This document shows positions 1 to 64,000 of a stretch of 64,000 nucleotides of DNA, in pieces. The first letter of the stretch is position 1. Every line of letters starts with the position of its first letter. A model generated the notes under the pieces. It saw only the letters and a list, made by a program, of their open reading frames with translations, did not search any database and was not told the origin of the DNA. The stretch comes from Amaricoccus macauensis (GTDB lineage: Bacteria > Pseudomonadota > Alphaproteobacteria > Rhodobacterales > Rhodobacteraceae): the NCBI RefSeq assembly GCF_014201905.1, contig NZ_JACHFM010000004.1, positions 186,001-250,000 of the forward strand, read 5' to 3'. The position numbers and the translations under genes are program-made.

Positions 1-2
1 AC

Positions 3-1088
3 GACAGCGACGGACCGAGGGCCGAACGCCGTGAGGAGGGCCTCCGCGAAGCCGCCCGCCTTACCCCGGCTCTGGTAAGGCGATGGCTCGCGGGCGCGGC
101 GATCGCCGTGATCGGCCTCGGCCTCACCCTCGAGCCGGGCGCGGTGCTTGCCGCCGACACCCTGCTCAACGTCTCGTATGATCCGACCCGCGAGCTCTAC
201 AAGGAGTACGACAAGGCCTTCGCCGAGCACTGGGAAGCCCTTGGCCACGGGGTGCCGAAGATCAAGACCTCGCACGCCGGCTCCGGCGCGCAGGCCCGTT
301 CGGTGATCGACGGCCTCGACGCGCAGGTCGTGACACTGGCGCTCGCATCCGACGTGGACGCGATCGCCTCGAAGACCGGCAAGATCCCGGAGGACTGGCA
401 GAGCAAGCTGCCGCACAACTCCGCCCCCTACACCTCGACGATCGTCTTCCTGGTGCGCTCGGGCAACCCGAAGGGCATCGCCGACTGGGGCGATCTGGTG
501 AAGGATGACGTGCAGGTCATCACGCCGAACCCGAAGACCTCCGGCGGCGCGCGCTGGAACTACCTCGCCGCATGGGCCTGGGCCGACAAGCAGTATGGCG
601 GCAATCCGGACGAGATCCGCACCTACATGCACGACCTCTTCGCCCATGTGCCGGTGCTCGACACCGGTGCCCGTGGCGCGACGACGACCTTCGCCCAGCG
701 CGGCATCGGTGACGTCCTGCTCGCCTGGGAGAACGAGGCGTTCCTCGCCGAGAAGGAGCTCGGACAGGGCGAGTTCGAGATCATCCGACCGTCGCTGTCG
801 ATCCTCGCGGAGCCGACGGTCGCAGTGGTGGAGGGCAACCTGCACTCCGACGCGCAGAAGGCCGCGGCCGGGGAATATCTCTCCTGGCTCTACAGCCCCG
901 AGGCACAGGCGATCGCCGTGAAGAACTTCTACCGCGCCTGGGACACCAGCAAGGCCGACCCGGCGGACGTCGCCCTCCTGCCCGCGCTCGATCTCGTCAC
1001 CATCGACGACCTCGGCGGCTGGAAGAAGGTTCAGCCCGAGCACTTCGGCGACGGCGGCATCTTCGACCAGATCTATCAGGCGAAGTGA
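3..1088 (+). CDS. sbp: Sulfate ABC transporter substrate-binding protein (5' end probably outside window)
   Basis: Periplasmic sulfate/thiosulfate-binding protein that delivers sulfate to the CysTWA importer encoded next. The reading frame is open from base 3. The hydrophobic stretch around codons 72-160, ending in AVLAAD, looks like a signal peptide, so the mature protein would start near AADTLLNVSYDP. Family marks are the SYDPTREL segment close to the mature N-terminus, the SGAQARSVIDGL segment, and the NPKTSGGARWN signature near base 530. The protein ends in FGDGGIFDQIY, as family members do. The only downstream in-frame start is GTG at 108, which would delete most of the signal peptide, so the true start probably lies left of the window. 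The next gene overlaps its stop codon. Function is confident; the start is not. Confidence 0.9.
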   Translation, partial: DSDGPRAERREEGLREAARLTPALVRRWLAGAAIAVIGLGLTLEPGAVLAADTLLNVSYDPTRELYKEYDKAFAEHWEALGHGVPKIKTSHAGSGAQARSVIDGLDAQVVTLALASDVDAIASKTGKIPEDWQSKLPHNSAPYTSTIVFLVRSGNPKGIADWGDLVKDDVQVITPNPKTSGGARWNYLAAWAWADKQYGGNPDEIRTYMHDLFAHVPVLDTGARGATTTFAQRGIGDVLLAWENEAFLAEKELGQGEFEIIRPSLSILAEPTVAVVEGNLHSDAQKAAAGEYLSWLYSPEAQAIAVKNFYRAWDTSKADPADVALLPALDLVTIDDLGGWKKVQPEHFGDGGIFDQIYQAK

Positions 1089-1927
1089 CGAGCATGGCCC
1101 GTTTCCGCAATCAATCCGCCCTGCCCGGCTTCGGTCTCGCGTCGGGGATCATGATGACGGTGCTCTCGATCGTCGTCATCCTGCCCATCGTGGCGCTTCT
1201 CGCGAGGGGCGGCCAGATCGGGGCGGGCCAGCTCTGGTCCGACATCAACTCGCCGCGGGTCTGGGCAGCGCTTGCCCTCTCCTTCCGCGTCGCCTTCCTC
1301 GCGGCGGTCTTCAACCTCGGCTTCGGCCTGATGCTCGCGTGGGTGCTCAGCCGTTACGAGTTTCCCGGCCGGCGGCTGATCGACGCGGCCGTGGATCTGC
1401 CCTTCGCGCTGCCGACGGCGGTGGCGGGCATCGCGCTCACCGCGCTCTACGCCCCCAACGGCGCGCTCGGCTCGATCGCGGCGGAGATGGGGGTGAAGGT
1501 CGCCTACACCCCCCTTGGCATCTGGATCGCGCTGGTGTTCGTCGGCTTGCCGTTCGTCGTGCGGACGGTGCAGCCGGTGATTGCCGAGCTCGACCGTGAG
1601 GTCGAGGAGGCGTCCGCCACCCTCGGCGCTGGCCGGGCCCGCACCTTCTGGCGCGTGATCCTGCCGACGCTCTCGCCGGCGCTCCTCACCGGCTTCGCTC
1701 TCGCGCTTGCCCGGGGCGTCGGTGAGTACGGCTCGGTGATCTTCATCGCCGGCAACCTGCCGCAGGTGACCGAGATCGCACCGCTGCTGATCGTGATCCG
1801 GCTCGAAGAATTCAACTACGACGGCGCCGTGGCCATCGCCATCGCCATGCTCGCCATCTCCTTCACGATGCTTCTCGCCATCAACCTCGTCCAGGTCCTG
1901 AACCGGAGGAAATACGGCAATGCGTAA
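1085..1927 (+). CDS. cysT: Sulfate ABC transporter permease CysT
   Basis: Inner-membrane permease subunit of the sulfate/thiosulfate importer, partner of CysW. It is 280 aa, the usual CysT length, with about six hydrophobic segments. The ABC-permease EAA loop is visible (EEASATLGAGRARTFWRVIL), which docks on the ATPase. The start is GTG at 1085, in a GTGA overlap with the binding-protein stop; an ATG three codons further in (1094) is an alternative. Overlaps at both ends with neighbours point to one cotranscribed, translationally coupled operon. Confidence 0.93.
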   Translation: MTSMARFRNQSALPGFGLASGIMMTVLSIVVILPIVALLARGGQIGAGQLWSDINSPRVWAALALSFRVAFLAAVFNLGFGLMLAWVLSRYEFPGRRLIDAAVDLPFALPTAVAGIALTALYAPNGALGSIAAEMGVKVAYTPLGIWIALVFVGLPFVVRTVQPVIAELDREVEEASATLGAGRARTFWRVILPTLSPALLTGFALALARGVGEYGSVIFIAGNLPQVTEIAPLLIVIRLEEFNYDGAVAIAIAMLAISFTMLLAINLVQVLNRRKYGNA

Positions 1928-2189
1928 CGATCGCTTCGTCCCGTCGATCTACCGCTCCAGCGAGCAGCTCCGCGCCTTCGGTCCCCGGGCGGGCATGTTG
2001 CTCGGCCTCTTCACCGGCTTCGGCCTCGCCGTCTGGGTCAGCATCGCCGGCGGCGGACTGATCGCGGCGTTCCTCGCCTACAGCCTCGGCGCTTCCGCGA
2101 CGCTCTTCACCGTCGTCGGCTTCGCCTCGCTCCGGCCGTCGGCGATCGTCCGCCGCGCCGCCGCGCCGCTGCATTTCCACAGGATCTGA
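1920..2189 (+). CDS. Small membrane protein inserted between cysT and cysW
   Basis: Unrecognised 89-aa protein. Two adjacent hydrophobic segments (about residues 22-45 and 48-68) are flanked by a basic, polar N-terminus and an Arg/His-rich C-terminal tail, predicting a small two-pass inner-membrane protein. The ATG at 1920 overlaps the cysT stop by 8 bp and has a good ribosome site (CCGGAGGAAA) inside the cysT end. cysW follows after 4 bp. Placement within the overlapping operon suggests an accessory to, or modulator of, the sulfate permease; that is inference. Typical cysTWA operons have no gene here. Confidence 0.72.
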
Positions 2190-2193
2190 GTAT

Positions 2194-3102
2194 ATGGTCG
2201 ATCTGGTGCTTTCCCCCGCTGACCCGTCGCGCCTGGCGAAGCCGGCTCGGCGCCCGGCGGGTCGGAGCGTGACGTCGGAGCCGGTATGGCTCCGCATCAC
2301 GCTCATCTGCCTGTCGCTGGCGCTGCTGACGGTGCTGCTGTTCGCGCCGCTGCTTGCGGTCTTTGCGCAGGCGCTTCAGGAGGGGATCGGTTCGGCCCTC
2401 GAGTCGCTCGCCGATCCCGACGCCCACTCCGCGATCCGGCTCACCCTGATCACCGCCGCCTTCGCGGTACCGCTGAACGCGGTCTTCGGACTCGCGGCGG
2501 CCTGGGCGATCGCGAAGTTCGATTTCCGCGGCAAGGCGTTTCTCATCACGCTCATCGACCTGCCGTTCTCGGTCTCGCCCGTGGTGGCCGGTCTCTGCTT
2601 CGTGCTGCTCTTCGGCGCCAACAGCGGCATCGGCGGCTGGTTCGTCGCGAACGGCATTCCGATCGTCTTCGCCGTGCCCGGCATCGTGCTCGCGACGATG
2701 TTCGTGACCTTCCCGTTCGTCGCCCGCGAGCTCATCCCGATCATGGAGGAGCAGGGCCGCGCCGAGGAAGAGGCGGCGCTCACCCTTGGCGCCTCCGGCT
2801 GGCGGATGTTTCGCACCGTGACGTTGCCGAACGTGCGCTGGGCGCTGCTCTACGGCGTGCTGCTCTGCAACGCCCGCGCCATGGGCGAGTTTGGCGCCGT
2901 GGCGGTCGTTTCGGGGCGGATCCGTGGCGAGACCACCACGATGCCGCTGATGATCGAGATGTTCTACAACGAATACATGCCGGTGGCGGCCTTCACCCTC
3001 GCGGCGCTGCTGGCGCTGCTCGGTCTTGTCACCCTGGCGGCGAAATCGCTGCTTGAATGGCGCCATGGCGGTGAGCTTGCCGCCGCCGCCCGCCGTCATT
3101 GA
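2194..3102 (+). CDS. cysW: Sulfate ABC transporter permease CysW
   Basis: Second permease subunit of the sulfate importer, 302 aa. The N-terminal ~30 residues are polar, then about six membrane segments follow. The EAA loop ([19 protein letters not shown]) is present in its usual place, followed by the CysW-type [11 protein letters not shown] segment. ATG at 2194 lies 4 bp after the small membrane-protein gene. cysA follows after 31 bp. Confidence 0.92.
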
Positions 3103-3133
3103 TCCCACCCGTGCTCCGATAGGAACCAGTGCC

Positions 3134-3853
3134 ATGCATATTGAAGTCGAAGAGCTCGCCAAGGAATTCGGCGCCACCACCGCGCTGCTGCCGGTCAGCG
3201 TGTCGATCCCGTCGGGTGCGCTCATTGCGCTGCTCGGGCCGTCGGGGTCGGGCAAGACGACCTTGCTGCGTATCCTTGGCGGCCTTGAGTTTCCCACGTC
3301 GGGACGGGTGCTCTTTGACGGGCAGGACGCCACGGGGCTGAGCGTGCAGGAGCGCCGGGCGGGCTTCGTGTTCCAGCACTACGCTCTCTTCAAGCACATG
3401 ACGGTTTTCGAGAACATCGCCTATGGGCTGCGGGCGCGGCCGAAGTCGAGCCGGCCGACGGCCCCGGAGATCGACAGGAGGGTGAACAAGCTGCTCGGCC
3501 TGATCCAGCTTCCCGACATCGGCGGGCGCTATCCGGCGCAGCTTTCCGGCGGGCAGCGCCAGCGGGTGGCGCTGGCCCGGGCGCTGGCGATCGAACCGCG
3601 GATGCTGCTCCTCGACGAGCCGTTCGGGGCGCTCGATGCCCGGGTCCGCAAGGAGCTCCGCACTGGCCTCAGGGAGATCCATGACCAGACCGGGCTCACC
3701 ACGATCTTCGTCACCCACGATCAGGACGAGGCGATGGAACTCGCGGATCTCGTCGTCGTCATGTCGATGGGCCGCATCGAGCAGGTCGGCACTCCGAAGG
3801 AGATCCGTGGCCGGCCGGCAACACGCTTCGTCGCAGAGTTCATCGACGCCTGA
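3134..3853 (+). CDS. cysA: Sulfate ABC transporter ATPase CysA, short form
   Basis: ATPase of the sulfate importer. Visible motifs: Walker [10 protein letters not shown] (residues 35-43), ABC signature LSGGQ (137-141), Walker B LLLDEP (158-163) and H-loop His195. ATG at 3134 begins the family-typical MHIEVEEL. The protein ends at residue 239, straight after the nucleotide-binding domain ([11 protein letters not shown]). Characterised CysA proteins are usually about 340-365 aa and carry a C-terminal TOBE-like regulatory domain, absent here. The stop is followed within 20 bp by a perfect hairpin and no remnant of the missing domain was noticed, so the short form looks genuine rather than a recent frameshift. 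Confidence 0.92.
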
Positions 3854-3870
3854 TCCAGCCCCGGAGAGCT

Positions 3871-3893
3871 CGGGTGCGCACGTTGCGCACCCG
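3871..3893 (+). terminator. Perfect hairpin after cysA
   Basis: CGGGTGCGCA, loop CGT, then TGCGCACCCG: a perfect 10-bp stem 18 bp after the cysA stop. No T-run follows (next bases GTATAAG), so it may be an mRNA-stabilising 3' hairpin, a Rho-dependent end or an operator rather than a true intrinsic terminator. Confidence 0.5.
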
Positions 3894-3912
3894 GTATAAG
3901 CCATTGAAACAT

Positions 3913-3993
3913 ATGGAAATGATCTTTGCGGTCAACCAAGTCGCAATATTGAATAATCCGCTTGCGTGGAACCGAATTCCGGGAGAGATGTGA
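3913..3993 (+). other. Candidate small ORF in an AT-rich interval (26 codons), doubtful
   Basis: An ATG-to-TGA frame encoding 26 residues (starts MEMIFAVNQV, ends WNRIPGEM) sits in a locally AT-rich stretch between the cysA hairpin and an intrinsic terminator. There is no clear Shine-Dalgarno sequence. About 16 of 26 third codon positions are G or C, lower than in surrounding genes, which argues against coding. It could be a short peptide gene or simply part of a short noncoding transcript ending at 4070. Confidence 0.2.
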
Positions 3994-4036
3994 GTGAATG
4001 TCCCGAGGAATGAGCTAGTCACTCGCGCCTCCACCT

Positions 4037-4070
4037 GACCGGGCGGAGGTCTCCTCCGCCCGGTCCTTTT
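4037..4070 (+). terminator. Strong intrinsic terminator
   Basis: GACCGGGCGGAGG, loop TCT, CCTCCGCCCGGTC: a perfect 13-bp stem followed by CTTTT on the plus strand. Directional for plus-strand transcription. It lies 184 bp past cysA and ahead of the convergent gnd gene, so it ends either cysA read-through or a short separate transcript. Confidence 0.85.
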
Positions 4071-4124
4071 CCCGGATATCCCTTAGCCGCGCCCGACGTA
4101 ACGAGTGCCCGTCAGGCCCCCTCG

Positions 4125-5534
4125 TCAAGCCTCGTGGCCGCCCCAGGGACCGTGGTGGGCGCCGGGCGTGTCGACCCGTTCGAAGCCGTGCGCGCCGAAG
4201 AAATCGCGCTGGGCCTGCAGCATGTTCGCGGTGCCGCGCGCGGTGTGCATGGTGTCGAAATAGCCGAGCGCCGCGGCGAGCGCCGGGGTCGGGATCCGGG
4301 CGAGCGCGCCGGCGGAGACCACCTCACGCAAGCCGGTTTCGCTGCGCTTCAGGCGGTCGGCGAACTGCGGCGCGAACATGAGGTTCGTCACCTCGCCGCC
4401 CTCCATGGCCGTTGCCATGTCGTCGAGCATTGCCGAGCGGATGATGCAGCCCGCGCGCCAGACCCGGGCAATCCCGCCCATGGGCAGGGACCAGCCGTAT
4501 TCCTTCGACGCGGCCGCGAGCAGGCCGAACCCCTGAGCGTAGCAGGCGATCTTGCCGGCCAGAAGCGCGGCCTCCAGCCGGTCGATCATCCCCTCCGCCG
4601 GCACCGGCTTCGCCGGGAGATCGAAGATGCGCGCGCCCTCGGCCCGCTCGGAGACGCGCGAGGAGAGATTGCGCGCCGCCACCGCCGCCTCGATCGCGGT
4701 AGCCGGCGCGCCGAGCATCAGCGCCTCGATCGCGGTCCAGCGCCCGGTGCCCTTCTGCCCGGCGCTGTCCTTGATGACGTCGAGCATCGGCTGGCCGGTC
4801 TTCGGGTCGATCGCGCGCGAGACCATGCCGGTGATCTCGATCAGGTAGGATTTGAGCGGCCCGCCGTTCCAGCGGTCGAAGACGTCGGCGACCTGGAGCG
4901 GCGTCATCCCGAGGCCGTCGCGCATGATGCCGTAGACCTCGGCGATCATTTCCATGTCGGCGTATTCGATGCCGTTGTGGACGGTCTTGACGAAGTGACC
5001 CGCCCCGTCCGGCCCCATCCAGTCGGCGCAGGGGCTGGAGCCGAACCGCGCGGCGATCGCCTTGAAGATCGGCGCGACGCGGTCCCATGCCTCCTTCGGG
5101 CCACCGCCCATGATGGCGGGGCCGTGGCGCGCGCCCTCCTCGCCGCCGGAGACGCCGACGCCGAGATAGGGCGAGCCGCGCTCCGCCGCGGCAGCCGCCC
5201 GGCGGACGGTGTCGTGGAAGTTGGCGTTGCCGCAGTCGATGATCAGGTCATCGGTGTCGAGCAGCGGCAGAAGGTGGTCGATCATCTCGTCGACCGGCGC
5301 CCCCGCCGGCACCATGAGAATGATCGCGCGCGGCGTCTTCAGCGCCGCGACGAGCGCCTCCAGCGTCTCGCAGGGTGTGATGCGGGAGCCGAGGTCGCCG
5401 GCGTCCGCGACGAATTTCTCCGTGACGCTGGTCGTCCGATTGAAGACCGCGATGTCGAAGCCCTTCTCGGCGATGTTGAGCGCCAGCGCCGCCCCCATCG
5501 TCCCGAGTCCGATCAGCCCGATGTCCGCCGCCAT
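4125..5534 (-). CDS. gnd: 6-phosphogluconate dehydrogenase, decarboxylating
   Basis: Oxidises 6-phosphogluconate to ribulose 5-phosphate and CO2 with reduction of NADP+ (pentose phosphate pathway). The Rossmann motif GLGTMG is at residues 9-14. Also visible are IIDCGNANFHDT, the GVSGGEEGARHGP stretch, and the catalytic HFVKTVHNGIEY helix with its Lys and HNGIEY signature. The C-terminal FDTMHTARG loop contributes the substrate-binding Arg and His. Length 469 aa is normal. ATG at 5534 is chosen because GGGGGAGGAG lies just upstream and MAADIGLIGLG starts the domain cleanly; a longer frame to 5600 lacks support. Last gene of the IclR-led operon. Confidence 0.95.
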   Translation of the reverse strand: MAADIGLIGLGTMGAALALNIAEKGFDIAVFNRTTSVTEKFVADAGDLGSRITPCETLEALVAALKTPRAIILMVPAGAPVDEMIDHLLPLLDTDDLIIDCGNANFHDTVRRAAAAAERGSPYLGVGVSGGEEGARHGPAIMGGGPKEAWDRVAPIFKAIAARFGSSPCADWMGPDGAGHFVKTVHNGIEYADMEMIAEVYGIMRDGLGMTPLQVADVFDRWNGGPLKSYLIEITGMVSRAIDPKTGQPMLDVIKDSAGQKGTGRWTAIEALMLGAPATAIEAAVAARNLSSRVSERAEGARIFDLPAKPVPAEGMIDRLEAALLAGKIACYAQGFGLLAAASKEYGWSLPMGGIARVWRAGCIIRSAMLDDMATAMEGGEVTNLMFAPQFADRLKRSETGLREVVSAGALARIPTPALAAALGYFDTMHTARGTANMLQAQRDFFGAHGFERVDTPGAHHGPWGGHEA

Positions 5535-5609
5535 GTGGTTCTCCTCCCCCGGATACTCCGGTCGCGGCAGAAATATGGCGGCCGTTCCCCGGTGAGGCAA
5601 GGAAACGCC

Positions 5610-6539
5610 TCAGGGCAGGCCGAGGACGAGCAGAAGGGCGGCGATGGTCACGAAGCCGCCGACGGTGGTCGCGAGCATGACCACTGCGGCCTGCGCCCCC
5701 TGATCATATTGCGCGGCGAGGATCGGATAGACGCCCATCACCGGCATGGCCGACATGAGGACGCCCGCGCGCACCATCACCGGGTCGAGCGCCACGCCGA
5801 GCGCCCAGAGGATCGCGAAGGCCGCGCTGACCGCCGCCGGCTGGATCAGCAGCTTGCCCGCCGCCACCCAGATCACCCGGAGGCTGCGGGCGGCGCGCGG
5901 CACGTCGACGAGCGCGCCACCGATCACCACGAGCGAGATCGCGGCCGACGAGCGGGCGACGAGGTCGATCGCCTGCCCGAGCACCGGCGGCACGGCGATG
6001 CCGAGGAGCGTCAGCGCGAGACCCGTCGCGAGGGCGAGCATCAGCGGGTTCGTCGCCACGCCGCGAACCGTGCGCCCCCACGCCGCGCCACCGCGCGAGG
6101 CCTCGGCGAGGATCAGCGTCAGCGGGATCAGGATCATGTTTTCCACGATCATGTTCAGCGCCAGTGCCTGATCCGCCACCGCCGGCAGGGCGAGAAGCAG
6201 GATCGGATAGCCGAAGAAGCCGCTGTTCGGGCAGGCCGAGCCCATGCCCTCGAAGGTGGCGGCGGCCTTGGACCGGCCGCCGCCCACCGCCACCGCCCAG
6301 AAGAGGCCGAAGGTCGCGAGCGAGCCGATGAGGTAGGCCGCCACGTAGCCCGGATCGAACAGCGCCCCGAGGTCGCGCCCGGTGACGGCGCGAAAGATCA
6401 GCGCCGGCAGGGCGAGCATCACCACGTAGCGCCCGAGGGCGCGCAGGTCGCTCGCGGCAAAGGCGCCGACGCGCCGGACCACGTAGCCGAGCGCGATGAG
6501 GGCGAAGATCGGGCCGGTGATGGCGAAGATGGCGCTCAC
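5610..6539 (-). CDS. AEC-family (auxin efflux carrier type) transporter
   Basis: Polytopic inner-membrane protein of 309 aa with about ten hydrophobic segments. It resembles the AEC family (bacterial members include malonate and other small organic-acid carriers): an N-terminal FAITGPIFALIALGYVVRR, a central NPLMLALATGLALTL and a C-terminal MPVMGVYPILAAQYDQGAQ segment. Position within the catabolic operon suggests it moves the pathway substrate or an acidic intermediate; direction and substrate cannot be read from sequence. Confidence 0.85.
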   Translation of the reverse strand: MSAIFAITGPIFALIALGYVVRRVGAFAASDLRALGRYVVMLALPALIFRAVTGRDLGALFDPGYVAAYLIGSLATFGLFWAVAVGGGRSKAAATFEGMGSACPNSGFFGYPILLLALPAVADQALALNMIVENMILIPLTLILAEASRGGAAWGRTVRGVATNPLMLALATGLALTLLGIAVPPVLGQAIDLVARSSAAISLVVIGGALVDVPRAARSLRVIWVAAGKLLIQPAAVSAAFAILWALGVALDPVMVRAGVLMSAMPVMGVYPILAAQYDQGAQAAVVMLATTVGGFVTIAALLLVLGLP

Positions 6540-6581
6540 GCGGGGGCTTTCGGTGTTCGGTGGGTCATGCCGGTCTTCCTG

Positions 6582-6610
6582 GCGGACCGTATCGGATGGC
6601 TCCGGTCCGC
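6582..6610 (-). other. Intercistronic hairpin before the AEC gene
   Basis: GCGGACCG and CGGTCCGC form an 8-bp stem with a 13-nt loop in the 102-bp gap between the Gfo/Idh/MocA gene and the AEC gene. No T-run follows on the transcribed strand. Probably an mRNA processing or stability element. Confidence 0.35.
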
Positions 6611-6641
6611 GCCAGTGCGGCCCGGGCGAAGGGTCGGCCGC

Positions 6642-7682
6642 TCAGGCGCCGACGGGCGCCACGTCGGCGCGGCGGCCGGTCTCGATCGAGCGCCAGACCG
6701 CGTCCATCACCGCGAGGTTGCGTGCGCCCTCGATGGCGCCCACGTGGGTCGGCGCGCCCTCCTCGACCACGGCGCGGAAGTGCCGGATCTGGCGGGCATA
6801 GGGGCTTTCAAAGGGGGCGCTCTCGCGCACGGGTTTCATGGGGACGGTCCAGTCGCGCGGGCCGTCGTGGCGCCAGACTTCGAGGCCAGGCAGGGTGACG
6901 GAGGCCTCGGTTCCGACGAAGCGGTGGGAGTCGACGTCGTGGACGGCGAAGCGCGGGCTGTCGCCTGCGGTCAGGTCCCAGCTCCACGGCCCGGCGGCGG
7001 TGTCGGAGACGACGAAGGACGCGAGCGCGCCATCGGCGAATTCGAAGGTGATCGCACCGGTGTCCTCGACGGCGAGGCCGCGCGTCGCGCTCGACGAATG
7101 GGCCGAGAGCGACACGATTTCGCCGCAGAGGTAGCGCAGCAGGTCGATCTCGTGGATCAGGTTGATGAGGAAGGTGCCGCCGATGCCTGGCGTGCGCCGC
7201 CATTCGGGCGCGAAGTAGTCGTCGGGCTTCATGAGGCAGGCGCTGGCGCTGACGCAGACGAGGCGGCCGAGGGTGCCGGCGTCGACGATTTCCTTGGCCT
7301 TCTGCAGGACCGGATGGTGCCGCCGGTGGTGTCCGACAAGAACCGCGAGCCCGCTCTCGGCCTGGGCGGCGAGCAGCGCTTCGGCCTCGGCGACGGTGTT
7401 GCCGACCGGCTTCTCGACGATCGCGGGCACTCCGGCCGCGAGGCAGTCGAGGGCGATCGGCACGTGGGTCTCGTTCGGGGTCGCGATGATCACGCCGTCC
7501 GGCCGCTCGGCGTCGAGAAGCGCCTTGTGGTCGCGATGGTGCGCGGTGCCAAAGCGCGCCGCGAGGGCCGCGCCGCCGTCGAAGGGATCGGCGATGCCCG
7601 CGAGCGTGAAGCCTTCGGTTTCGGCAATGGCCTGCGCGTGGGTCGAGCCAATCGCGCCGCCGCCGATCACGGCGAGTCTCAT
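6642..7682 (-). CDS. Gfo/Idh/MocA-family NAD(P)-dependent dehydrogenase
   Basis: Two-domain oxidoreductase of 346 aa, a family acting on sugars, inositols and related polyols or acids. The N-terminal Rossmann fold has VIGGGAIGSTHA (residues 4-15), the conserved EKP motif appears as VEKPVGNT, and the C-terminal domain has the HEIDLLRYL helix typical of the family active site. ATG at 7682 starts with MRLAVIGGG. A hairpin lies between this gene and the preceding isomerase gene. Substrate not predictable; membership in the IclR-led operon suggests an oxidised cyclic or sugar acid intermediate. Confidence 0.88.
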   Translation of the reverse strand: MRLAVIGGGAIGSTHAQAIAETEGFTLAGIADPFDGGAALAARFGTAHHRDHKALLDAERPDGVIIATPNETHVPIALDCLAAGVPAIVEKPVGNTVAEAEALLAAQAESGLAVLVGHHRRHHPVLQKAKEIVDAGTLGRLVCVSASACLMKPDDYFAPEWRRTPGIGGTFLINLIHEIDLLRYLCGEIVSLSAHSSSATRGLAVEDTGAITFEFADGALASFVVSDTAAGPWSWDLTAGDSPRFAVHDVDSHRFVGTEASVTLPGLEVWRHDGPRDWTVPMKPVRESAPFESPYARQIRHFRAVVEEGAPTHVGAIEGARNLAVMDAVWRSIETGRRADVAPVGA

Positions 7683-7703
7683 CGTGTGCTCCTGTGAAAA
7701 TGC

Positions 7704-7733
7704 GGCGGACGCACCCCTTCGGGTGCGCCCGCC
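7704..7733 (-). other. Intercistronic hairpin, possible attenuator
   Basis: GGCGGACGCACCC, loop CTTC, GGGTGCGCCCGCC: 13 positions with one A/C mismatch. On the transcribed minus strand the hairpin is followed by GCATTTTC, a weak T-run. Lying inside the operon between the isomerase-like gene and the dehydrogenase gene, it could lower expression of the three downstream genes or protect the upstream message. Confidence 0.5.
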
Positions 7734-7747
7734 ATCCTGTCGGGGCC

Positions 7748-8569
7748 TCAGCCGGCGAGGGCGGCGTCGACCACCGCCTTCGTCCGCTGCAGGGCGAGGG
7801 CCGCGCGGTCCGCGCCGTTCATCCGCTCGGCGAGCTCGTAGTTCGGCAGCTCGATGCTGATGACGGTGTCCGACGGGATCGCCCGGGCGAAGCCCGCGAG
7901 GTCGATGCCGCCATCACCCGGCATCAGCCGCGCGCGCCGCGCCACGTCGATCAGCCCGGCGTCGGACCGGTCGTAGTCCTTCGGGCCGTCGCAGAACTGC
8001 ACGTAGTTGATCCGCTGCCGCGGCATCGCGGCCACTTCGTCGAGCGTGCTCGACGAGCGGTCGAAGTGCAGCGCGTCCACGAGCACGCCGCCGTTCGGCT
8101 CGCCGGACGCCTCGACGATCCGCAGCGCGGTCGCGAGGTCCGGGACCCTTGTCCACGGCATGAACTCGAGGTCGACGGTGAGCCCGAAGCTCGCGGCGAG
8201 GCGGGCGAGCTTGCCGAAGGACTCGGCGAGGCGCGCCTCTTCCGGGTCGTCGCCGGCGACGAGCACGTTCTTCGCGCCGAGGCGCTGGCCGCGCTCGAAG
8301 AACCGCTCGAAGCTCCCGACGTCGGTCTCGGGCTTCAGGCGCACGATCTCGATGTCGGCGACGCCGATGCCGGTGTCGTCGAGCGCCGCCAGCGTGTCAG
8401 CCAGAACCCGGTCGTCGGTCAGGAGCGGATAGTCGGCCTCCGCCCCCGGCGCCGCCGGAAGCATCCGGAGCCCGATGAGGTCGTAGCCCGCGGACTTCGC
8501 GGCCTTCACCGCTTCCACGGGCGGAAGCTCGAAGACGGTCAGGAACGCCAGTGAGTAGCGATGCGACAT
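7748..8569 (-). CDS. Sugar phosphate isomerase/epimerase-like TIM-barrel enzyme
   Basis: 273-aa protein of the AP-endonuclease-2-like (xylose isomerase-like) fold. The family includes IolE/IolI, hydroxypyruvate isomerase-like proteins and a class of 3-dehydroshikimate dehydratases. Candidate metal ligands are the Glu in VDLEFMPW, the Asp and His in VDALHFDRS, the QFCDGP segment, and the Glu in VISIELPN. ATG at 8569 is taken as the start; an in-frame GTG at 8584 sits one base after the preceding stop and is an alternative. In an operon with a divergent AroE-like dehydrogenase, a dehydratase role is plausible but unproven. Confidence 0.82.
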   Translation of the reverse strand: MSHRYSLAFLTVFELPPVEAVKAAKSAGYDLIGLRMLPAAPGAEADYPLLTDDRVLADTLAALDDTGIGVADIEIVRLKPETDVGSFERFFERGQRLGAKNVLVAGDDPEEARLAESFGKLARLAASFGLTVDLEFMPWTRVPDLATALRIVEASGEPNGGVLVDALHFDRSSSTLDEVAAMPRQRINYVQFCDGPKDYDRSDAGLIDVARRARLMPGDGGIDLAGFARAIPSDTVISIELPNYELAERMNGADRAALALQRTKAVVDAALAG

Positions 8570-8585
8570 GGGGAGGTCTTTCACT

Positions 8586-9203
8586 TTACTGGAGCGGCGA
8601 GAAGGGCAGCGGCATCAGGATCGCGGACGTCATGTCCGGCGTCAGCCAGTCCGGGCCACCCTTGGCCGGCCAGTTGCCGTCGGCGACCGACTGGCCGCGC
8701 GCCTTCGCCCGGGCCTCGAGGCTCGGATAGGGCCAGAGCTGGGTGAGACGCGGGGCGCCGTCGAGCGAGTACATCGCGACCGTGAGCGGCGAATACTCGC
8801 TGCGCTTCGGCACGGCGCCTTCCCACTTGCCCATGGTCGGCATCAGGCCGTTCAGCTTCATCTTGTAGGTGCGCAGTTCGTAGAACGGGCCGAACTTGCC
8901 GGTCTCCACCGGCGGCAGGAAGTCGAGCGGCTTGTAGCTGTCGAACGTGAGGCCGACGAGGTGCTCCATGCAGCCGAAGGGGTTGTCGCTGCGGAGCGCG
9001 CGCTCCCGCTCGGCGGCCAGATCCTCGAGGCTGTCGAAGCCGCGCAGGACATAGACCTCGTTCAGCGAGCCGATGTCCGAGCCGAACGCGCCGAGGAGCT
9101 TGCCCTTGGCTTCGGGCGCATTGACCCAGGCCTCGATGGCCGGGGCGGCCTTGCCGGCGCCGAAGATCACCGTCTTGAGCGTCGCGATTTCGTAGTAAGT
9201 CAT
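8586..9203 (-). CDS. NIPSNAP family protein
   Basis: 205-aa protein with two tandem ferredoxin-like (dimeric alpha/beta barrel) repeats. The first begins MTYYEIATLKTVIFGAG, the second contains FYELRTYKMKLNGLMP followed by WPYPSLEARAKAR, the usual NIPSNAP ending. The molecular function of bacterial NIPSNAP proteins is not established; they often sit in catabolic operons, and this fold commonly binds small ligands or acts as a monooxygenase or isomerase. Start at 9203 overlaps the FAD oxidoreductase stop by 4 bp, so translation is probably coupled. Confidence 0.87.
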   Translation of the reverse strand: MTYYEIATLKTVIFGAGKAAPAIEAWVNAPEAKGKLLGAFGSDIGSLNEVYVLRGFDSLEDLAAERERALRSDNPFGCMEHLVGLTFDSYKPLDFLPPVETGKFGPFYELRTYKMKLNGLMPTMGKWEGAVPKRSEYSPLTVAMYSLDGAPRLTQLWPYPSLEARAKARGQSVADGNWPAKGGPDWLTPDMTSAILMPLPFSPLQ

Positions 9204-10981
9204 CCTGCGTTTTCCCTGGTTGCTTCCGTGGTTTCGTCAAGTCCGGTGACGGGCAGTCCCGCGAGCACCCTGCCCGCGACGTATCCGAAGGTCATGGCCG
9301 GCCCGAGGGTGATGCCGCCGCTCGGATAGTTGCCCCCCATGATGCTCGACATGTCGTTGCCGACCGCGAAGAGGCCCGGGATCGTGGCACCATCCTGCTT
9401 CAGGACCCGGGCGGCAGCATCCGTCTTGAGCCCCGCGAAGGTTCCGAGGCTGCCGGGAACGATCCTGACCGCAAAGTAGGGGGCGGATACGATCGGGCCG
9501 AGCGACGAGTTCTTGCCCTTCGAGATCGGGTCGCCCTGCACCCGGTTGTAGGCGGACTGGCCACGACCGAAGTCCGGATCCTCGCCCTCGACGGCGTTGC
9601 GGTTGAACGTCTCCACCGTCGCCTCGAGCGTCGCGGGATCCATTCCGCAGGCCTTCGCGAGATCGGCGATCGAGAGCCCGCGCTTCAGGTAGCCCGACTT
9701 GAGGTAGGAACCGAGCGGGAACGGGAAAGGCTTCGCCCAGCCGATGCCCCAGCGGCGCTGCGCCTCATAGTCAGCGATGAGCCATGCCATCGGTTCCGCG
9801 CCGACGGGCGTCGCCCGGAGCAGCGCCGCCATGAAGTCGTGGTAGCTGTCCGCCTCGTTCACGAACCGCCGCCCCTGCGCATCGACCGCGATGAAGCCGG
9901 GCTTCGCGCGCTCCACGAGGTGCGGATAGCGCCCCACGGTGCCGTCCTTGCGCGGCACGAGCGATACAGGCGCCCAGGCGCCCGGATGCACGAGGTCGTC
10001 CGCGACCACTGCGCCGATCGCCTCGGCCATGCGCATACCGTCGCCGGTGTTCGACTCCGGCGCCGCGGAGTGGTGTCCCGTGCCGTCCGGCGCGTGCTCG
10101 AACATCGCCGCGATCCGGGCGCGGTCATGCGGGAAGCCGCCGGTCGCGAGCACGACGCCCTTCTCCGCCCGGATCACCCCCGGCACCGTCCCGCCGATCC
10201 GGGCACCGACGATGCGCTCGCCCTCGACGAGAAGCGTGTCGGCGGGAGCGTCGGTGCGGATGCGGACCCCTGCGTCGAGGGCGCTGCGGAGCAGCCGCGC
10301 CATCAGCGCGTTGCCGTTCACGAGATGCGTCGAGCGGCCGTGGCGGGCGAGATCCAGTCCATGCCGAAGGAACCGCCGCGTCACATGAACGAAGGACGTG
10401 GTGGAGCGAAGCCAGTTCACGAAGTGGTTGAGATCGACGCCCGAGGCGATGCCCATGCCGCCGACGGAGATGAGATCGAGCGGCGGGCGAAGCTTTGTCA
10501 GCCAGGGACCGAGGGCACGGCCATCGTAGGGCGCGCCCGCGACCGAGCGGCCGCCGGTGACATGGCCGGGGGTGGCATGAAAGTCGGGGATCCGGTTGCC
10601 GTCGATGAACGCCACTTCGGTCTCGGCCTCGAAATAGCGCAGCATCTCCGGGCCATTCTCGAGAAAGACCGGGAGCCGCGTATCGCCAGCGGCATTGCCG
10701 AGTTCGCTCGCGAGATAGCGCAGGGGCTCGGACGCGTCCTCGACGATCCCGGCCCGCTCGGCGAGCGGGTTGCGCGGAACCCAGAGCCAGCCGCCGGACC
10801 AGGCGGAGGTGCCGCCGAGCACCGCCTCCTTCTCGACGACGACGACGCTGAGCCCGGCGCGAGCTGCGACGACTGCCGTCGCGAGGCCGCCGGCGCCGGA
10901 GCCTATGACGAGCACGTCACAGGCCGCGGGAAGGGGCGTCCCGTCCTCGGGAGCGGGGATGTTGTTGGGGAGGTTTGTCAT
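9200..10981 (-). CDS. FAD-dependent oxidoreductase (fumarate reductase/3-ketosteroid dehydrogenase-like)
   Basis: 593-aa FAD_binding_2 flavoprotein. An N-terminal dinucleotide-binding motif VIGSGAGGLATA (about residues 25-36) is followed by the EKE...GGTSAWSGG segment typical of flavoprotein dehydrogenases that insert C=C bonds or reduce them (3-ketosteroid dehydrogenase, fumarate reductase). The C-terminal FAD-binding stretch GLFAVGNDMSSIMGGNYPSGG is intact. No signal peptide. It starts 3 bp after the IclR gene stop and overlaps NIPSNAP by 4 bp. Likely oxidises or aromatises a ring or acid intermediate; substrate unknown. Confidence 0.88.
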   Translation of the reverse strand: MTNLPNNIPAPEDGTPLPAACDVLVIGSGAGGLATAVVAARAGLSVVVVEKEAVLGGTSAWSGGWLWVPRNPLAERAGIVEDASEPLRYLASELGNAAGDTRLPVFLENGPEMLRYFEAETEVAFIDGNRIPDFHATPGHVTGGRSVAGAPYDGRALGPWLTKLRPPLDLISVGGMGIASGVDLNHFVNWLRSTTSFVHVTRRFLRHGLDLARHGRSTHLVNGNALMARLLRSALDAGVRIRTDAPADTLLVEGERIVGARIGGTVPGVIRAEKGVVLATGGFPHDRARIAAMFEHAPDGTGHHSAAPESNTGDGMRMAEAIGAVVADDLVHPGAWAPVSLVPRKDGTVGRYPHLVERAKPGFIAVDAQGRRFVNEADSYHDFMAALLRATPVGAEPMAWLIADYEAQRRWGIGWAKPFPFPLGSYLKSGYLKRGLSIADLAKACGMDPATLEATVETFNRNAVEGEDPDFGRGQSAYNRVQGDPISKGKNSSLGPIVSAPYFAVRIVPGSLGTFAGLKTDAAARVLKQDGATIPGLFAVGNDMSSIMGGNYPSGGITLGPAMTFGYVAGRVLAGLPVTGLDETTEATRENAG

Positions 10982-10984
10982 GTG

Positions 10985-11821
10985 TCAGTTGCCAGTTCTG
11001 CTTCGAGTTGCAAAGAACCGAGATCCGCGGCTGGCCGCGCCGATCTCGGCAGCGGCCTCCGCGAGCGGTCCGGCCAGTGTCTCCATCCGCGCGGCATCGA
11101 GACGAACGCTCGGGCCGGCAATCGAAAGACAGCCGACCACCGCGCCGTTTCCGGTGTCGGGGCCGCCGTCGGAGTCGTCTTCGGGGCGGCGGATCGGCAC
11201 TGCCATCGCGGCCATTCCGGCGAGATAGCTGTCGATCGCCACGGCGTATCCGCGCTGCCGCGCCTCCGCGAGCCCGGCGAGAAGTTCCTTCGGTCCGCTT
11301 GGCGCGTGTGTGCCCGACCCTGCCCGGGTGGGCGTGATGCCCTGCCGCGAGACCGCCATCAGCGCGTCGTCGTCGCTCATGGACGCGAGCCACGCCATGC
11401 CGCCGGCCGATGAGGCGAGATGCACCACGACGCCCTGCTCGCGACCGGGATCATAGCGCAGGCCCGTGGTCGCGCCCTGCGCCACGCCGACCCAGACGAG
11501 ATCCCCCTCGTCTATGACGCTCAGCCGCACCAGCTCGCCCGACTCCGCCGCCATGCGGTCCAGAATCGGCTGCGCCACGTCGGTGATGCCGCTCTGCCCG
11601 AGGAAGCTCAGCCCCATGGATGCGAGCTTAATGGTGAGCCCGTAGTCGCCCTGAACCCGGTCCTGCCGCACGTAGCCGAGGCGGGCGAGGTCGTTCAGCA
11701 GCCGGTGCGCCCCGCTTGGCGGCATATCGAGGCGCGAGGCGATCGCACCGACCGACATTCCGCCGGGCTGCCGGCAGAGAAGTTCGAGAATTCCCAAGGT
11801 GCGTTCCAGTACGCCGCTCAT
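10985..11821 (-). CDS. IclR-family transcriptional regulator
   Basis: 278-aa regulator. An N-terminal winged helix-turn-helix (about residues 1-60, MSVGAIASRLDMPPSGAHRLL) is followed by the IclR effector-binding domain (about 75-260). ATG at 11821 is preceded by CGGAGAG at suitable distance; a longer frame to 11977 has no ribosome site and reaches into the divergent promoter region. First gene of the operon and divergent from the AroE-like gene, so it probably controls both directions in response to a pathway metabolite. Confidence 0.92.
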   Translation of the reverse strand: MSGVLERTLGILELLCRQPGGMSVGAIASRLDMPPSGAHRLLNDLARLGYVRQDRVQGDYGLTIKLASMGLSFLGQSGITDVAQPILDRMAAESGELVRLSVIDEGDLVWVGVAQGATTGLRYDPGREQGVVVHLASSAGGMAWLASMSDDDALMAVSRQGITPTRAGSGTHAPSGPKELLAGLAEARQRGYAVAIDSYLAGMAAMAVPIRRPEDDSDGGPDTGNGAVVGCLSIAGPSVRLDAARMETLAGPLAEAAAEIGAASRGSRFFATRSRTGN

Positions 11822-11874
11822 CTGCGACTCTCCGAGTTGTCTGTGAGAGAGTGGTAGCATGGGCCATACGAAAT

Positions 11875-11889
11875 TGGAATAGCATTCTG
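11875..11889. promoter_or_regulatory. Candidate IclR-type operator
   Basis: TGGAAT AGC ATTCTG, an imperfect palindrome with GGAAT/ATTC arms, lies in the 176-bp divergent region between the IclR gene and the AroE-like gene, 54 bp upstream of the regulator start. The TGGAA...TTCC-like form matches the general shape of IclR-family sites. The region is AT-richer than its surroundings, as expected for overlapping promoters. Confidence 0.35.
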
Positions 11890-11997
11890 TTATTGAATGA
11901 CGGTTCATTTTCCCCCATGCAGAGGGGGCAAATTGCCGAATCGCCGGGCAGACACCTTCTGGCCCTTGCATCGGCACAGCCTCGGGAGGTGGCTCGG

Positions 11998-12801
11998 ATG
12001 GATGTGACCCTGACTGGTGAAACTCGACTGTACTATATCGTGGGCGACCCGATCGCTCAGGTGAAGTCCCCGCCCTCGCTGACCGCGATCCTCGTCGAGC
12101 GCGGTGCCAATGCGCTCGTCGTGCCGGCGCACGTCTCGACTGCCGATCTCGATCTCTTCATGCGCGCCGCGCGTGCCACCCGGAACGTCGACGGCATCGT
12201 CGTCACCGTGCCGCACAAGCTCGCCGCCCTCGCCCACTGCGACGAAGCGACCGAACGCGCGCAGTTCGCCGGGTCGACCAACGTCATGCGCCGTGGCGCG
12301 GACGGGGTCTGGCGCGGTGACAACACCGATGGTCAGGGCTACATGGACGGGATCAAGGCCTGCGGCTTCGACGTGGCCGGCAAGACCGCGCTGCTCGTCG
12401 GCGCCGGCGGCGCGGGCTCGGCGATCGCCTACGAGATCCTCGCCCGGGGCGCGACGCACCTGAAGATCCACGACATCGACGACGCCCGTCGCGAGCGCAT
12501 CGTCTCGCGTCTCTCGGAGCGCTTCCCCGGCCGGGTCTCGGTCGGCGACGCCGATCCGAGCGGGGTCGATCTGGTGGCGAACGCCACGCCGCTCGGGATG
12601 CGCGAGGGCGATCCGCTGCCGGTCGACACGACGAAGCTGACCTCGAACCAGTTCGTCGCCGACGTGATCACCAAGCCGGAGATCTCGCCCATGCTCGTCG
12701 CCGCCCGTGCTCTGGGCTGCGCCACGATGCCGGGTGCCGGCATGTTCAACGCGCAGGCGCAGTTGCTCGTGGACAAGATGCTGACGATGGAAACGGTTTG
12801 A
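11998..12801 (+). CDS. Shikimate/quinate dehydrogenase-like protein (AroE family)
   Basis: 267-aa AroE-fold NAD(P)-dependent dehydrogenase. Present: catalytic Lys74 in TVPHK, catalytic Asp111 in GDNTDGQG, and the nucleotide motif GAGGAG (135-140). In biosynthetic AroE the substrate loop reads S-K-S-P, both Ser binding the shikimate carboxylate; here it reads V22-K-S-P, so the first Ser is lost. That, the divergent pairing with an IclR regulator, and the adjacent catabolic operon suggest a catabolic enzyme for shikimate, quinate or a relative rather than the housekeeping aroE. ATG at 11998 has GGGAGG upstream; the longer frame to 11716 runs over the regulator gene. Confidence 0.85.
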   Translation: MDVTLTGETRLYYIVGDPIAQVKSPPSLTAILVERGANALVVPAHVSTADLDLFMRAARATRNVDGIVVTVPHKLAALAHCDEATERAQFAGSTNVMRRGADGVWRGDNTDGQGYMDGIKACGFDVAGKTALLVGAGGAGSAIAYEILARGATHLKIHDIDDARRERIVSRLSERFPGRVSVGDADPSGVDLVANATPLGMREGDPLPVDTTKLTSNQFVADVITKPEISPMLVAARALGCATMPGAGMFNAQAQLLVDKMLTMETV

Positions 12802-12818
12802 TCAGGGCCAGACAGACG

Positions 12819-12855
12819 CCGGCGCGCGCAGATCATGTGGATCTCGCGCTGCCGG
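12819..12855. terminator. Long imperfect hairpin between convergent genes
   Basis: About 15 bp of stem (CCGGC, GCGCG, AGATC pairing with GATCT, CGCGC, GCCGG) with two single-base bulges and loop ATGTG. It occupies nearly the whole 60-bp gap between the AroE-like gene and the convergent pleD gene. No strong T-run on either strand; a bidirectional structural terminator is the likely role. Confidence 0.5.
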
Positions 12856-12861
12856 GACTGC

Positions 12862-14250
12862 TTATGCCGCCTGGGCGAAGCTCACCCGGTTTCGCCCGGC
12901 TTCCTTCGAGCGATAGAGGGCGGAGTCGGCGCGCTTGATGATCGCCTCGGGATCGGTGTCGGCTGCCGTGGCGATCGCCACGCCGATCGACACCGTCACC
13001 TCGACCGCGCCGCCGTCCGGCAGGGGCATCGAGCCCCCCTCGATTGCCCGCCGGATGCGCTCCGCCGCCGCTGCGGCGGCGGTCTGGTCGACGTCCGGCA
13101 TGGCGACAAAGAATTCCTCGCCGCCAAAGCGCGCCACGAGGTCGACGCCGCGGATATTCTCCTGCAGGCGCCGGGAGAACTCCTTCAGGACGGCGTCGCC
13201 CGCATCGTGGCCGAAGCGGTCATTGATCGACTTGAACTTGTCGAGGTCGATCATCATCACCGCAAAGACGCCGTCGGTGTCGTGCGCCCGCTCCATCACC
13301 CGCAGCACGTGCTGGCTCGCGTAGCGGCGATTGTAGATGCCGGTCAGCGGGTCGATGGCCGCGAGCTTCAGCCCGTTGCGCAGGTTGGAGCGCAGCCGAT
13401 CGGAGTAGCGCTTGCGGCGGAGCTGCGAGCGGATGCGGGCGATCAGCTCGGAGATGTCGAACGGCGATTCGATGTAGTCCGACGCCCCGAGGTCGAGGCC
13501 CTTCGCCGCCACATGCACGTCGCCGTTCTCGACAACGAGGATCACCGCCGACTGGCGCGTCTCCGGCCGGGACCGCAGCGCCGAGACGAGGCGCAGACCA
13601 TCGCCGCCCTCGGCCAGCGACTGGTGCACGACGAAGCAGTCGGGCAACTCCATGCGCGCGAGATTGGTCGCCTCGCGCTCGGAATGCGTGACGATCGTCG
13701 GGATCGCCAGCCGCGCGGAGAGCTGCTCCGCCCAGAGCGCGCCCTGCGCGTCCGACGGCGGCGCGAGCAGGATCGGCCCGCAGGTGTCGAGGTCCATGTC
13801 CGCGCCGATGTCGCCGACGAAGTCCGCGATCCCGAGTTCGCGCGAGGTCATGTCGCGCAGGCGGAGCTCGTCGAACATCATCTTCATGCGCATCAGGTTG
13901 CGGACCCGGGCGAAGAGCGCGAGGTCGTTGAACGGCTTCGACAGGAAGTCGTCGGCACCGGCATCGAGGCCGCGGATCCGCTCCTCGGGGGTGTCGAGGG
14001 CGGTGACCATGATGACCGGGATGTGCGCCGTCTCCTCGCGCGCCTTCAGCGCCTCGCAGACTTCGAAGCCGTCCATGTCGGGCATGAGAACGTCGAGCAT
14101 CACCATGTCGGGCTGCTCGCTGCGGGCCATCTGCAGGGCCTGGGCGCCGTTTTCGGCAACGACGACGTCATAGTAGGCGGAGGACAGCTTGGCCCGCAGG
14201 AGGAGCCGGTTCGTGGCGACATCATCCACAACCAACACTCGACCCGACAT
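12862..14250 (-). CDS. pleD: PleD-type response regulator diguanylate cyclase
   Basis: 462 aa with REC-REC-GGDEF architecture, producing cyclic di-GMP. The first receiver (residues 1-120) has the acidic pair DD at 9-10, phospho-acceptor Asp53 in MLDVLMPD, and Lys105 in LSKPF. The second receiver (about 150-270) lacks a phospho-acceptor (VVHQSL at that position), as expected for the PleD dimerisation adaptor. The C-terminal cyclase domain has GGEEF, with the product-inhibition I-site RGVD five residues upstream. Start at 14250 is supported by AGGGAGG; 15 extra codons upstream are unlikely. Monocistronic and convergent with the AroE-like gene. Confidence 0.94.
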   Translation of the reverse strand: MSGRVLVVDDVATNRLLLRAKLSSAYYDVVVAENGAQALQMARSEQPDMVMLDVLMPDMDGFEVCEALKAREETAHIPVIMVTALDTPEERIRGLDAGADDFLSKPFNDLALFARVRNLMRMKMMFDELRLRDMTSRELGIADFVGDIGADMDLDTCGPILLAPPSDAQGALWAEQLSARLAIPTIVTHSEREATNLARMELPDCFVVHQSLAEGGDGLRLVSALRSRPETRQSAVILVVENGDVHVAAKGLDLGASDYIESPFDISELIARIRSQLRRKRYSDRLRSNLRNGLKLAAIDPLTGIYNRRYASQHVLRVMERAHDTDGVFAVMMIDLDKFKSINDRFGHDAGDAVLKEFSRRLQENIRGVDLVARFGGEEFFVAMPDVDQTAAAAAAERIRRAIEGGSMPLPDGGAVEVTVSIGVAIATAADTDPEAIIKRADSALYRSKEAGRNRVSFAQAA

Positions 14251-14387
14251 CCGGACGCCTCCCTCTTGAGCACTCAGGCTCGTCGGAGCGACCATGGGGC
14301 GACTGTATTAACAAAAGGTAACCGGCGGCGTCCGAATTGGCCGAAGCCGCCCGGCAGGCGGGGCATTATCCAACGGTATTCAATGTT

Positions 14388-15995
14388 TTAATCGTATTCC
14401 GAGACTCCGTGCCCTCCCGGTGCCGTCATCGCGTCGATCTCGGCCCGGTGGCGCAGCATCGTCCGGAAGACCGCCCAGTCGCGCGCGTAGCGGCTAGCGC
14501 CGCGAGGCTCGCGTCGCTGGCCACCCTGATGCATGGCACGGGCCGCGGCTTCGAGGGAGGGATGCAGGCGCGCGGCGGTCGCGGCGGCCATCGCCGAGCC
14601 GAGGAGCACGGCGTCGGGCGCCGCCGGCTCGACGATCGTCCGGCCGGTCGCGTCGGCGTAGAGTTCCATGAGCAGGGGGTTGCGGACGTGCCCGCCGGTG
14701 ACGTGCAGTGCGCGGGTGCCAAAGCCGGCCGCGTCGAAGGTGTCGAGGATGTGCCGGAGCCCGAGTGCGAGCGCGACAGAGGTGCGCCAGTAGAGCCGGC
14801 AGACCCCGTCGAAGGAGGCATCGAACGCCAGGCCGGAGATGACGCCGAGGGCGTCGGGGTCGGCGAGGGGCGAGCGGTTGCCGTGGAAGTCCGGCAACAC
14901 GTTGAGGCGGGGCGCAAGGTCGGGCTCCCCGGCGCGAAGCGCGCCGATCCGGACGATGACGCGGGCGTGCAGCTCCGGCGTCGGGACTTCACCATGCAGG
15001 CGCAGCAGGTGGTCGAGGAGCGCGCCGGACACCGACTGGCCGCCCTCGGTGAGCCAGAGGCCGGGCAGGATGACGCCGAGCTGTGGCCCCCAGAGGCCCG
15101 GGACCAGCCGTCGCTCCGTCGCGAGCGCCATCAGGCAGGACGATGTCCCGGCGACGAGCACGAGGTCTTGTGCCATCTCCGGCGTGCCCGCGAGATGGCC
15201 GAGCACGCCGAGGGCACCCGCGTGGGCGTCAATCAGCCCGGTCGCCACCCGGGTCTCCGGCGCGAGGCCGAGCGCGGTTGCGGCCTCCGGCAGCAGCGGC
15301 CCGAGGTCGGTGCCGGGCGCTGTGCCCTCCGCCGGCAGCCCGGCGCGGGCGGGCAGGTCGGCGAGGTCCATCGCGTCGAGGAAATCGGCCGGCCGGCCGG
15401 GGCGGAGGTGGCTGCGATACCCCCACTTGCACGCCAGCGTGCAGAGCGAGCGCGCGGGCGTCCCGGTGGCCCGCCACGCGAGGAAGTCCGTGAGGTCGAA
15501 CGCCGTCCCGAGCCGCGACCACGTGGCCGGCAGGTGCCGCTTCAGCCACATGAGCTTCGGGATCTGCATCTCGGGCGACATGGCGCCGCCGAGATCGTCG
15601 AGCACCGGATGGCCCGAAGCGGTGCACACCGCCGCCTCGGCGCGGGCGCGGTGGTCGTACCACGAGATGGTGTCGGAGCGGTCGTCGCCGTGCGGCCCGG
15701 CAGCGAGCGGCGCGCCGGCCCGGTCGCGCAGGACGAGGCTGCAGGTCGCATCGAAGGCCAGCCCGGCGATCCGGGCCGGGCCCGCCCCGGCCTCGGCCCG
15801 GGCATCAGTCAGTGCTGCGCCACAGGCGCTCCAGATTGCTTCGCTGCACTGCTGCGACTGGCCGCCGATGTCGGTGCGGGTCTCGATGGGCGCCTCGGCC
15901 CGGCCGAGCAGGCGCCCCGCACGGTCAAAGACGCCCGCCCGGGCACTGCCGGTGCCGACGTCGACGGCGGCGACGAGATCAGCCGGCGAGGACAT
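14388..15995 (-). CDS. FGGY-family pentulose kinase (D-ribulokinase-like)
   Basis: 535-aa ATP-dependent sugar kinase. The N-terminal phosphate loop is AVDVGTGSARAGVFD (about residues 9-23); the FDATCSLV segment contains the TCSLV motif associated with the D-ribulokinase branch of FGGY kinases. The C-terminal ATP-binding segment HVTGGHVRNPLLMELYAD is intact. It overlaps the HAD gene by 17 bp at the end of the polyol operon. The R. sphaeroides mtl/smo operon uses a xylulokinase and a fructokinase, so this kinase suggests that D-ribulose from ribitol, or a related ketose, is phosphorylated here. Kinase identity is confident; substrate is inferred. Confidence 0.87.
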   Translation of the reverse strand: MSSPADLVAAVDVGTGSARAGVFDRAGRLLGRAEAPIETRTDIGGQSQQCSEAIWSACGAALTDARAEAGAGPARIAGLAFDATCSLVLRDRAGAPLAAGPHGDDRSDTISWYDHRARAEAAVCTASGHPVLDDLGGAMSPEMQIPKLMWLKRHLPATWSRLGTAFDLTDFLAWRATGTPARSLCTLACKWGYRSHLRPGRPADFLDAMDLADLPARAGLPAEGTAPGTDLGPLLPEAATALGLAPETRVATGLIDAHAGALGVLGHLAGTPEMAQDLVLVAGTSSCLMALATERRLVPGLWGPQLGVILPGLWLTEGGQSVSGALLDHLLRLHGEVPTPELHARVIVRIGALRAGEPDLAPRLNVLPDFHGNRSPLADPDALGVISGLAFDASFDGVCRLYWRTSVALALGLRHILDTFDAAGFGTRALHVTGGHVRNPLLMELYADATGRTIVEPAAPDAVLLGSAMAAATAARLHPSLEAAARAMHQGGQRREPRGASRYARDWAVFRTMLRHRAEIDAMTAPGGHGVSEYD

Positions 15996-16641
15996 CGAGG
16001 AGCGCCGGCATCCGGTCGATGATCACGTCAGGCCTGAGGCGCGCCACGTCGGCCCGGTGCCGGTCGGAGGCCGCATGGCTGCCGCCGGTGAAGGCGACCA
16101 CACGCATCCCGGCGGCTTGCGCCGCCATGATCCCGGCGGGGCTGTCCTCGACCACGAGGCAGTCGGCGGGCTCATGGCCGAGCCGCTCGGCGGCGAAGAG
16201 GAAGAGGTCGGGCGCGGGCTTGCCGTGCTTGACCATGGTCGAGGAGAACACCCTGCCCTCGAACCGCGACCAGAGGCCGGTGATGCGGAGCGAGAGTTCG
16301 ATCCGCTCCGGCTGCGACGAGGAGGCGACGCAGTAGGGAGCGGCGAGCGCGTCGAGGGTCGCGGCGATGCCCGGGATCGGTTGAAGCTCGGCGCGAAACG
16401 CCGCGTAGAGATCGCGGCGCATGTCGTCGAGCGCCGCGTCACTGACGCTGAGGCCGTGGTCGCGCGCGAGGATCTCGCGCGTGGTGGCAAGCGAGCGGCC
16501 GAGGAAGAACTCGTCGGCCTCGTCCGGCGAGAGGACGAGCCCGGCCGAGGCGAGCGTGGCGAGCAGCAGGCGCAGCGAAATCGGCTCGCTGTCCACCAGC
16601 ACCCCGTCGCAGTCGAAGATGACGAGCCCCGGCCGCGCCAT
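15979..16641 (-). CDS. HAD-superfamily sugar-phosphate phosphatase
   Basis: 220-aa haloacid dehalogenase-like hydrolase of the beta-phosphoglucomutase/phosphoglycolate phosphatase subclass. Motif I is FDCDGVLVDSEP (nucleophile Asp10, Asp12), motif II the Ser in ASSSQ, motif III Lys in KHGKPAPD, motif IV VVEDSPAG. The start is ATG at 16641, sharing its first base with the end of the upstream dehydrogenase gene; the open frame running further upstream to 17325 is a shadow of that gene. Probably removes phosphate from a sugar or polyol phosphate in the same pathway. Confidence 0.9.
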   Translation of the reverse strand: MARPGLVIFDCDGVLVDSEPISLRLLLATLASAGLVLSPDEADEFFLGRSLATTREILARDHGLSVSDAALDDMRRDLYAAFRAELQPIPGIAATLDALAAPYCVASSSQPERIELSLRITGLWSRFEGRVFSSTMVKHGKPAPDLFLFAAERLGHEPADCLVVEDSPAGIMAAQAAGMRVVAFTGGSHAASDRHRADVARLRPDVIIDRMPALLDVLAG

Positions 16642-18119
16642 CAGCGGCCGAGATACCGCTCGAGCGTCGCCGCCGTGCCGTCGGCCCAGAGCGCGCGGAG
16701 CCAGCCGGCGAAGGCGTCGCGGAAGGCGGGCGCGTCGGCCGCGTCGCCGTAGATGTCGCGCATGTCGAGCCACGCGCCCGGGTCGGTCTTCGCGCGCTGC
16801 GCGGTTTCGCTCAGGCGGTCCCAGATCGGGTCGTTCGGTTCGATCACCGCGCCCGAGTCCGTCGTCCCGGCGCAGTAGCGGCACCAGAGCGCGCTTTCGA
16901 GGGCGAGGCCATCGACGGCGAGGCCCTGCGCCAGCCGGTCGGCGATCGAGGGGATGATGAACTTCGGCTGGCGGTTGGAGCCGTCGAAGCAGAGCCTGCG
17001 GATGGTGTCGCCGATCTTCGGGTTGGCGAAGCGCCGCTCGATGATGTCGAAGTACTGCGCGGGCTCCATCCCCGGCACCGACGGCACGATCGGTACGACT
17101 TCCTCCAGCTCCACCTTGCGCAGGAAGTCGCGCACCAGCGGATGCTCCATGCCTTCGTGGACGAAGTGGATGTCGAGAAGCCCGGCGGGATAGGCGATCA
17201 TCGCGTGCCCGGCGTTGAGGATGCGCAGCTTCATCATCTCGAACGGCGTCACGTCCTCGACGAACTGCGCGCCCACCTCCTCGAAGGCCGGGCGGCCGGC
17301 GGGGAAGTTGTCCTCGATCACCCACTGGATGAAGTCCTCAGCGAAGACCGGCCACGCATCGTCGATGCCGTAGGTCTCGCGGGTGATCTGGCGCTCGCGG
17401 TCGGTCGTGACGGTGGCAATGCGGTCGACCATGGCGTTCGGGAACGCCACGCTGTCGCGCACCCAGTCGGCGAAGCCCGCGTCCTGCGCGGCGGCGAGGC
17501 CCGCCACCGCATCACGGCAGACCCGGCCGTTGTGGGGGACGTTGTCGCAGGAAAGCACGGTGAAGGGCGGCACGCCGGCGGCGCGGCGCGCCTTCAGGCC
17601 GGCGAGAATCAGGCCGAAGACCGTCTTCGGGTCGTCCGGGTTCGCCGCATCGGCGGCGATCGCCGGGTTCTCGGGGTCGAATTTGCCGGTCGCCGGGTTC
17701 ACGAAGTAGCCGCCTTCGGTCACGGTCAGCGTCACGATGCGGATCGCCGGGTCGGCAAGCGCCCTGACGATCGCCGGGCCGTCCATCGGCGGCAGGAAGT
17801 CGGTCATCACCCCGGTCACCCGCGCCGAGGACACGTCCGCCGACTGTTCGACGACGGTGGTGAGCCAGTCCTGTCCGGCGAGCGCGTCACGCATCTTCAC
17901 GTCGTAGGGCGTGACGCCCGCGCCGACGATCGCCCAGTCCCGGTCGCGGCCGGCGTTCATCAGCCGGTCGAGGTAGACCTGAAGGTGCGCCCGGTGGAAG
18001 TTGCCGACGCCGAAGTGCACGATGCCGGCGGAGAGATCGCCGCGCGCGTAGGCGGGGCGCTCGACCCCGGCGGGCAGGCTGTCGAGACTGGCGAGGGAAA
18101 GCGGCGTCGTGGTGGCCAT
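16641..18119 (-). CDS. mtlK: Mannitol dehydrogenase family protein (mannitol 2-dehydrogenase/arabinitol dehydrogenase type)
   Basis: 492-aa long-chain polyol dehydrogenase (PSLDH family) converting D-mannitol to D-fructose or D-arabinitol to D-xylulose with NAD+. The N-terminal half has IVHFGVGNFHRAH, the nucleotide-binding start typical of the family, and the active-site helix reads KLRILNAGHAMIAY with the conserved Lys, Asn and His. Sits between the second SDR gene (12-bp gap) and the HAD gene. The symbol follows R. sphaeroides mtlK on gene order and family; hexitol versus pentitol preference cannot be read from sequence. Confidence 0.9.
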   Translation of the reverse strand: MATTTPLSLASLDSLPAGVERPAYARGDLSAGIVHFGVGNFHRAHLQVYLDRLMNAGRDRDWAIVGAGVTPYDVKMRDALAGQDWLTTVVEQSADVSSARVTGVMTDFLPPMDGPAIVRALADPAIRIVTLTVTEGGYFVNPATGKFDPENPAIAADAANPDDPKTVFGLILAGLKARRAAGVPPFTVLSCDNVPHNGRVCRDAVAGLAAAQDAGFADWVRDSVAFPNAMVDRIATVTTDRERQITRETYGIDDAWPVFAEDFIQWVIEDNFPAGRPAFEEVGAQFVEDVTPFEMMKLRILNAGHAMIAYPAGLLDIHFVHEGMEHPLVRDFLRKVELEEVVPIVPSVPGMEPAQYFDIIERRFANPKIGDTIRRLCFDGSNRQPKFIIPSIADRLAQGLAVDGLALESALWCRYCAGTTDSGAVIEPNDPIWDRLSETAQRAKTDPGAWLDMRDIYGDAADAPAFRDAFAGWLRALWADGTAATLERYLGR

Positions 18120-18131
18120 GGAGAAGCCCTC

Positions 18132-18923
18132 TCAGATGGTGCGGAGCATGCCGCCGTCGACGAAATAATTGCCGCCCACCGCGTAGGACGCGCGGGGCGA
18201 GCAGAGAAACACCATGAAGTCGGCGAGCTCCTCCACGGTGCCGAAGCGCTTGATCGCCGCGTGCTCGTCGGCGACGGACTGGAGATAGCCCTCCCAGTCG
18301 CCGCCCGTGTCGGCGGTGAGTTGGGTCGCGGTCTTCTTCCAGTCCGGCGTGAGGATGAGGCCGGGGCTGACGGTGTTGACGCGGATGCCTTGCGGGATGA
18401 ATTCGGTCGCCATGGTCTTCGAGAGCATGACGAGGGCGGCCTTGGTCACGTTGTAGATCGGCTCGTACCAGAGCGGCTGCGTGGCGCAGATCGAGGCGTT
18501 GTTGAGGATCGCCCCGCCGCCGCGCGCTGCCATCATCGGCGCCAGACCGCGGGCGAGGCGCACCGCGGCCATGACGTGCAGATCCCAGTAGGCCTGCCAC
18601 TTCTCGTCCGGCGCTTCGAGGATCGTCTCGTTCGAGCCGGTGCCGGCGTTGTTGACGAGGATGTCCGCGCCGCCGAAATCGGTGCGCGCCGCCTCGACGA
18701 GGCTGGCGCAACCTGCCGCCGTGCTCACGTCGCAGGCGTGGCCGACGACGTTGACGCCGAATTCCTGCGTGAGGCCGGCGGCGGCACCGACCACGCGCTC
18801 GCGGTCGCGGGCGGCGATCAGCACGTTCGCCCCCTCACGGGCGAAGGCGCGCGCGACGCCGAGGCCGATCCCGATGCTGCCGCCGGTGACGACGGCGACC
18901 TTTCCACTCAGATCAAGATCCAT
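18132..18923 (-). CDS. SDR-family oxidoreductase, substrate unknown
   Basis: 263-aa classical short-chain dehydrogenase. Cofactor motif TGGSIGIGLG (about residues 13-22), structural NNAG, and catalytic Ser in NNASIC followed by YNVTK (Tyr and Lys). The C-terminus FLCSPRASYAVGGNYFVDGG is standard. ATG at 18923 abuts the smoS stop; a 15-codon upstream extension would overlap smoS. This gene is an addition compared with the R. sphaeroides smo/mtl operon. A ribitol- or other pentitol-2-dehydrogenase role feeding the pentulose kinase is possible but inferred. Confidence 0.88.
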   Translation of the reverse strand: MDLDLSGKVAVVTGGSIGIGLGVARAFAREGANVLIAARDRERVVGAAAGLTQEFGVNVVGHACDVSTAAGCASLVEAARTDFGGADILVNNAGTGSNETILEAPDEKWQAYWDLHVMAAVRLARGLAPMMAARGGGAILNNASICATQPLWYEPIYNVTKAALVMLSKTMATEFIPQGIRVNTVSPGLILTPDWKKTATQLTADTGGDWEGYLQSVADEHAAIKRFGTVEELADFMVFLCSPRASYAVGGNYFVDGGMLRTI

Positions 18924-18924
18924 T

Positions 18925-19695
18925 TCAGCTGAACCACTGTCCGCCGTCGACGTTGTACGTCTGGGCAAGGATGTAATCGGCGTCCTTCGAGGCGAGGAAC
19001 ACCGCCATGCCGGTCAGATCGTCCGCCGTGGCCATCCGGCCGTAGGGGACGCTCTCGCCGACGATCCGCTTCTTCTCGCCGAGGGGACGGTTCTCGTGCT
19101 TCGCGAAGAGCGCGTCGACGCCGTCCCAGTGCTCGCCGTCGACGACGCCGGGCGCGATGGCGTTCACGTTGATGCGGTGCTCGATCAGGTTCATCGCCGC
19201 CGACTGGGTCAGGCTGATGACCGCCGCCTTTGTGGCGCAGTAGACGGCGACCAGCGCCTCGCCGCGGCGGCCGGCCTGGCTCGCCATGTTGATGATCCGC
19301 CCGCCGCGGCCCTGGGCGATCATCTGTTTCGCCGCCGCCTGCATGCAGAAGAGCGTGCCGCCGACGTTGATGCGGAACAGCCGCTCATAGCTCTCGCGGG
19401 TGATCTCGACGATGGGCGCGAGGTCGAAGAGCGCGGCGTTGTTGATCAGGATGTCGAGCCCGCCCGCTCGCTTCACCACTGAGGCGAAGGCCGCGTCGAT
19501 CGACGCCTGATCGGTCACGTCGAGCTTCACCGCGTAGGCCTGCGGGCCGATCGCGGCGGCGGTTTCTTCCGCGCGCTCCATGTTGATGTCGCCGATCGCG
19601 ACCGTCGCACCCTCCGCCACGTAGGCTTTGGCGAAGGCCGCGCCGATGCCGCGCGCTGCCCCGGTGATGAGCGCGGACTTGCCTTCCAGTCGCAT
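18925..19695 (-). CDS. smoS: Sorbitol (L-iditol 2-) dehydrogenase, SDR family
   Basis: 256-aa SDR that oxidises D-sorbitol to D-fructose (also galactitol in R. sphaeroides). Cofactor motif TGAARGIGAA near the N-terminus, NNAALFDLAPIVEITRESY, catalytic Ser in NMASQAGRRGEALV and YCATK. These stretches, plus GVVDGEHWDGVDALF near the C-terminus, closely match what I recall of R. sphaeroides sorbitol dehydrogenase (SmoS/PolS), so the assignment is stronger than family level. ATG at 19695; the upstream extension to 19887 is a shadow of smoK. Two bp separate it from smoK. Confidence 0.92.
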   Translation of the reverse strand: MRLEGKSALITGAARGIGAAFAKAYVAEGATVAIGDINMERAEETAAAIGPQAYAVKLDVTDQASIDAAFASVVKRAGGLDILINNAALFDLAPIVEITRESYERLFRINVGGTLFCMQAAAKQMIAQGRGGRIINMASQAGRRGEALVAVYCATKAAVISLTQSAAMNLIEHRINVNAIAPGVVDGEHWDGVDALFAKHENRPLGEKKRIVGESVPYGRMATADDLTGMAVFLASKDADYILAQTYNVDGGQWFS

Positions 19696-19697
19696 TG

Positions 19698-20696
19698 TCA
19701 GAGTGCCTTTCCGTTCGCGTCGAAGCGGTGGATCTTCGCGGGCTCCGGGGTCAGGAACACCACATCGCCGTGGCTGACCCGGATCTCGCCGTCCGCCCGC
19801 ACGTTGATCGTGCCGTGGTCGTCGGTGTGGACGTGGAGGAAGGTGTCCGAGCCGAGGTGTTCGGCGACGCCGACGACGCCGCGCCATGCGCCGTTGGTGA
19901 CGGTGATCTTCATGTGCTCCGGCCGGACGCCGATCGTCTTCGCGCCCATCGCCTCGGCCGCCTTGCCTTCGACGAAGTTCATCTTCGGGCTGCCGATGAA
20001 GCCCGCGACGAAGAGGTTCTTCGGGCTGCGGTAGAGGTCGAGCGGCGAGCCCACCTGCTCGATGTTGCCGGCGTTCAGGACGACGATCTTGTCGGCCATG
20101 GTCATCGCCTCCACCTGATCGTGGGTGACGTAGATCATGGTCTTGCCCAGCGACTGGTGCAGCTCGGAGATTTCGAGGCGCATGGTGCCGCGGAGCGCCG
20201 CGTCGAGGTTCGAGAGCGGCTCGTCGAAGAGGAATGCCGACGGCTGGCGCACGATCGCGCGGCCGATCGCCACGCGCTGCCGCTGGCCGCCCGAGAGCTG
20301 CCCGGGCTTGCGTTCGAGATAGTTCGAGAGGTTGAGGATGCGCGCGGCGTTCGCGACCTTCTTGTCGATCTCGGCCTGGCTCTCGCCCGCCATCTTGAGC
20401 GGGAAGGCGATGTTCTTCGCCACGGTCATGTGCGGGTAAAGCGCGTAGGACTGAAAGACCATGGCGAGCTTGCGCTTCGCCGGGGCCTCGTTCGTCACGT
20501 CGCGGCCGTCGATCGAGATCGTGCCGCTCGTCATGTCCTCGAGCCCGGCGATCAGGCGCAGCAGCGTGGACTTGCCGCAGCCCGAGGGGCCGACGAAGAC
20601 GACGAACTCGCCGTCCTCGATGTCGAGGTTGAGCTTCGGGATGATGTTGGTCGCACCGAAGGCCTTGTGGACGTCGCGGAGCTGGATGGTGCCCAT
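19698..20696 (-). CDS. smoK: Polyol ABC transporter ATPase (SmoK/MalK type)
   Basis: 332-aa ATPase of the carbohydrate CUT1 family. Walker [10 protein letters not shown] (about residues 36-44), signature LSGGQRQR, Walker [13 protein letters not shown], switch His in YVTHDQ, and a complete C-terminal TOBE/OB regulatory domain ([10 protein letters not shown] onward). Energises the SmoF/SmoG permease. The gene lies 19 bp after smoG. Confidence 0.92.
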
Positions 20697-20715
20697 GGCG
20701 GTGTTTCCCCCGAGA

Positions 20716-21540
20716 TTACTTCACGGCGCCGAAGGTCAGGCCGCGGACGAGCTGCTTCTGGCTGAACCAGCCCATGATCAGGATCGGCGCGATCGCCATG
20801 ACCGACGCCGCCGAGAGCTTGGCCCAGAACAGTCCCTGCGGACTGGAGAAGCTGGCGATGAAGGCGGTGAGCGGCGCCGCGTTGGTGGTGGTGAGGCGGA
20901 TCGTCCAGAAGGACTCGTTCCAGGCGAGGATGATGTTGAGCAGGAGCGTCGAGGCGATACCCGGCACCGCCATCGGCGTCAGCACATGCCAGATCTCGCC
21001 CCAGAGGTTCGCCCCGTCCATGCGCGCGGCCTCGAGGATCTCGCCCGGGATCTCGCGGAAGTAGGTGTAGAGCATCCAGACGATGATCGGCAGGTTGATG
21101 AGCATGAGCAGCACGGTCATGCCGATCCGGCTGTCCATGATCCCGAGCCTGAGGAAGATCAGGTAGATCGGCACCAGCACCGCCGCCGCCGGCATCATCT
21201 TGGTCGAGAGCATCCACATCAGCACGTCCTTGGTGCGCTTCGTGGGTGAGAACGCCATCGCCCACGCCGCCGGGATGCCGATGAGGAGCCCGAGCACGGT
21301 CGAGCCGACCGCGAGCACCACGGAGTTCGTGAACGGCTTGATGTAGTTCTGCTGGTTCTGGACCTCGCGGTAGCTCTCGAGGCTGAACGACGGGATGAGG
21401 TTGAAGCCGGCGATCGCCTCGCCCTCGGTCTTCAGGCTGGTGATGATCGTGTAGAGGATCGGGAAGAAGATGAGGAGAGCAACCACCCAGGCAGCGATCG
21501 TGTAGCTCACCCGGGTGCTGGTCTTGACGGCACGGGCCAT
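20716..21540 (-). CDS. smoG: Polyol ABC transporter permease SmoG
   Basis: 274-aa CUT1-family permease (MalG-like) with about six membrane segments and the EAA loop [20 protein letters not shown] that contacts SmoK. ATG at 21540; the preceding smoF stop lies 12 bp upstream. With SmoF it forms the polyol channel. Confidence 0.91.
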
Positions 21541-21552
21541 GGTTGTCCCCCC

Positions 21553-22422
21553 TCAGTCCAGGTTCTTGCCGACGGCGCGCATCAGGAAGATCGCGACGAT
21601 GTTGGCGATGATGACGGCGACGACGCCCCCGGCCGCGGCCCCGCCCACGTCCTGATTGAGGAGCGCGGCGCGGTAGATCAGGAACGGCAGGTTGGTGGAG
21701 GCATAGCCCGGGCCACCGTTGGTGGTGACGAGGATCTCGGCATAGACCCCGAGCAGGAAGATCGTCTCGATCAGGATGACGATGGTGATCGCCCGCGACA
21801 TGTGCGGCAGCGTCAGGTAGCGGAAGCGCGAGAACGCGCTGGCGCCGTCCATCTCGGCCGCCTCCTTCTGCTCGCCATCGAGCGATTGCAGCGAGGTGAG
21901 CAGGATGAGTGCGGCAAACGGCAGCCACTGCCACGCGACGATGAGGATGATCGAGAAGAGCGGGTAGGACGCGAACCAGTCTACGGGCTGCAGGCCGAAG
22001 AACTTGGCGATATCCGCCGCGACCCCGTAGCCCGGGTGCAGGATCATGTTCTTCCAGACCAGTGCCGCCACCGGCGGCATGACGAAGAACGGCGAGATCA
22101 CGAGGATCCGCACGAGGCCCTGGCCGAAGATCGGCTGGTCGATGAGCAGCGCGACGCCGATGCCGCCGACCACGCTGATCGCGAGCACGCCGAGCACGAT
22201 CGCGAGCGTGTTGCGGATCGCCTGCCAGAACGCGGGATCGGTGAGGAAATACTGATAGTTCTCGAAGCCGGCCCAGCCGCCCGCGGCGGGGTTCAGCAGG
22301 TTGTAATAGCGAAACGAGAAATAGACCGTCATCGCCAGCGGCACGATCATCCAGATGAAAAGGACGACGATCGCCGGAAGCCGCATGAGGCGCGCGATGC
22401 TCGCGGTCTGGCGGGTGGCCAT
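21553..22422 (-). CDS. smoF: Polyol ABC transporter permease SmoF
   Basis: 289-aa CUT1-family permease (MalF-like) with about six membrane segments. The EAA loop reads EAAEMDGASAFSRFRYLTLP. The N-terminal region starts with a basic cytosolic stretch (MATRQTASIARLMRLP). It follows the binding-protein gene after an 81-bp gap holding a strong hairpin and a good ribosome site (GGGAGGGA). Confidence 0.91.
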   Translation of the reverse strand: MATRQTASIARLMRLPAIVVLFIWMIVPLAMTVYFSFRYYNLLNPAAGGWAGFENYQYFLTDPAFWQAIRNTLAIVLGVLAISVVGGIGVALLIDQPIFGQGLVRILVISPFFVMPPVAALVWKNMILHPGYGVAADIAKFFGLQPVDWFASYPLFSIILIVAWQWLPFAALILLTSLQSLDGEQKEAAEMDGASAFSRFRYLTLPHMSRAITIVILIETIFLLGVYAEILVTTNGGPGYASTNLPFLIYRAALLNQDVGGAAAGGVVAVIIANIVAIFLMRAVGKNLD

Positions 22423-22456
22423 GGGAAATCCCTCCCGTCGGATGTCCTGAGGAGAC

Positions 22457-22489
22457 GAACCCGCCCGGGAAGACGCCCGCGGCGGGTTC
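22457..22489 (-). other. Intercistronic hairpin between smoE and smoF
   Basis: GAACCCGCC and GGCGGGTTC form a perfect 9-bp stem, extended inward by CGGG/CCCG past a single bulged C, loop AAGACG. It sits directly after the binding-protein gene. Hairpins here in ABC operons (as between malE and malF) stabilise the binding-protein message and lower expression of the permeases; that is the likely role. Confidence 0.65.
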
Positions 22490-22503
22490 GATCGGAGGAG
22501 GTG

Positions 22504-23814
<1,311 letters not shown>

Positions 23815-23834
23815 GATTCCTCCGTTGGAACCGT

Positions 23835-23858
23835 TCAATCACGGTTGTTGTTGATTGA
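23835..23858. promoter_or_regulatory. Inverted repeat in smoE leader, candidate operator
   Basis: TCAATCA, 10-bp spacer, TGATTGA: perfect 7-bp arms in the leader between smoC and smoE. TGATTGA recurs at 23928-23934. Candidate binding site for the SorC-type regulator; spacing and repetition are the only evidence. Confidence 0.4.
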
Positions 23859-23898
23859 GGCCCACCGTCGCAAGATTCCGCCAATCTGTCAACGGCAA

Positions 23899-23916
23899 AG
23901 TGGGCAAACGCCCACT
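23899..23916 (-). other. Hairpin between smoC and smoE
   Basis: AGTGGGC, loop AAAC, GCCCACT: perfect 7-bp stem between the regulator and the binding-protein gene. On the transcribed strand it is followed by TTTGCCGTTGACA, so it may partly end smoC transcription; the TTGACA right after it (23892-23887) is a perfect -35 box for a separate smoE promoter, though the expected -10 position matches poorly. Confidence 0.4.
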
Positions 23917-23934
23917 CGCCGGGCAAGTGATTGA

Positions 23935-23951
23935 TAATCGAATGCCGATTA
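23935..23951. promoter_or_regulatory. Second inverted repeat near smoC end
   Basis: TAATCG, AATGC, CGATTA: perfect 6-bp arms immediately after the smoC stop and directly next to the TGATTGA copy at 23928-23934. Together with 23835-23858 it marks this gap as the likely control region of the transporter genes. Confidence 0.3.
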
Positions 23952-23962
23952 CCCGTGCTCCG

Positions 23963-24919
23963 TCATGCGTCGGCGAGCAATCCTTCCGCCGTCGCCTCAT
24001 CGGTGATGAGGCCATTCACCAGGCCGCCGCGGAGTGCCGCGGCGATAGCCGGACGCTTGCTGCGGCCCTTGGCAAGCGCAATCACCGTGCTGCGCGTCCG
24101 GTCGGGGATCGGTGCGCTCGCGGTGCGTGTGTTGGCGCCATTTTCGAGCAACCGCCCGTCGCGATCGAAGATCCAGCCGCAGATCTCGCCGACCGCACCG
24201 GCCGCGCGCTCGGCCGCGAGGTCCTCCCCGGTCAGGAACTTGTCGAGGAACAGCGGCGCCTCCTCGTTCATCTCGCCGATGCCGACGAACGCCACGTCGG
24301 CAGTGCTGGCGAGCGCGAGCGTCGAGCGAAGCAGGCTCTGTTGCCGCATCAGCGCCCGCTCCTCCGGCGAGGCGAGATAGACCGGGAGGGTCATGGGAAA
24401 GTGCCGCGCGTCCACCACCTCGGCCATGGAAAATATCACATTATAATATGCTGCCGTGCCGTCCGGCCCGACGTTGCCAGTTAGCGAGACAATGCAGTGC
24501 TGACGGCATTCGATCGGCGGCAGATGCTCGATCGCGGCCTTGAGGGTGCGCCCGGTGCCGACCGCCATCACGATCGGCTGCTCGCGTTTCAGCCAGCGGG
24601 TGATCTCCGCCGCCGCCGCGTCGGCGATGCCGACAGTGCCCCCGTCGCTGCCCGGGTCGGTCGGGACGACCTCGGCGCGCAGCAGGCCGTAGCGGTCGGT
24701 CAGCGCCTTCGCGAGATCGAGGCAGCGGGCGATCGGATGCTCGATCCAGACCCGGACCAGCTTTTCCGAGACCGCGAGCGACACGAGGCGCTGGGCCACC
24801 TGGCGCGAGATGCCCATTTCGGCGGCGATCTCGTCCTGGGTGCGGCCGGCGATGTAGTAGAGCCAGCCCGCGCGTGCCGCGTCGTCGAGACGTTTCAGCG
24901 AACCCCTTCTCCGGGCCAT
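23963..24919 (-). CDS. smoC: SorC/DeoR-type sugar-binding transcriptional regulator
   Basis: 318-aa regulator. The N-terminal helix-turn-helix is AGRTQDEIAAEMGISRQVAQRLV (about residues 24-46, quoted in part); the large C-terminal domain is the SorC sugar-phosphate sensor, with MAVGTGRTLKAAIEHLPP and ALAKGRSKRPAIAAAL typical of the ligand-binding fold. ATG at 24919 has AGGTGAGGG just upstream; the 27-codon extension to 25000 is not supported. Located directly upstream of smoEFGKS in the same direction, matching smoC in R. sphaeroides. Confidence 0.88.
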   Translation of the reverse strand: MARRRGSLKRLDDAARAGWLYYIAGRTQDEIAAEMGISRQVAQRLVSLAVSEKLVRVWIEHPIARCLDLAKALTDRYGLLRAEVVPTDPGSDGGTVGIADAAAAEITRWLKREQPIVMAVGTGRTLKAAIEHLPPIECRQHCIVSLTGNVGPDGTAAYYNVIFSMAEVVDARHFPMTLPVYLASPEERALMRQQSLLRSTLALASTADVAFVGIGEMNEEAPLFLDKFLTGEDLAAERAAGAVGEICGWIFDRDGRLLENGANTRTASAPIPDRTRSTVIALAKGRSKRPAIAAALRGGLVNGLITDEATAEGLLADA

Positions 24920-25152
24920 TCCCTCACCTGCACTGCGCAATTGCCCGGAGTTTAGGCAAGTGCGCAAGTCGTGCAAGCGGTTGTGAGTGGCCGGCCGCAA
25001 TGGCCCGATGTGATGGCGTGAGGGGATCCTCTAATGAATCCATGGTATTGACCGTTCAGCTTGCGATCACCGGCTCGTGAGGATGGTTGACGCTGACTGC
25101 GAACCGTTCGCATCTACGCAATGCGGGAGCGGCAGGCGAAGGAGCCCCGGGG

Positions 25153-25683
25153 ATGGCGTCAAAGCGGGAACGGCTCGCAAAGCGGCTTTTCGGCAAGGAG
25201 ATCCACGCGCTGGCGGACGCCGAGGCGGCGATTCTGAACCAGATCGACCGGCGCGAGCCGATCAGCCAGGATGTGACCCGGATCATCGCCGGGCAGTCCA
25301 GCGCCGGCGACCGGCTCGCGGACCGGGTCGCCTCGGTGGGCGGCTCGTGGGGTTTCATCGGCGGCTTCTCGGTGGTCCTGCTCGGATGGATGTTGCTGAA
25401 CAGCGACGTGCTCAGCCGCTGGGGCTTCGTGTTCGACCCCTACCCCTTCATCTTCCTGAACCTGATGCTCTCGACGCTCGCCGCGATCCAGGCGCCGATC
25501 ATCATGATGAGCCAGAACCGACAGGCCGAGAAGGATCGCCTCGCCGCCCAGCTCGACTTTCAGGTGAACCTGCGGACCGAGATCGAGATCCTTCACATCC
25601 AGGCCAAGATCGACGACGCGATCCTCACCCGCCTCGACCAGATCATCGAACGGCTGGACGCGAAGCCTGCGGACGGGCGCTAG
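25153..25683 (+). CDS. DUF1003 domain membrane protein
   Basis: 176-aa protein of the DUF1003 family. A basic N-terminal stretch (MASKRERLAKRLFGK) is followed by two membrane segments (about residues 62-84 and 96-116) and a C-terminal predicted coiled coil with NRQAEKDRLAAQLDFQ and a charged amphipathic tail. Role unknown. ATG at 25153 is preferred for its GGAG eight bases upstream; an in-frame TTG at 25087 is an alternative. Divergent from smoC across 233 bp. Confidence 0.87.
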   Translation: MASKRERLAKRLFGKEIHALADAEAAILNQIDRREPISQDVTRIIAGQSSAGDRLADRVASVGGSWGFIGGFSVVLLGWMLLNSDVLSRWGFVFDPYPFIFLNLMLSTLAAIQAPIIMMSQNRQAEKDRLAAQLDFQVNLRTEIEILHIQAKIDDAILTRLDQIIERLDAKPADGR

Positions 25684-25710
25684 CCGCCCGGGCGACCGGA
25701 TGAGACGGGA

Positions 25711-26475
25711 CTATTGCTCCACGAGGGCGCGGACCGCAGCGATGACGAGGTCCGGGCGGTCGTTCTGGATCATGTGGCCGCTGCCCTCGGCCACCACCAG
25801 TCGGCCCTGTGGCGACATCTCGGCGAGGCGCGACTGGAAGCGCAGCAGCACCGGTTCCAGCGCGTGCAGGTCGGTGCCGTGGTCCGTCGCGGCGACAACC
25901 GTGAGCGGCACGTCGGGGAACGGGCCGGCCTCGCGCACCTGCCGCGTGCTCTCGGGCATGCCTTCGCCTTCGAGGAATTCCGCCGATCCCGGCTCCATCT
26001 CCCAGAGCGGATCGAGTTCCGGCGGCTGCTCGGCGATCGTCGAGTCGAGCAGCACGAGACCCGCCACGTCGTGGGGATAGGTCCGCGCGAACATTTGCAG
26101 GTAGAGCCCGCCGAGCGAATGACCGACGAGGATCCACGGCGGCGGCACGCCAACCGCGTCAAGGAGGGCGTGAAGCCGCTTCGCCACCGTTTCGGCCGTC
26201 GCCGGGTCGGCGGCGTGCAGCGGCAGGCTCTGACCAAGACCCGCTCGATCGTAGAGGATCACCCGGGCGAACCCCGAGATCGGCCCGGCCACCTTGTCCC
26301 AGGCGTGGCTGTCGCCGCCGAGACCCGATTCGAAGACCACGCCGGGACCACTGGTCCCGAGCCGCTCCACGTGGAGGTTCTGCCCGTCGACGCCATAGAG
26401 CCCACCATGGGCCGCCGGCGCCGGCCCGGCCGCGGCGAGTGCGAGCGCGATCACCCCGCCCCGAAGTGCTGACAT
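25711..26475 (-). CDS. Alpha/beta hydrolase, probably exported
   Basis: 254-aa hydrolase. Residues 1-22 (MSALRGGVIALALAAAGPAPAA) form a signal peptide, so the enzyme is probably periplasmic. Nucleophile elbow VGHSLGGLYLQMF (Ser), acid in LLDSTIAEQ or later TVVAATDHGTDL, and His in AEGSGHMIQ complete the triad. Substrate unknown (ester or lactone). ATG at 26475 is favoured by GCAGGAGG just upstream over ATG at 26496. Confidence 0.87.
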   Translation of the reverse strand: MSALRGGVIALALAAAGPAPAAHGGLYGVDGQNLHVERLGTSGPGVVFESGLGGDSHAWDKVAGPISGFARVILYDRAGLGQSLPLHAADPATAETVAKRLHALLDAVGVPPPWILVGHSLGGLYLQMFARTYPHDVAGLVLLDSTIAEQPPELDPLWEMEPGSAEFLEGEGMPESTRQVREAGPFPDVPLTVVAATDHGTDLHALEPVLLRFQSRLAEMSPQGRLVVAEGSGHMIQNDRPDLVIAAVRALVEQ

Positions 26476-26571
26476 CGATGCCTCCTGCGTCAACATTGGA
26501 ATCGTAGGACGCAGGCGAGGTCGCGGCCAGCCGTCCGGCTGGCGGTTTGCATCACGTATCCGGGGGGCGTG

Positions 26572-27582
26572 TCAGCGGCGCAGCATGGCGATGCGCACGA
26601 GCAGGCGCTCCACGAGTGCCATCGCTGGCACCGGACGCGAGGAGCGCAGCGTCAGTTCGGCCTCCATGAGCAGACCGAGCGCGGTCTCGAGGCGGTCGCG
26701 GCCGAAGGCGCGCGCCTGCCCCGCCATCCGGCTCCGTCGCGGCCCGAAGACCGGCGGCCGTGCCCGGGCGAGTGCGGCCTCCGGATCGCCGGCCGACGCG
26801 GCGGCGTGGAGCGTGCGGAAGTAGCGGCCGGCCGCGATCGTCACCGAGACGGCACTGCCGGCGCCGAGGTTGCGAAACGCCCGCGCAAGCCCGCGGGCGT
26901 CGCCTTCGCCGGCGAGCATCAGCACTTCGTCGATCTCCGCCTCGCCGGACGGCGGCGCCACTGCGGCCACGTCCTGCGAGGCAAGCGGCGACGCGTCACC
27001 GCGCTTGTAGAGCGCGAGCTTTTCGAGGAACTGCCGGAAGTCGCCGGGATCGAGCGTCCGCGCAAGCAGGTCGATCTCGCCCATCGCCTCGCGGCCGACG
27101 TTGGCGAGACCGGCGGCGGCGAGCGCCGCCTCGATCTCGGCCCGGTCCGGCGGATCATTGTAGACGGCGAGCGCGGCGGCGTTGCGCGCCGCCTCGAACG
27201 TCTTGCGCAGGCCGCTCGCGGCCCCGAGGCTGCCCGCCGTCACCACGACACGCGCGTCGCCCGCCGTCCAGTCTTCGAGCGCGGCCTTGATGGCGGCGAG
27301 CGCCGGCTCGCCGGCCTCTTCAACCAACACCGCGCGCGGCCCGGGGAAGAAGCCGACCGCCTTCACCGCGTCGAGAAGCATCGCCGGATCACGCCGGAGG
27401 TCGGTGCCGGCGAGGCGGGTGAGGCGCATCTCGTCGGCGGCCTTCGGGCCCACCAGCGCATCAACGAGCGTCTTGCGCTTCAGGGCCACCCGCATGGCGT
27501 CGGCACCATAGAGCAGAAATCCGGCCATCCCGGGGTCGGGCCGCGCGAGAACCTTCGCGGCGTCGCGCCCGGAGAGTTTCAC
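26572..27582 (-). CDS. holA: DNA polymerase III subunit delta
   Basis: 336-aa clamp-loader delta subunit that opens the beta sliding clamp. It shows the typical HolA start ([12 protein letters not shown]...GMAGFLLYGADAMRVALKRKTLVDALVG) with a degenerate P-loop region, an all-helical middle (FRQFLEKLALYKRGD) and the C-terminal helical collar. It overlaps lptE by 4 bp in the conserved leuS-lptE-holA order. Confidence 0.92.
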   Translation of the reverse strand: MKLSGRDAAKVLARPDPGMAGFLLYGADAMRVALKRKTLVDALVGPKAADEMRLTRLAGTDLRRDPAMLLDAVKAVGFFPGPRAVLVEEAGEPALAAIKAALEDWTAGDARVVVTAGSLGAASGLRKTFEAARNAAALAVYNDPPDRAEIEAALAAAGLANVGREAMGEIDLLARTLDPGDFRQFLEKLALYKRGDASPLASQDVAAVAPPSGEAEIDEVLMLAGEGDARGLARAFRNLGAGSAVSVTIAAGRYFRTLHAAASAGDPEAALARARPPVFGPRRSRMAGQARAFGRDRLETALGLLMEAELTLRSSRPVPAMALVERLLVRIAMLRR

Positions 27583-28091
27583 GCCCAGCCGTCGGCCGAG
27601 AGCGCCAGCCGCTGCACGATCTGATCCGCGAGCGTGACGGCGAGGCGCCGTTCCGCGTCGATCTCTGCCGCCCGCGCGGCAAAGGCGGTCGAGGCGACCG
27701 CGTCGGGCGCGTTGAAGCCCGTGACCGAGCGCACCACGCCCGAGGCAACCGGCAGGCCGCCGGTCACCGGCACGAGGGTGTATTCCGCCATGCCGTTCAC
27801 GCCGAATCGCGTCGTCACGTTTTCCTGCGTGAGCGCCGTGCCGGTGCTTTCGAGGACCAGCCGCACGGTCAGACGATAGGCGGGATCGACTGGCTGGCCG
27901 AGACGGTTCACCAGCCGCTCGCGCAGCTCGAACCCGGCCTTGCCGTCGATCAGGCCCACATCGACCCGCCCGGCCATGCGCGACGCGGACGCGCCCTCGC
28001 CATAGAGTGGCGCGAAGCCGCAGCCCGCCACGGGCAGCAGCGCGAGGAGCCCGAGCATCCGGCGGCGCGAGACGGCGTCAGACCACGACAT
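27579..28091 (-). CDS. lptE: LPS-assembly lipoprotein LptE
   Basis: 170-aa outer-membrane lipoprotein that plugs LptD during LPS insertion. The N-terminus has [17 protein letters not shown], a twin-Arg-containing signal with a lipobox (VAGC), then GFAPLYGEG, characteristic of LptE. It overlaps the end of leuS by 14 bp and holA by 4 bp. Sequence conservation in this family is low; the conserved neighbourhood supports the call. Confidence 0.9.
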
Positions 28092-30630
28092 TGACGATCC
28101 GATCCGGCACGACGATGACGCGGCGCGGCGTCTTCCCGTCGAGCGCCCGCTGCACTGCCGGGTCCTGCAGCACCAGCGCCTCGACCGTCGCGGCGTCAGA
28201 GCCCGCGGGCACGGTGATCTCGGCCCGGCGCTTGCCGTTCACCTGCACCGGCAGCGTCACGGCCGCCTCGGCGAGCATCGCCGGATCCACGACCGGCCAC
28301 GGCGCCGCGGCGACGAGGCCCTCGCCTCCGACCAGCGCCCAGACGTCTTCGGCGAGGTGCGGCGTCATCGGAGCGACGAGCTGCGCCAGCGTGCGGAGCG
28401 CGAAGCGCCGGTCTTCCGCCGGCGCGCTCTCCGCCCGGCTGATCGCCGCCGTCAGCTCATAGATGCGCGCGATCGCCTTGTTGAAGGCAAAGCCCTCGAT
28501 GTCGGCCGTCACGTCGCGGATCGCCCGGTGCGCCGCGCGGAGCAGCGGCTCGGCGTCGCCGTCGCCACCTGCCGCCGTGCTCGCTTCGTGGGCGAGGCGC
28601 CAGACGCGCCCGAGATGCTTCGACGCCGCCTCGGCGCCCGAGGCCGTCCATTCCACGTCCCGGTCGGGCGGGCTGTCGGAGAGCACGAACCAGCGCGCGG
28701 TGTCGGCACCGTAGTGCGCGATGATGTCGGCCGGATCGACGACGTTCTTCTTCGACTTCGACATCTTGGTCGACGGCCCGACCTCGACCGGCGTCCCGTC
28801 GGCGAGGTGCGCGCCGGCCTCGTCGTGGATCACCTCGGACGGCTCGCGCCAGACCGGGCGGCCGTCGGCGCCGGCGGTGGAATATGTCTCGTGCGTCACC
28901 ATGCCCTGGGTGAAGAGCGCGTTGAACGGCTCGCCGGCCGACGCGGGCAGGTGGCCGGTCTTCACCATCGCCCGCGCGAAGAAGCGCGAGTAGAGCAGAT
29001 GCAGGATCGCGTGCTCGACGCCGCCGATGTACTGGTCGACGTTCATCCAGTAGCCGGCTTCGGCGAGATCGGTCGGGCCCTCGGCGTGCGGCGCGGTGAA
29101 GCGCGCGTAGTACCAGGACGAATCAACGAAGGTGTCCATCGTGTCGGTCTCGCGCCGCGCAGGCCCGCCACAGGTGGGGCACGTGGTCTTCGACCAGGTG
29201 GGATGGTGCTCGAGCGGGTTGCCGGGCTTCTCGAAGCTCACGTCATCGGGCAGGCGGACCGGCAGGTTCTCGCGCTTCTCCTGCACCACGCCGCAGGTCG
29301 GGCAGTGGATCACCGGAATCGGGCAGCCCCAGTAGCGCTGGCGGCTGACCCCCCAGTCGCGCAGGCGGTAGCGCACGACACCGGAGCCGATGCCCTTCGC
29401 CTCGCAGAGGTCGATTGCCGCCTCGACCGCCGCCTCGCCGGTCATCACACCGCCCTCACCGAGCGGGCGGACGTACTCGACCGGCTCGGTCTTCGGCGGC
29501 ACGAACGCCTCGGTCCCGACGCGGACGTCCGAGCCCTTCGCGGTGAAGACGTCCTCGACCGGCAGCCCGTACTTGCGGGCGAAATCGAGGTCGCGCTGGT
29601 CATGCGCCGGGCAGCCGAAGATCGCACCGGTGCCGTAGTCCATCAGGATGAAGTTCGCGATCCAGACCGGAAGCTCCCACGTGGGATCGAACGGGTGGGT
29701 GACGCGGATCCCGGTGTCGAGGCCGATCTTCGGCGCGGTCTCGATCTCCTCCTCCGAGGTGCCGGACTGGCGGCACTCGGCGATGAACGCCGCCACCTTC
29801 GGGTCGGAGGCGAGCGCCTTTGCCAGCGGATGCTCCGGCGCGATCGCCGCGAAGCTCGCGCCCATCAGCGTGTCCGGGCGGGTGGTGAAGACCTCGAGTC
29901 GCTCGAACCCCTCGGGGGCGCCCTTCGTCTCGAAGGCGAATTGCAGGCCCCGGCTCTTGCCGATCCAGTTGCGCTGCATGGTGCGCACCTTCTCGGGCCA
30001 GGCGTCGAGCCCGTCGATGGCGGCGAGCAGGTCGTCGGCCATGTCGGTGATGCGGAAGAACCACTGGACGAGCTCGCGCCGCTCGACGACCGCGCCGGAG
30101 CGCCAGCCGCGTCCATCGACCACCTGCTCGTTCGCGAGCACGGTCATGTCGACCGGATCCCAGTTCACCTGCGCGCTCTTGCGGGTGACGAGGCCGGCGT
30201 CGAGCATGTCTAGAAACAGCGCCTGCTGCCGGCCGTAGTACTCCGGGTCACAGGTGGCGAACTCGCGGCTCCAGTCGATCGACAGCCCGAGCGGCTTCAT
30301 CTGCGCCCGCATCGCGTCGATGTTCTGATAGGTCCAGGCGCCAGGCTGGACGCCCTTTTCCATGGCGGCGTTCTCGGCCGGCAGGCCGAAGGCGTCCCAG
30401 CCCATGGGGTGCAGCACGTTGTAGCCGCACGCCTTGCGATAGCGCGCCACCATGTCGCCCATGGTGTAGTTGCGCACGTGCCCCATGTGGATGCGGCCCG
30501 ACGGATAGGGGAACATCTCGAGGACGTAGTATTTCGGCCGCGCCGGATCGTGCCGCGCCTTGAAGATGCCGGCGTCCTCCCAGGCGAGCTGCCACTTCTG
30601 CTCGATCACACGGGGGTCGTAACGCGACAT
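28078..30630 (-). CDS. leuS: Leucyl-tRNA synthetase
   Basis: 850-aa class I synthetase charging tRNA-Leu. HIGH-like motif HMGH at residues 48-51, KMSKS intact as [10 protein letters not shown] in the C-terminal half, an editing (CP1) domain in between with the conserved [11 protein letters not shown], and a zinc-binding insertion with [10 protein letters not shown] and CPTCGG. The C-terminal domain ends [15 protein letters not shown]. First gene of leuS-lptE-holA; a perfect hairpin lies in its leader. Confidence 0.97.
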
Positions 30631-30649
30631 GGGTAATCCTCGACAAGAC

Positions 30650-30673
30650 GGGGCCTCGTGCGACAGAGGCCCC
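30650..30673 (-). other. Hairpin in the leuS leader
   Basis: GGGGCCTC and GAGGCCCC form a perfect 8-bp stem with an 8-nt loop, 20-43 nt upstream of the leuS ATG and downstream of the DUF3576 gene. On the transcribed strand GTCTTGTC follows, a poor T-run. Could be a partial terminator of the upstream gene or an attenuator for leuS. Confidence 0.4.
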
Positions 30674-30711
30674 GGAGAGACAAGTCTCGAAAGGCGACGG
30701 CGGTCAGCGGA

Positions 30712-31188
30712 TCACTGGCCCGCCACGGCAATGCGCATCTGACGGGCGCGGGTGAGGATCGCGTCCTCGAGCGCCTTGTTCTCCGCCACGCCCACCGGCA
30801 CCGCGCGGCCGCCCTGCTGACGGTAGGCAGCGACCTTGAGCGCCCGCGCATCAAGCGAGGGATCGGAGATATAGACAGTCACCCGGTAGGCGCCGCCGTT
30901 GAGGCTGCCCCAGTCGGTGACGATGAGACCGGAGAACGGGTCGGCAGCCTCGAGCGGCAGGAATGACAGCGTGTCGAGCGATGCCTGCCACAGGAAGCGA
31001 TTGACCGCGACCTGGCGATTCACATCGCCGCGGTGGCGGAACAGGTCGAAAATGCTCTCGTCGCTGATCTCCTGCTCGGCGTTCCGGCGCTCAAGCGCCT
31101 TCTGTCGCTGGAGATCGGCATCCCCACCACAAGCACTCAGCGCCACGAGGGCGGCAAGGGCGAGACAGATTGCGCGCTTGTCTATCAC
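30712..31188 (-). CDS. DUF3576 domain lipoprotein
   Basis: 158-aa lipoprotein. The N-terminus (LALAALVALSACGG) is a lipoprotein signal with lipobox LSAC. The remainder matches DUF3576 as found upstream of leuS in Rhodobacterales (ESIFDLFRHRGDVNRQVAVNRFLW, DPFSGLIVTDWG). Function unknown; probably attached to the outer membrane. Confidence 0.88.
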   Translation of the reverse strand: MIDKRAICLALAALVALSACGGDADLQRQKALERRNAEQEISDESIFDLFRHRGDVNRQVAVNRFLWQASLDTLSFLPLEAADPFSGLIVTDWGSLNGGAYRVTVYISDPSLDARALKVAAYRQQGGRAVPVGVAENKALEDAILTRARQMRIAVAGQ

Positions 31189-31431
31189 GAGCCGAACAGT
31201 CCCTCAGGCATCTTCGCGCGGTGTGTAAAGAGAACCCCAGCGCCCGGCAAGCCCAAAGCATGAGGTGCGCCCCCGGGGCCACTGTGGCGTCCTTGCATCA
31301 GGGGCGCGGGCAATCTTCCCCCTGCCTGCCATTCGCTTGCCCTGAGAGAGCCGATGAGAGATGACAGGCTCACGGGTCCGGGATGTCTCGGATTTGAGAT
31401 GGGTTTCAAAGAAGAACCACGAGGAAAAGCG

Positions 31432-32478
31432 ATGAAGAAGGTGCTCTTCGCAACCACCGCGTTCGCCGGCCTGGCGATTGCCGGTGTGGCCTCGGCCCAG
31501 GGTATCGCGCTGTTCGGCGACGCCCGTCTGGGTCTTGGCTATAACATCCAGAACGACGGCACGACCTGGTACGGCGACGACGGCGAGGTCCAGGACGACC
31601 TGCGCGCTGTCTCCCGCGTCCGGTTCGGCGTCAACATGACCGGTGAGACCGATAGCGGCATCACCTTCGGCGCGACCATCCGTGCGGACAACTCCGCTGG
31701 CGGCCACGGCGGCACCGAAGGCCAGCGTGCCGGCGAAGTGTTCGTGTCGGGCAGCTGGGGTACGCTGACCTTTGGTGACACCAACGCTGCCGACGAGCAG
31801 TGGGTCGGCGACGTGCCGGGCGATCTCTCGCTCACCAGCCTCGGCGAGCGTGACGAGACCGCGTTCATCTCGAACGGCGGCAGCTTCGGCAACGACTACG
31901 CCGGCAGCTTCGCGGCGAACCCGGCGGCGCGTCCGACCGTTCGTTACGACTTCGACATCGCCGGCTTCGGCATCTCGGCGTCGTCCAACCGTGATCTCGA
32001 CGACATCACCGTCGGCACCGGCTACTCCGCCGACTTCGGCGGCGGCACTTGGGCGTTCGGCATCGGCTACAACAACTTCACCGGCTTCACCTCGACGACC
32101 GGCATTGACTACGAGGACGGCACCCAGTGGTCGGCCGGCCTGAAGGGCGAGTACGAGAACTTCTCGTTCGGCGTGACCTACGTCACCACCGACATGGACG
32201 GCGACTCCGACCCGAAGTTTGACTCGCTGCTCGTCGGCGGTGAGTTCGGCTTCGACGCCTTCACGCTCGGTGCCTACTACGGCAACATCCTGAAGGCCGA
32301 AGGCGTTCTCGCGGATGAGGCCGGTGGCATGACCGACCTCGGCGACATCGACGGCAACGACACCTTCGCGGTCACCGGCAAGTACGACCTCGGCGGCGGC
32401 GCCTCGATCAACGGCGGCGTGGGCCAGGACTACAACGGCGACACCGTCGGCGACTTCGGTATCAAGATGGCGTTCTGA
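31432..32478 (+). CDS. Outer-membrane porin
   Basis: 348-aa general porin. Signal peptide MKKVLFATTAFAGLAIAGVASA, mature start QGIALFGDARLGLGYN, then alternating amphipathic beta strands rich in Gly, Asp and aromatic residues, ending in the C-terminal Phe (KMAF) required for outer-membrane insertion. The negatively charged extracellular loops (DGDSDPKFD, DIDGNDTFA) resemble Rhodobacter-type porins. ATG at 31432 has GAGGAAAA upstream; the 243-bp leader holds no further gene. Ends in a strong terminator. Confidence 0.93.
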   Translation: MKKVLFATTAFAGLAIAGVASAQGIALFGDARLGLGYNIQNDGTTWYGDDGEVQDDLRAVSRVRFGVNMTGETDSGITFGATIRADNSAGGHGGTEGQRAGEVFVSGSWGTLTFGDTNAADEQWVGDVPGDLSLTSLGERDETAFISNGGSFGNDYAGSFAANPAARPTVRYDFDIAGFGISASSNRDLDDITVGTGYSADFGGGTWAFGIGYNNFTGFTSTTGIDYEDGTQWSAGLKGEYENFSFGVTYVTTDMDGDSDPKFDSLLVGGEFGFDAFTLGAYYGNILKAEGVLADEAGGMTDLGDIDGNDTFAVTGKYDLGGGASINGGVGQDYNGDTVGDFGIKMAF

Positions 32479-32503
32479 TCCCGAAAACGGGACAGTGAGA
32501 GGG

Positions 32504-32533
32504 AAAGGCGGGCTCCGGCCCGCCTTTCTTTTT
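32504..32533 (+). terminator. Intrinsic terminator of the porin gene
   Basis: AAAGGCGGGC, loop TCCG, GCCCGCCTTT, then CTTTTT: perfect 10-bp stem with a T-run, 26 bp after the porin stop. Confidence 0.95.
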
Positions 32534-32602
32534 GGCGTGCTCTGGATCAGAGGTTGCCCCTGCCCTATGGTCGCAGCCCCTAGCCGAGCCGGAGTCCGCC
32601 CC

Positions 32603-33256
32603 ATGGCCCTCGCAGACATCGAAGCCCGCATCGCGGCGGCCGCGGCCCGTTCCGGCCGCGCGCCGGAATCGGTCACCCTCGTCGCCGTCTCCAAGGTGCA
32701 GCCGGAAGACCGGGTGCGTGCCGTCATCGCCGCGGGCCAGCGGGTCTTCGGCGAAAACCGCGTGCAGGAGGCGGAGGGTCGGTGGACCCCGCTCAGGGCC
32801 GAAGTGTCCGACATCACGCTCCATCTGGTCGGCCCGCTCCAGACCAACAAGCTCAACAAGGCCCTGGCACTCTTCGACGCCATTCACAGCGTCGATCGCG
32901 ACAGCCTCGCCCGGAAGCTTGCCGAGGCGGTTCAGGCCCGCGGCGCCTGCCCGACGCTGTTCGTCCAGGTGAACACCGGCCGCGAGCCGCAGAAGGCGGG
33001 CATCGACCCTGACGAGCTCGACGCCTTCCTCATGCGGCTGCGCGGCGACTATGCGCTTCCGGTCTTCGGCCTCATGGTGATTCCTCCCGCGGACGAGGAC
33101 CCGGCACCGCACTTCACCGCGCTCGCGGAAATGGCGGCGCGAAATGGCCTCACCGGGCTCTCCATGGGCATGAGCGACGACTTCGAGACGGCGATCGCGC
33201 ATGGCGCCACCCATGTGCGCGTCGGATCGGCGCTCTTCGGCAGCCGGACCGGCTGA
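32603..33256 (+). CDS. YggS family pyridoxal phosphate-binding protein
   Basis: 217-aa single-domain TIM-barrel PLP homeostasis protein (YggS/PLPBP). The PLP Lys is in LVAVSKVQPEDRV, followed by FGENRVQEAEGRW and the phosphate-binding C-terminal GMSDDFETAIAHGATHVRVG. ATG at 32603 is chosen as the family-like start, with a GGAG upstream; the longer frame crosses the porin terminator. No enzymatic activity is established for the family. Confidence 0.93.
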   Translation: MALADIEARIAAAAARSGRAPESVTLVAVSKVQPEDRVRAVIAAGQRVFGENRVQEAEGRWTPLRAEVSDITLHLVGPLQTNKLNKALALFDAIHSVDRDSLARKLAEAVQARGACPTLFVQVNTGREPQKAGIDPDELDAFLMRLRGDYALPVFGLMVIPPADEDPAPHFTALAEMAARNGLTGLSMGMSDDFETAIAHGATHVRVGSALFGSRTG

Positions 33257-33467
33257 CCCCCGAAAACGACAGCCTCCCGACAGGTTCGGCCGCTATCAGA
33301 GGGGGCCGGACGGGATCGCACGACCCTCGCCTCGAGGGTCTTGCGCGCTGTCTGGCATGCCCGAAAGGGTCGCCGACCGCGTCATCAAAGGTTCACTGTG
33401 CTCCCCCTCCCCAGCGGGTAAGAGAGCGCCAAACAGCAGCGGCCAGCGTAGAAGAAGGTTGAGAGAC

Positions 33468-34433
33468 ATGAACGAGAGGCAGGTGGTCGAGGACTTGCAG
33501 ATGGTCGAGGACTTGCAGGATGCCGAGAACCGGCGGAATGCCGAGGACTGGCTGGCGGCGGAACTCGCCGACACCCTGGACGAAGACTACGAGCTCGAGA
33601 TTTCAGAACCGGCGATCAGCAACGAGATCCGCCGGATCTATCGCCGGCACCATCCCGCGGCGATCGACCGGGTCACCTACTTCCGCACCCTGCTCCATCT
33701 CCAGTCCGAGCTCATCAAGCTTCAGGACTGGGTGCAGCACAGCAAGGAAAAGATCGTCGTCATCTTCGAGGGCCGCGACTCCGCGGGCAAGGGCGGGGTC
33801 ATCAAGCGCATCACCCAGCGGCTGAACCCGCGGGTCGTGCGCGTCGTGGCACTGCCCGCGCCGTCCGACCGCGAGAAGACCCAGTGGTACTTCCAGCGCT
33901 ACGTGCCGCACCTGCCGGCCGGCGGCGAGATCGTGCTGTTCGACCGCTCCTGGTACAACCGTTCCGGCGTCGAGCGGGTCATGGGGTTCGCCGACGAGGA
34001 TGAGGTCGAGCAGTTCTTCAACGATGTCCCCGAGTTCGAGCGGATGCTGGTCCGCTCCGGTATCCGGCTGGTGAAATACTGGTTCTCGATCACCGACGAG
34101 GAGCAGCAGCTCCGCTTCCTGATGCGCATCCACGATCCGCTGAAGCAGTGGAAGCTCTCGCCGATGGACCTGAAGAGCCGGGTGCGCTGGGAGGACTACA
34201 CCAAGGCCAAGGAAGAGATGTTCGACCGTACGAACATTCCCGAAGCGCCCTGGTACATCGTCGAAGGCAACGACAAGAAGCGTGCCCGCCTGAATTGCAT
34301 CGACCACCTCCTCGGGCTCATCCCCTACCAGCCGGTCGAGCACGAAGAGATCCATCTGCCCGAGCGCATCTTCAACCCGAACTACGAGCGGGAGGTGCTG
34401 CCGAAGGAACTCTACGTTCCCGAGAAGTACTGA
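33468..34433 (+). CDS. ppk2: Polyphosphate kinase 2
   Basis: 321-aa PPK2 that transfers phosphate between polyphosphate and nucleotides. Walker A GRDSAGKGG, lid segment PSDREKTQWYFQRYVPHLP, Walker B FDRSWYNRSGVERVMGF, and the C-terminal NPNYEREVLPKELYVPEKY are all present. The first ~40 residues are an acidic extension containing a duplicated six-residue unit (VVEDLQ, MVEDLQ) encoded by an 18-bp tandem repeat. ATG at 33468 lies downstream of GGTTGAGAGAC; 211 bp separates it from YggS. Confidence 0.94.
   Translation: MNERQVVEDLQMVEDLQDAENRRNAEDWLAAELADTLDEDYELEISEPAISNEIRRIYRRHHPAAIDRVTYFRTLLHLQSELIKLQDWVQHSKEKIVVIFEGRDSAGKGGVIKRITQRLNPRVVRVVALPAPSDREKTQWYFQRYVPHLPAGGEIVLFDRSWYNRSGVERVMGFADEDEVEQFFNDVPEFERMLVRSGIRLVKYWFSITDEEQQLRFLMRIHDPLKQWKLSPMDLKSRVRWEDYTKAKEEMFDRTNIPEAPWYIVEGNDKKRARLNCIDHLLGLIPYQPVEHEEIHLPERIFNPNYEREVLPKELYVPEKY
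33484..33519 (+). repeat. 18-bp tandem duplication in the ppk2 5' coding end
   Basis: Two adjacent 18-bp copies (TGGTCGAGGACTTGCAGA and the same with final G) that differ at one base, in frame near codon 6. The near-identity indicates a recent in-frame duplication or slippage-prone site. Confidence 0.85.
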
Positions 34434-34440
34434 AATCTTC

Positions 34441-34463
34441 CCCGGGGGGGCATCCTCCCCGGG
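34441..34463 (+). terminator. G/C-rich hairpin after ppk2
   Basis: CCCGGGGGG pairs with CTCCCCGGG (one G-T pair), loop GCATC, 8 bp after the ppk2 stop. No T-run follows, so it is a weak or Rho-assisted terminator at most. Confidence 0.4.
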
Positions 34464-34594
34464 CATTCGTCCTCGGCCGCCCCGGAGCAGCCGGCGGGAG
34501 ACACTCCCCGCCCGCGCTCCGGGTCCGCCGGGTTGTCCCCCATGACCTGGCCGGGTAGACCCCTGCCAGGAGTCGTTGCTTGTGGAGTACCCCG

Positions 34595-35482
34595 ATGAGT
34601 GGAACGGTGAGGATCGCCGCCGGGAGTATCCTGATCGGCATCCTCGTGCTCGGGATCAAGTGGCTCGCCTACATGGTGACCGGTTCGGTCGCGCTGTATT
34701 CGGATGCCCTCGAAAGCTTCGTCAACGTGGTGACCGCCATCGCGGCGCTGCTCGCGGTCCGGCTCTCCGAGCAGCCGGCCGACCACAACCATCCCTACGG
34801 CCACCACAAGGTCGAGTACTTCAGCGCCGTTCTGGCGGGTGCGCTGATCATGGTCGCCGCCCTTCTCATCCTGCGCGAGGCCTGGGGCGCCATCCAAGCG
34901 CCGCGCACCATCGAGGCGCCGGGGCTCGGTCTCGCGCTCGCCGGTGTCGCGAGCGTCATCAATGCGCTCTGGAGCTGGCTGCTGGTCAGTCGCGGCCGCA
35001 AGCTGCGATCGCCCGCGCTCGTCGCGGATGGCGAGCATCTCATCTCGGACGTCATCACCTCGGTCGGGGTGGTGATCGGCATCGCGCTCGCGATCTATAC
35101 CGGATGGGCGATCCTCGATCCGGCGCTGGCCGGGTTCGTCGCCCTCAACATCCTGTGGTCCGGCTGGCGGGTGATCCGGGATTCGCTCGGTGGCCTGATG
35201 GACGAGGCGGTGTCGGATCAGGAGCTTGAGCGCATCCGCGGAGTGATCGCCCAGAACGCGGAAGGCGCCATCGAGGCCCACGACGTGCGCACCCGCAACG
35301 CGGGCCGCGTGACCTTCATCGACTTCCACCTCGTGGTGCCGGCCCAGATGCCGGTGAGCGACGCGCACGACATCTGCGACCGCATCGAGCGGGAGCTGAA
35401 GGAGACGGTCGAGGGCTCGCTCATCACCATCCACGTGGAGCCGGAGAACAAGGCCAAGCACAGCGGCGTCGTCGTGGTTTGA
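34595..35482 (+). CDS. Cation diffusion facilitator (CDF) metal efflux protein
   Basis: 295-aa CDF antiporter exporting a divalent metal (Zn, Fe, Co or Mn type). Six membrane segments; metal site residues appear as SDALESFVN in TM2 and HLISDVITS in TM5; a His-rich start of the TM2-TM3 loop reads DHNHPYGHHKVEY. The C-terminal cytosolic domain (about 210-295) has the ferredoxin-like fold with HDVRTRNAGRVTFIDFHLVV. ATG at 34595 has GGAG seven bases upstream; a TTG at 34580 is an alternative. Metal not predictable from sequence alone. Confidence 0.9.
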   Translation: MSGTVRIAAGSILIGILVLGIKWLAYMVTGSVALYSDALESFVNVVTAIAALLAVRLSEQPADHNHPYGHHKVEYFSAVLAGALIMVAALLILREAWGAIQAPRTIEAPGLGLALAGVASVINALWSWLLVSRGRKLRSPALVADGEHLISDVITSVGVVIGIALAIYTGWAILDPALAGFVALNILWSGWRVIRDSLGGLMDEAVSDQELERIRGVIAQNAEGAIEAHDVRTRNAGRVTFIDFHLVVPAQMPVSDAHDICDRIERELKETVEGSLITIHVEPENKAKHSGVVVV

Positions 35483-35538
35483 CGCGGGGGCGTTGCGCGG
35501 AGCAAATGTTTCGCGACAACCGGTTCCATGGAGTCCCG

Positions 35539-36777
35539 ATGACCACGCCCCTCGCCCTTGTGCTCAACGCCGGCTCTTCGTCGCTGAAGTTCGCCCTCTA
35601 CGACATCGCCGCCGCGCCGGTCGAGCGGGCGCGGGGCATCGTCGAGCGCATTGGTGGCGCCCCGCGGCTGAAGGCGGCGTTCCGCGCCGATCTGCCCTCG
35701 GTCGCCCGCGATCTCGCCTCCGAGGCGGTGCATGACCACGCCGGCGCCCTCGGTGCGGTCCTGTTCCTCATCGAGGCGTCGTTTCCGGATGCACGCATCG
35801 TCACGGTCGGTCATCGCGTGGTCCACGGCGGGACAACCTACGCCGCGCCGATCGTGGTGACGCCCGAGGTTCTCGCCGAGCTCACGCGGCTGATCCCGTT
35901 CGCGCCGATCCATCAGCCGCACAACGTCTCGGGCATCGAGGCGGCGCAGGCCGCCTTTCCCGATGCGCTGCAGGTCGCCTGCTTCGACACTGCCTTCCAC
36001 CGCACCCAGCCGTGGGTAAACGACACCTACGCGTTGCCGCCCGATTACTATGCCCGTGGCGTACGGCGCTACGGGTTCCACGGGCTGAGCTACGAATACG
36101 TCTCGGGCGAGCTTGCCCGGATCGCGCCGGAGCGCGCCGCGGGGCGGGTGGTGATTGCCCATCTCGGCAACGGCGCCTCGATGTGCGCGGTGGAGGGCGG
36201 GCGCTCCATCTCCTCGACCATGGGCTTCACCCCGCTCGACGGCCTGCCCATGGGCACGCGCTGCGGCCAGATCGACCCGGGCGTCATCTTCTACATGCTG
36301 GCGGAGGAGGAGCGGCCGATCGACGACGTGCAAACGCTGCTCTACACCGAGTCCGGGCTTCTCGGCCTCTCGGGGCTGTCGAACGACATGCGCACTCTGG
36401 AGGCGAGCGGTACGGCCGAGGCGGATGCGGCGATTGCCTACTATACCGCGCGGATCCGCGAGCAGGTCGGCCGTCTCGCCGCCACCCTCGGCGGGCTCGA
36501 CGCCCTCGTCTTCACCGCCGGGATCGGCGAGAACTCGCCGCGTATCCGCGCGGAGGTCTGCGAGCGGCTCGGCTGGATCGGCATCGAGCTCGACCCGGAG
36601 CGCAACGCTGCCAGCGCCGAGGTCATCACCACGTCCGCGAGCCCGGTCGAAGTCCGCGTCGTCCCGACCGATGAAGAAATCGTTATAGTCCGGGCCGCGA
36701 AATCCCTGTGGGAAGCGGGTGATGCGGCGTGCCGCCCCTTTCCTCCCGACCGTCGCCTGAGCGATACCAAAGTCTGA
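35539..36777 (+). CDS. ackA: Acetate kinase
   Basis: 412-aa acetate/propionate kinase interconverting acetate plus ATP and acetyl phosphate. Signature VLNAGSSSLKFALYD at the N-terminus, GHRVVHGG, catalytic FDTAFH, and GTRCGQIDPGVIFYM, ending with ALVFTAGIGENSP and the ATP-binding C-terminal region. ATG at 35539 has GGAG six bases upstream. No phosphotransacetylase gene is adjacent. Confidence 0.95.
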   Translation: MTTPLALVLNAGSSSLKFALYDIAAAPVERARGIVERIGGAPRLKAAFRADLPSVARDLASEAVHDHAGALGAVLFLIEASFPDARIVTVGHRVVHGGTTYAAPIVVTPEVLAELTRLIPFAPIHQPHNVSGIEAAQAAFPDALQVACFDTAFHRTQPWVNDTYALPPDYYARGVRRYGFHGLSYEYVSGELARIAPERAAGRVVIAHLGNGASMCAVEGGRSISSTMGFTPLDGLPMGTRCGQIDPGVIFYMLAEEERPIDDVQTLLYTESGLLGLSGLSNDMRTLEASGTAEADAAIAYYTARIREQVGRLAATLGGLDALVFTAGIGENSPRIRAEVCERLGWIGIELDPERNAASAEVITTSASPVEVRVVPTDEEIVIVRAAKSLWEAGDAACRPFPPDRRLSDTKV

Positions 36778-36804
36778 ATACCCCCAACAGTGAGGATTGA
36801 CCCT

Positions 36805-37152
36805 ATGTCGAAGATCAAGCGGTTCGAATCCGGCGCCCGCATGAGCCAGGCGGTCCGCCATGGCGATACCATCTATCTCGCCGGCCAGGTCGGCACCGGC
36901 ACGACCGTGACCGAGCAGGCCACCTCGGCGCTTGCCGAGGTCGAGCGCCTGCTCGACCTGACCGGCGGCTCGAAGTCCTCGATCCTGCAGGTCACGGTCT
37001 GGCTCGCCGACATGAAGGACTTCGCCGAGATGAACGCGGTCTATGACGCGTGGGTCGACCCGGAGCACAAGCCGACCCGCGCCGCCGGTGAAGCGAAGCT
37101 CGCCACGCCGGACTATCTCGTCGAGTTCATCGTCACCGCCGCGCGGAACTGA
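36805..37152 (+). CDS. RidA/YjgF family enamine/imine deaminase
   Basis: 115-aa RidA-superfamily protein hydrolysing reactive enamines. Starts MSKIKRFESGARMSQAV; the active-site Arg is in the C-terminal segment PTRAAGEAKLATPDYLVEF, with the family Glu near the end. Belongs to the group whose start lacks the canonical IxTxxAP, so the exact subfamily and activity are uncertain. Weak AGGA ribosome site. Confidence 0.88.
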   Translation: MSKIKRFESGARMSQAVRHGDTIYLAGQVGTGTTVTEQATSALAEVERLLDLTGGSKSSILQVTVWLADMKDFAEMNAVYDAWVDPEHKPTRAAGEAKLATPDYLVEFIVTAARN

Positions 37153-37262
37153 CGGACTCACCGCCGGAGCAGGTGCCCGCGGCGCTTGTTCCGGCGGCTT
37201 TTGCCCGTCACCTTGGGGCGAGGGGCGGGCATCGTGTTCGTCCCCCGGAATGGAGGATGAAC

Positions 37263-38621
37263 ATGCCGAGCCTTGTCGTCAGCAACGCGACGATCGCGAC
37301 CATGGACGACGAAGGGCGCGAGTTCGTCGGCGACGTTCGGATCGACGACGGGGTGATCACGACCGTCACACCGGCGTCTGCGCGGGAGTCCGGCTCGGAC
37401 GCGGATGCGGCGGACGAGGTCATCGACGCCAACGGATGCGTGGTGACGCCGGGCCTCGTGAACACCCACCACCACCTTTATCAGGTCCTGACCCGGGCGG
37501 TTCCCGCCGGACAGGACGCGCTGCTTTTTGGCTGGCTGAAGACGCTCTATCCCATCTGGGCGCGGATGGAGCCTGACGACATGTTCGTCTCCGCGCAGAT
37601 CGGGCTCGCCGAGCTGGCGCTTTCCGGCTGCACCATGAGCTCGGACCACCTCTATATCTTTCCGAATGGCGTGCGCCTCGAGGACACGATCGAGGCGGCG
37701 CGCACGGTCGGCATCCGCTTTCATCCCACACGCGGCGCGATGAGCGTCGGCGAAAGTGCCGGCGGCCTGCCGCCGGACAGTCTGGTCGAGGCCGAGCCCG
37801 CGATCCTGAAGGACATGATCCGGGTGGTGGACACCTTCCACGACCCCGCCCCCGGCGCCATGGTCCGGGTTGGCCTCGCGCCCTGCTCGCCGTTCTCGGT
37901 CTCGACCGGGCTGATGCGAGATGCCGCGGCACTCGCCCGCGACAAGGGGGTGATGCTCCACACCCACCTCGCCGAGAACGACGAGGATGTGGCCTATTCG
38001 CTCTCCGAGTTCGGCTGCCGGCCGGGGCAATATGCCGAGGATCTGGGCTGGACCGGCGAGCACGTGTGGCACGCCCACTGCGTGAAGCTCGACGCGGGCG
38101 AGATCGACCTCTTCGCCCGGACCCGCACCGGCGTCGCGCATTGCCCGTGCTCGAACTGCCGCCTCGGATCGGGGATTGCGCCAGTGCGGGCGATGCGGGA
38201 CGCGGGCGTGCGCGTCGGCCTCGGGGTCGACGGCTCGGCCTCGAACGACAGCGGGCACCTGCTTTCCGAAGCACGACAGGCGATGCTGCTCCAGCGCGTC
38301 CGCAACGGCGCCGACGCCATGAGCGCGCGCGAGGCGCTGAGGATTGCCACGCGTGGCGGGGCGGAGGTGCTCGGCCGGGGTGCGGAGCTCGGGGTGATCG
38401 CGCCGGGCAGGCGGGCGGACCTGGCGATCTGGGACGTCTCCGGGCTCGCCGCGGCCGGCGCGTGGGATCCGGTCGCGGCGCTGGTGCTCTGCGGGCCGTT
38501 TTCGGTGCGCGATCTCATCGTCGAGGGGCGCCGGGTCGTGGCCGGGGGCCGGCTCACCGGCATGGATCTCCACCGCGTCCTGGACCATGGCCGACGTCGC
38601 GTGGCGCGGCTGCTCACCTGA
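37263..38621 (+). CDS. 8-oxoguanine deaminase-like amidohydrolase
   Basis: 452-aa metal-dependent deaminase of the ATZ/TRZ branch. Metal ligands: His in VNTHHHLYQ, His in LHTHLAEND, His in WHAHCVKL, and the Asp in GVDGSASND; the last motif and CSNCRLGSG fit the 8-oxoguanine/isocytosine deaminase and hydroxydechloroatrazine hydrolase group. ATG at 37263 has GGAGG six bases upstream, better spaced than the ATG at 37257. Convergent with tamB; the stop codon lies in a hairpin. Confidence 0.85.
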   Translation: MPSLVVSNATIATMDDEGREFVGDVRIDDGVITTVTPASARESGSDADAADEVIDANGCVVTPGLVNTHHHLYQVLTRAVPAGQDALLFGWLKTLYPIWARMEPDDMFVSAQIGLAELALSGCTMSSDHLYIFPNGVRLEDTIEAARTVGIRFHPTRGAMSVGESAGGLPPDSLVEAEPAILKDMIRVVDTFHDPAPGAMVRVGLAPCSPFSVSTGLMRDAAALARDKGVMLHTHLAENDEDVAYSLSEFGCRPGQYAEDLGWTGEHVWHAHCVKLDAGEIDLFARTRTGVAHCPCSNCRLGSGIAPVRAMRDAGVRVGLGVDGSASNDSGHLLSEARQAMLLQRVRNGADAMSAREALRIATRGGAEVLGRGAELGVIAPGRRADLAIWDVSGLAAAGAWDPVAALVLCGPFSVRDLIVEGRRVVAGGRLTGMDLHRVLDHGRRRVARLLT

Positions 38622-38636
38622 GGCCGGAGCCTCAGG
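38617..38636. terminator. Hairpin between convergent amidohydrolase and tamB
   Basis: CCTGAGGC, loop CGGA, GCCTCAGG: perfect 8-bp stem that contains the amidohydrolase stop codon and reaches 8 bp before the tamB stop. Shared structural terminator without T-run. Confidence 0.5.
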
Positions 38637-38643
38637 CGCCGGT

Positions 38644-41600
38644 TCAGTAGTCGCGTTCGAAGAACAGGCCGAGCGTGGTGTTGCCGTCGGTGCCGACCGC
38701 TGCACGCGCGCTGAGCGACTGGTTGATCTCGTAGTTGACCTGGGCCTGACTGACGCCGCGGGTATCGCTCTGCACATCCACATAGACCCGGTCCGAGACG
38801 TAGCGGCCGGCGCGCACGGCGGTGGAGCCGTCCTCGGCCGTCACCACGTCGAGGTCATCGAGCCCGGTGGCGTTGCGGAGCTGGTCCATGATCCCCGGAC
38901 CGCCACCGCCACCCGCAAGCTCGGCCGCCGCGGCGGCGAGCTGGGCGAGCTGGAACGGCGAGAGGGTTTCGGACGTGCGGTTGAAGAGCACGCGCGCCAG
39001 CACCTCGTCCTGCGGCAACTCCGGCTGCGAGGAGAAGGTGATCGTCGGCGCCGAGGCGCGGCCGTCGACGGTGACGATCGCTGTCACGTCCGCCGACTGG
39101 GTCTCGGCGACGAAGTGCAGTTGCGGGTCGAGATTGCCGATGAGCTGGACCGACCCCTGATCGAAGTCGATGCGCTGGCCGAGGATGCTGAGCCGGCCGC
39201 GACGCAGGTCGAACTGGCCGACCGGCTGAATGTCGGCGGTGGTGCCCTGGACCCGCAGCTCGCCTCCGACCTCGACGTCGAGGCCGCGGCCACGGATGAA
39301 GATCTGGTTCGGCGCGCGGACGAGCACGTCGAGGCCGATCTGCGGCGGCGTGCTCTCGGCGCGCGGCGCTTCGTTCATCCGGGCGCGGTCGAGCGTGATC
39401 ACGACCGGACGCGACGGGGCGCGGTGCTCGACCTGCTCGAGCGCCTGCCCGCCGGCGCCGAGGCCCTCGGCGACCGAGATCTCGGTGCGGCCGAGGTCGA
39501 TCTGTCCCGAAAGCATGCCGCCCTGTCCCATCAGCGGGCCTTCCATGGTCAGCACGCCGTTCGCCCGGGTGCTGACGAAGGCGCCGTCGGTGTAGACCAC
39601 GTTGTTGATCCGCGCGTTCAGGTCGGCGGGATAACCCGGCGCCAGCGTCACGCGGCCGTCCGCCTCGATCGAGCCACCGGAGACCACGTTGGCCCGGAAG
39701 CTGCGCAGGATCGCGGCGTTGCCCTGCAGGCCGGCATCGACGGTGACGCCTTCGAGGCGGATGTTCGCCTCCGAATCGACGAACGTTGCGCCCGCCACGT
39801 TGACGTTGCCGCCGAGCTGCGGCGAGGCGAGCGAGCCACGGGCGGACGCGTCGAGGCGGGCGGTGCCCGCGAGCTGGGCGGCGCGGTCGGCGAGGAAGGG
39901 GTTCGCCATGGCGAGCGGCACGGTGCCGTTCACCCGCACGTCGAGGCCCGGACCGGAGAGCGGGATGGTGCCCGCGCCGGTGATGTCGAGCCCGCCCGGC
40001 GCCGTGACGGCGGCGGAGTCGAGCCGGACCGCGTTGCCGCGGAAATTGCCCGCCATGTTGAAGCCGAGCGCCGGCAGTCCGTTCGACGCGAGGACATCGG
40101 CGCTGATCCCGGTGCCGTTCACGTTGAAGGTTGCCTGCGGGCTCGCAAGGGTGCCGGCCACGTGGCCGGTACCCGCGACGGTGCCGCGCAGGCCACGGTT
40201 GCCGGCGGCCCGGTCGACGAGCGCCAGCGGGAAGGAGCCGAGGTTGACGGCGAGGTCGAGATTGCCCTGCCCGAGCGGCACGCCGCCGCGCGCCGAGGCG
40301 GCGATGTCATTGCCGCTCAGGTCAGCGGTCAGGTTCAGCCGGCCGTTCTCGGTCTGGCCGGCGGACTCGAGCCGCACCGGCGGCAGGCCGGCGTTGCGGG
40401 TGATGTTCGACGCGATGTCGGCTGCGGTGAGGCGATACTGCACGTCGGGCGCGTTGCGCGGCCCGGTGATGCGCAGCGCGCCGTCAACGGTGCCCGCGAG
40501 CGCGAGGTCGGGCCGGATGCTGTTCGCCACCGAGAGCGGCAGCGCGTCCAGCATGACGCCAACGTCGAAGCTGTCGGTGATCTTGCCCTGCGCCGTCAGG
40601 CTGCCGTTGCCCACGTCGAGCTGAAGCGGCGTCAGGGAGACGTTGCCGTCCTTCAGCGTCACGGTGGAGGGTGCGGCGAGGCGCGCCTGCATGTCCTGCT
40701 GGCGGAGGTTGAGCGACGCGAGCGTCGTCTCGATGCCGCCGCCGTCGAGGTGCGCGACTTCGCCCGAGGTGTCGATCTCCGTGCCGATGGCGAGGCGCGC
40801 GTTGGCCGAGACCTGCATCTGCTTCGTGTCGGCCCGGCTGGCGGTGGCGCTGAGCGAGCTGACCTCGATGCCGCCGACGAAGAGGCTGGAGGCGTCGAGG
40901 CCGCCATCAACGAGCGGGACGCCGAGGGCATCGACGACGTCCGCCTGGAGGTTGAGCTGGCCGATGCGGGTGGCGCCCACCGAGACGCCGTTCGCGCCCG
41001 CGACGACCTTCACCCCCTGCCCGGTCTCCGCGGGTGCGAGCGTCAGGTCCGCGTCGAGCGCGCCGGCGGCGTCCACGAGCGCAAGCGCCGCGATCGAGGA
41101 GATGTCCGGGGCATGGAGGTTCAGCCGGCCTTCCAGCGGATCGGCGCCGGATTTCGCGAGATCGCCGCTGAGACGGTTCGGGCCGATGACGACTTCGAGA
41201 TCCTTGACCGAGCGCTTCTCTCCGACCGAGGACACGTCGCCCGCGAGCGACAGGACGAGCCCGTCGAGGCCGCCGCCGCCGGTCAGCGTGCCAATGAGAT
41301 CGGTCCCGTTCACCTCACCGTCGAAGCCGAGCGTGGCATTGGTGAGCTTGCGCTCGGCGAGATTGCCATTCGGGATGGCGGCGTTCACCGTGACGGTGAT
41401 CGGCTGGCCCTGGCCCGTGGCGTGGCCCGAGGCGGTGAGCGCGCCGCCGAGCCGCGGATCCACGAGATTGAGGTCGGTGATCGCCGCGTTGAAGCCGATG
41501 TCGGTCTTCGCGCTCGACACCTGCCCGTTCGAGGCGAACGAGAGCTGCGGGTTGGCGAGCTTCAGGTTCTCGGTGCGGAAGCCCTGCTGGTCCCGGACGG

Positions 41601-43254
41601 CGCGGCCGGAGAGCGTCGTCTCGTTGGCGAGAAGCCCGTCCACCTGGGCGATGCCGGCGCGCAGGTTGTTCGCGGTGCCGTCGATGGCGAGGTCGAAGCC
41701 GCCGGTGAGCGGGCTGACGCTGCCGTTCGCGGTGAGATCGAGGGCGCCGCCGAGGTCGCGGTTGGCGAGGCCCGCAAACATCGCGAGGTCGGAGATGCGC
41801 ACAGCGTTGCGGCCGGTATAGACGTAGTCCCTGAACTCGCCGGCGGTGAAGATCGACAGGCCGTTGCCGCTCACCTGGAGCTGGTTGACCGTGATCGGCC
41901 CACCCGGCGGCAGCACCGCATCGGCGAAGAGGTCGATGCGCGAGCCGAGCGCGTTCTCGACCTCCGGCCGCGTCGACGAGACGCCGGTCGCGAGCCCTTC
42001 GAGGTTCACCGTGACATTGCGCGTCGCCGGGTCGTCGAGGTTCCGGGCGAGCCCGCCCATGCGGAACGTCACGTCCTCCATCGCGAGATCGGCGGCCTCC
42101 AGCCGGTCGAGCACGAGCAGGCCGTCCCAGTTCGCCGCGTCACCGTAAGCGACGTGCAGCGCCGCGGAGTTGATCCGGGTGCGGGCGCCCGGCACCGGCA
42201 GGGTGATCGGCGGCCCCGAGGGGTCGCCGAGGTTGCCGGTGAGCGACAGGCGGCGAAGGTAGCTGGCGCCGGTTTCGAGGTTGCCGTCGAGCTTCAGCAC
42301 ATCGTTGGCGAGGGCGAGGGTATCGACGCGCACGCCACCGCCGGTCTTCGAGACGCCCTGCGCCTTGACGGTGCTGCGGCCGGCGAAGAAGTCGCGGAAC
42401 TGCGCAGGAATGAGCGGCGCGAGCTCGCCGCCGAAATCAACGTCGAACCCGAGGCCGTCGTCCCGGGCGCGCAGCGCGACGAGGCCGGCGGCGACGCGTG
42501 TCTGGTCGGCGTCGAGGGCGAAGTTCACGTCCACCTGGTCGAGCGGCCCGGAGCCCGCGAGGGTCAGGTCGATGGCGGGCGTCCCCTCGATCTTGAGGAG
42601 CGTCGCGGCGATGCCGCCCTTCGGCTCGTGGAGTGCCACGTCGAGGTCGAGCTGGCGCGAGGCGTTCGAGAAGGCCGCCTTGAGCCCGAGCGTTCCGCCC
42701 GGCTGGTCGAGGCGTTGCACGTCGAGGGCGGTGTCGAGCGCACCGTCGGCGAGGCTCAGCCGCCCCGCGAGGCTGATCTCGGCCGCCTGGCCGAAGATCG
42801 GCTCGGCAAAGCGCACCATCGGCACCGCGAGATCGTCGAGGTTCACCGAGACGGGCAGCTCCGGCAGCGAGAACGGCTTCGTCTCGGCCTGCGGCAACTG
42901 CTTCGGCGCGGGCGGCATGTCCGGGCGTCGCAGCCAGACGATCTGGTCGGCGGCGAGCCGGTTGATGGTGAGCCGGCCGCGCAGCAACGCGAGACGGCTC
43001 CAGTCGAGCTGGGCGTTCTCGATCTGAAGCCACGGCCCGTTGGCGTCCGAAACGGTGATGCGCTGGATCCGCGCCTGGGACGAAAGCGCGCCAGAGACGC
43101 CGCTCAGTTGGATCTGGCGGCCCGGACCGGAAATGCGCTCCTGGATGAAGCGGGTGATGAACGAATTGTCACCGGGGTCATTCGCCTCGTCCTGCGCCAC
43201 CGCAGCGATCGCCACGAGCAGGAAAGCCGCCAGTGCCAGAAGAACCCGTTTCAA
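38644..43254 (-). CDS. tamB: Translocation and assembly module protein TamB
   Basis: 1536-aa inner-membrane-anchored AsmA-like bridge protein. The N-terminal signal anchor is MKRVLLALAAFLLVAIAAVA; the body is a long series of beta-rich AsmA-like repeats, and the C-terminal ~350 residues form the DUF490/TamB domain, ending in ARAAVGTDGNTTLGLFFERDY with the FFxRxY-type end. Works with TamA in phospholipid transport to the outer membrane and assembly of some outer-membrane proteins. Start overlaps tamA by 4 bp. A plus-strand frame of 1563 codons across it is a high-GC shadow. Confidence 0.95.
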   Translation of the reverse strand: MKRVLLALAAFLLVAIAAVAQDEANDPGDNSFITRFIQERISGPGRQIQLSGVSGALSSQARIQRITVSDANGPWLQIENAQLDWSRLALLRGRLTINRLAADQIVWLRRPDMPPAPKQLPQAETKPFSLPELPVSVNLDDLAVPMVRFAEPIFGQAAEISLAGRLSLADGALDTALDVQRLDQPGGTLGLKAAFSNASRQLDLDVALHEPKGGIAATLLKIEGTPAIDLTLAGSGPLDQVDVNFALDADQTRVAAGLVALRARDDGLGFDVDFGGELAPLIPAQFRDFFAGRSTVKAQGVSKTGGGVRVDTLALANDVLKLDGNLETGASYLRRLSLTGNLGDPSGPPITLPVPGARTRINSAALHVAYGDAANWDGLLVLDRLEAADLAMEDVTFRMGGLARNLDDPATRNVTVNLEGLATGVSSTRPEVENALGSRIDLFADAVLPPGGPITVNQLQVSGNGLSIFTAGEFRDYVYTGRNAVRISDLAMFAGLANRDLGGALDLTANGSVSPLTGGFDLAIDGTANNLRAGIAQVDGLLANETTLSGRAVRDQQGFRTENLKLANPQLSFASNGQVSSAKTDIGFNAAITDLNLVDPRLGGALTASGHATGQGQPITVTVNAAIPNGNLAERKLTNATLGFDGEVNGTDLIGTLTGGGGLDGLVLSLAGDVSSVGEKRSVKDLEVVIGPNRLSGDLAKSGADPLEGRLNLHAPDISSIAALALVDAAGALDADLTLAPAETGQGVKVVAGANGVSVGATRIGQLNLQADVVDALGVPLVDGGLDASSLFVGGIEVSSLSATASRADTKQMQVSANARLAIGTEIDTSGEVAHLDGGGIETTLASLNLRQQDMQARLAAPSTVTLKDGNVSLTPLQLDVGNGSLTAQGKITDSFDVGVMLDALPLSVANSIRPDLALAGTVDGALRITGPRNAPDVQYRLTAADIASNITRNAGLPPVRLESAGQTENGRLNLTADLSGNDIAASARGGVPLGQGNLDLAVNLGSFPLALVDRAAGNRGLRGTVAGTGHVAGTLASPQATFNVNGTGISADVLASNGLPALGFNMAGNFRGNAVRLDSAAVTAPGGLDITGAGTIPLSGPGLDVRVNGTVPLAMANPFLADRAAQLAGTARLDASARGSLASPQLGGNVNVAGATFVDSEANIRLEGVTVDAGLQGNAAILRSFRANVVSGGSIEADGRVTLAPGYPADLNARINNVVYTDGAFVSTRANGVLTMEGPLMGQGGMLSGQIDLGRTEISVAEGLGAGGQALEQVEHRAPSRPVVITLDRARMNEAPRAESTPPQIGLDVLVRAPNQIFIRGRGLDVEVGGELRVQGTTADIQPVGQFDLRRGRLSILGQRIDFDQGSVQLIGNLDPQLHFVAETQSADVTAIVTVDGRASAPTITFSSQPELPQDEVLARVLFNRTSETLSPFQLAQLAAAAAELAGGGGGPGIMDQLRNATGLDDLDVVTAEDGSTAVRAGRYVSDRVYVDVQSDTRGVSQAQVNYEINQSLSARAAVGTDGNTTLGLFFERDY

Positions 43255-45179
43255 AACGCCTGTCCGATGCCGATGTAGAGTGCGACGCGTGAATCGCCGG
43301 GCTCGGGCTGCAACGGTGTCGCGAGATCGCCCCTGAGCACGCCGATCGGTGTGTGGTACCGCACCCCGAGGCCGGTGCCGGTCTTGAAGTCGCTGTCGCC
43401 CGCGAACGTCGGATCGGCGGTAACGAAGCCCGTGTCGACGAAGGCGGCCGCGCCCCAGTTGTCGGTGAAGCGATATCGCACCTCGCCCGACGCCTCGACG
43501 ATGCCCCGGCCACCGGACGTGAAGTTCTCGCCCTCGGCGTTGGTGAACGGCACGCCGATCGAGCGGAACGCGTAGCCGCGGATCGAGCCGCCGCCACCGG
43601 CGAAGAACAGCATGTCGGGCGGGCTCTCGGCGATGCCGGCGCCGAGGTACGTGCCGACCATCGCCCGCGCCGCCAGCACGAGCCTGCGGTCTTCGAGGAA
43701 GCCCAGATACCCCCGCCCTTCGAGCGTGGTCTGGATCGCGGCATTGCCGTACTCCGCCTCGTAGAACGGATCCGCCGTCACCGCGATGTAGTAGCCGCGC
43801 GTCGCGTCGAACTTGTCGTCGCGCCGGTCGTATTGCAGCGATCCGTCGAGGCCGAAGGTGGTGAAGTGGCGGATGCCAAAGTCGTCGTCGAAGCGGGAAC
43901 GCGAGGCGACGACGAAGATGTCTCCGGTGACGTACCGCCCGAACGACTGCTGGAGGCCGGCCCGCGCCGTGACCGACTTCTCCTTGTAGGTGTCATAGTT
44001 CACCTGCCTGCCGACGAGCGAGGTGATGAAGTCGGTGTCGGGGGTCCACACGCCCGGCTTCGTGAACGAGACGCCGAGGTTGTAGCCGAAGTCCTGCGGA
44101 TTGAGCGTGTCGCCGATGCCATCGACGCTCGCGTCGAAGCGCAGTTGCTCGCCCCGGCCCATCAGGTTGCGGTGCAGCCAGTAGGCCGAGACGCCGAGCC
44201 CGTCAATGGTGGAATAGGTGCCGCCGAAGCCGATGGTCCGTGGACGGCGGTCCTGCACCCGGACCGTCATCGGCAGGCTGCCGTCATCGAGAATCGCCGG
44301 CGCCTCCTCGAAGCGCAGCGAACGGAAGATGCCGAGGCGGTTCAGACGCGCCTGTCCGTCGGTGATGTCGTCGGGATCGAAGGAATCGCCCTCCGGCAGG
44401 CCGGCCATGAAAGCGATGAAGGCGGGGTCGGTTCGTGTGGAACCCACGGCCGTCGTCGAGCCGTAGCGCGCCGGGCGACCCGGATCGAGCGCGATGCTCG
44501 CGTCGAGCTGCGAGTTGGGGTGGTCGGCGAGCATCTGGCGCTCCGCCTCGCGGGCCTTGGCGTAGGAGGCCTGACGCCAGCGCTCGACCATCAGCGCGGA
44601 CGCCTCGTTCACCACCCCCGAGCGCGCCCGGCGCCCGGTCTTGTAGCCGATCGAATCGAGCGTCTCGTCCTCGTCCTCGTCCGCCACCCTCTCGGGCGGC
44701 GGGTTCACCACCGCGGCATCGCCAAAGCGGAAGAGTGGTCCGGTATCGACGTCGACCGTCACCGGCACGTCCTGGGGAAATTCCTGTCCGAGCGTGAGGT
44801 CGGCAGCTTCCTTCCCCCCGACCCGGATGCTCACATAGGGTCCGTAGTAACCTTCGGCGTAGAGCGCCGCGATCAGGCGGCGATAATCGCCGCGCGCCTT
44901 GGCGAGCAGACCGCCGGTGCCGGAAGCGGGCTCGTCCTTGTCAGCCCAGAGCGAGGAGGCCTCTTCGAGGGCCGACTGCAGATCTTCGCCCTGACCACTC
45001 ACTGTCAGCGTAACGGTGTAGGTGAGCGGGTCGATCACCTCGACCCGATTCTCATCCTCGCGCGCACCCCAGAGGTGAAACCCCATGATCGAGAATGCTG
45101 CCGCAGGTTGTGCGCCAGCCAACACAGCAACGCAAAGCGCGGCGCCCGTGAGGAATCGATGCTCGGTTCCAGCCCTCAT
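43251..45179 (-). CDS. tamA: Translocation and assembly module protein TamA (Omp85 family)
   Basis: 642-aa outer-membrane protein of the Omp85 superfamily. Signal peptide to about residue 28 (VLAGAQPAAA), then three POTRA domains (about 40-290), then a 16-strand barrel. The VRGY-like motif appears as GSIRGYAFRSIG and the C-terminus is AF. ATG at 45179; it overlaps tamB by 4 bp. Confidence 0.94.
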   Translation of the reverse strand: MRAGTEHRFLTGAALCVAVLAGAQPAAAFSIMGFHLWGAREDENRVEVIDPLTYTVTLTVSGQGEDLQSALEEASSLWADKDEPASGTGGLLAKARGDYRRLIAALYAEGYYGPYVSIRVGGKEAADLTLGQEFPQDVPVTVDVDTGPLFRFGDAAVVNPPPERVADEDEDETLDSIGYKTGRRARSGVVNEASALMVERWRQASYAKAREAERQMLADHPNSQLDASIALDPGRPARYGSTTAVGSTRTDPAFIAFMAGLPEGDSFDPDDITDGQARLNRLGIFRSLRFEEAPAILDDGSLPMTVRVQDRRPRTIGFGGTYSTIDGLGVSAYWLHRNLMGRGEQLRFDASVDGIGDTLNPQDFGYNLGVSFTKPGVWTPDTDFITSLVGRQVNYDTYKEKSVTARAGLQQSFGRYVTGDIFVVASRSRFDDDFGIRHFTTFGLDGSLQYDRRDDKFDATRGYYIAVTADPFYEAEYGNAAIQTTLEGRGYLGFLEDRRLVLAARAMVGTYLGAGIAESPPDMLFFAGGGGSIRGYAFRSIGVPFTNAEGENFTSGGRGIVEASGEVRYRFTDNWGAAAFVDTGFVTADPTFAGDSDFKTGTGLGVRYHTPIGVLRGDLATPLQPEPGDSRVALYIGIGQAF

Positions 45180-45388
45180 ACCTGCCTGCCCACCTCGTTC
45201 CGATTACCGGTTTCTTGGTTAACGAGACCTTACGCAATTGAACGCCCACGGCAAAGTCCGGGTCCCACTACACGGAAATTTCTCGCCGATACGTGCACGG
45301 AGGCCACGGTCCGGCACCATTGGCGCACCCTGTTGCACTGCAAAAGGCTCTGGACGGGCCGCGCGGGGATCGACTAAGCCTGCGCATC

Positions 45389-45955
45389 ATGGATATCCGG
45401 GCCACCGACCTTCCCGATGTGAAGGTATTGACCCCGCGCCGTTTCGGCGACGCGCGCGGTTACTTCAGCGAGACCTGGAACGCGGCCCGCATGGCCGCGA
45501 CCGGTCTTTCCACGGAATTCGTCCAGGACAACGAGAGCCTCTCGGCAAAGCCGGGAACGCTCCGGGGCCTGCACTACCAGTCACCACCCTTCGCTCAGTC
45601 GAAGCTGGTGCGGGTCGCGCGCGGATCAGTGCGTGACGTGGCCGTCGATGTGCGCCGCGGCTCGCCCACCTACGGCAGGTGGGTGGCGGAGGTGCTCTCG
45701 GCCGAGAACGCCGCGCAGCTTCTGGTGCCGCGCGGGTTTCTGCATGGCTTCGTGACGCTGGAACCGGACACGCTCGTTCTCTACAAGGTCGATAACGGCT
45801 ACGACGCCGCGAGCGATGGCAGCGTGTTCTGGAACGGGGCGGGTCTCGACATCGACTGGGGGGTCGCGGCCGCCGACGTGACGCTGTCCGACAAGGACCG
45901 CGCCGCACCGGCTTTTCAGGACTGGGTTTCGCCGTTCGAGTACGTGGCCGCCTGA
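45389..45955 (+). CDS. rfbC: dTDP-4-dehydrorhamnose 3,5-epimerase
   Basis: 188-aa RmlC cupin, third step of dTDP-L-rhamnose synthesis. LTPRRFGDARGYFSETWN at the N-terminus, catalytic His in TLRGLHYQ, LVPRGFLHGF, and YKVDNGYDAASD are present. ATG at 45389 gives the family length; the extension to 45293 runs into the intergenic region. First gene of rfbCBDA, divergent from tamA. Confidence 0.95.
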   Translation: MDIRATDLPDVKVLTPRRFGDARGYFSETWNAARMAATGLSTEFVQDNESLSAKPGTLRGLHYQSPPFAQSKLVRVARGSVRDVAVDVRRGSPTYGRWVAEVLSAENAAQLLVPRGFLHGFVTLEPDTLVLYKVDNGYDAASDGSVFWNGAGLDIDWGVAAADVTLSDKDRAAPAFQDWVSPFEYVAA

Positions 45956-45988
45956 GAGCGCGGCCGCTGAGACAGGAGTTTGGTTGAC

Positions 45989-47044
45989 ATGAGACTTCTG
46001 GTGACAGGGGGGGCGGGGTTCATCGGCTCCGCCGTGGCGCGGCAGGCGATCAGCGACGGTCACGAGGTGATCGTGCTCGACGCGCTCACCTACGCGGCCA
46101 ATCCGGCGAACCTCGACAGCATCGCCGCGTCGAACCGCTATTCCTTCGAGCAGGCAGATATCCGTGATCGCGCGGCGCTCGACGGCATCTTCGCCCGCCA
46201 CACGCCCGACGCGGTCATGCACCTTGCGGCCGAGAGCCATGTGGACCGCTCGATCGACGGGCCGGCGGCGTTCATCGACACCAACATCACCGGCACCTAC
46301 ACGCTTCTCGAAGCCGCCCGCGCGTATTGGGGCGGCAGCCGGGACAAGCCGGGCCGTGATTTCCGCTTTCACCACATCTCCACGGATGAGGTCTTCGGCA
46401 CGCTCGGCGAGACCGGTCTCTTCACCGAGACGACGGCCTATGCGCCGAACTCGCCCTACTCCGCCTCCAAGGCCGCGAGCGACCATCTGGTGCGCGCGTG
46501 GCACGAGACCTATGGCCTGCCGGTCGTGCTCTCGAACTGCTCGAACAACTACGGGCCGTTCCACTTCCCCGAGAAGCTCATCCCGGTCGTCATCCTGAAC
46601 GCCCTCGCGGGCAAGGCCATTCCGGTCTATGGCCGGGGCGACAACGTGCGTGACTGGCTCTACGTCGAGGATCACGCGACCGCGCTCCTCGCGGTCGCGA
46701 GCCGTGGCAAGGTGGGCGAGAGCTACAACATCGGCGGCAACGCCGAGGCAACCAACCTCTCCATCGTCGAGCGCATCTGCGGCCTGATGGACGAGATGCA
46801 CCCCGAGGGCGCGCCGCACGTGCGGCTGATCGAGTTCGTGACGGACCGGCCGGGCCACGACTTCCGCTATGCGATCGACGCCAGCAAGATCCGCGAGGAG
46901 CTCGGCTGGGAGCCCTCCGTCACCCTCGACGAGGGGCTGCGACAGACGGTGCGCTGGTATCTCGAGAACCGCGACTGGTGGCAGGCGATCCAGGCGCGGG
47001 GCCACAAGCTCGAACGCCTCGGCCTGAAGCAGGCCACCGCCTGA
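45989..47044 (+). CDS. rfbB: dTDP-glucose 4,6-dehydratase
   Basis: 351-aa RmlB, second step of dTDP-L-rhamnose synthesis. NAD motif TGGAGFIGS (residues 6-14), catalytic [19 protein letters not shown] with Tyr and Lys, and [17 protein letters not shown] at 45989 has GACAGGAG upstream. Stop overlaps rfbD start in ATGA-like fashion (TGATG). Confidence 0.96.
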
Positions 47045-47919
47045 TGCGGGCGCTGATCTTCGGCTCGACCGGACAGGTCGCCCGCGAGCTTCGCCGCGCC
47101 GCGACCGGGCTCGGGATCGAGGCCACCTTTCTCGACCGCGCCGCTGCCGATCTCGCGGACCCGGCCGCCTGTGCCGCCGCCGTGCGCGCGGCCAGCGCCG
47201 ACGTGGTGGTGAACGCCGCCGCCTACACGGCCGTCGACCGCGCCGAGGACGAGCCGGACCTCGCAACGAGGATCAACGGCGAGACCCCCGGCGCCATTGC
47301 CGCGGCCTGCGACGCGAAGGGCGTGCCCTTCCTGCATGTCTCGACCGACTATGTCTTTGACGGCACCTCCGGCCGGGCGTGGCGCGAGGACGACCCGACC
47401 GGCCCGCTCGGCGCCTACGGCCACTCGAAGCTCGCCGGGGAGCAGGCCATCATCGCCGCGTGCCCGGACCACGTGATCCTGCGCACGGCGTGGGTCTTTT
47501 CCGCCCACGGCGCGAACTTCGTGAAGACCATGCTGAAGGTCGGCAAGGATCGGCCGGAAATGCGCGTGGTCGGCGATCAGGAGGGCTGCCCCACCGCGGC
47601 CGCCGACATCGCGGGCGCGCTCTGGACAATCGCCGGGGACTGGGGCCGCGGACGCGGTCGCGCCGGCATCTTCCACTACGCCGGCGCACCCGCCACAAGC
47701 TGGGCAGGCTTCGCGAGCGCGATCTTCGAGCGCACCAGCTGGCCCGCGCGGCCGGCGGTGACCGAGATCGCGACGGCGGACTGGCCGACCAAGGCCGTCC
47801 GGCCGGCAAACTCCGTCCTCGATTGCAGCGCGATCGAAGCGGCCTACGGCATCGCTCAGCCCGATTGGCGCCTCGCCCTCGACGAGGTCCTCGAAGAACT
47901 CGGAGAAGCCTCCGCATGA
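47044..47919 (+). CDS. rfbD: dTDP-4-dehydrorhamnose reductase
   Basis: 291-aa RmlD, final step producing dTDP-L-rhamnose with NAD(P)H. Nucleotide motif FGSTGQVA, NAAAYTAVDRAEDEP, STDYVFDG, and catalytic YGHSKLAGE. Start shares one base with the rfbB stop; end overlaps rfbA by 4 bp. Confidence 0.95.
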   Translation: MRALIFGSTGQVARELRRAATGLGIEATFLDRAAADLADPAACAAAVRAASADVVVNAAAYTAVDRAEDEPDLATRINGETPGAIAAACDAKGVPFLHVSTDYVFDGTSGRAWREDDPTGPLGAYGHSKLAGEQAIIAACPDHVILRTAWVFSAHGANFVKTMLKVGKDRPEMRVVGDQEGCPTAAADIAGALWTIAGDWGRGRGRAGIFHYAGAPATSWAGFASAIFERTSWPARPAVTEIATADWPTKAVRPANSVLDCSAIEAAYGIAQPDWRLALDEVLEELGEASA

Positions 47920-48794
47920 CCGACCGCAAGGGCATCATTCTCGCCGGTGGCTCTGGCACCCGGCTCTATCCGATCACCCATTCGCTGTCGAAGCAGCTGC
48001 TGCCGCTCTACGACAAGCCGATGATCTACTACCCGCTGTCGGTGCTGATGCTGGCCGGCCTGCGGGAGATCGCGATCATCACGACGCCCGAGGATCAGGA
48101 CCAGTTCCGCCGTCTGCTCCGCGACGGCAGCCAGTGGGGGATGCGCTTCGAGTACATCACCCAGGCCCGGCCCGAGGGTCTGGCGCAGGCCTACATCCTC
48201 GCCGAGGACTTTCTCGGCGGCGCGGCCTCGACCATGGTACTGGGTGACAACATCTTCTACGGCCACGACCTGCCGCAGCTTCTGAAGCGCGCGGGCAGCC
48301 GGCCCGAGGGCGGCACGGTCTTCGGGTATCAGGTGCGTGACCCGGAGCGCTACGGCGTCGTCTCCTTCGACCGTGAGGGCACCGTCCTCTCGATCGAGGA
48401 GAAGCCGGCGAAGCCCCGCTCGAACTTCGCCGTCACCGGCATCTATGTTCTCGACGGCAGCGCGCCCGCACGCGCCCGGGCCGTGCGGCCGAGCGAGCGA
48501 GGCGAGCTCGAGATCACCGAGGTCCTCACCTCCTATCTTTCGGACGGGTTGCTCAATGTTGAGCGAATGGGCCGCGGGTTCGCCTGGCTCGACACCGGCA
48601 CTCACGCCAGCCTGCTCGACGCCGGCAACTTCGTGCGGATGATCGAGGAGCGGCAGAACGTGAAAATCGGCTGCCCGGAAGAGATCGCGTTCTCCGAGGG
48701 CTGGATCGACGAGGCCGCGCTGCGCACGCTCTCCCAGTTGTACCTCAAGACCGAGTACGGCCAGTATCTGGTGCGAATCGCCGACGGCGGCTGA
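47916..48794 (+). CDS. rfbA: Glucose-1-phosphate thymidylyltransferase
   Basis: 292-aa RmlA, first step making dTDP-glucose. Nucleotidyltransferase signature LAGGSGTRLYP with KQLLPLYDKPMIYYPL, LGDNIFYG, and the C-terminal YGQYLVRIAD end. ATGA overlap with rfbD. Last gene of rfbCBDA. Confidence 0.96.
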   Translation: MTDRKGIILAGGSGTRLYPITHSLSKQLLPLYDKPMIYYPLSVLMLAGLREIAIITTPEDQDQFRRLLRDGSQWGMRFEYITQARPEGLAQAYILAEDFLGGAASTMVLGDNIFYGHDLPQLLKRAGSRPEGGTVFGYQVRDPERYGVVSFDREGTVLSIEEKPAKPRSNFAVTGIYVLDGSAPARARAVRPSERGELEITEVLTSYLSDGLLNVERMGRGFAWLDTGTHASLLDAGNFVRMIEERQNVKIGCPEEIAFSEGWIDEAALRTLSQLYLKTEYGQYLVRIADGG

Positions 48795-48852
48795 CGGAAA
48801 TCCAGCCTCCTCTCGCTGGCGTCCCGCGCGCGCCTGACAGGGTACGAGCGCC

Positions 48853-48901
48853 AGCCTACGACTTTCCTACGGTTCCCACTCCGGAACAGACGGCGTAGGC
48901 T
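48853..48901 (+). promoter_or_regulatory. Structured leader upstream of pqqA
   Basis: AGCCTACG pairs with CGTAGGCT across 33 nt, enclosing GTTCC/GGAAC. The element ends 43 bp before the pqqA ATG. Either an rfbA 3' end structure or a regulatory leader of the pqq operon. Confidence 0.45.
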
Positions 48902-48909
48902 CTGCGAAT

Positions 48910-48925
48910 CCCCGGACCAACGGGG
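48910..48925 (+). promoter_or_regulatory. Second small hairpin before pqqA
   Basis: CCCCG, GACCAA, CGGGG: 5-bp stem, 20 bp ahead of the pqqA ATG and just upstream of its ACGGAGGA ribosome site. Too short to be a terminator. Confidence 0.35.
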
Positions 48926-48944
48926 GAAACAAACGGAGGATACA

Positions 48945-49037
48945 ATGGCTTGGACTGCTCCCAGGATCGAAGAGATCAGCTGCGGCATGGAGATCAACAT
49001 GTACGCTCCGGCTGACGACGAAGGCGTGCTGTTCTGA
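48945..49037 (+). CDS. pqqA: PQQ precursor peptide PqqA
   Basis: 30-aa peptide from which pyrroloquinoline quinone is built. The essential Glu and Tyr are in E16-I-N-M-Y20, the E-x3-Y motif crosslinked by PqqE. Starts MAWTAPRIEEISCGME and ends DDEGVLF. A strong ribosome site (ACGGAGGA) precedes ATG at 48945. pqqB follows after 29 bp. Confidence 0.96.
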   Translation: MAWTAPRIEEISCGMEINMYAPADDEGVLF

Positions 49038-49066
49038 GGCGCTGAGACACGAGGGAGCGGCGCGCC

Positions 49067-49963
49067 ATGTCGCTCCGCATTCTCGTTCTGGGGGCGGCGG
49101 CGGGGGGCGGTCTCCCGCAGTGGAACTGCGGTTGCCGGAACTGCGTCGCCGCCCGCGAGGGTGACCTGCCCTCGCTCAGCCAGTCGTCGATCGCCGTCAG
49201 CGGCGACGGCGAACACTGGGCGATCATCAACGCCTCGCCGGACCTGCGCCAGCAGCTCGCGGCCACGCCCGCGCTGCATGCCACCGGGCTCCGGCAGACG
49301 CCGATCGTCTCGGTTCTCGTCACCAACGGTGACATCGACCACGTCGCCGGCCTGCTCACGCTCCGCGAGAAACAGCCGTTCCGGCTGCTCGCGACTTCGG
49401 AGGTTCACGCGGTGCTCGCCGCGAATCCGCTGTTCCAGGCACTCGACCCCACGCTCGTCGCGCGGGAGGCGGTGGCGATCGGCGAAACGGTCGAGCTGGC
49501 CCCGGGCCTCCGCGCGACGCTTTTCCCGGTGCCGGGCAAGGTGCCGCTCTATCTTGAGGCGGGCGAGGTCGTCACCGATCAGGAGGGCGAGTTCACCGTC
49601 GGCGTCGAGTTCGCCAGCACCGACGCCCGTGGCTTCTACATCCCCGGTTGCGCCCGCATGACCCCCGCCCTCGCGGCCCGGCTGCAGGGCGCGGCGCTGG
49701 TCCTCTTCGACGGGACACTCTACCGCGACGACGAGATGATCACCGCCGGCCTCGGTGCCAAGACCGGGCGGCGCATGGGCCATATGCCGATCGGGGGCCC
49801 GGACGGCTCGCTCGCGGCCTTCGCCGAGCTTGACGTCGGCCGCAAGGTCTACGTCCACCTCAACAACTCGAACCCCGTCCTTGACCCGCGCACGCCCGAG
49901 CGCGCGGTGGTCACGGCGGCCGGCTGGACCGTCGCCGGGGATGGCATGGAGATCCGCGCGTGA
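49067..49963 (+). CDS. pqqB: PQQ biosynthesis protein PqqB
   Basis: 298-aa metallo-beta-lactamase-fold protein, an iron-dependent hydroxylase acting on the Tyr moiety. Starts LRILVLGAAAGGGLPQWNC with CGCRNC cysteines, TNGDIDHVAGL in place of the canonical HxHxDH, and HLNNSNPVL near the C-terminus. ATG at 49067; the end overlaps pqqC. Confidence 0.95.
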   Translation: MSLRILVLGAAAGGGLPQWNCGCRNCVAAREGDLPSLSQSSIAVSGDGEHWAIINASPDLRQQLAATPALHATGLRQTPIVSVLVTNGDIDHVAGLLTLREKQPFRLLATSEVHAVLAANPLFQALDPTLVAREAVAIGETVELAPGLRATLFPVPGKVPLYLEAGEVVTDQEGEFTVGVEFASTDARGFYIPGCARMTPALAARLQGAALVLFDGTLYRDDEMITAGLGAKTGRRMGHMPIGGPDGSLAAFAELDVGRKVYVHLNNSNPVLDPRTPERAVVTAAGWTVAGDGMEIRA

Positions 49964-50721
49964 CACCTTCCCGCGAAACCTTTGAGGCCCGCCTGCGCGC
50001 CATCGGCGCCGAGCGTTACCACGACAAACATCCGTTCCACCTGCGACTGCACTCCGGTGGTTGCAGCCCGGACGAGGTGCGCGCCTGGGTGATCAACCGC
50101 TACTACTACCAGTCGCGGATCCCCATGAAGGACGCGGCCTTCATGAGCCGCGTCGAAGACCCGGATCTCCGGCGCGCGTGGGTGAGCCGGCTTCTCGACC
50201 ACGACGGTCACCCCTCCGACGGCGAGCGCCGCGAGGGCGGCATCGTCCGCTGGCTGCGGCTCGCCGAGGCGGTCGGGCTCGATCCCGCCTACGTCGCTTC
50301 CTGTGACGGGGTGCTTGCCGGCACGCGATTCGCCGTGGACGCCTACGTGCGCTTCGTCCGCGAAACGCCGCTGCTGGAAGCGGTCGCCGCCTCGCTCACC
50401 GAGCTTTTCGCGCCGAAGATCCATGCCGACCGCATCGAGGGGCTGCTGAAGCACTACGCCTTCGCCAACGACCAGAGCCTTTCCTACTTCCGCAAGCGGC
50501 TCGACGAGGCACCGAAGGATGTGGCCTTCGGCCTCGGCTACGTGCTCGATCACGCGGACACGCTGGAGAAGCAGGATGCGGCGGCGGCGGCGCTCACCTT
50601 CAAGACCGACGTGCTCTGGTCCCAGCTCGACGCGCTCGAACACGCCTACGTGACGCCGGCGCGCATTCCGCCGGGCGCCTGGCGGCCGGGAACCGGGCTC
50701 CTGCCGGTCGCCGCGGAATGA
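49960..50721 (+). CDS. pqqC: Pyrroloquinoline-quinone synthase PqqC
   Basis: 253-aa cofactorless oxidase for the last step of PQQ formation. All-helical fold with YHDKHPFHLRLHSG, INRYYYQSRIPMKD, and RLLDHDGH; the conserved His, Tyr and Arg residues are present. GTG start at 49960 in a GTGA overlap with the pqqB stop. Stop overlaps pqqD start. Confidence 0.95.
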   Translation: MTPSRETFEARLRAIGAERYHDKHPFHLRLHSGGCSPDEVRAWVINRYYYQSRIPMKDAAFMSRVEDPDLRRAWVSRLLDHDGHPSDGERREGGIVRWLRLAEAVGLDPAYVASCDGVLAGTRFAVDAYVRFVRETPLLEAVAASLTELFAPKIHADRIEGLLKHYAFANDQSLSYFRKRLDEAPKDVAFGLGYVLDHADTLEKQDAAAAALTFKTDVLWSQLDALEHAYVTPARIPPGAWRPGTGLLPVAAE

Positions 50722-51065
50722 GCGCCGCCCCCGCCAGATCGGCCGAGGGGACCAGGCTTCCCGCACATGCCGCGAGCACGCCCCCGCCCCTGCCAGACGC
50801 GTCGGTGCCGGCGCTGCCGCGCGGCGTGCGCCTGCACCACGACCGGGTGCGGCAGACATGGGTGCTGCTGGCGCCGGAACGCGTGCTGAAGCTCGATGCG
50901 GTCGGCCTCGCGGTGCTCGAACGGGTGGACGGTGCGCGGACCTTCGGGGCCATCGTCGATGATCTCGCCGCCGCCTACAATGCGCCGCGCGAACAGATCG
51001 CCGCGGACGCCAGCCGGTTTCTTGACGGGCTCATTGCCCGCCGCATGGTGGACCTCGCCCGATGA
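50718..51065 (+). CDS. pqqD: PQQ peptide chaperone PqqD
   Basis: 115-aa RiPP-recognition protein that presents PqqA to PqqE. The conserved winged-helix core begins around residue 28 (LPRGVRLHHDRVRQTWVLLAPERVLKL, quoted in part) and includes DGARTFGAIVDDLA. The first ~27 residues are an Ala/Pro-rich extension not needed for the fold. Overlaps pqqC and pqqE by 4 bp each. Confidence 0.93.
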   Translation: MSAAPARSAEGTRLPAHAASTPPPLPDASVPALPRGVRLHHDRVRQTWVLLAPERVLKLDAVGLAVLERVDGARTFGAIVDDLAAAYNAPREQIAADASRFLDGLIARRMVDLAR

Positions 51066-52180
51066 ACGCACACGCCGCCTCACCGTCCAGCGCCGCATCT
51101 CCGCGCGCGCCGCTGGCACTCCTCGCAGAGCTCACCCACCGTTGTCCACTCTCCTGCCCGTACTGCTCGAACCCGGTGGAGCTGACGGCGCGCGAGGCGG
51201 AACTCGACACCGATGGCTGGGCCGACGTGTTCCGGCAGGCGGCCGATCTCGGCGTTCTCCAGCTTCACCTCTCGGGCGGCGAGCCGGCCTCGCGGCGCGA
51301 TCTGGAGGACCTGGTGGCCGCCGCCCGCGACGCCGGGCTCTACGTCAACCTCATCACCTCGGGGATCGGTCTCACCCGCAAGCGGCTCGAGGCGCTCGAT
51401 GCGGCCGGTGTCGACCATGTGCAGCTGTCGTTGCAGGGCGTCGGGCCGGCGATGGCTGACCGCATAGGCCACTATCGCGGCAGCTTTACCCGCAAGATGG
51501 AAGTTGCGGGCTGGGTCGCGGACCTCGGCCTGCCACTGACCCTGAACGCGGTCATGCACCGCCACAACTTCAAGGACCTGCCCGAGACCCTCGACCTCGC
51601 GCTCGACCTCGGCGCCCGCCGGATCGAGGTGGCGACGGTGCAGTTCCACGGCTGGGCCGCCACGAATCGCGCGGCCCTGATGCCGACCCGCGAACAGGCC
51701 CGCGAGGCGTCGCGCCTCGTCCTGGAGGCGCGCGAGAAGCTCAAGGGTCGGATGGTGATCGACTACGTGCCCGCCGATCACCACGCGCGCTTTCCGAAGG
51801 CATGCATGGGCGGCTGGGGCTCTACCGGCCTCAACGTCACGCCCGAGGGGCTGGTCCTGCCCTGCCACGCGGCACAGACCATCCCCGGCCTCGAGTTCTG
51901 GTCGGTCGCCGACCATCCGCTCGCGGAAATCTGGACTGACAGCCCGGCGTTCCGCGCCTACCGGGGCACCGACTGGATGCAGGAGCCGTGCAGTTCGTGC
52001 GAGCGGAAGCTCGTGGATTTCGGCGGCTGCCGCTGTCAGGCGCTGGCGCTGGCCGGAGATGCCGCGGCTACCGATCCGGTCTGCTCCCGCTCGGACCGCC
52101 ACGCCGACCTCGTGGCCGCGATCGACGCCGAGGCGGACGCCCCGGCGCCGGAATTCGTCTGGCGCGTCGCACCACGCTGA
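51062..52180 (+). CDS. pqqE: PqqA peptide cyclase PqqE (radical SAM)
   Basis: 372-aa radical SAM/SPASM enzyme that crosslinks Glu and Tyr of PqqA. The [4Fe-4S] motif is CPLSCPYC (CX3CX2C, about residues 30-37), followed by LSGGEPASRRDL. The C-terminal SPASM region has PCHAAQTIPGLEFW, EPCSSCERKLVDFGGCRCQA and further Cys ligands. ATG overlaps the pqqD stop. Last gene of the operon; convergent with the Sat-CysC gene. Confidence 0.95.
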   Translation: MNAHAASPSSAASPRAPLALLAELTHRCPLSCPYCSNPVELTAREAELDTDGWADVFRQAADLGVLQLHLSGGEPASRRDLEDLVAAARDAGLYVNLITSGIGLTRKRLEALDAAGVDHVQLSLQGVGPAMADRIGHYRGSFTRKMEVAGWVADLGLPLTLNAVMHRHNFKDLPETLDLALDLGARRIEVATVQFHGWAATNRAALMPTREQAREASRLVLEAREKLKGRMVIDYVPADHHARFPKACMGGWGSTGLNVTPEGLVLPCHAAQTIPGLEFWSVADHPLAEIWTDSPAFRAYRGTDWMQEPCSSCERKLVDFGGCRCQALALAGDAAATDPVCSRSDRHADLVAAIDAEADAPAPEFVWRVAPR

Positions 52181-52194
52181 TCACCGGAAACGCG

Positions 52195-52242
52195 GAGGGC
52201 GGCATCGCCCCCCGGGCTTTCGCCGGGATCAATGCCGCCCTC
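52195..52242. terminator. Nested inverted repeat between pqqE and sat/cysC
   Basis: GAGGGCGGCAT and ATGCCGCCCTC form a perfect 11-bp outer stem enclosing a CCCGG/CCGGG inner hairpin. Located 15 bp after the pqqE stop, between convergent genes; a likely bidirectional transcription barrier without T-run. Confidence 0.55.
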
Positions 52243-52270
52243 GACTCGATCTCGTTCGGTATCGGCAGGT

Positions 52271-52294
52271 CGGGGCCGCGAGACGCGACCCCCG
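52271..52294. terminator. Second hairpin at the sat/cysC 3' side
   Basis: CGGGG, mismatch, CGCG, loop AGA, CGCG, CCCCG: about 9 bp with one internal irregularity, directly after the sat/cysC stop on the minus strand. Probably ends that gene; no T-run seen. Confidence 0.4.
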
Positions 52295-52300
52295 CTCAGC

Positions 52301-54007
52301 TCAGGCCTTGATCAGGCCCATGTTCTCGAGCTTCAGGATGACCTGCTGGGCCGAGTAATCGATCTCGTTGCCCTCGGTCTCAAGCCGGATCTCGGGGTTC
52401 GTCGGCTCCTCGTAGGGGTCGGAGATGCCGGTGAATTCCTTGATCTTGCCTTCGCGGGCCAGCTTGTAGAGACCCTTGCGGTCGCGGCGCTCGCACTCCT
52501 CGATCGAGGTCGCGACGTGGACCTCGAGGAACGCACCGTAAGCCTCGACCATCTCGCGCACGGCGGCACGGGTCGCGGTATAGGGCGCGATCGGGGCGCA
52601 GATCGCGATGCCACCGTTCTTGGTGATCTCGGACGCCACGTAGCCGATGCGACGGATGTTGATGTCGCGGTGCTCCTTGGAGAAGCCGAGCTCGGAGGAC
52701 AGGTGCTTGCGCACCACGTCGCCGTCGAGCAGCGTCACCGGGCGACCGCCCATCTCCATGAGCTTGACCATCAGCGCGTTGGCGACGGTCGACTTGCCCG
52801 AGCCGGAGAGGCCGGTGAAGAACACGGTGAAGCCCTGCTTCGCGCGGGCCGGCTTCGACTTGCGGAGCTCCTCGACCACCTGCGGGAACGAGAACCAGTC
52901 GGGGATCTCGAGGCCTTCCTGCAGACGGCGGCGCAGCTCGGTGCCGGAGATGTCGAGGATGGTCTGCCCCTCTTCGACCTCGTCGCGCGGCTCGTACTGG
53001 GCCTTCTCCTGGACGTAGACCATCTGCTTGAAATCGACCATCTCGACGCCGATCTCGGCCTCGTTGTCGCCGAACAGCTTCTGGGCGCCGTAGGGGTCGT
53101 AGAAGTCCTTGCCCTGGCTGTTCTTGCCCGGGCCGGCGTGGTCGCGGCCAACGATCATGTGCGTGCAGCCGTGGTTGCGGCGGATGATGCCGTGCCACAC
53201 CGCCTCGCGCGGGCCACCCATGCGCATGGCGAGACCAAGCAGCGACAGCGCCGTGGTGGACGCCGGATACTGGTCGAGCACCGCCTCATAGCAGCGCACG
53301 CGGGTGAAGTGGTCGATGTCGCCGGGCTTCGTCATGCCGACCGACGGATGGATGAGCAGGTTGGCCTGGGCCTCACGCGCGGCGCGGAAGGTCAGCTCCT
53401 GGTGCGCGCGGTGCAGCGGGTTCCGGGTCTGGAACGCCACGATCCGCCGCCAGCCGAGCTTGCGGAACAGGGTCCGAAGTTCGTTCGGCGTGTTGCGAAG
53501 CGCGCGGAAGTCATAGTGCGTCGGCTGCTGGATGCCGGTGATCGGCCCACCGAGATAGACCGGCCCCGCCTTGTGGCGCAGGTAGTTGACCGCCGGATGT
53601 GCGATGTCGTCGGCGCCGAAGACGCCTTCGGCCTCGAACGCCTTGTCGGCGACCCACTTGTCGGTGACCGACATGATCGCGAGGATCACGCCTTCCTGAT
53701 CGCGGAGCGCGATATCCTGCCCGACTTCCACCTTGGCGGCAAACGCCTCGGAAACGTCGAGATTGATCGGCATCGGCCAGAGGGCACCGTCGGCGAGGCG
53801 CATCTCCTTGACGACGCCGTCGTAGTCAGCCTTGCCAAGGAACCCCTTGAGCGGGTTGAATCCGCCGTTCATCAGAAGTTCGATGTCGCAGATCTGGCGC
53901 TGTGTCAGGTCCCAGGACACGAGGTCCGCCGCCTCGAGCTTGAGCTTCACGGCGCTGTCCGCCGATACGTAGAGCTCCGGAATAGGCACGAGGTTCGTTG
54001 CGGTCAT
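52301..54007 (-). CDS. sat-cysC: Bifunctional sulfate adenylyltransferase/adenylylsulfate kinase
   Basis: 568-aa fusion converting sulfate to APS and then PAPS. Residues ~1-385 are a single-chain ATP sulfurylase with QTRNPLHRAHQEL, GRDHAGPG and a MNGGFNPLKGFL start. Residues ~390-568 are APS kinase with P-loop GLSGSGKST and FLEVHVATSIEECERRDRKG, quoted in part. Start ATG at 54007 rather than GTG at 54022, judged by domain fit; neither has a strong ribosome site. It replaces separate cysD/cysN/cysC and supplies the step after the CysTWA importer. Confidence 0.94.
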   Translation of the reverse strand: MTATNLVPIPELYVSADSAVKLKLEAADLVSWDLTQRQICDIELLMNGGFNPLKGFLGKADYDGVVKEMRLADGALWPMPINLDVSEAFAAKVEVGQDIALRDQEGVILAIMSVTDKWVADKAFEAEGVFGADDIAHPAVNYLRHKAGPVYLGGPITGIQQPTHYDFRALRNTPNELRTLFRKLGWRRIVAFQTRNPLHRAHQELTFRAAREAQANLLIHPSVGMTKPGDIDHFTRVRCYEAVLDQYPASTTALSLLGLAMRMGGPREAVWHGIIRRNHGCTHMIVGRDHAGPGKNSQGKDFYDPYGAQKLFGDNEAEIGVEMVDFKQMVYVQEKAQYEPRDEVEEGQTILDISGTELRRRLQEGLEIPDWFSFPQVVEELRKSKPARAKQGFTVFFTGLSGSGKSTVANALMVKLMEMGGRPVTLLDGDVVRKHLSSELGFSKEHRDINIRRIGYVASEITKNGGIAICAPIAPYTATRAAVREMVEAYGAFLEVHVATSIEECERRDRKGLYKLAREGKIKEFTGISDPYEEPTNPEIRLETEGNEIDYSAQQVILKLENMGLIKA

Positions 54008-54167
54008 TTCTGGGTACCCCACTTACTGATTCGACTCGAGTGGGTGGTATCAGTGACCCGCAGAGAGTGTCAAAGCGCTGCGAGGGCTCGTGCGGCATTG
54101 CGCCACACGGGTGTGTCGAGGCCACACCAGAGCGGGCCTTGCCCCCGTCAGAAGCCGCGGAAGTGGA

Positions 54168-54494
54168 TCAGTTCGTCGGAGTCGGAGCCGGAACGACCCG
54201 GAGGTTGGTCATCCCGACCCACCCCTTGACGCTGCCGTCCTCCGGCAATTCGACCTCGCACCACTTGCGGCCGGCAGCCATCTGGCAACCGATCGTGTGG
54301 AGCAGAGTTCGGTCGTCCAGGCGGGCGACGATGCTCGCACCCTTGGTCGGTCCGTCGCGCAGCACGAGAGCCCCGGCGGCGCCGGTAATCTCGACGAACA
54401 CCTCATCTCCGGAGGAGTCAGTACCCGCATTGGCAGCGACTCCCGCGGAGGCGAGAGCAGAAACGGCGGCGATTGCAAGCAAGATGTGACGCAT
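54168..54494 (-). CDS. Periplasmic SH3-like domain protein
   Basis: 108-aa exported protein. Signal peptide MRHILLAIAAVSALASAGVAANA, then a bacterial SH3-type domain (VLRDGPTKGASIVARL, KWCEVELPEDGSVKGWVGMTNL) with the typical final GWV. ATG at 54494; the upstream extension to 54578 lacks a ribosome site. Likely binds peptidoglycan or a periplasmic partner; function unknown. Confidence 0.85.
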   Translation of the reverse strand: MRHILLAIAAVSALASAGVAANAGTDSSGDEVFVEITGAAGALVLRDGPTKGASIVARLDDRTLLHTIGCQMAAGRKWCEVELPEDGSVKGWVGMTNLRVVPAPTPTN

Positions 54495-54639
54495 CACAGC
54501 CCTCGTCCGGCACAAACAACACATCGGCTGAAAATCGCCTATGGTTTCCCACAGGTCAAGCGGAGCCTTGGGCCACAATTGAGATTTGGCGTGACCTGAT
54601 GCAAGGATGCCAGCCTCCGAAAGTCACCGCCCAATTCCG

Positions 54640-55893
54640 ATGGCATTCTCCTTCTGCCGCGATTGCCTCACCCCGCTCGGCACGGAGGCGCCAAGGTGTC
54701 CGGCCTGCCGATCGCCACGCCTTGCGACTCACCCGGAGCTTGCCACGCTTTCCATTGCCCATCTCGATTGCGACGCCTTCTATGCCGCCGTCGAGAAGCG
54801 CGAGGACCCGAGCCTTCGCGACCGGCCGCTCATCGTGGGTGGCGGCCGCCGGGGCGTTGTCTCCACCGCCTGTTACATCGCGCGAATCCGCGGCGTCCGT
54901 TCGGCGATGCCGATGTTCCGGGCGCTGAAGCTCTGCCCCGATGCCGTCGTGGTGCCGCCGCGGATGGCCCTTTATGCCGAGGTGTCGCGCGCGATGCGCG
55001 CGATGATGCTCGAGCTCACGCCGCTTATCGAGCCGCTGTCGCTCGACGAGGCATTCCTCGACCTGACGGGCACCGAACGTCTGCACCGCGCCCCGCCCTC
55101 GCTGCTGCTGGCCCGGTTGCAGAAACGAATCGAGGCGGAACTCGGAGTGACCGCGTCGGTTGGCCTCAGCCACAACAAGTTCCTCGCCAAGATCGCCTCG
55201 GAGCGCGACAAGCCCCGCGGCTTTGCCGTCATCGGCCGCGCCGAGACCGATGCATTCCTCGCGACTCAGCCGGTGTCGATCATCTGGGGGGTCGGACAGG
55301 CGGGGCTCGCGAGCCTGGAGCGCGCCGGGATCCGCAGCATCGCCGACCTCCGCGCGCGCGACCGCGCCACGTTGGTGCGCGGTTTCGGCAGCCTCGGGGA
55401 TCGCCTGTGGCATCTGGCGCGCGGCGAGGACACCCGCAGCGTCACCCCGGACCGCCCGTTGAAGTCGATCTCGCACGAGATGACGTTCGACCTCGACATC
55501 GCAGACGGCGCCGCTCTCGCACGGTATCTCTGGCAGCTCGCCGAGAAGGTCTCGGCGCGGGCGAAGCGCCTCGATCTCGCCGGCCGGGTCGTGACGCTGA
55601 AGCTGAAGCGGGCCGACCATTCGACCCTGACCCGCCGGCAGACACTGGATGAGCCGACGGTGATGGCCGATCGCCTCTACCGCACGGCCCTGCCGATGCT
55701 GCAGCGCGACATGAGCGCCGGCCCGTTTCGGCTCATTGGCGTCGGCCTCGCCTCGCTTTCGGTTGCCGGGCTCGAGTCCGGCGATCTGCTCAGCGCGGAT
55801 TCCGAGCGACGACTGAAAGCTGAACGTGCCACGGACAGCATTCGAGCCCGTTTTGGTGAAAAGTCGATCATCCTCGGCCGCTCGCTTGAGTGA
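54640..55893 (+). CDS. dinB: DNA polymerase IV with N-terminal zinc ribbon
   Basis: About 417-aa Y-family translesion polymerase. Residues ~1-35 hold a four-Cys zinc ribbon (CRDC...CPAC); the polymerase core follows from IAHLDCDAFYAAVEKREDP, with the catalytic Asp-Glu in LSLDEAFLDLTG, and the little-finger domain at the C-terminus. ATG at 54640 (MAFSFCRDC) is chosen because it puts the zinc ribbon at the start; ATG at 54607 is an in-frame alternative. No beta-clamp-binding motif was noticed at the C-terminus. Confidence 0.92.
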   Translation: MAFSFCRDCLTPLGTEAPRCPACRSPRLATHPELATLSIAHLDCDAFYAAVEKREDPSLRDRPLIVGGGRRGVVSTACYIARIRGVRSAMPMFRALKLCPDAVVVPPRMALYAEVSRAMRAMMLELTPLIEPLSLDEAFLDLTGTERLHRAPPSLLLARLQKRIEAELGVTASVGLSHNKFLAKIASERDKPRGFAVIGRAETDAFLATQPVSIIWGVGQAGLASLERAGIRSIADLRARDRATLVRGFGSLGDRLWHLARGEDTRSVTPDRPLKSISHEMTFDLDIADGAALARYLWQLAEKVSARAKRLDLAGRVVTLKLKRADHSTLTRRQTLDEPTVMADRLYRTALPMLQRDMSAGPFRLIGVGLASLSVAGLESGDLLSADSERRLKAERATDSIRARFGEKSIILGRSLE

Positions 55894-55951
55894 GCGTGAG
55901 GACCGACCGCACCTTTGGCACGCGCGATCGCTATATTTTTAGGCAGTGAAG

Positions 55952-55984
55952 CGAAAATTAGCGCAGGATTCCGAAAATTTGCGC
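55952..55984 (+). promoter_or_regulatory. Paired 13-bp direct repeat upstream of the candidate sRNA
   Basis: CGAAAATTAGCGC at 55952-55964 and CGAAAATTTGCGC at 55972-55984 differ at one base and are exactly 20 bp apart, two helical turns. The second ends 8 bp before the -35 box at 55993. This layout is that of a two-site operator or activator array on one DNA face. No known regulator was recognised. Confidence 0.6.
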
Positions 55985-55992
55985 GGAGGGAG

Positions 55993-56020
55993 TTGACTAT
56001 GCTGCGCCGCGGCATAAACT
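55993..56020 (+). promoter_or_regulatory. Sigma-70-type promoter for the candidate sRNA
   Basis: -35 TTGACT (55993-55998; five of six match TTGACA), 16-bp spacer, -10 TAAACT (56015-56020; four of six match TATAAT). Predicted start near 56026-56028. The nearest downstream plus-strand genes (tRNA, rpmJ) lie beyond a terminator, so this promoter serves only the short interval to 56107. Confidence 0.6.
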
Positions 56021-56025
56021 GATGC

Positions 56026-56107
56026 CCGTGATGCGTTGCATCATACACGCCCTACGGGCGTTTCCTCCCTAAACTTGGGCCGTGCCTCGCGCACGGCCTC
56101 TTTTTTT
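56026..56107 (+). ncRNA. Candidate trans-acting small RNA, about 80 nt
   Basis: A free-standing unit with promoter, structured body and terminator. From the predicted start: hairpin 1 TGATGC-GTT-GCATCA (56029-56043), hairpin 2 ACGCCC-TAC-GGGCGT (56047-56061), an unpaired linker TTCCTCCCTAAACTT (56062-56076) whose CCTCC could pair with Shine-Dalgarno sequences, then a terminator hairpin and seven T residues. No ORF longer than a few codons. The architecture resembles alphaproteobacterial anti-SD sRNAs (CcsR/suhB-like in general idea), but those carry the motif in hairpin loops, not a linker. Family not recognised. Confidence 0.62.
56078..56107 (+). terminator. Strong intrinsic terminator of the candidate sRNA
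   Basis: GGCCGTGC, loop CTCGC, GCACGGCC, then TC and seven T. Perfect 8-bp stem with an unusually strong T-run for this window. Plus-strand direction; hutG on the other strand gets at best a weak structural stop. Confidence 0.92.
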
Positions 56108-56164
56108 GTCCGAGCCGCAATGGCTTGCGGCAGCTTTCAGAGCGAGCAAGGCGTCGTGGCGAGA

Positions 56165-57022
56165 CTATTCCGCGGCCATCGGCAGCGCGCGGGGCGCAAT
56201 CGCGGCCAGCCTGCGCGTCACCTCGGTGAGTCGAGCGGCGACCGCAGCGAATGCGCTACCGCGCTCAACTCGCGCTTCGTCCATGTAGAGCGAGCGGTCG
56301 ATCTCGATCTGCAATGCCTGCACGCCGCGGCGCGGTCGACCATAGGTCTGGGTGATGTAGCCGCCGGCGAACGGCGTGTTCCTCGCCACGAGGAATCCGG
56401 CCTCACCGAACACATCCGCCGCCAGATCGATCAGCCAGCGGTCGCAGGCCGCGCCGAATCGGTCGCCGAGAATCACGTTGGGCCGCCGGCCCCACGCCGA
56501 CGGCGTGGCGTTCAGCGCATCGCGCGGCATGGAATGGCAATCGAAGAGCACCGCCATTCCGAAGGCCGCCCGGCTCTCCTCGATCAGTTCCGTGAGTCGG
56601 GCGTGATAGGGTCGCCACACCGTCAGGATGCGCGACTCCGCCTCGGCAAGGCTGAGCTTGCCGTCAATGATCGCCCGTCCCTCGCCGACCACTCGGGGAA
56701 TCACCCCGAGCCCGGCGGCGATCCTCGGATTCTGCCCCACACGCCCCGCCCCGGCGATGAGGGCCGGGTCGAGGTCCTCCGGGCCGCGGTTGAGATCGAC
56801 CCATGCGCGCGGCGCCCGCGCCGCGAGCAGCGGCGCCCCCGCGTCCGGCGCGGCCGCAAAGAGTTCGTCGACGAAAGCATCCTCCGACGAGCGCAGCTGC
56901 GGGAGCGACAACCTCGAACGGCGGATCAGTTGGACAGGATACTCACGCCCGCTGTGAGGCGAACTGAACACTGCGCATGATCGCCGGTCAGCCGGCATCG
57001 CGAGCTTGAAGGCGTCGTCCAT
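56165..57022 (-). CDS. hutG: N-formylglutamate amidohydrolase
   Basis: 285-aa zinc-dependent deformylase. Conserved SSPHSGREYP, VDLNRGPEDLDP, LFDCHSMPRDAL and the C-terminal LQIEIDRSLYMDE match N-formylglutamate amidohydrolase (histidine degradation last step). ATG at 57022 is preferred; a short upstream extension lacks a ribosome site. No other hut gene is nearby, so a general formyl-amino-acid role is possible. Confidence 0.9.
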   Translation of the reverse strand: MDDAFKLAMPADRRSCAVFSSPHSGREYPVQLIRRSRLSLPQLRSSEDAFVDELFAAAPDAGAPLLAARAPRAWVDLNRGPEDLDPALIAGAGRVGQNPRIAAGLGVIPRVVGEGRAIIDGKLSLAEAESRILTVWRPYHARLTELIEESRAAFGMAVLFDCHSMPRDALNATPSAWGRRPNVILGDRFGAACDRWLIDLAADVFGEAGFLVARNTPFAGGYITQTYGRPRRGVQALQIEIDRSLYMDEARVERGSAFAAVAARLTEVTRRLAAIAPRALPMAAE

Positions 57023-57141
57023 CAGGCATCCCTTTCGCGGAACCATAGCCGGTCAAATCTGCCGGCGAAATGCCTTGAACAGGCGCGCGGCCCCGTCTAT
57101 AGGACTGCCGACGAAACGGCTGCCCTCAGCGGCCGGTTCTC

Positions 57142-57216
57142 GGGCGTATAGCTCAGCGGGAGAGCACTTCGTTGACATCGAAGGGGTCACTGGTTCAATC
57201 CCAGTTACGCCCACCA
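57142..57216 (+). tRNA. tRNA-Val (GAC)
   Basis: 75-nt cloverleaf: acceptor GGGCGTA/TACGCCC, D-arm GCTC...GAGC, anticodon stem CTTCG/CGAAG with loop TTGACAT (anticodon GAC), variable GGGTC, T-arm ACTGG-TTCAATC-CCAGT, discriminator A and encoded CCA. All stems pair. Confidence 0.97.
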
Positions 57217-57309
57217 TTTTCCGCCCTCCGCAAGGGGGCGAACTGACCGGTCCCCCCCGCGGACCAGAACGAAACGAGAGGCGCTCGCGCGCCGCAGAGG
57301 AGAGAGGCC

Positions 57310-57435
57310 ATGAAGGTTGTCAATTCGCTTCGCTCCCTGAAGCTGCGTCATCGCGATTGCCGCGTCGTGCGCCGCAAGGGGCGGGTCTACGTAATCAACA
57401 AGACCCAGCGTCGGTTCAAGGCCCGCCAGGGCTGA
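57310..57435 (+). CDS. rpmJ: 50S ribosomal protein L36
   Basis: 41-aa ribosomal protein. [20 protein letters not shown] start and [21 protein letters not shown] end, quoted in part, are the alphaproteobacterial L36 form. The four Cys/His zinc ligands of the classic form are largely missing, as in the C-minus paralogue. ATG at 57310 has AGGAGAGAGG upstream. Short enough to be missed by length cut-offs. Ends in a strong terminator. Confidence 0.96.
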
Positions 57436-57463
57436 TCCAGCGTAAAGCAAGTACTTCTGACGC

Positions 57464-57497
57464 AGGCCGCGCTGTTTGCGCGGCCTCTGTCTTTTTT
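57464..57497 (+). terminator. Intrinsic terminator after rpmJ
   Basis: AGGCCGCGC, loop TGTTT, GCGCGGCCT, then CTGTCTTTTTT. Perfect 9-bp stem and T-run. Confidence 0.92.
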
Positions 57498-57713
57498 CGG
57501 TGACGCTCGGCGGAGGAATCTGTCGTCATGGCGTCATCATCGGCGGAATATTGCCGAATTCTCACCATATGGCGCCTGTTTCCCTGCCGGCCGATGGCCT
57601 GAAAAATCCGCGTGGGATAAGGTCGTACGTGGTCCCCGTGGTCTCCGACCCATTCGGAGGCTCTGAGGGCCGCTGAAAACGGTCGCCGCGCCAGCGGACG
57701 GCGGGGGAAGAAA

Positions 57714-59114
57714 ATGGCTGAGGATGGGCAGGTCGGAGGTTTCGCTCCAGCGGCGGGACCGACAATGGCGGATCTGATGGATCCGGTCGCTCTTGAAGCG
57801 CGACTGAAGGATGCGCGTCTCCGACGGGCCAAGGTGCTCGCGCAGCGCGAGGCAGAGCTACCTGCCAAGCCACCAGCGTGCCAGAATGATTCGCAAAGTG
57901 AGCGGACGATACCACGGCCGCCCCCCGCGCCGGCGGCCAGGGCCGTCTCCCTCGGGCCGAAGCGTCCCGGCTGGCTGGACGACATCAGTCGTAACAAGGC
58001 GGCCGAGCCGGCGGGAGCCGCGGGCTTTCAGGCTCCCGATTCCATTCCCGAGCCGGCCGGTCCGACGACGCGTCTGCGTCCGGTGCTCCTCGCTCCCGCC
58101 GGGGGCCCGGCGAGGAAGGCCCACCACCCCGCGAGCGAGCATCCTCCGTTCGGCGCCGAGGGCGAGGCTGAGTCCCCGCTTCTGGCGGCTCTGCGAACCG
58201 CAACGCCAAGGTCGCGGCGCCGGATGACGCCCGCCGCGCTCCTCTTTGTCGCCGGTCTCGGCATCGGCGCCACCATCGTCGCCATGGTGGTGAGCCCGGC
58301 GGACAGCGATCCGGAGCAGATCGCGACGGCGAGCGTCGGCACCGATACCCCGGAACCGGCGATCGCTCCCGAGCCGGTCGCCCCCGGCGTTGCCAGCGCG
58401 CCCGCGGCCGTCGCGGAGCCGCCCGTGGCGCACGGACCGGCTGCCGCCACGCCGCGGACCGCCGCGCCGGCAACCGAGCCTTCGGCCCCGGCCAGTCTGG
58501 CGGTGCCAGTGTCCGAGCCGGCGCCACCACCAATGGCGCCGCCTGGTCCGGCGATCGACGAGATCATCGACGCCGCGAGCCCGACCCTGGCCGAGCCGGA
58601 AACCATGGTACCGCCAGAGTTCGCGTCCAGCGACGAACTGACCCCGGGCATCGTCGCGGGGCCGTTGCCGGAGCGGATCTCGATCCACTACCCCCGCTCG
58701 GCGCAGGGCGCCGCGACGTCGATCCAGGCCCAGCTTCGCGCCGCCGGCGTCGCGGATGTCGAGATCATGCCGGTCGGCCTCGCCATCGGCCACTCGAACG
58801 TGCGCTTCTATCATGACGCCGACCGGGAGGGCGCGGAGGGCGCCAGCGCGCTGATCGCCGACGCGCTCGGTGGTGCTCCCGAGACGCGCGATTTCACCGA
58901 CTACCCGACCCCGACGGTGACCGGACGCATCGAGATCTGGCTTGCGGGCGAACCCGGGCGCGGCGGCTCGACGTCGGGCAATGCTGCCTCGACGACGGCT
59001 CCCGCTCCGACCGCCAACGTCAGCGAGCCCGATCCCTACGCGCTGCTGGCGCCAAACGAACAGGTCCGCGAGGTCCAGCGCATCCTCCTCGACCGGATGA
59101 GCGGAAATCCCTGA
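57714..59114 (+). CDS. Single-pass membrane protein with Pro/Ala-rich linker and LytR_C-like C-terminal domain
   Basis: 466-aa protein of unknown role. Residues 1-170 are a low-complexity cytosolic part with an Arg-rich stretch (ARLKDARLRRAKVLAQREAE); one membrane segment follows (about 172-192, PAALLFVAGLGIGATIVAMV). Residues ~195-310 are a Pro/Ala/Glu linker, then a globular domain (ISIHYPRSAQGAATSIQAQL, VRFYHDADREGAEGASALI) resembling the LytR C-terminal/SPOR-like fold, suggesting a periplasmic envelope protein. ATG at 57714 lies after GGGGGAAGAAA. The 278-bp gap from rpmJ holds no other gene. Confidence 0.8.
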   Translation: MAEDGQVGGFAPAAGPTMADLMDPVALEARLKDARLRRAKVLAQREAELPAKPPACQNDSQSERTIPRPPPAPAARAVSLGPKRPGWLDDISRNKAAEPAGAAGFQAPDSIPEPAGPTTRLRPVLLAPAGGPARKAHHPASEHPPFGAEGEAESPLLAALRTATPRSRRRMTPAALLFVAGLGIGATIVAMVVSPADSDPEQIATASVGTDTPEPAIAPEPVAPGVASAPAAVAEPPVAHGPAAATPRTAAPATEPSAPASLAVPVSEPAPPPMAPPGPAIDEIIDAASPTLAEPETMVPPEFASSDELTPGIVAGPLPERISIHYPRSAQGAATSIQAQLRAAGVADVEIMPVGLAIGHSNVRFYHDADREGAEGASALIADALGGAPETRDFTDYPTPTVTGRIEIWLAGEPGRGGSTSGNAASTTAPAPTANVSEPDPYALLAPNEQVREVQRILLDRMSGNP

Positions 59115-59120
59115 ACCACG

Positions 59121-59146
59121 GGCGCGGCCGGTTGTCCGGCCGCGCC
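59121..59146 (+). terminator. Perfect 11-bp hairpin after the membrane-protein gene
   Basis: GGCGCGGCCGG, loop TTGT, CCGGCCGCGCC, 6 bp after the stop. No T-run; structural terminator or mRNA stabiliser. Confidence 0.5.
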
Positions 59147-59199
59147 GCCTCGCCTGTGCCGCTGAGGCGGACGCCCGGAAAAGAGAGAGTCACGACCCA

Positions 59200-60159
59200 A
59201 TGACCGAGCTTCGTACCCGGGCGCGCGGCGTCACGCTGCCGAAGATCTCGTATGGCACCTCCGGCCTCGGCGGAATGCCCGACACCTACGGCTACGACGT
59301 CGACGAGGCACGGGCGATTGCCACGATTCAGGCGGTCCTCGCCCTGCCCGACGGAATGCTCGACACCTCCCGCCTCTATGGCATGGGCCGCAGCGAGGAG
59401 CGCATCGGCAAGGCGGTGGCCGAGCTCGGCGGCTGGCCCGAGGGCCGGCTGATCTCCACCAAGCTCGACCGCGACCCCGAGACCGGCCGCTTCGATGGCG
59501 ACATGGCCCGCCGCTCGCTCGAGGAGAGCCTCACCGCCCTTGGCCTCGACCGGGTGGACATGCTGCACCTGCATGACCCCGAATACGCCACCGACCTCGA
59601 CGAGGTGACGCGGAAAGGCGGCGCGCTCGACACGCTGATCGCAATGCGGGACGAGGGCCTCGCCCGCGTTGTCGGTCTCGCCGCGGGGCGCGTCGACGTA
59701 ATGATGCCGCTGCTGACCGAGTGGGATTTCGACTGTCTCGTCACCCACAACCGCATGACGCTGGTGAACCGCAACGCCGAGCCGATGCTCGAACTCGCCG
59801 CCGAGCGCGGCATCGCGGTCCTGAATGCCGCCCCCTATGCCGGCGGAATGCTGGCGAAGGGCGCGTCAAAGGCCCGCTACGTCTATCAGGAGCCGACCGA
59901 CGAGATGCGTGCCCCGGTCGTCCGCGTCGAGGAGGCCTGCGCCCGCTACGATGTGCCGCCCGGCGCCGCCGCGTTGCAGTTCTCCATGCGGGATCCTCGT
60001 ATCGCGTCGACGGTCTGCGGCGTCACCCGTCCCGAGCGCGTTCAGGAGACGCTCGCCTGGGCGGCATGGCCGATCCCGGATGCGCTCTGGACCGAGCTCG
60101 CGGCACTGCCCTTCGACACGCACGATCCCGAGGCGACCCGCGACTACAAGCTCGGCTGA
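59200..60159 (+). CDS. Aldo/keto reductase
   Basis: 319-aa TIM-barrel reductase of the AKR group close to D-threo-aldose 1-dehydrogenase and pyridoxal 4-dehydrogenase. Catalytic Asp and Tyr in [14 protein letters not shown], Lys in STKLDRDP, then LHLHDPEYA in the usual His position, and the NAD(P) segment [15 protein letters not shown]. Substrate (sugar or pyridoxal) not resolvable. ATG at 59200. Confidence 0.88.
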
Positions 60160-60254
60160 CCCGCGCCGGACGGGCGGCCACCGCAGCTCATCGGTTGCAG
60201 GTCGGCGCCGCTTGGCCTAAATCGCCTCGACCTCTGCCCTCGGAGCCCGGACAC

Positions 60255-61592
60255 ATGCGCCTCACCCGCTATTTCCTGCCCATCCTGCGCGAAAACCCGG
60301 CGGAGGCGCAGATCACGAGCCACCGCCTGATGCTGCGCGCCGGCATGATCCGCCAGGCGCAGGCCGGCATCTATTCGTGGCTGCCGCTCGGCTTCAAGGT
60401 GCTCTCCCGCCTCGAGCAGATCGTCCACGAGGAGCAGCAGCGCGCGGGCCATATCCCGCTGCTCATGCCGACGCTGCAATCCGCCGATCTCTGGCGCGAG
60501 AGCGGCCGTTACGACGACTACGGCGCCGAGATGCTCCGCATCAAGGACCGCCACCAGCGTGACATGCTTTACGGTCCGACCAACGAGGAGCTCATCACCG
60601 ACATCTTCCGCTCGTCGGTCGGCTCCTACAAGGATCTGCCCCTCACGCTCTACCACATCCAGTGGAAGTTCCGTGACGAGGTCCGCCCCCGGTTCGGCGT
60701 CATGCGCGGCCGCGAATTCCTGATGAAGGACGGCTACAACTTCGACCTGACCGTCGAGGACGCCATCCACGCCTACAACCGGCACATGGTCACCTACATC
60801 CGCACCTATGAGCGGATGGGCCTGAAGGCGATCCCGATGAAGGCCGACACCGGCCCGATCGGCGGCGACCACTCCCACGAGTTCCTCGTCCTTGCGCCCA
60901 CCGGCGAGAGCGGCGTCTTCTACGACCGCGCCATCACCGACCTGACGCTCGGCGATCGCGACATCGACTTCACTGACCGGGGCGCCGTTTCCGAGATCGT
61001 CGAGACGTGGACCACGCCTTACGCCCGCACCGACGAGCGCCACGACGCCGACGAATTCGCGAAGATCCCCGAGGATCGCCGCATCGAAGGCCGTGGCATC
61101 GAGGTCGGCCAGATCTTCTTCTTCGGCACCAAGTACTCCGAGCCGATGAAGGCGGTGGTGGTGAACGAGGCCGGAGAGCGCGTGCCCGTCCAGATGGGCA
61201 GCCACGGCATCGGCGTCTCGCGCCTCGTCGGCGCAATCATCGAGGCGAGCCATGACGACAAGGGCATCATCTGGCCCGAGGGCGTCACGCCGTTCGGCGC
61301 CGGCATCGTGAACCTCCGGCAGGGGGACGCCGCCACCGACGCCGCCTGCGAGAGCCTTTATGCCGATCTGACCAAGGCCGGCGTCGATCCGCTCTATGAT
61401 GACCGCGACGAGCGGGCGGGGGCGAAGTTCGCGACGATGGACCTGATCGGCCTGCCGTGGCGTGTCACCGTCGGCCCGCGCGGCCTCGCCGCCGGCAAGG
61501 TCGAGCTCACCTCGCGGCGCACTGGCGAGAGCGAGGAGCTTTCGCCCGAGGCGGCGGTCGCCCGTCTCCGCGAGATCTACGCCAACCGCTGA
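60255..61592 (+). CDS. proS: Prolyl-tRNA synthetase, short alphaproteobacterial form
   Basis: 445-aa class II synthetase charging tRNA-Pro. Starts [18 protein letters not shown]; motif 2 region [21 protein letters not shown], motif 3 [18 protein letters not shown]-terminal anticodon-binding domain. The editing insertion domain (YbaK-like, ~180 aa in E. coli ProRS) is absent, as known for alphaproteobacteria. ATG at 60255 has CGGAG upstream. Confidence 0.95.
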
Positions 61593-61593
61593 G

Positions 61594-62487
61594 TCAGCAG
61601 TCGAGGCGCCGGCCGCGCACGGGATCGACCCCTCCGAACCTCACCGCCACCGCGCGCCCCGTGGCGGCGTCGGCCGCGTGGAGGTGCAGGTGCGGCTCGG
61701 TCGTGTTGCCGGAGTTGCCCACCCGGCCGAGCCGATCGCCCGGCGCGACGGAGCCGCCCGCCGCCACTGCCACCGAGCCGCGCTCCAGATGGGCGAGTTC
61801 TACCGTGACTGCACCGCAGGCGAGGACCACGTGATTGCCGGCCGCGGCGGCCGGATCGCGCTTCGGCGGCTCGAGGTCCGGGAGACCGTCCACCGCCTCG
61901 ACGACATCCCCGGCGCATGGGCTCAAGACCGGTGCGCCCCAGATCCGATAGCGGGAAACATCCCGCGGCAGCAGCCCGGCGGCCCGGAACCCAAGCGGCC
62001 CGACCGCAACGATGTCCACGGCCCGCGCCTGCTCCGGGTGGCCCGCGTGATGGTTGACCAGTTGATTGCCACCGCCCTGCACCACCATGAAGCCGCCGTC
62101 CCCGGCGAGCGGGCAAGCGAGCGGGATTGCGCTCCGAGGCGGAAGCATCCCGGTCGCGGCGAACCCTGCGAGCCCCACCATGAGCGCGACCGAAGTGAGC
62201 GTCGCGACGAGGTCACTGCGCCGCCATGGCACTGCTGATCTCGCGGACCGTCGGCGATGGCGCCAGAAGGACCAGCCGGCCGTCACGACGGTGGCGGCGA
62301 GGATCAGGGTTCGGGTGTGGAGACCCACGATATCCCAGCGGGTGACAAGGACGAGCAGGGCAAGGAGGGCGCAGATGTCCGCCGCCCGGAGCAACCAGCG
62401 CCCGCGCGAGGGCTCGTCGAGCCGCGCAAGCCGCCAGATCCAGGCGAGCGCGAGGACAACTGGCAGCAATGCGAAGAGAGCGATCAT
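61594..62487 (-). CDS. M23-family metallopeptidase with membrane anchor
   Basis: 297-aa protein. The N-terminal half has about four hydrophobic segments (IALFALLPVVLALAWIW, ICALLALLVLV, LILAATVVTAGW, LVATLTSVALMVGLAGF); the C-terminal half is an M23/LytM-type domain with PVLSPCAGDVVEAVDG, NHVVLACG, and HLHLHA metal ligands. Could trim peptidoglycan, though the N-terminal zinc ligands (HPEQARAVDIV) are unusually spaced. ATG at 62487 has AGAGG upstream; longer frames reach into the divergent promoter. Convergent with proS, 1 bp apart. Confidence 0.83.
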   Translation of the reverse strand: MIALFALLPVVLALAWIWRLARLDEPSRGRWLLRAADICALLALLVLVTRWDIVGLHTRTLILAATVVTAGWSFWRHRRRSARSAVPWRRSDLVATLTSVALMVGLAGFAATGMLPPRSAIPLACPLAGDGGFMVVQGGGNQLVNHHAGHPEQARAVDIVAVGPLGFRAAGLLPRDVSRYRIWGAPVLSPCAGDVVEAVDGLPDLEPPKRDPAAAAGNHVVLACGAVTVELAHLERGSVAVAAGGSVAPGDRLGRVGNSGNTTEPHLHLHAADAATGRAVAVRFGGVDPVRGRRLDC

Positions 62488-62747
62488 CGGCAGCCTCTTT
62501 TCCAGCGGGACGCAAGCGGGCGCGCGCACCGGTGTCATCGAGTGTCGCATCCGGGGCCGGGAGATGACGTGGGCAGACCGCCGGCGGCGAAACGCTGTCC
62601 CTCCGGGCGTAGTGCGCATTGCCCGATCGTCCAGCCGATTGTGGAAGGGCGCGGGGCGTCCGGCCGCCGATAAGGCGATGGCGCGAACGCGAGCTCACGC
62701 GGTCGCGGGTTGACCTTCGACGGCCGGGGCCACAGGGTCCGCCCGCC

Positions 62748-64000
62748 ATGACCGCTGCCGCATCATCCCCCCCGCCCTTCTCCGCCTTCGAATGGCTGAT
62801 CGCCTGGCGGTACTTGCGCGCGCGGCGCAAGGACGGCGGGATCTCGGTCATCGCCTGGTATGCGCTCATCGGCGTGATGCTCGGCGTCGCCACCCTCATC
62901 GTCGTGCAGGCGGTGATGTACGGCTTCCGCGAGGAATTCACCGAGCGCATCCTCGGCGCCAATGCGCACGTCACGGTCTACTACTCGCCCGAGATCGACG
63001 CGAACGGCGTGCAGGACCGGCTGATCCCCGACTACGACGATCTCGCCAAGCGCCTCGCCGCCGTCCCGGGCGTGACCCACGCGGCACCGCAGATCCGCGG
63101 GCAGGTCATGGTTTCGGCCAACGGCCGCGCCTCGGGCGTCGAGGTGATCGGCATCCGGCCGGACGATCTGGCGAGCATCCCGCTCGTCGCCCGCCCGGAG
63201 ACCTCGGGCGGCAGTCTCGCCGACTTCGAGCAGGGAATCGCCATCGGCGCCGGCGTCTCGCGCGATCTCGGCATCGGCATCGGCGGCACCCTGACGCTGA
63301 TCTCGCCCGAGGGCATGGACACGCCCTTCGGCACCCAGCCGCGGGTCAGCGACTATCCGGTCGTCTACATCTTCGGCGTCGGGCGCTACGACATCGACAA
63401 GACCCGCGTCTACATGCCCTTCACCGAGGCCCAGTCGTTCTTCGACCGCGAGGCGGGCGCCGACGAGGTCGAGGTGATGGTGACGGATCCGAACCGGGTC
63501 GAGGACATGCTCCCCGCACTCGCGGCCGCCGCCGGCCCCCGCGCCGTGCTCTGGACATGGAAGGACGCATCGGGCGCGTTTCTCTCGGCCCTCGATACCG
63601 AGCGGCGGGTGATGTTCATCATCCTGTCGCTCGTGGTGCTCATCGCCGCGATGAACATCATCTCGGGCCTCGTCATGCTGGTGAAGAACAAGGGCCGCGA
63701 CATCGGCATCCTTCGGACCATGGGCCTGACGCAGGGGTCGATCATGCGGGTCTTCTTCATCTGCGGCTCACTCATCGGCGTGGTCGGGACCGTGCTCGGC
63801 GTCGTGCTCGGGTGCCTGTTTGCCTATTACATCAAGGACATCCAGATGCTGATCGAGAGCGTCCTCGGCGCCTCGCTCTGGAACCCCGAGATCCGGTATC
63901 TCACCGAGATCCCCTCGCGCCTGCGCTGGCAGGACGTGAGCGCGGTCGCCGGCATGGCGCTGCTTCTCTCCTTCGTCATCACCATCCTGCCGGCCCGCAA
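62748..64000 (+). CDS. lolC: Lipoprotein-releasing ABC transporter permease LolC/LolE (3' end outside window)
   Basis: At least 417 codons, cut by the window end. Starts MTAAASSPPPFSAFEWLIAW, with the Lol motif RYLRARRKDGG followed by a first membrane segment (VIAWYALIGVMLGVATLIVV), a large periplasmic domain, and then MacB-type segments from MFIILSLVVLIAAMNIISGL on. The NKGRDIGILRTMGLTQGSI stretch is the ATPase-contact loop of the family. Releases lipoproteins from the inner membrane to LolA; the ATPase lolD should lie just to the right. ATG at 62748 has no strong ribosome site. Confidence 0.92.
   Translation, partial: MTAAASSPPPFSAFEWLIAWRYLRARRKDGGISVIAWYALIGVMLGVATLIVVQAVMYGFREEFTERILGANAHVTVYYSPEIDANGVQDRLIPDYDDLAKRLAAVPGVTHAAPQIRGQVMVSANGRASGVEVIGIRPDDLASIPLVARPETSGGSLADFEQGIAIGAGVSRDLGIGIGGTLTLISPEGMDTPFGTQPRVSDYPVVYIFGVGRYDIDKTRVYMPFTEAQSFFDREAGADEVEVMVTDPNRVEDMLPALAAAAGPRAVLWTWKDASGAFLSALDTERRVMFIILSLVVLIAAMNIISGLVMLVKNKGRDIGILRTMGLTQGSIMRVFFICGSLIGVVGTVLGVVLGCLFAYYIKDIQMLIESVLGASLWNPEIRYLTEIPSRLRWQDVSAVAGMALLLSFVITILPAR

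Follow-up and report, generated by a model that had tools for sequence, protein, structure and literature searches.

In the window, by which we mean the whole 64,000-nt stretch of Amaricoccus macauensis DNA that was analysed, a small RNA (sRNA) gene is predicted between the gene for a DinB-type DNA polymerase and a convergent gene for an N-formylglutamate amidohydrolase (FGase). The elements of this locus and its two neighbours are the following:

54607-55893, + strand: DinB-type (Y-family) DNA polymerase, the upstream neighbour (PF00817 and PF11799 over cut-off)
55993-56020, + strand: sigma-70-type promoter, TTGACT (55993-55998), 16 nt, TAAACT (56015-56020) (promoter scan)
56000-56014, no strand: imperfect palindrome TGCTGCGCCGCGGCA filling the -35/-10 spacer, with the core of predicted operator 1 at 56003-56011
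56027-56107, + strand: predicted sRNA of ~81 nt, alphaR8/MmgR (RF00519 and fold; 5' end placed from the -10 element)
56028-56044, + strand: SL1, 5' hairpin GUGAUGC-GUU-GCAUCAU, 7 bp, loop GUU, mostly upstream of the Rfam model
56032-56040, no strand: TGCGTTGCA inside SL1, a PhaR-operator-like core (match to YGCRNYGCR; candidate operator 2)
56047-56061, + strand: SL2, weak hairpin ACGCCC-UAC-GGGCGU, 6 bp, loop UAC (Rfam structure and fold)
56061-56070, + strand: seed UUUCCUCCCU, anti-Shine-Dalgarno, the alphaR8 10-mer (fold, conservation, PMC12559287)
56077-56107, + strand: intrinsic terminator, stem 56077-56099 and T-run 56101-56107, seven T (fold, scan, covariation)
56165-57046, - strand: FGase, the convergent downstream neighbour and a marker of alphaR8 loci (PF05013, E 7e-73)

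Anatomy of the predicted RNA

The promoter pair was the only one found in a scan of 55850-56250, where shuffled sequences gave a mean of 0.1. The 81-nt RNA of 56027-56107 has a folding energy of -34.3 kcal/mol compared with -20.3 +/- 2.9 for shuffled sequences (z -4.8), and none of the 200 shuffles was as low. In the minimum-energy fold, the first U of the seed closes SL2 and the other nine nucleotides (56062-56070, TTCCTCCCT) are unpaired. The fold depends on the position of the start. Specifically, an RNA beginning at or before about 56023 could take up a rival fold in which SL1 and SL2 are lost and the seed is still unpaired, as seen in the centroid and in the minimum-energy fold of the longer stretch.

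By itself, the terminator scan was no better than chance, with one terminator found and 0.7 expected. In alignment A1, 97.5% of the cells of the terminator helix are paired, and changes on both sides occur in four of its seven pairs. For the structure comprising SL2 and the terminator, none of 500 shuffles does as well on four of the five measures, and 14 do on the fifth; SL2 is partly misaligned in A1, where 77% of its cells are paired. Of 35 loci from the genus and the family, 34 have a hairpin directly 5' of SL2 versus 774 of 7000 shuffled 34-mers, in a test that takes the best hairpin per sequence and whose shuffles keep base composition only. In these hairpins, each of the five loop-proximal pairs is represented by four or five pair types. 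SL1 is no novelty, because a review already credits MmgR with three stem-loops (PMC7143759).

The original prediction had described a promoter-like pair, two short hairpins, an unpaired stretch, and a terminator with seven T residues, all without an ORF. Each of the four elements is present at the positions listed above, and the proposed placement of an anti-Shine-Dalgarno seed in the linker between the second hairpin and the terminator is supported by the fold and by the RF00519 structure. The statement about ORFs is loosely correct. Mechanical frames do overlap the gene, at 56036-56980 (+) and 55677-56048 (-), and neither is gene-like; the first is antisense to the downstream gene.

Family membership and distribution

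The locus matches the Rfam family RF00519 (suhB, described as MmgR) at 56042-56114. The match spans positions 1-77 of the 77-position model and scores 63.3 bits against a gathering score of 41, and a profile search of the genome found no other match over the cut-off. It is near certain that 56027-56107 is a member of the alphaR8/MmgR family, and the predicted gene is very probably a real sRNA gene. Members of this family bind mRNAs at their ribosome sites, and MmgR of Sinorhizobium meliloti limits carbon storage. The family, which includes SisA, is already known across the alphaproteobacteria, and the gene is neither unrecognised nor separate. The original prediction had taken it to be both, a view contradicted by the full-model match.

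The traits described for alphaR8 RNAs are linkage to FGase, the seed UUUCCUCCCU after a weak hairpin, and a terminator (PMC12559287). The linker-borne seed seen here is the hallmark of the family. It had also been claimed that suhB-type RNAs carry their CCUCC motif in a hairpin loop. This does not agree with the Rfam consensus structure or with PMC12559287, in both of which the motif is single-stranded and lies in the linker that separates a weak hairpin from the terminator. One review locates the motif of MmgR inside the first loop (PMC7143759). The resemblance to S. meliloti MmgR includes the whole-model match, three stem-loops, UUUCCUCCCU in the linker, an FGase neighbour, which is typical of the family, and a PhaR-type promoter palindrome. 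The two differ in size, MmgR having 77 nt and the RNA here an estimated ~81 nt. The SisA-D RNAs of Caulobacter crescentus possess the same linker 10-mer seed after a weak hairpin, and SisA is also linked to FGase (PMC12559287). As an sRNA gene, the locus extends the alphaR8 family to an Amaricoccus-like lineage; Amaricoccus is cited among the PHA accumulators of activated sludge (PMC4070681).

All 11 genus genomes have a match to RF00519 over the cut-off, as do 164 of the 385 genomes sampled from the class, but such matches were rare in the bacterial family (26 of 394), the own genome being counted in each. In another draw, which also counts the own genome, they were found in 3 of 149 order genomes. 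This distribution suggests that most of the bacterial family has lost alphaR8 or diverged strongly, although searches over more than 40 genomes used stricter filters that lose weak matches and may hide some members.

Within the genus, the alignment of 11 loci, from which the paralogue L078 was left out, has a mean column identity of 0.95 for the RNA and 0.86 for the promoter, compared with 0.46 and 0.47 for the two flanks. This is the reverse of unconserved hairpins within conserved flanks, the pattern that the original prediction had named as counting against it. Exact matches to the genus sequence of SL1-SL2 occur in seven records, three from Amaricoccus, three from other Rhodobacteraceae, and one from an alphaproteobacterium.

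The loci over the RF00519 cut-off number 67, with 12 from the genus, 25 from the family, and 30 from the class, the last being a non-random set of the best-scoring matches returned. Motif, SL1 and synteny counts are based on 64 of these. The other three (L057, L098, and L099) were missed by the core filter, which asked for TTCCTCCC[CT] with TTTTT no more than 75 nt away; viewed afterwards, L057 has FGase, whereas neither gene, FGase or DinB, lies beside L098 or L099. The 64 loci are not independent, since some are paralogues (L078, and also L089 and L101, which share a genome) and several come from congeners. When the window's own proteins were used in tblastn searches within ~1.5 kb, FGase was found downstream and convergent at 9 of the 12 loci of the genus, 19 of the 23 of the family, and 22 of the 29 of the class, two of the 19 family loci having it as pieces only, more than 1.2 kb away. 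DinB was found upstream at 9 of 12 genus, 20 of 23 family, and none of 29 class loci. The paralogue L078 (1501-1575, + strand) is a second RF00519 match of 43.6 bits in one genus genome, G529; it has two PhaR-type motifs, and FGase or DinB was not found in its flanks.

The PhaR-type operator and the proposed regulation

The core TGCGCCGCG at 56003-56011, within the palindrome that fills the -35/-10 spacer, fits the published PhaR/AniA operator core YGCRNYGCR and is the predicted operator 1. YGCRNYGCR forms the middle of the PhaR motif of S. meliloti (PMC12542648), a motif similar to the Bradyrhizobium consensus, TGCRNYGCASMA (PMC6201568). According to a review, mmgR is repressed by AniA (PhaR) at a conserved dyad that lies between -35 and -10 (PMC8401924), and binding of the mmgR promoter by S. 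meliloti PhaR was observed by EMSA (PMC12542648). Among the 11 aligned genus loci, TTGACTATG is present in 10, and CATA before or within the -10 element is present in all 11.

The motif is strongly enriched at alphaR8 loci. Within 115 nt on the 5' side of the seed, at least one YGCRNYGCR occurs at 54 of 64 loci, against a mean of 10.0 and a maximum of 19 in 300 dinucleotide shuffles, and two or more occur at 33 of 64, against a mean of 1.1 and a maximum of 5. The stricter form TGCRNYGCA is 34.8 times denser upstream of the seed than in the flanks (60 of 6848 positions vs 32 of 126976). The remaining 10 of the 64 alphaR8 loci have no YGCRNYGCR in this region, though their genomes encode PhaR. 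PhaR is encoded in 64 of the 65 genomes tested, the single exception, G567, being 74% complete, so the sample offers no set of genomes lacking PhaR with which the operator could be compared.

PhaR (155 bits), PhaC, and Hfq are encoded in the own genome, as are three Phasin_2 proteins scoring over cut-off. Upstream of the best-scoring phasin gene, the promoter (L103, ~1254-1290) has two YGCRNYGCR cores 22 nt apart that flank a TTGACG -35 element, and these are likely to be a pair of PhaR operators, judging from the motif. The same arrangement of two PhaR sites flanking the -35 element is described for S. meliloti phaP1 and phaP2 (PMC12542648). The other two phasin genes have no YGCRNYGCR just upstream, and the phaR leader has two isolated looser matches to the operator motif and nothing more. 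Based on the operator-like sequence, it seems likely that PhaR controls the alphaR8 gene here. The presence of a PhaR-type operator at 54 of 64 sampled alphaR8 loci of the class suggests that the link between PhaR, a granule-sensing repressor, and the sRNA is old and not a peculiarity of rhizobia.

A second operator-like core lies inside SL1, 29 nt from the first, centre to centre. SL1 itself is a YGCRNYGCR palindrome at 15 loci, the 12 genus loci and L092, L095, and L101. At these 15 loci, where the arms are TGC...GCA, six different loops are found (GTT, GGT, ATC, ATT, ACT, and GCT), and all have the form R-N-Y, a fit expected for one loop in four if the loop changed freely. Three other SL1 triloops occur among the 35 loci, of which two (CTG) break R-N-Y and one (GCT) fits. 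Operator 1 accompanies the SL1 copy at 14 of the 15 loci, 28-30 nt away, and L077 has the SL1 copy only. It is conceivable, though we consider it somewhat less than an even chance, that SL1 is dual-coded in the genus and a few relatives, serving in the DNA as a second PhaR operator downstream of the start and in the RNA as the 5' stem-loop. The R-N-Y pattern is suggestive only, because of shared ancestry and the small number of loci. S. meliloti mmgR is listed with one PhaR site in a table of PMC12542648, in contrast to the second operator-like motif in SL1 here, and the excerpts of the literature searched describe no site inside an alphaR8 RNA. If the dual coding is real, PhaR would occupy two sites on the gene, and the 5' end of the RNA could evolve only within limits set by the gene's own repressor.

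Overall, it is highly likely that the locus is a single-copy alphaR8 sRNA gene with its own sigma-70-type promoter, producing a three-hairpin RNA of ~81 nt whose seed would block translation and whose gene is probably under PhaR repression. The analysis directly shows the family to which the RNA belongs, its anatomy, its conservation and synteny, the operator motif, and genes for PhaR, PhaC, phasins, and Hfq in the genome. We infer that the gene is transcribed, that its RNA depends on Hfq, and that PhaR binds the operator, as well as the targets and the phenotype. Transcription from the gene's own promoter would start near 56027 and yield the ~81-nt RNA with three hairpins. PhaR (AniA), which would be free when PHB is absent, would probably repress the gene at the -35/-10 palindrome, a step based on the motif and the published EMSA. 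Upon formation of PHB granules, PhaR would be taken up and repression relieved. The seed UUUCCUCCCU, lying between SL2 and the terminator, would pair with purine-rich ribosome-binding sites, probably on Hfq, and so block translation; this step is modelled on SisA. The sRNA would thereby limit carbon storage, the role that MmgR has in S. meliloti.

SisA-D are trans-acting repressors of mRNAs, repression of the reporter or target was abolished when the SisA seed carried a point mutation, and MmgR is Hfq-associated (PMC12559287). The trans-acting mode of action through the seed, as first proposed for this locus, is judged to be right for the putative regulator. By analogy with MmgR (PMC8401924), the phasins are candidate targets. 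The seed forms only generic Shine-Dalgarno pairing with the phasin leaders (-9.3 to -11.6 kcal/mol, a range without a control set). Caulobacter possesses four copies and the sponge CrfA, whereas one copy over the cut-off is found here, and a sponge was sought through perfect seed complements. The complement AGGGAGGAAA occurs at two places in the own genome, one of which is the antisense of the sRNA gene, and this count is not beyond chance, as a reversed-pattern control gives five places. The other place (L107, contig C1:711899-711908, - strand) is the Shine-Dalgarno sequence of a Peptidase_S58 gene, 7 nt ahead of its ATG.

Alternative readings and other anti-Shine-Dalgarno RNAs

The locus could instead be only terminator or regulatory DNA 3' of dinB, either a 3' end produced by processing of the dinB mRNA or a set of DNA palindromes for a regulator, with no independent sRNA. 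The gene does lie 3' of dinB in the same direction, and the promoter spacer, like SL1, is a palindrome of the PhaR-operator type. However, the locus has its own promoter, which is kept at 10 of the 11 genus loci aligned, and the RNA is conserved at class loci where DinB was not found within 1.5 kb (0 of 29). Moreover, the SL1 hairpin is kept with many pair types where it is no operator, and members of the family are detected RNAs (PMC12559287, PMC7143759, PMC8401924). We regard this reading as quite improbable. It is still less credible, to the point of being very hard to sustain, that the gene represents a separate, undescribed sRNA family whose likeness to alphaR8, an anti-Shine-Dalgarno linker with a terminator rich in GC, arose convergently. 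RNAs with a CUCCCU linker are present at other loci in the same bacterial family, hence the design can recur, but the full-length RF00519 score is far over the cut-off, the FGase synteny is retained, and the sequence is continuous through genus, family, and class loci. Membership in the SorY or SorX type of singlet-oxygen RNAs of the Rhodobacteraceae is rejected as having virtually no chance of being correct, since the weak matches to SorX (RF02784) and SorY (RF02651), 29.8 and 28.1 bits, are far under the gathering scores of 46.6 and 111, and a better SorY-like candidate elsewhere in the genome, at 53.7 bits, is itself below 111.

The alphaR8 gene nevertheless shares features with these and other RNAs. 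SorY and SorX also possess a CUCCCU linker before a GC-rich terminator, but their 5' part is different. Cuckoo RNAs are defined by CCUCCUCCC in hairpin loops. The RNA described here resembles the CcsR/cuckoo RNAs in having a CCUCC-type anti-Shine-Dalgarno motif and differs in carrying it in the linker; the predicted loops of 56027-56107 are GUU, UAC, and CUCGC, none of which contains CCUCCUCCC, and it is not assigned to that group.

Weak matches to RF00519 were found at 27 family loci (L011-L037, 31.6-40.7 bits) and at seven loci of the own genome (L002-L008). FGase or DinB was found in the 1.5-kb flanks of 0 of the 27 and 0 of the seven. The linkers of the 27 family loci vary, with CCTCCCTGTTGGACT in 10, CCTCCCTGTCAGACT in 10, another CTCCCT in three, and none in four. 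Because of the lack of FGase or DinB flanks and, for L011-L037, the linker types, the weak loci were rejected as alphaR8 orthologues and are not counted as such. The CCTCCCTGTTGGACT and CCTCCCTGTCAGACT linkers mostly precede a GGCCG-type terminator, and L011-L037 possibly represent two further sRNA groups. In the own genome, L003 (1509-1588, - strand; contig C3 near 693993-694074) is a second sRNA candidate with a CUCCCU linker, carrying ACCTCCCTGTTGGACTTGGGCCGAGC and a terminator, and it is the SorY-like candidate scoring 53.7 bits, below the gathering score of 111.
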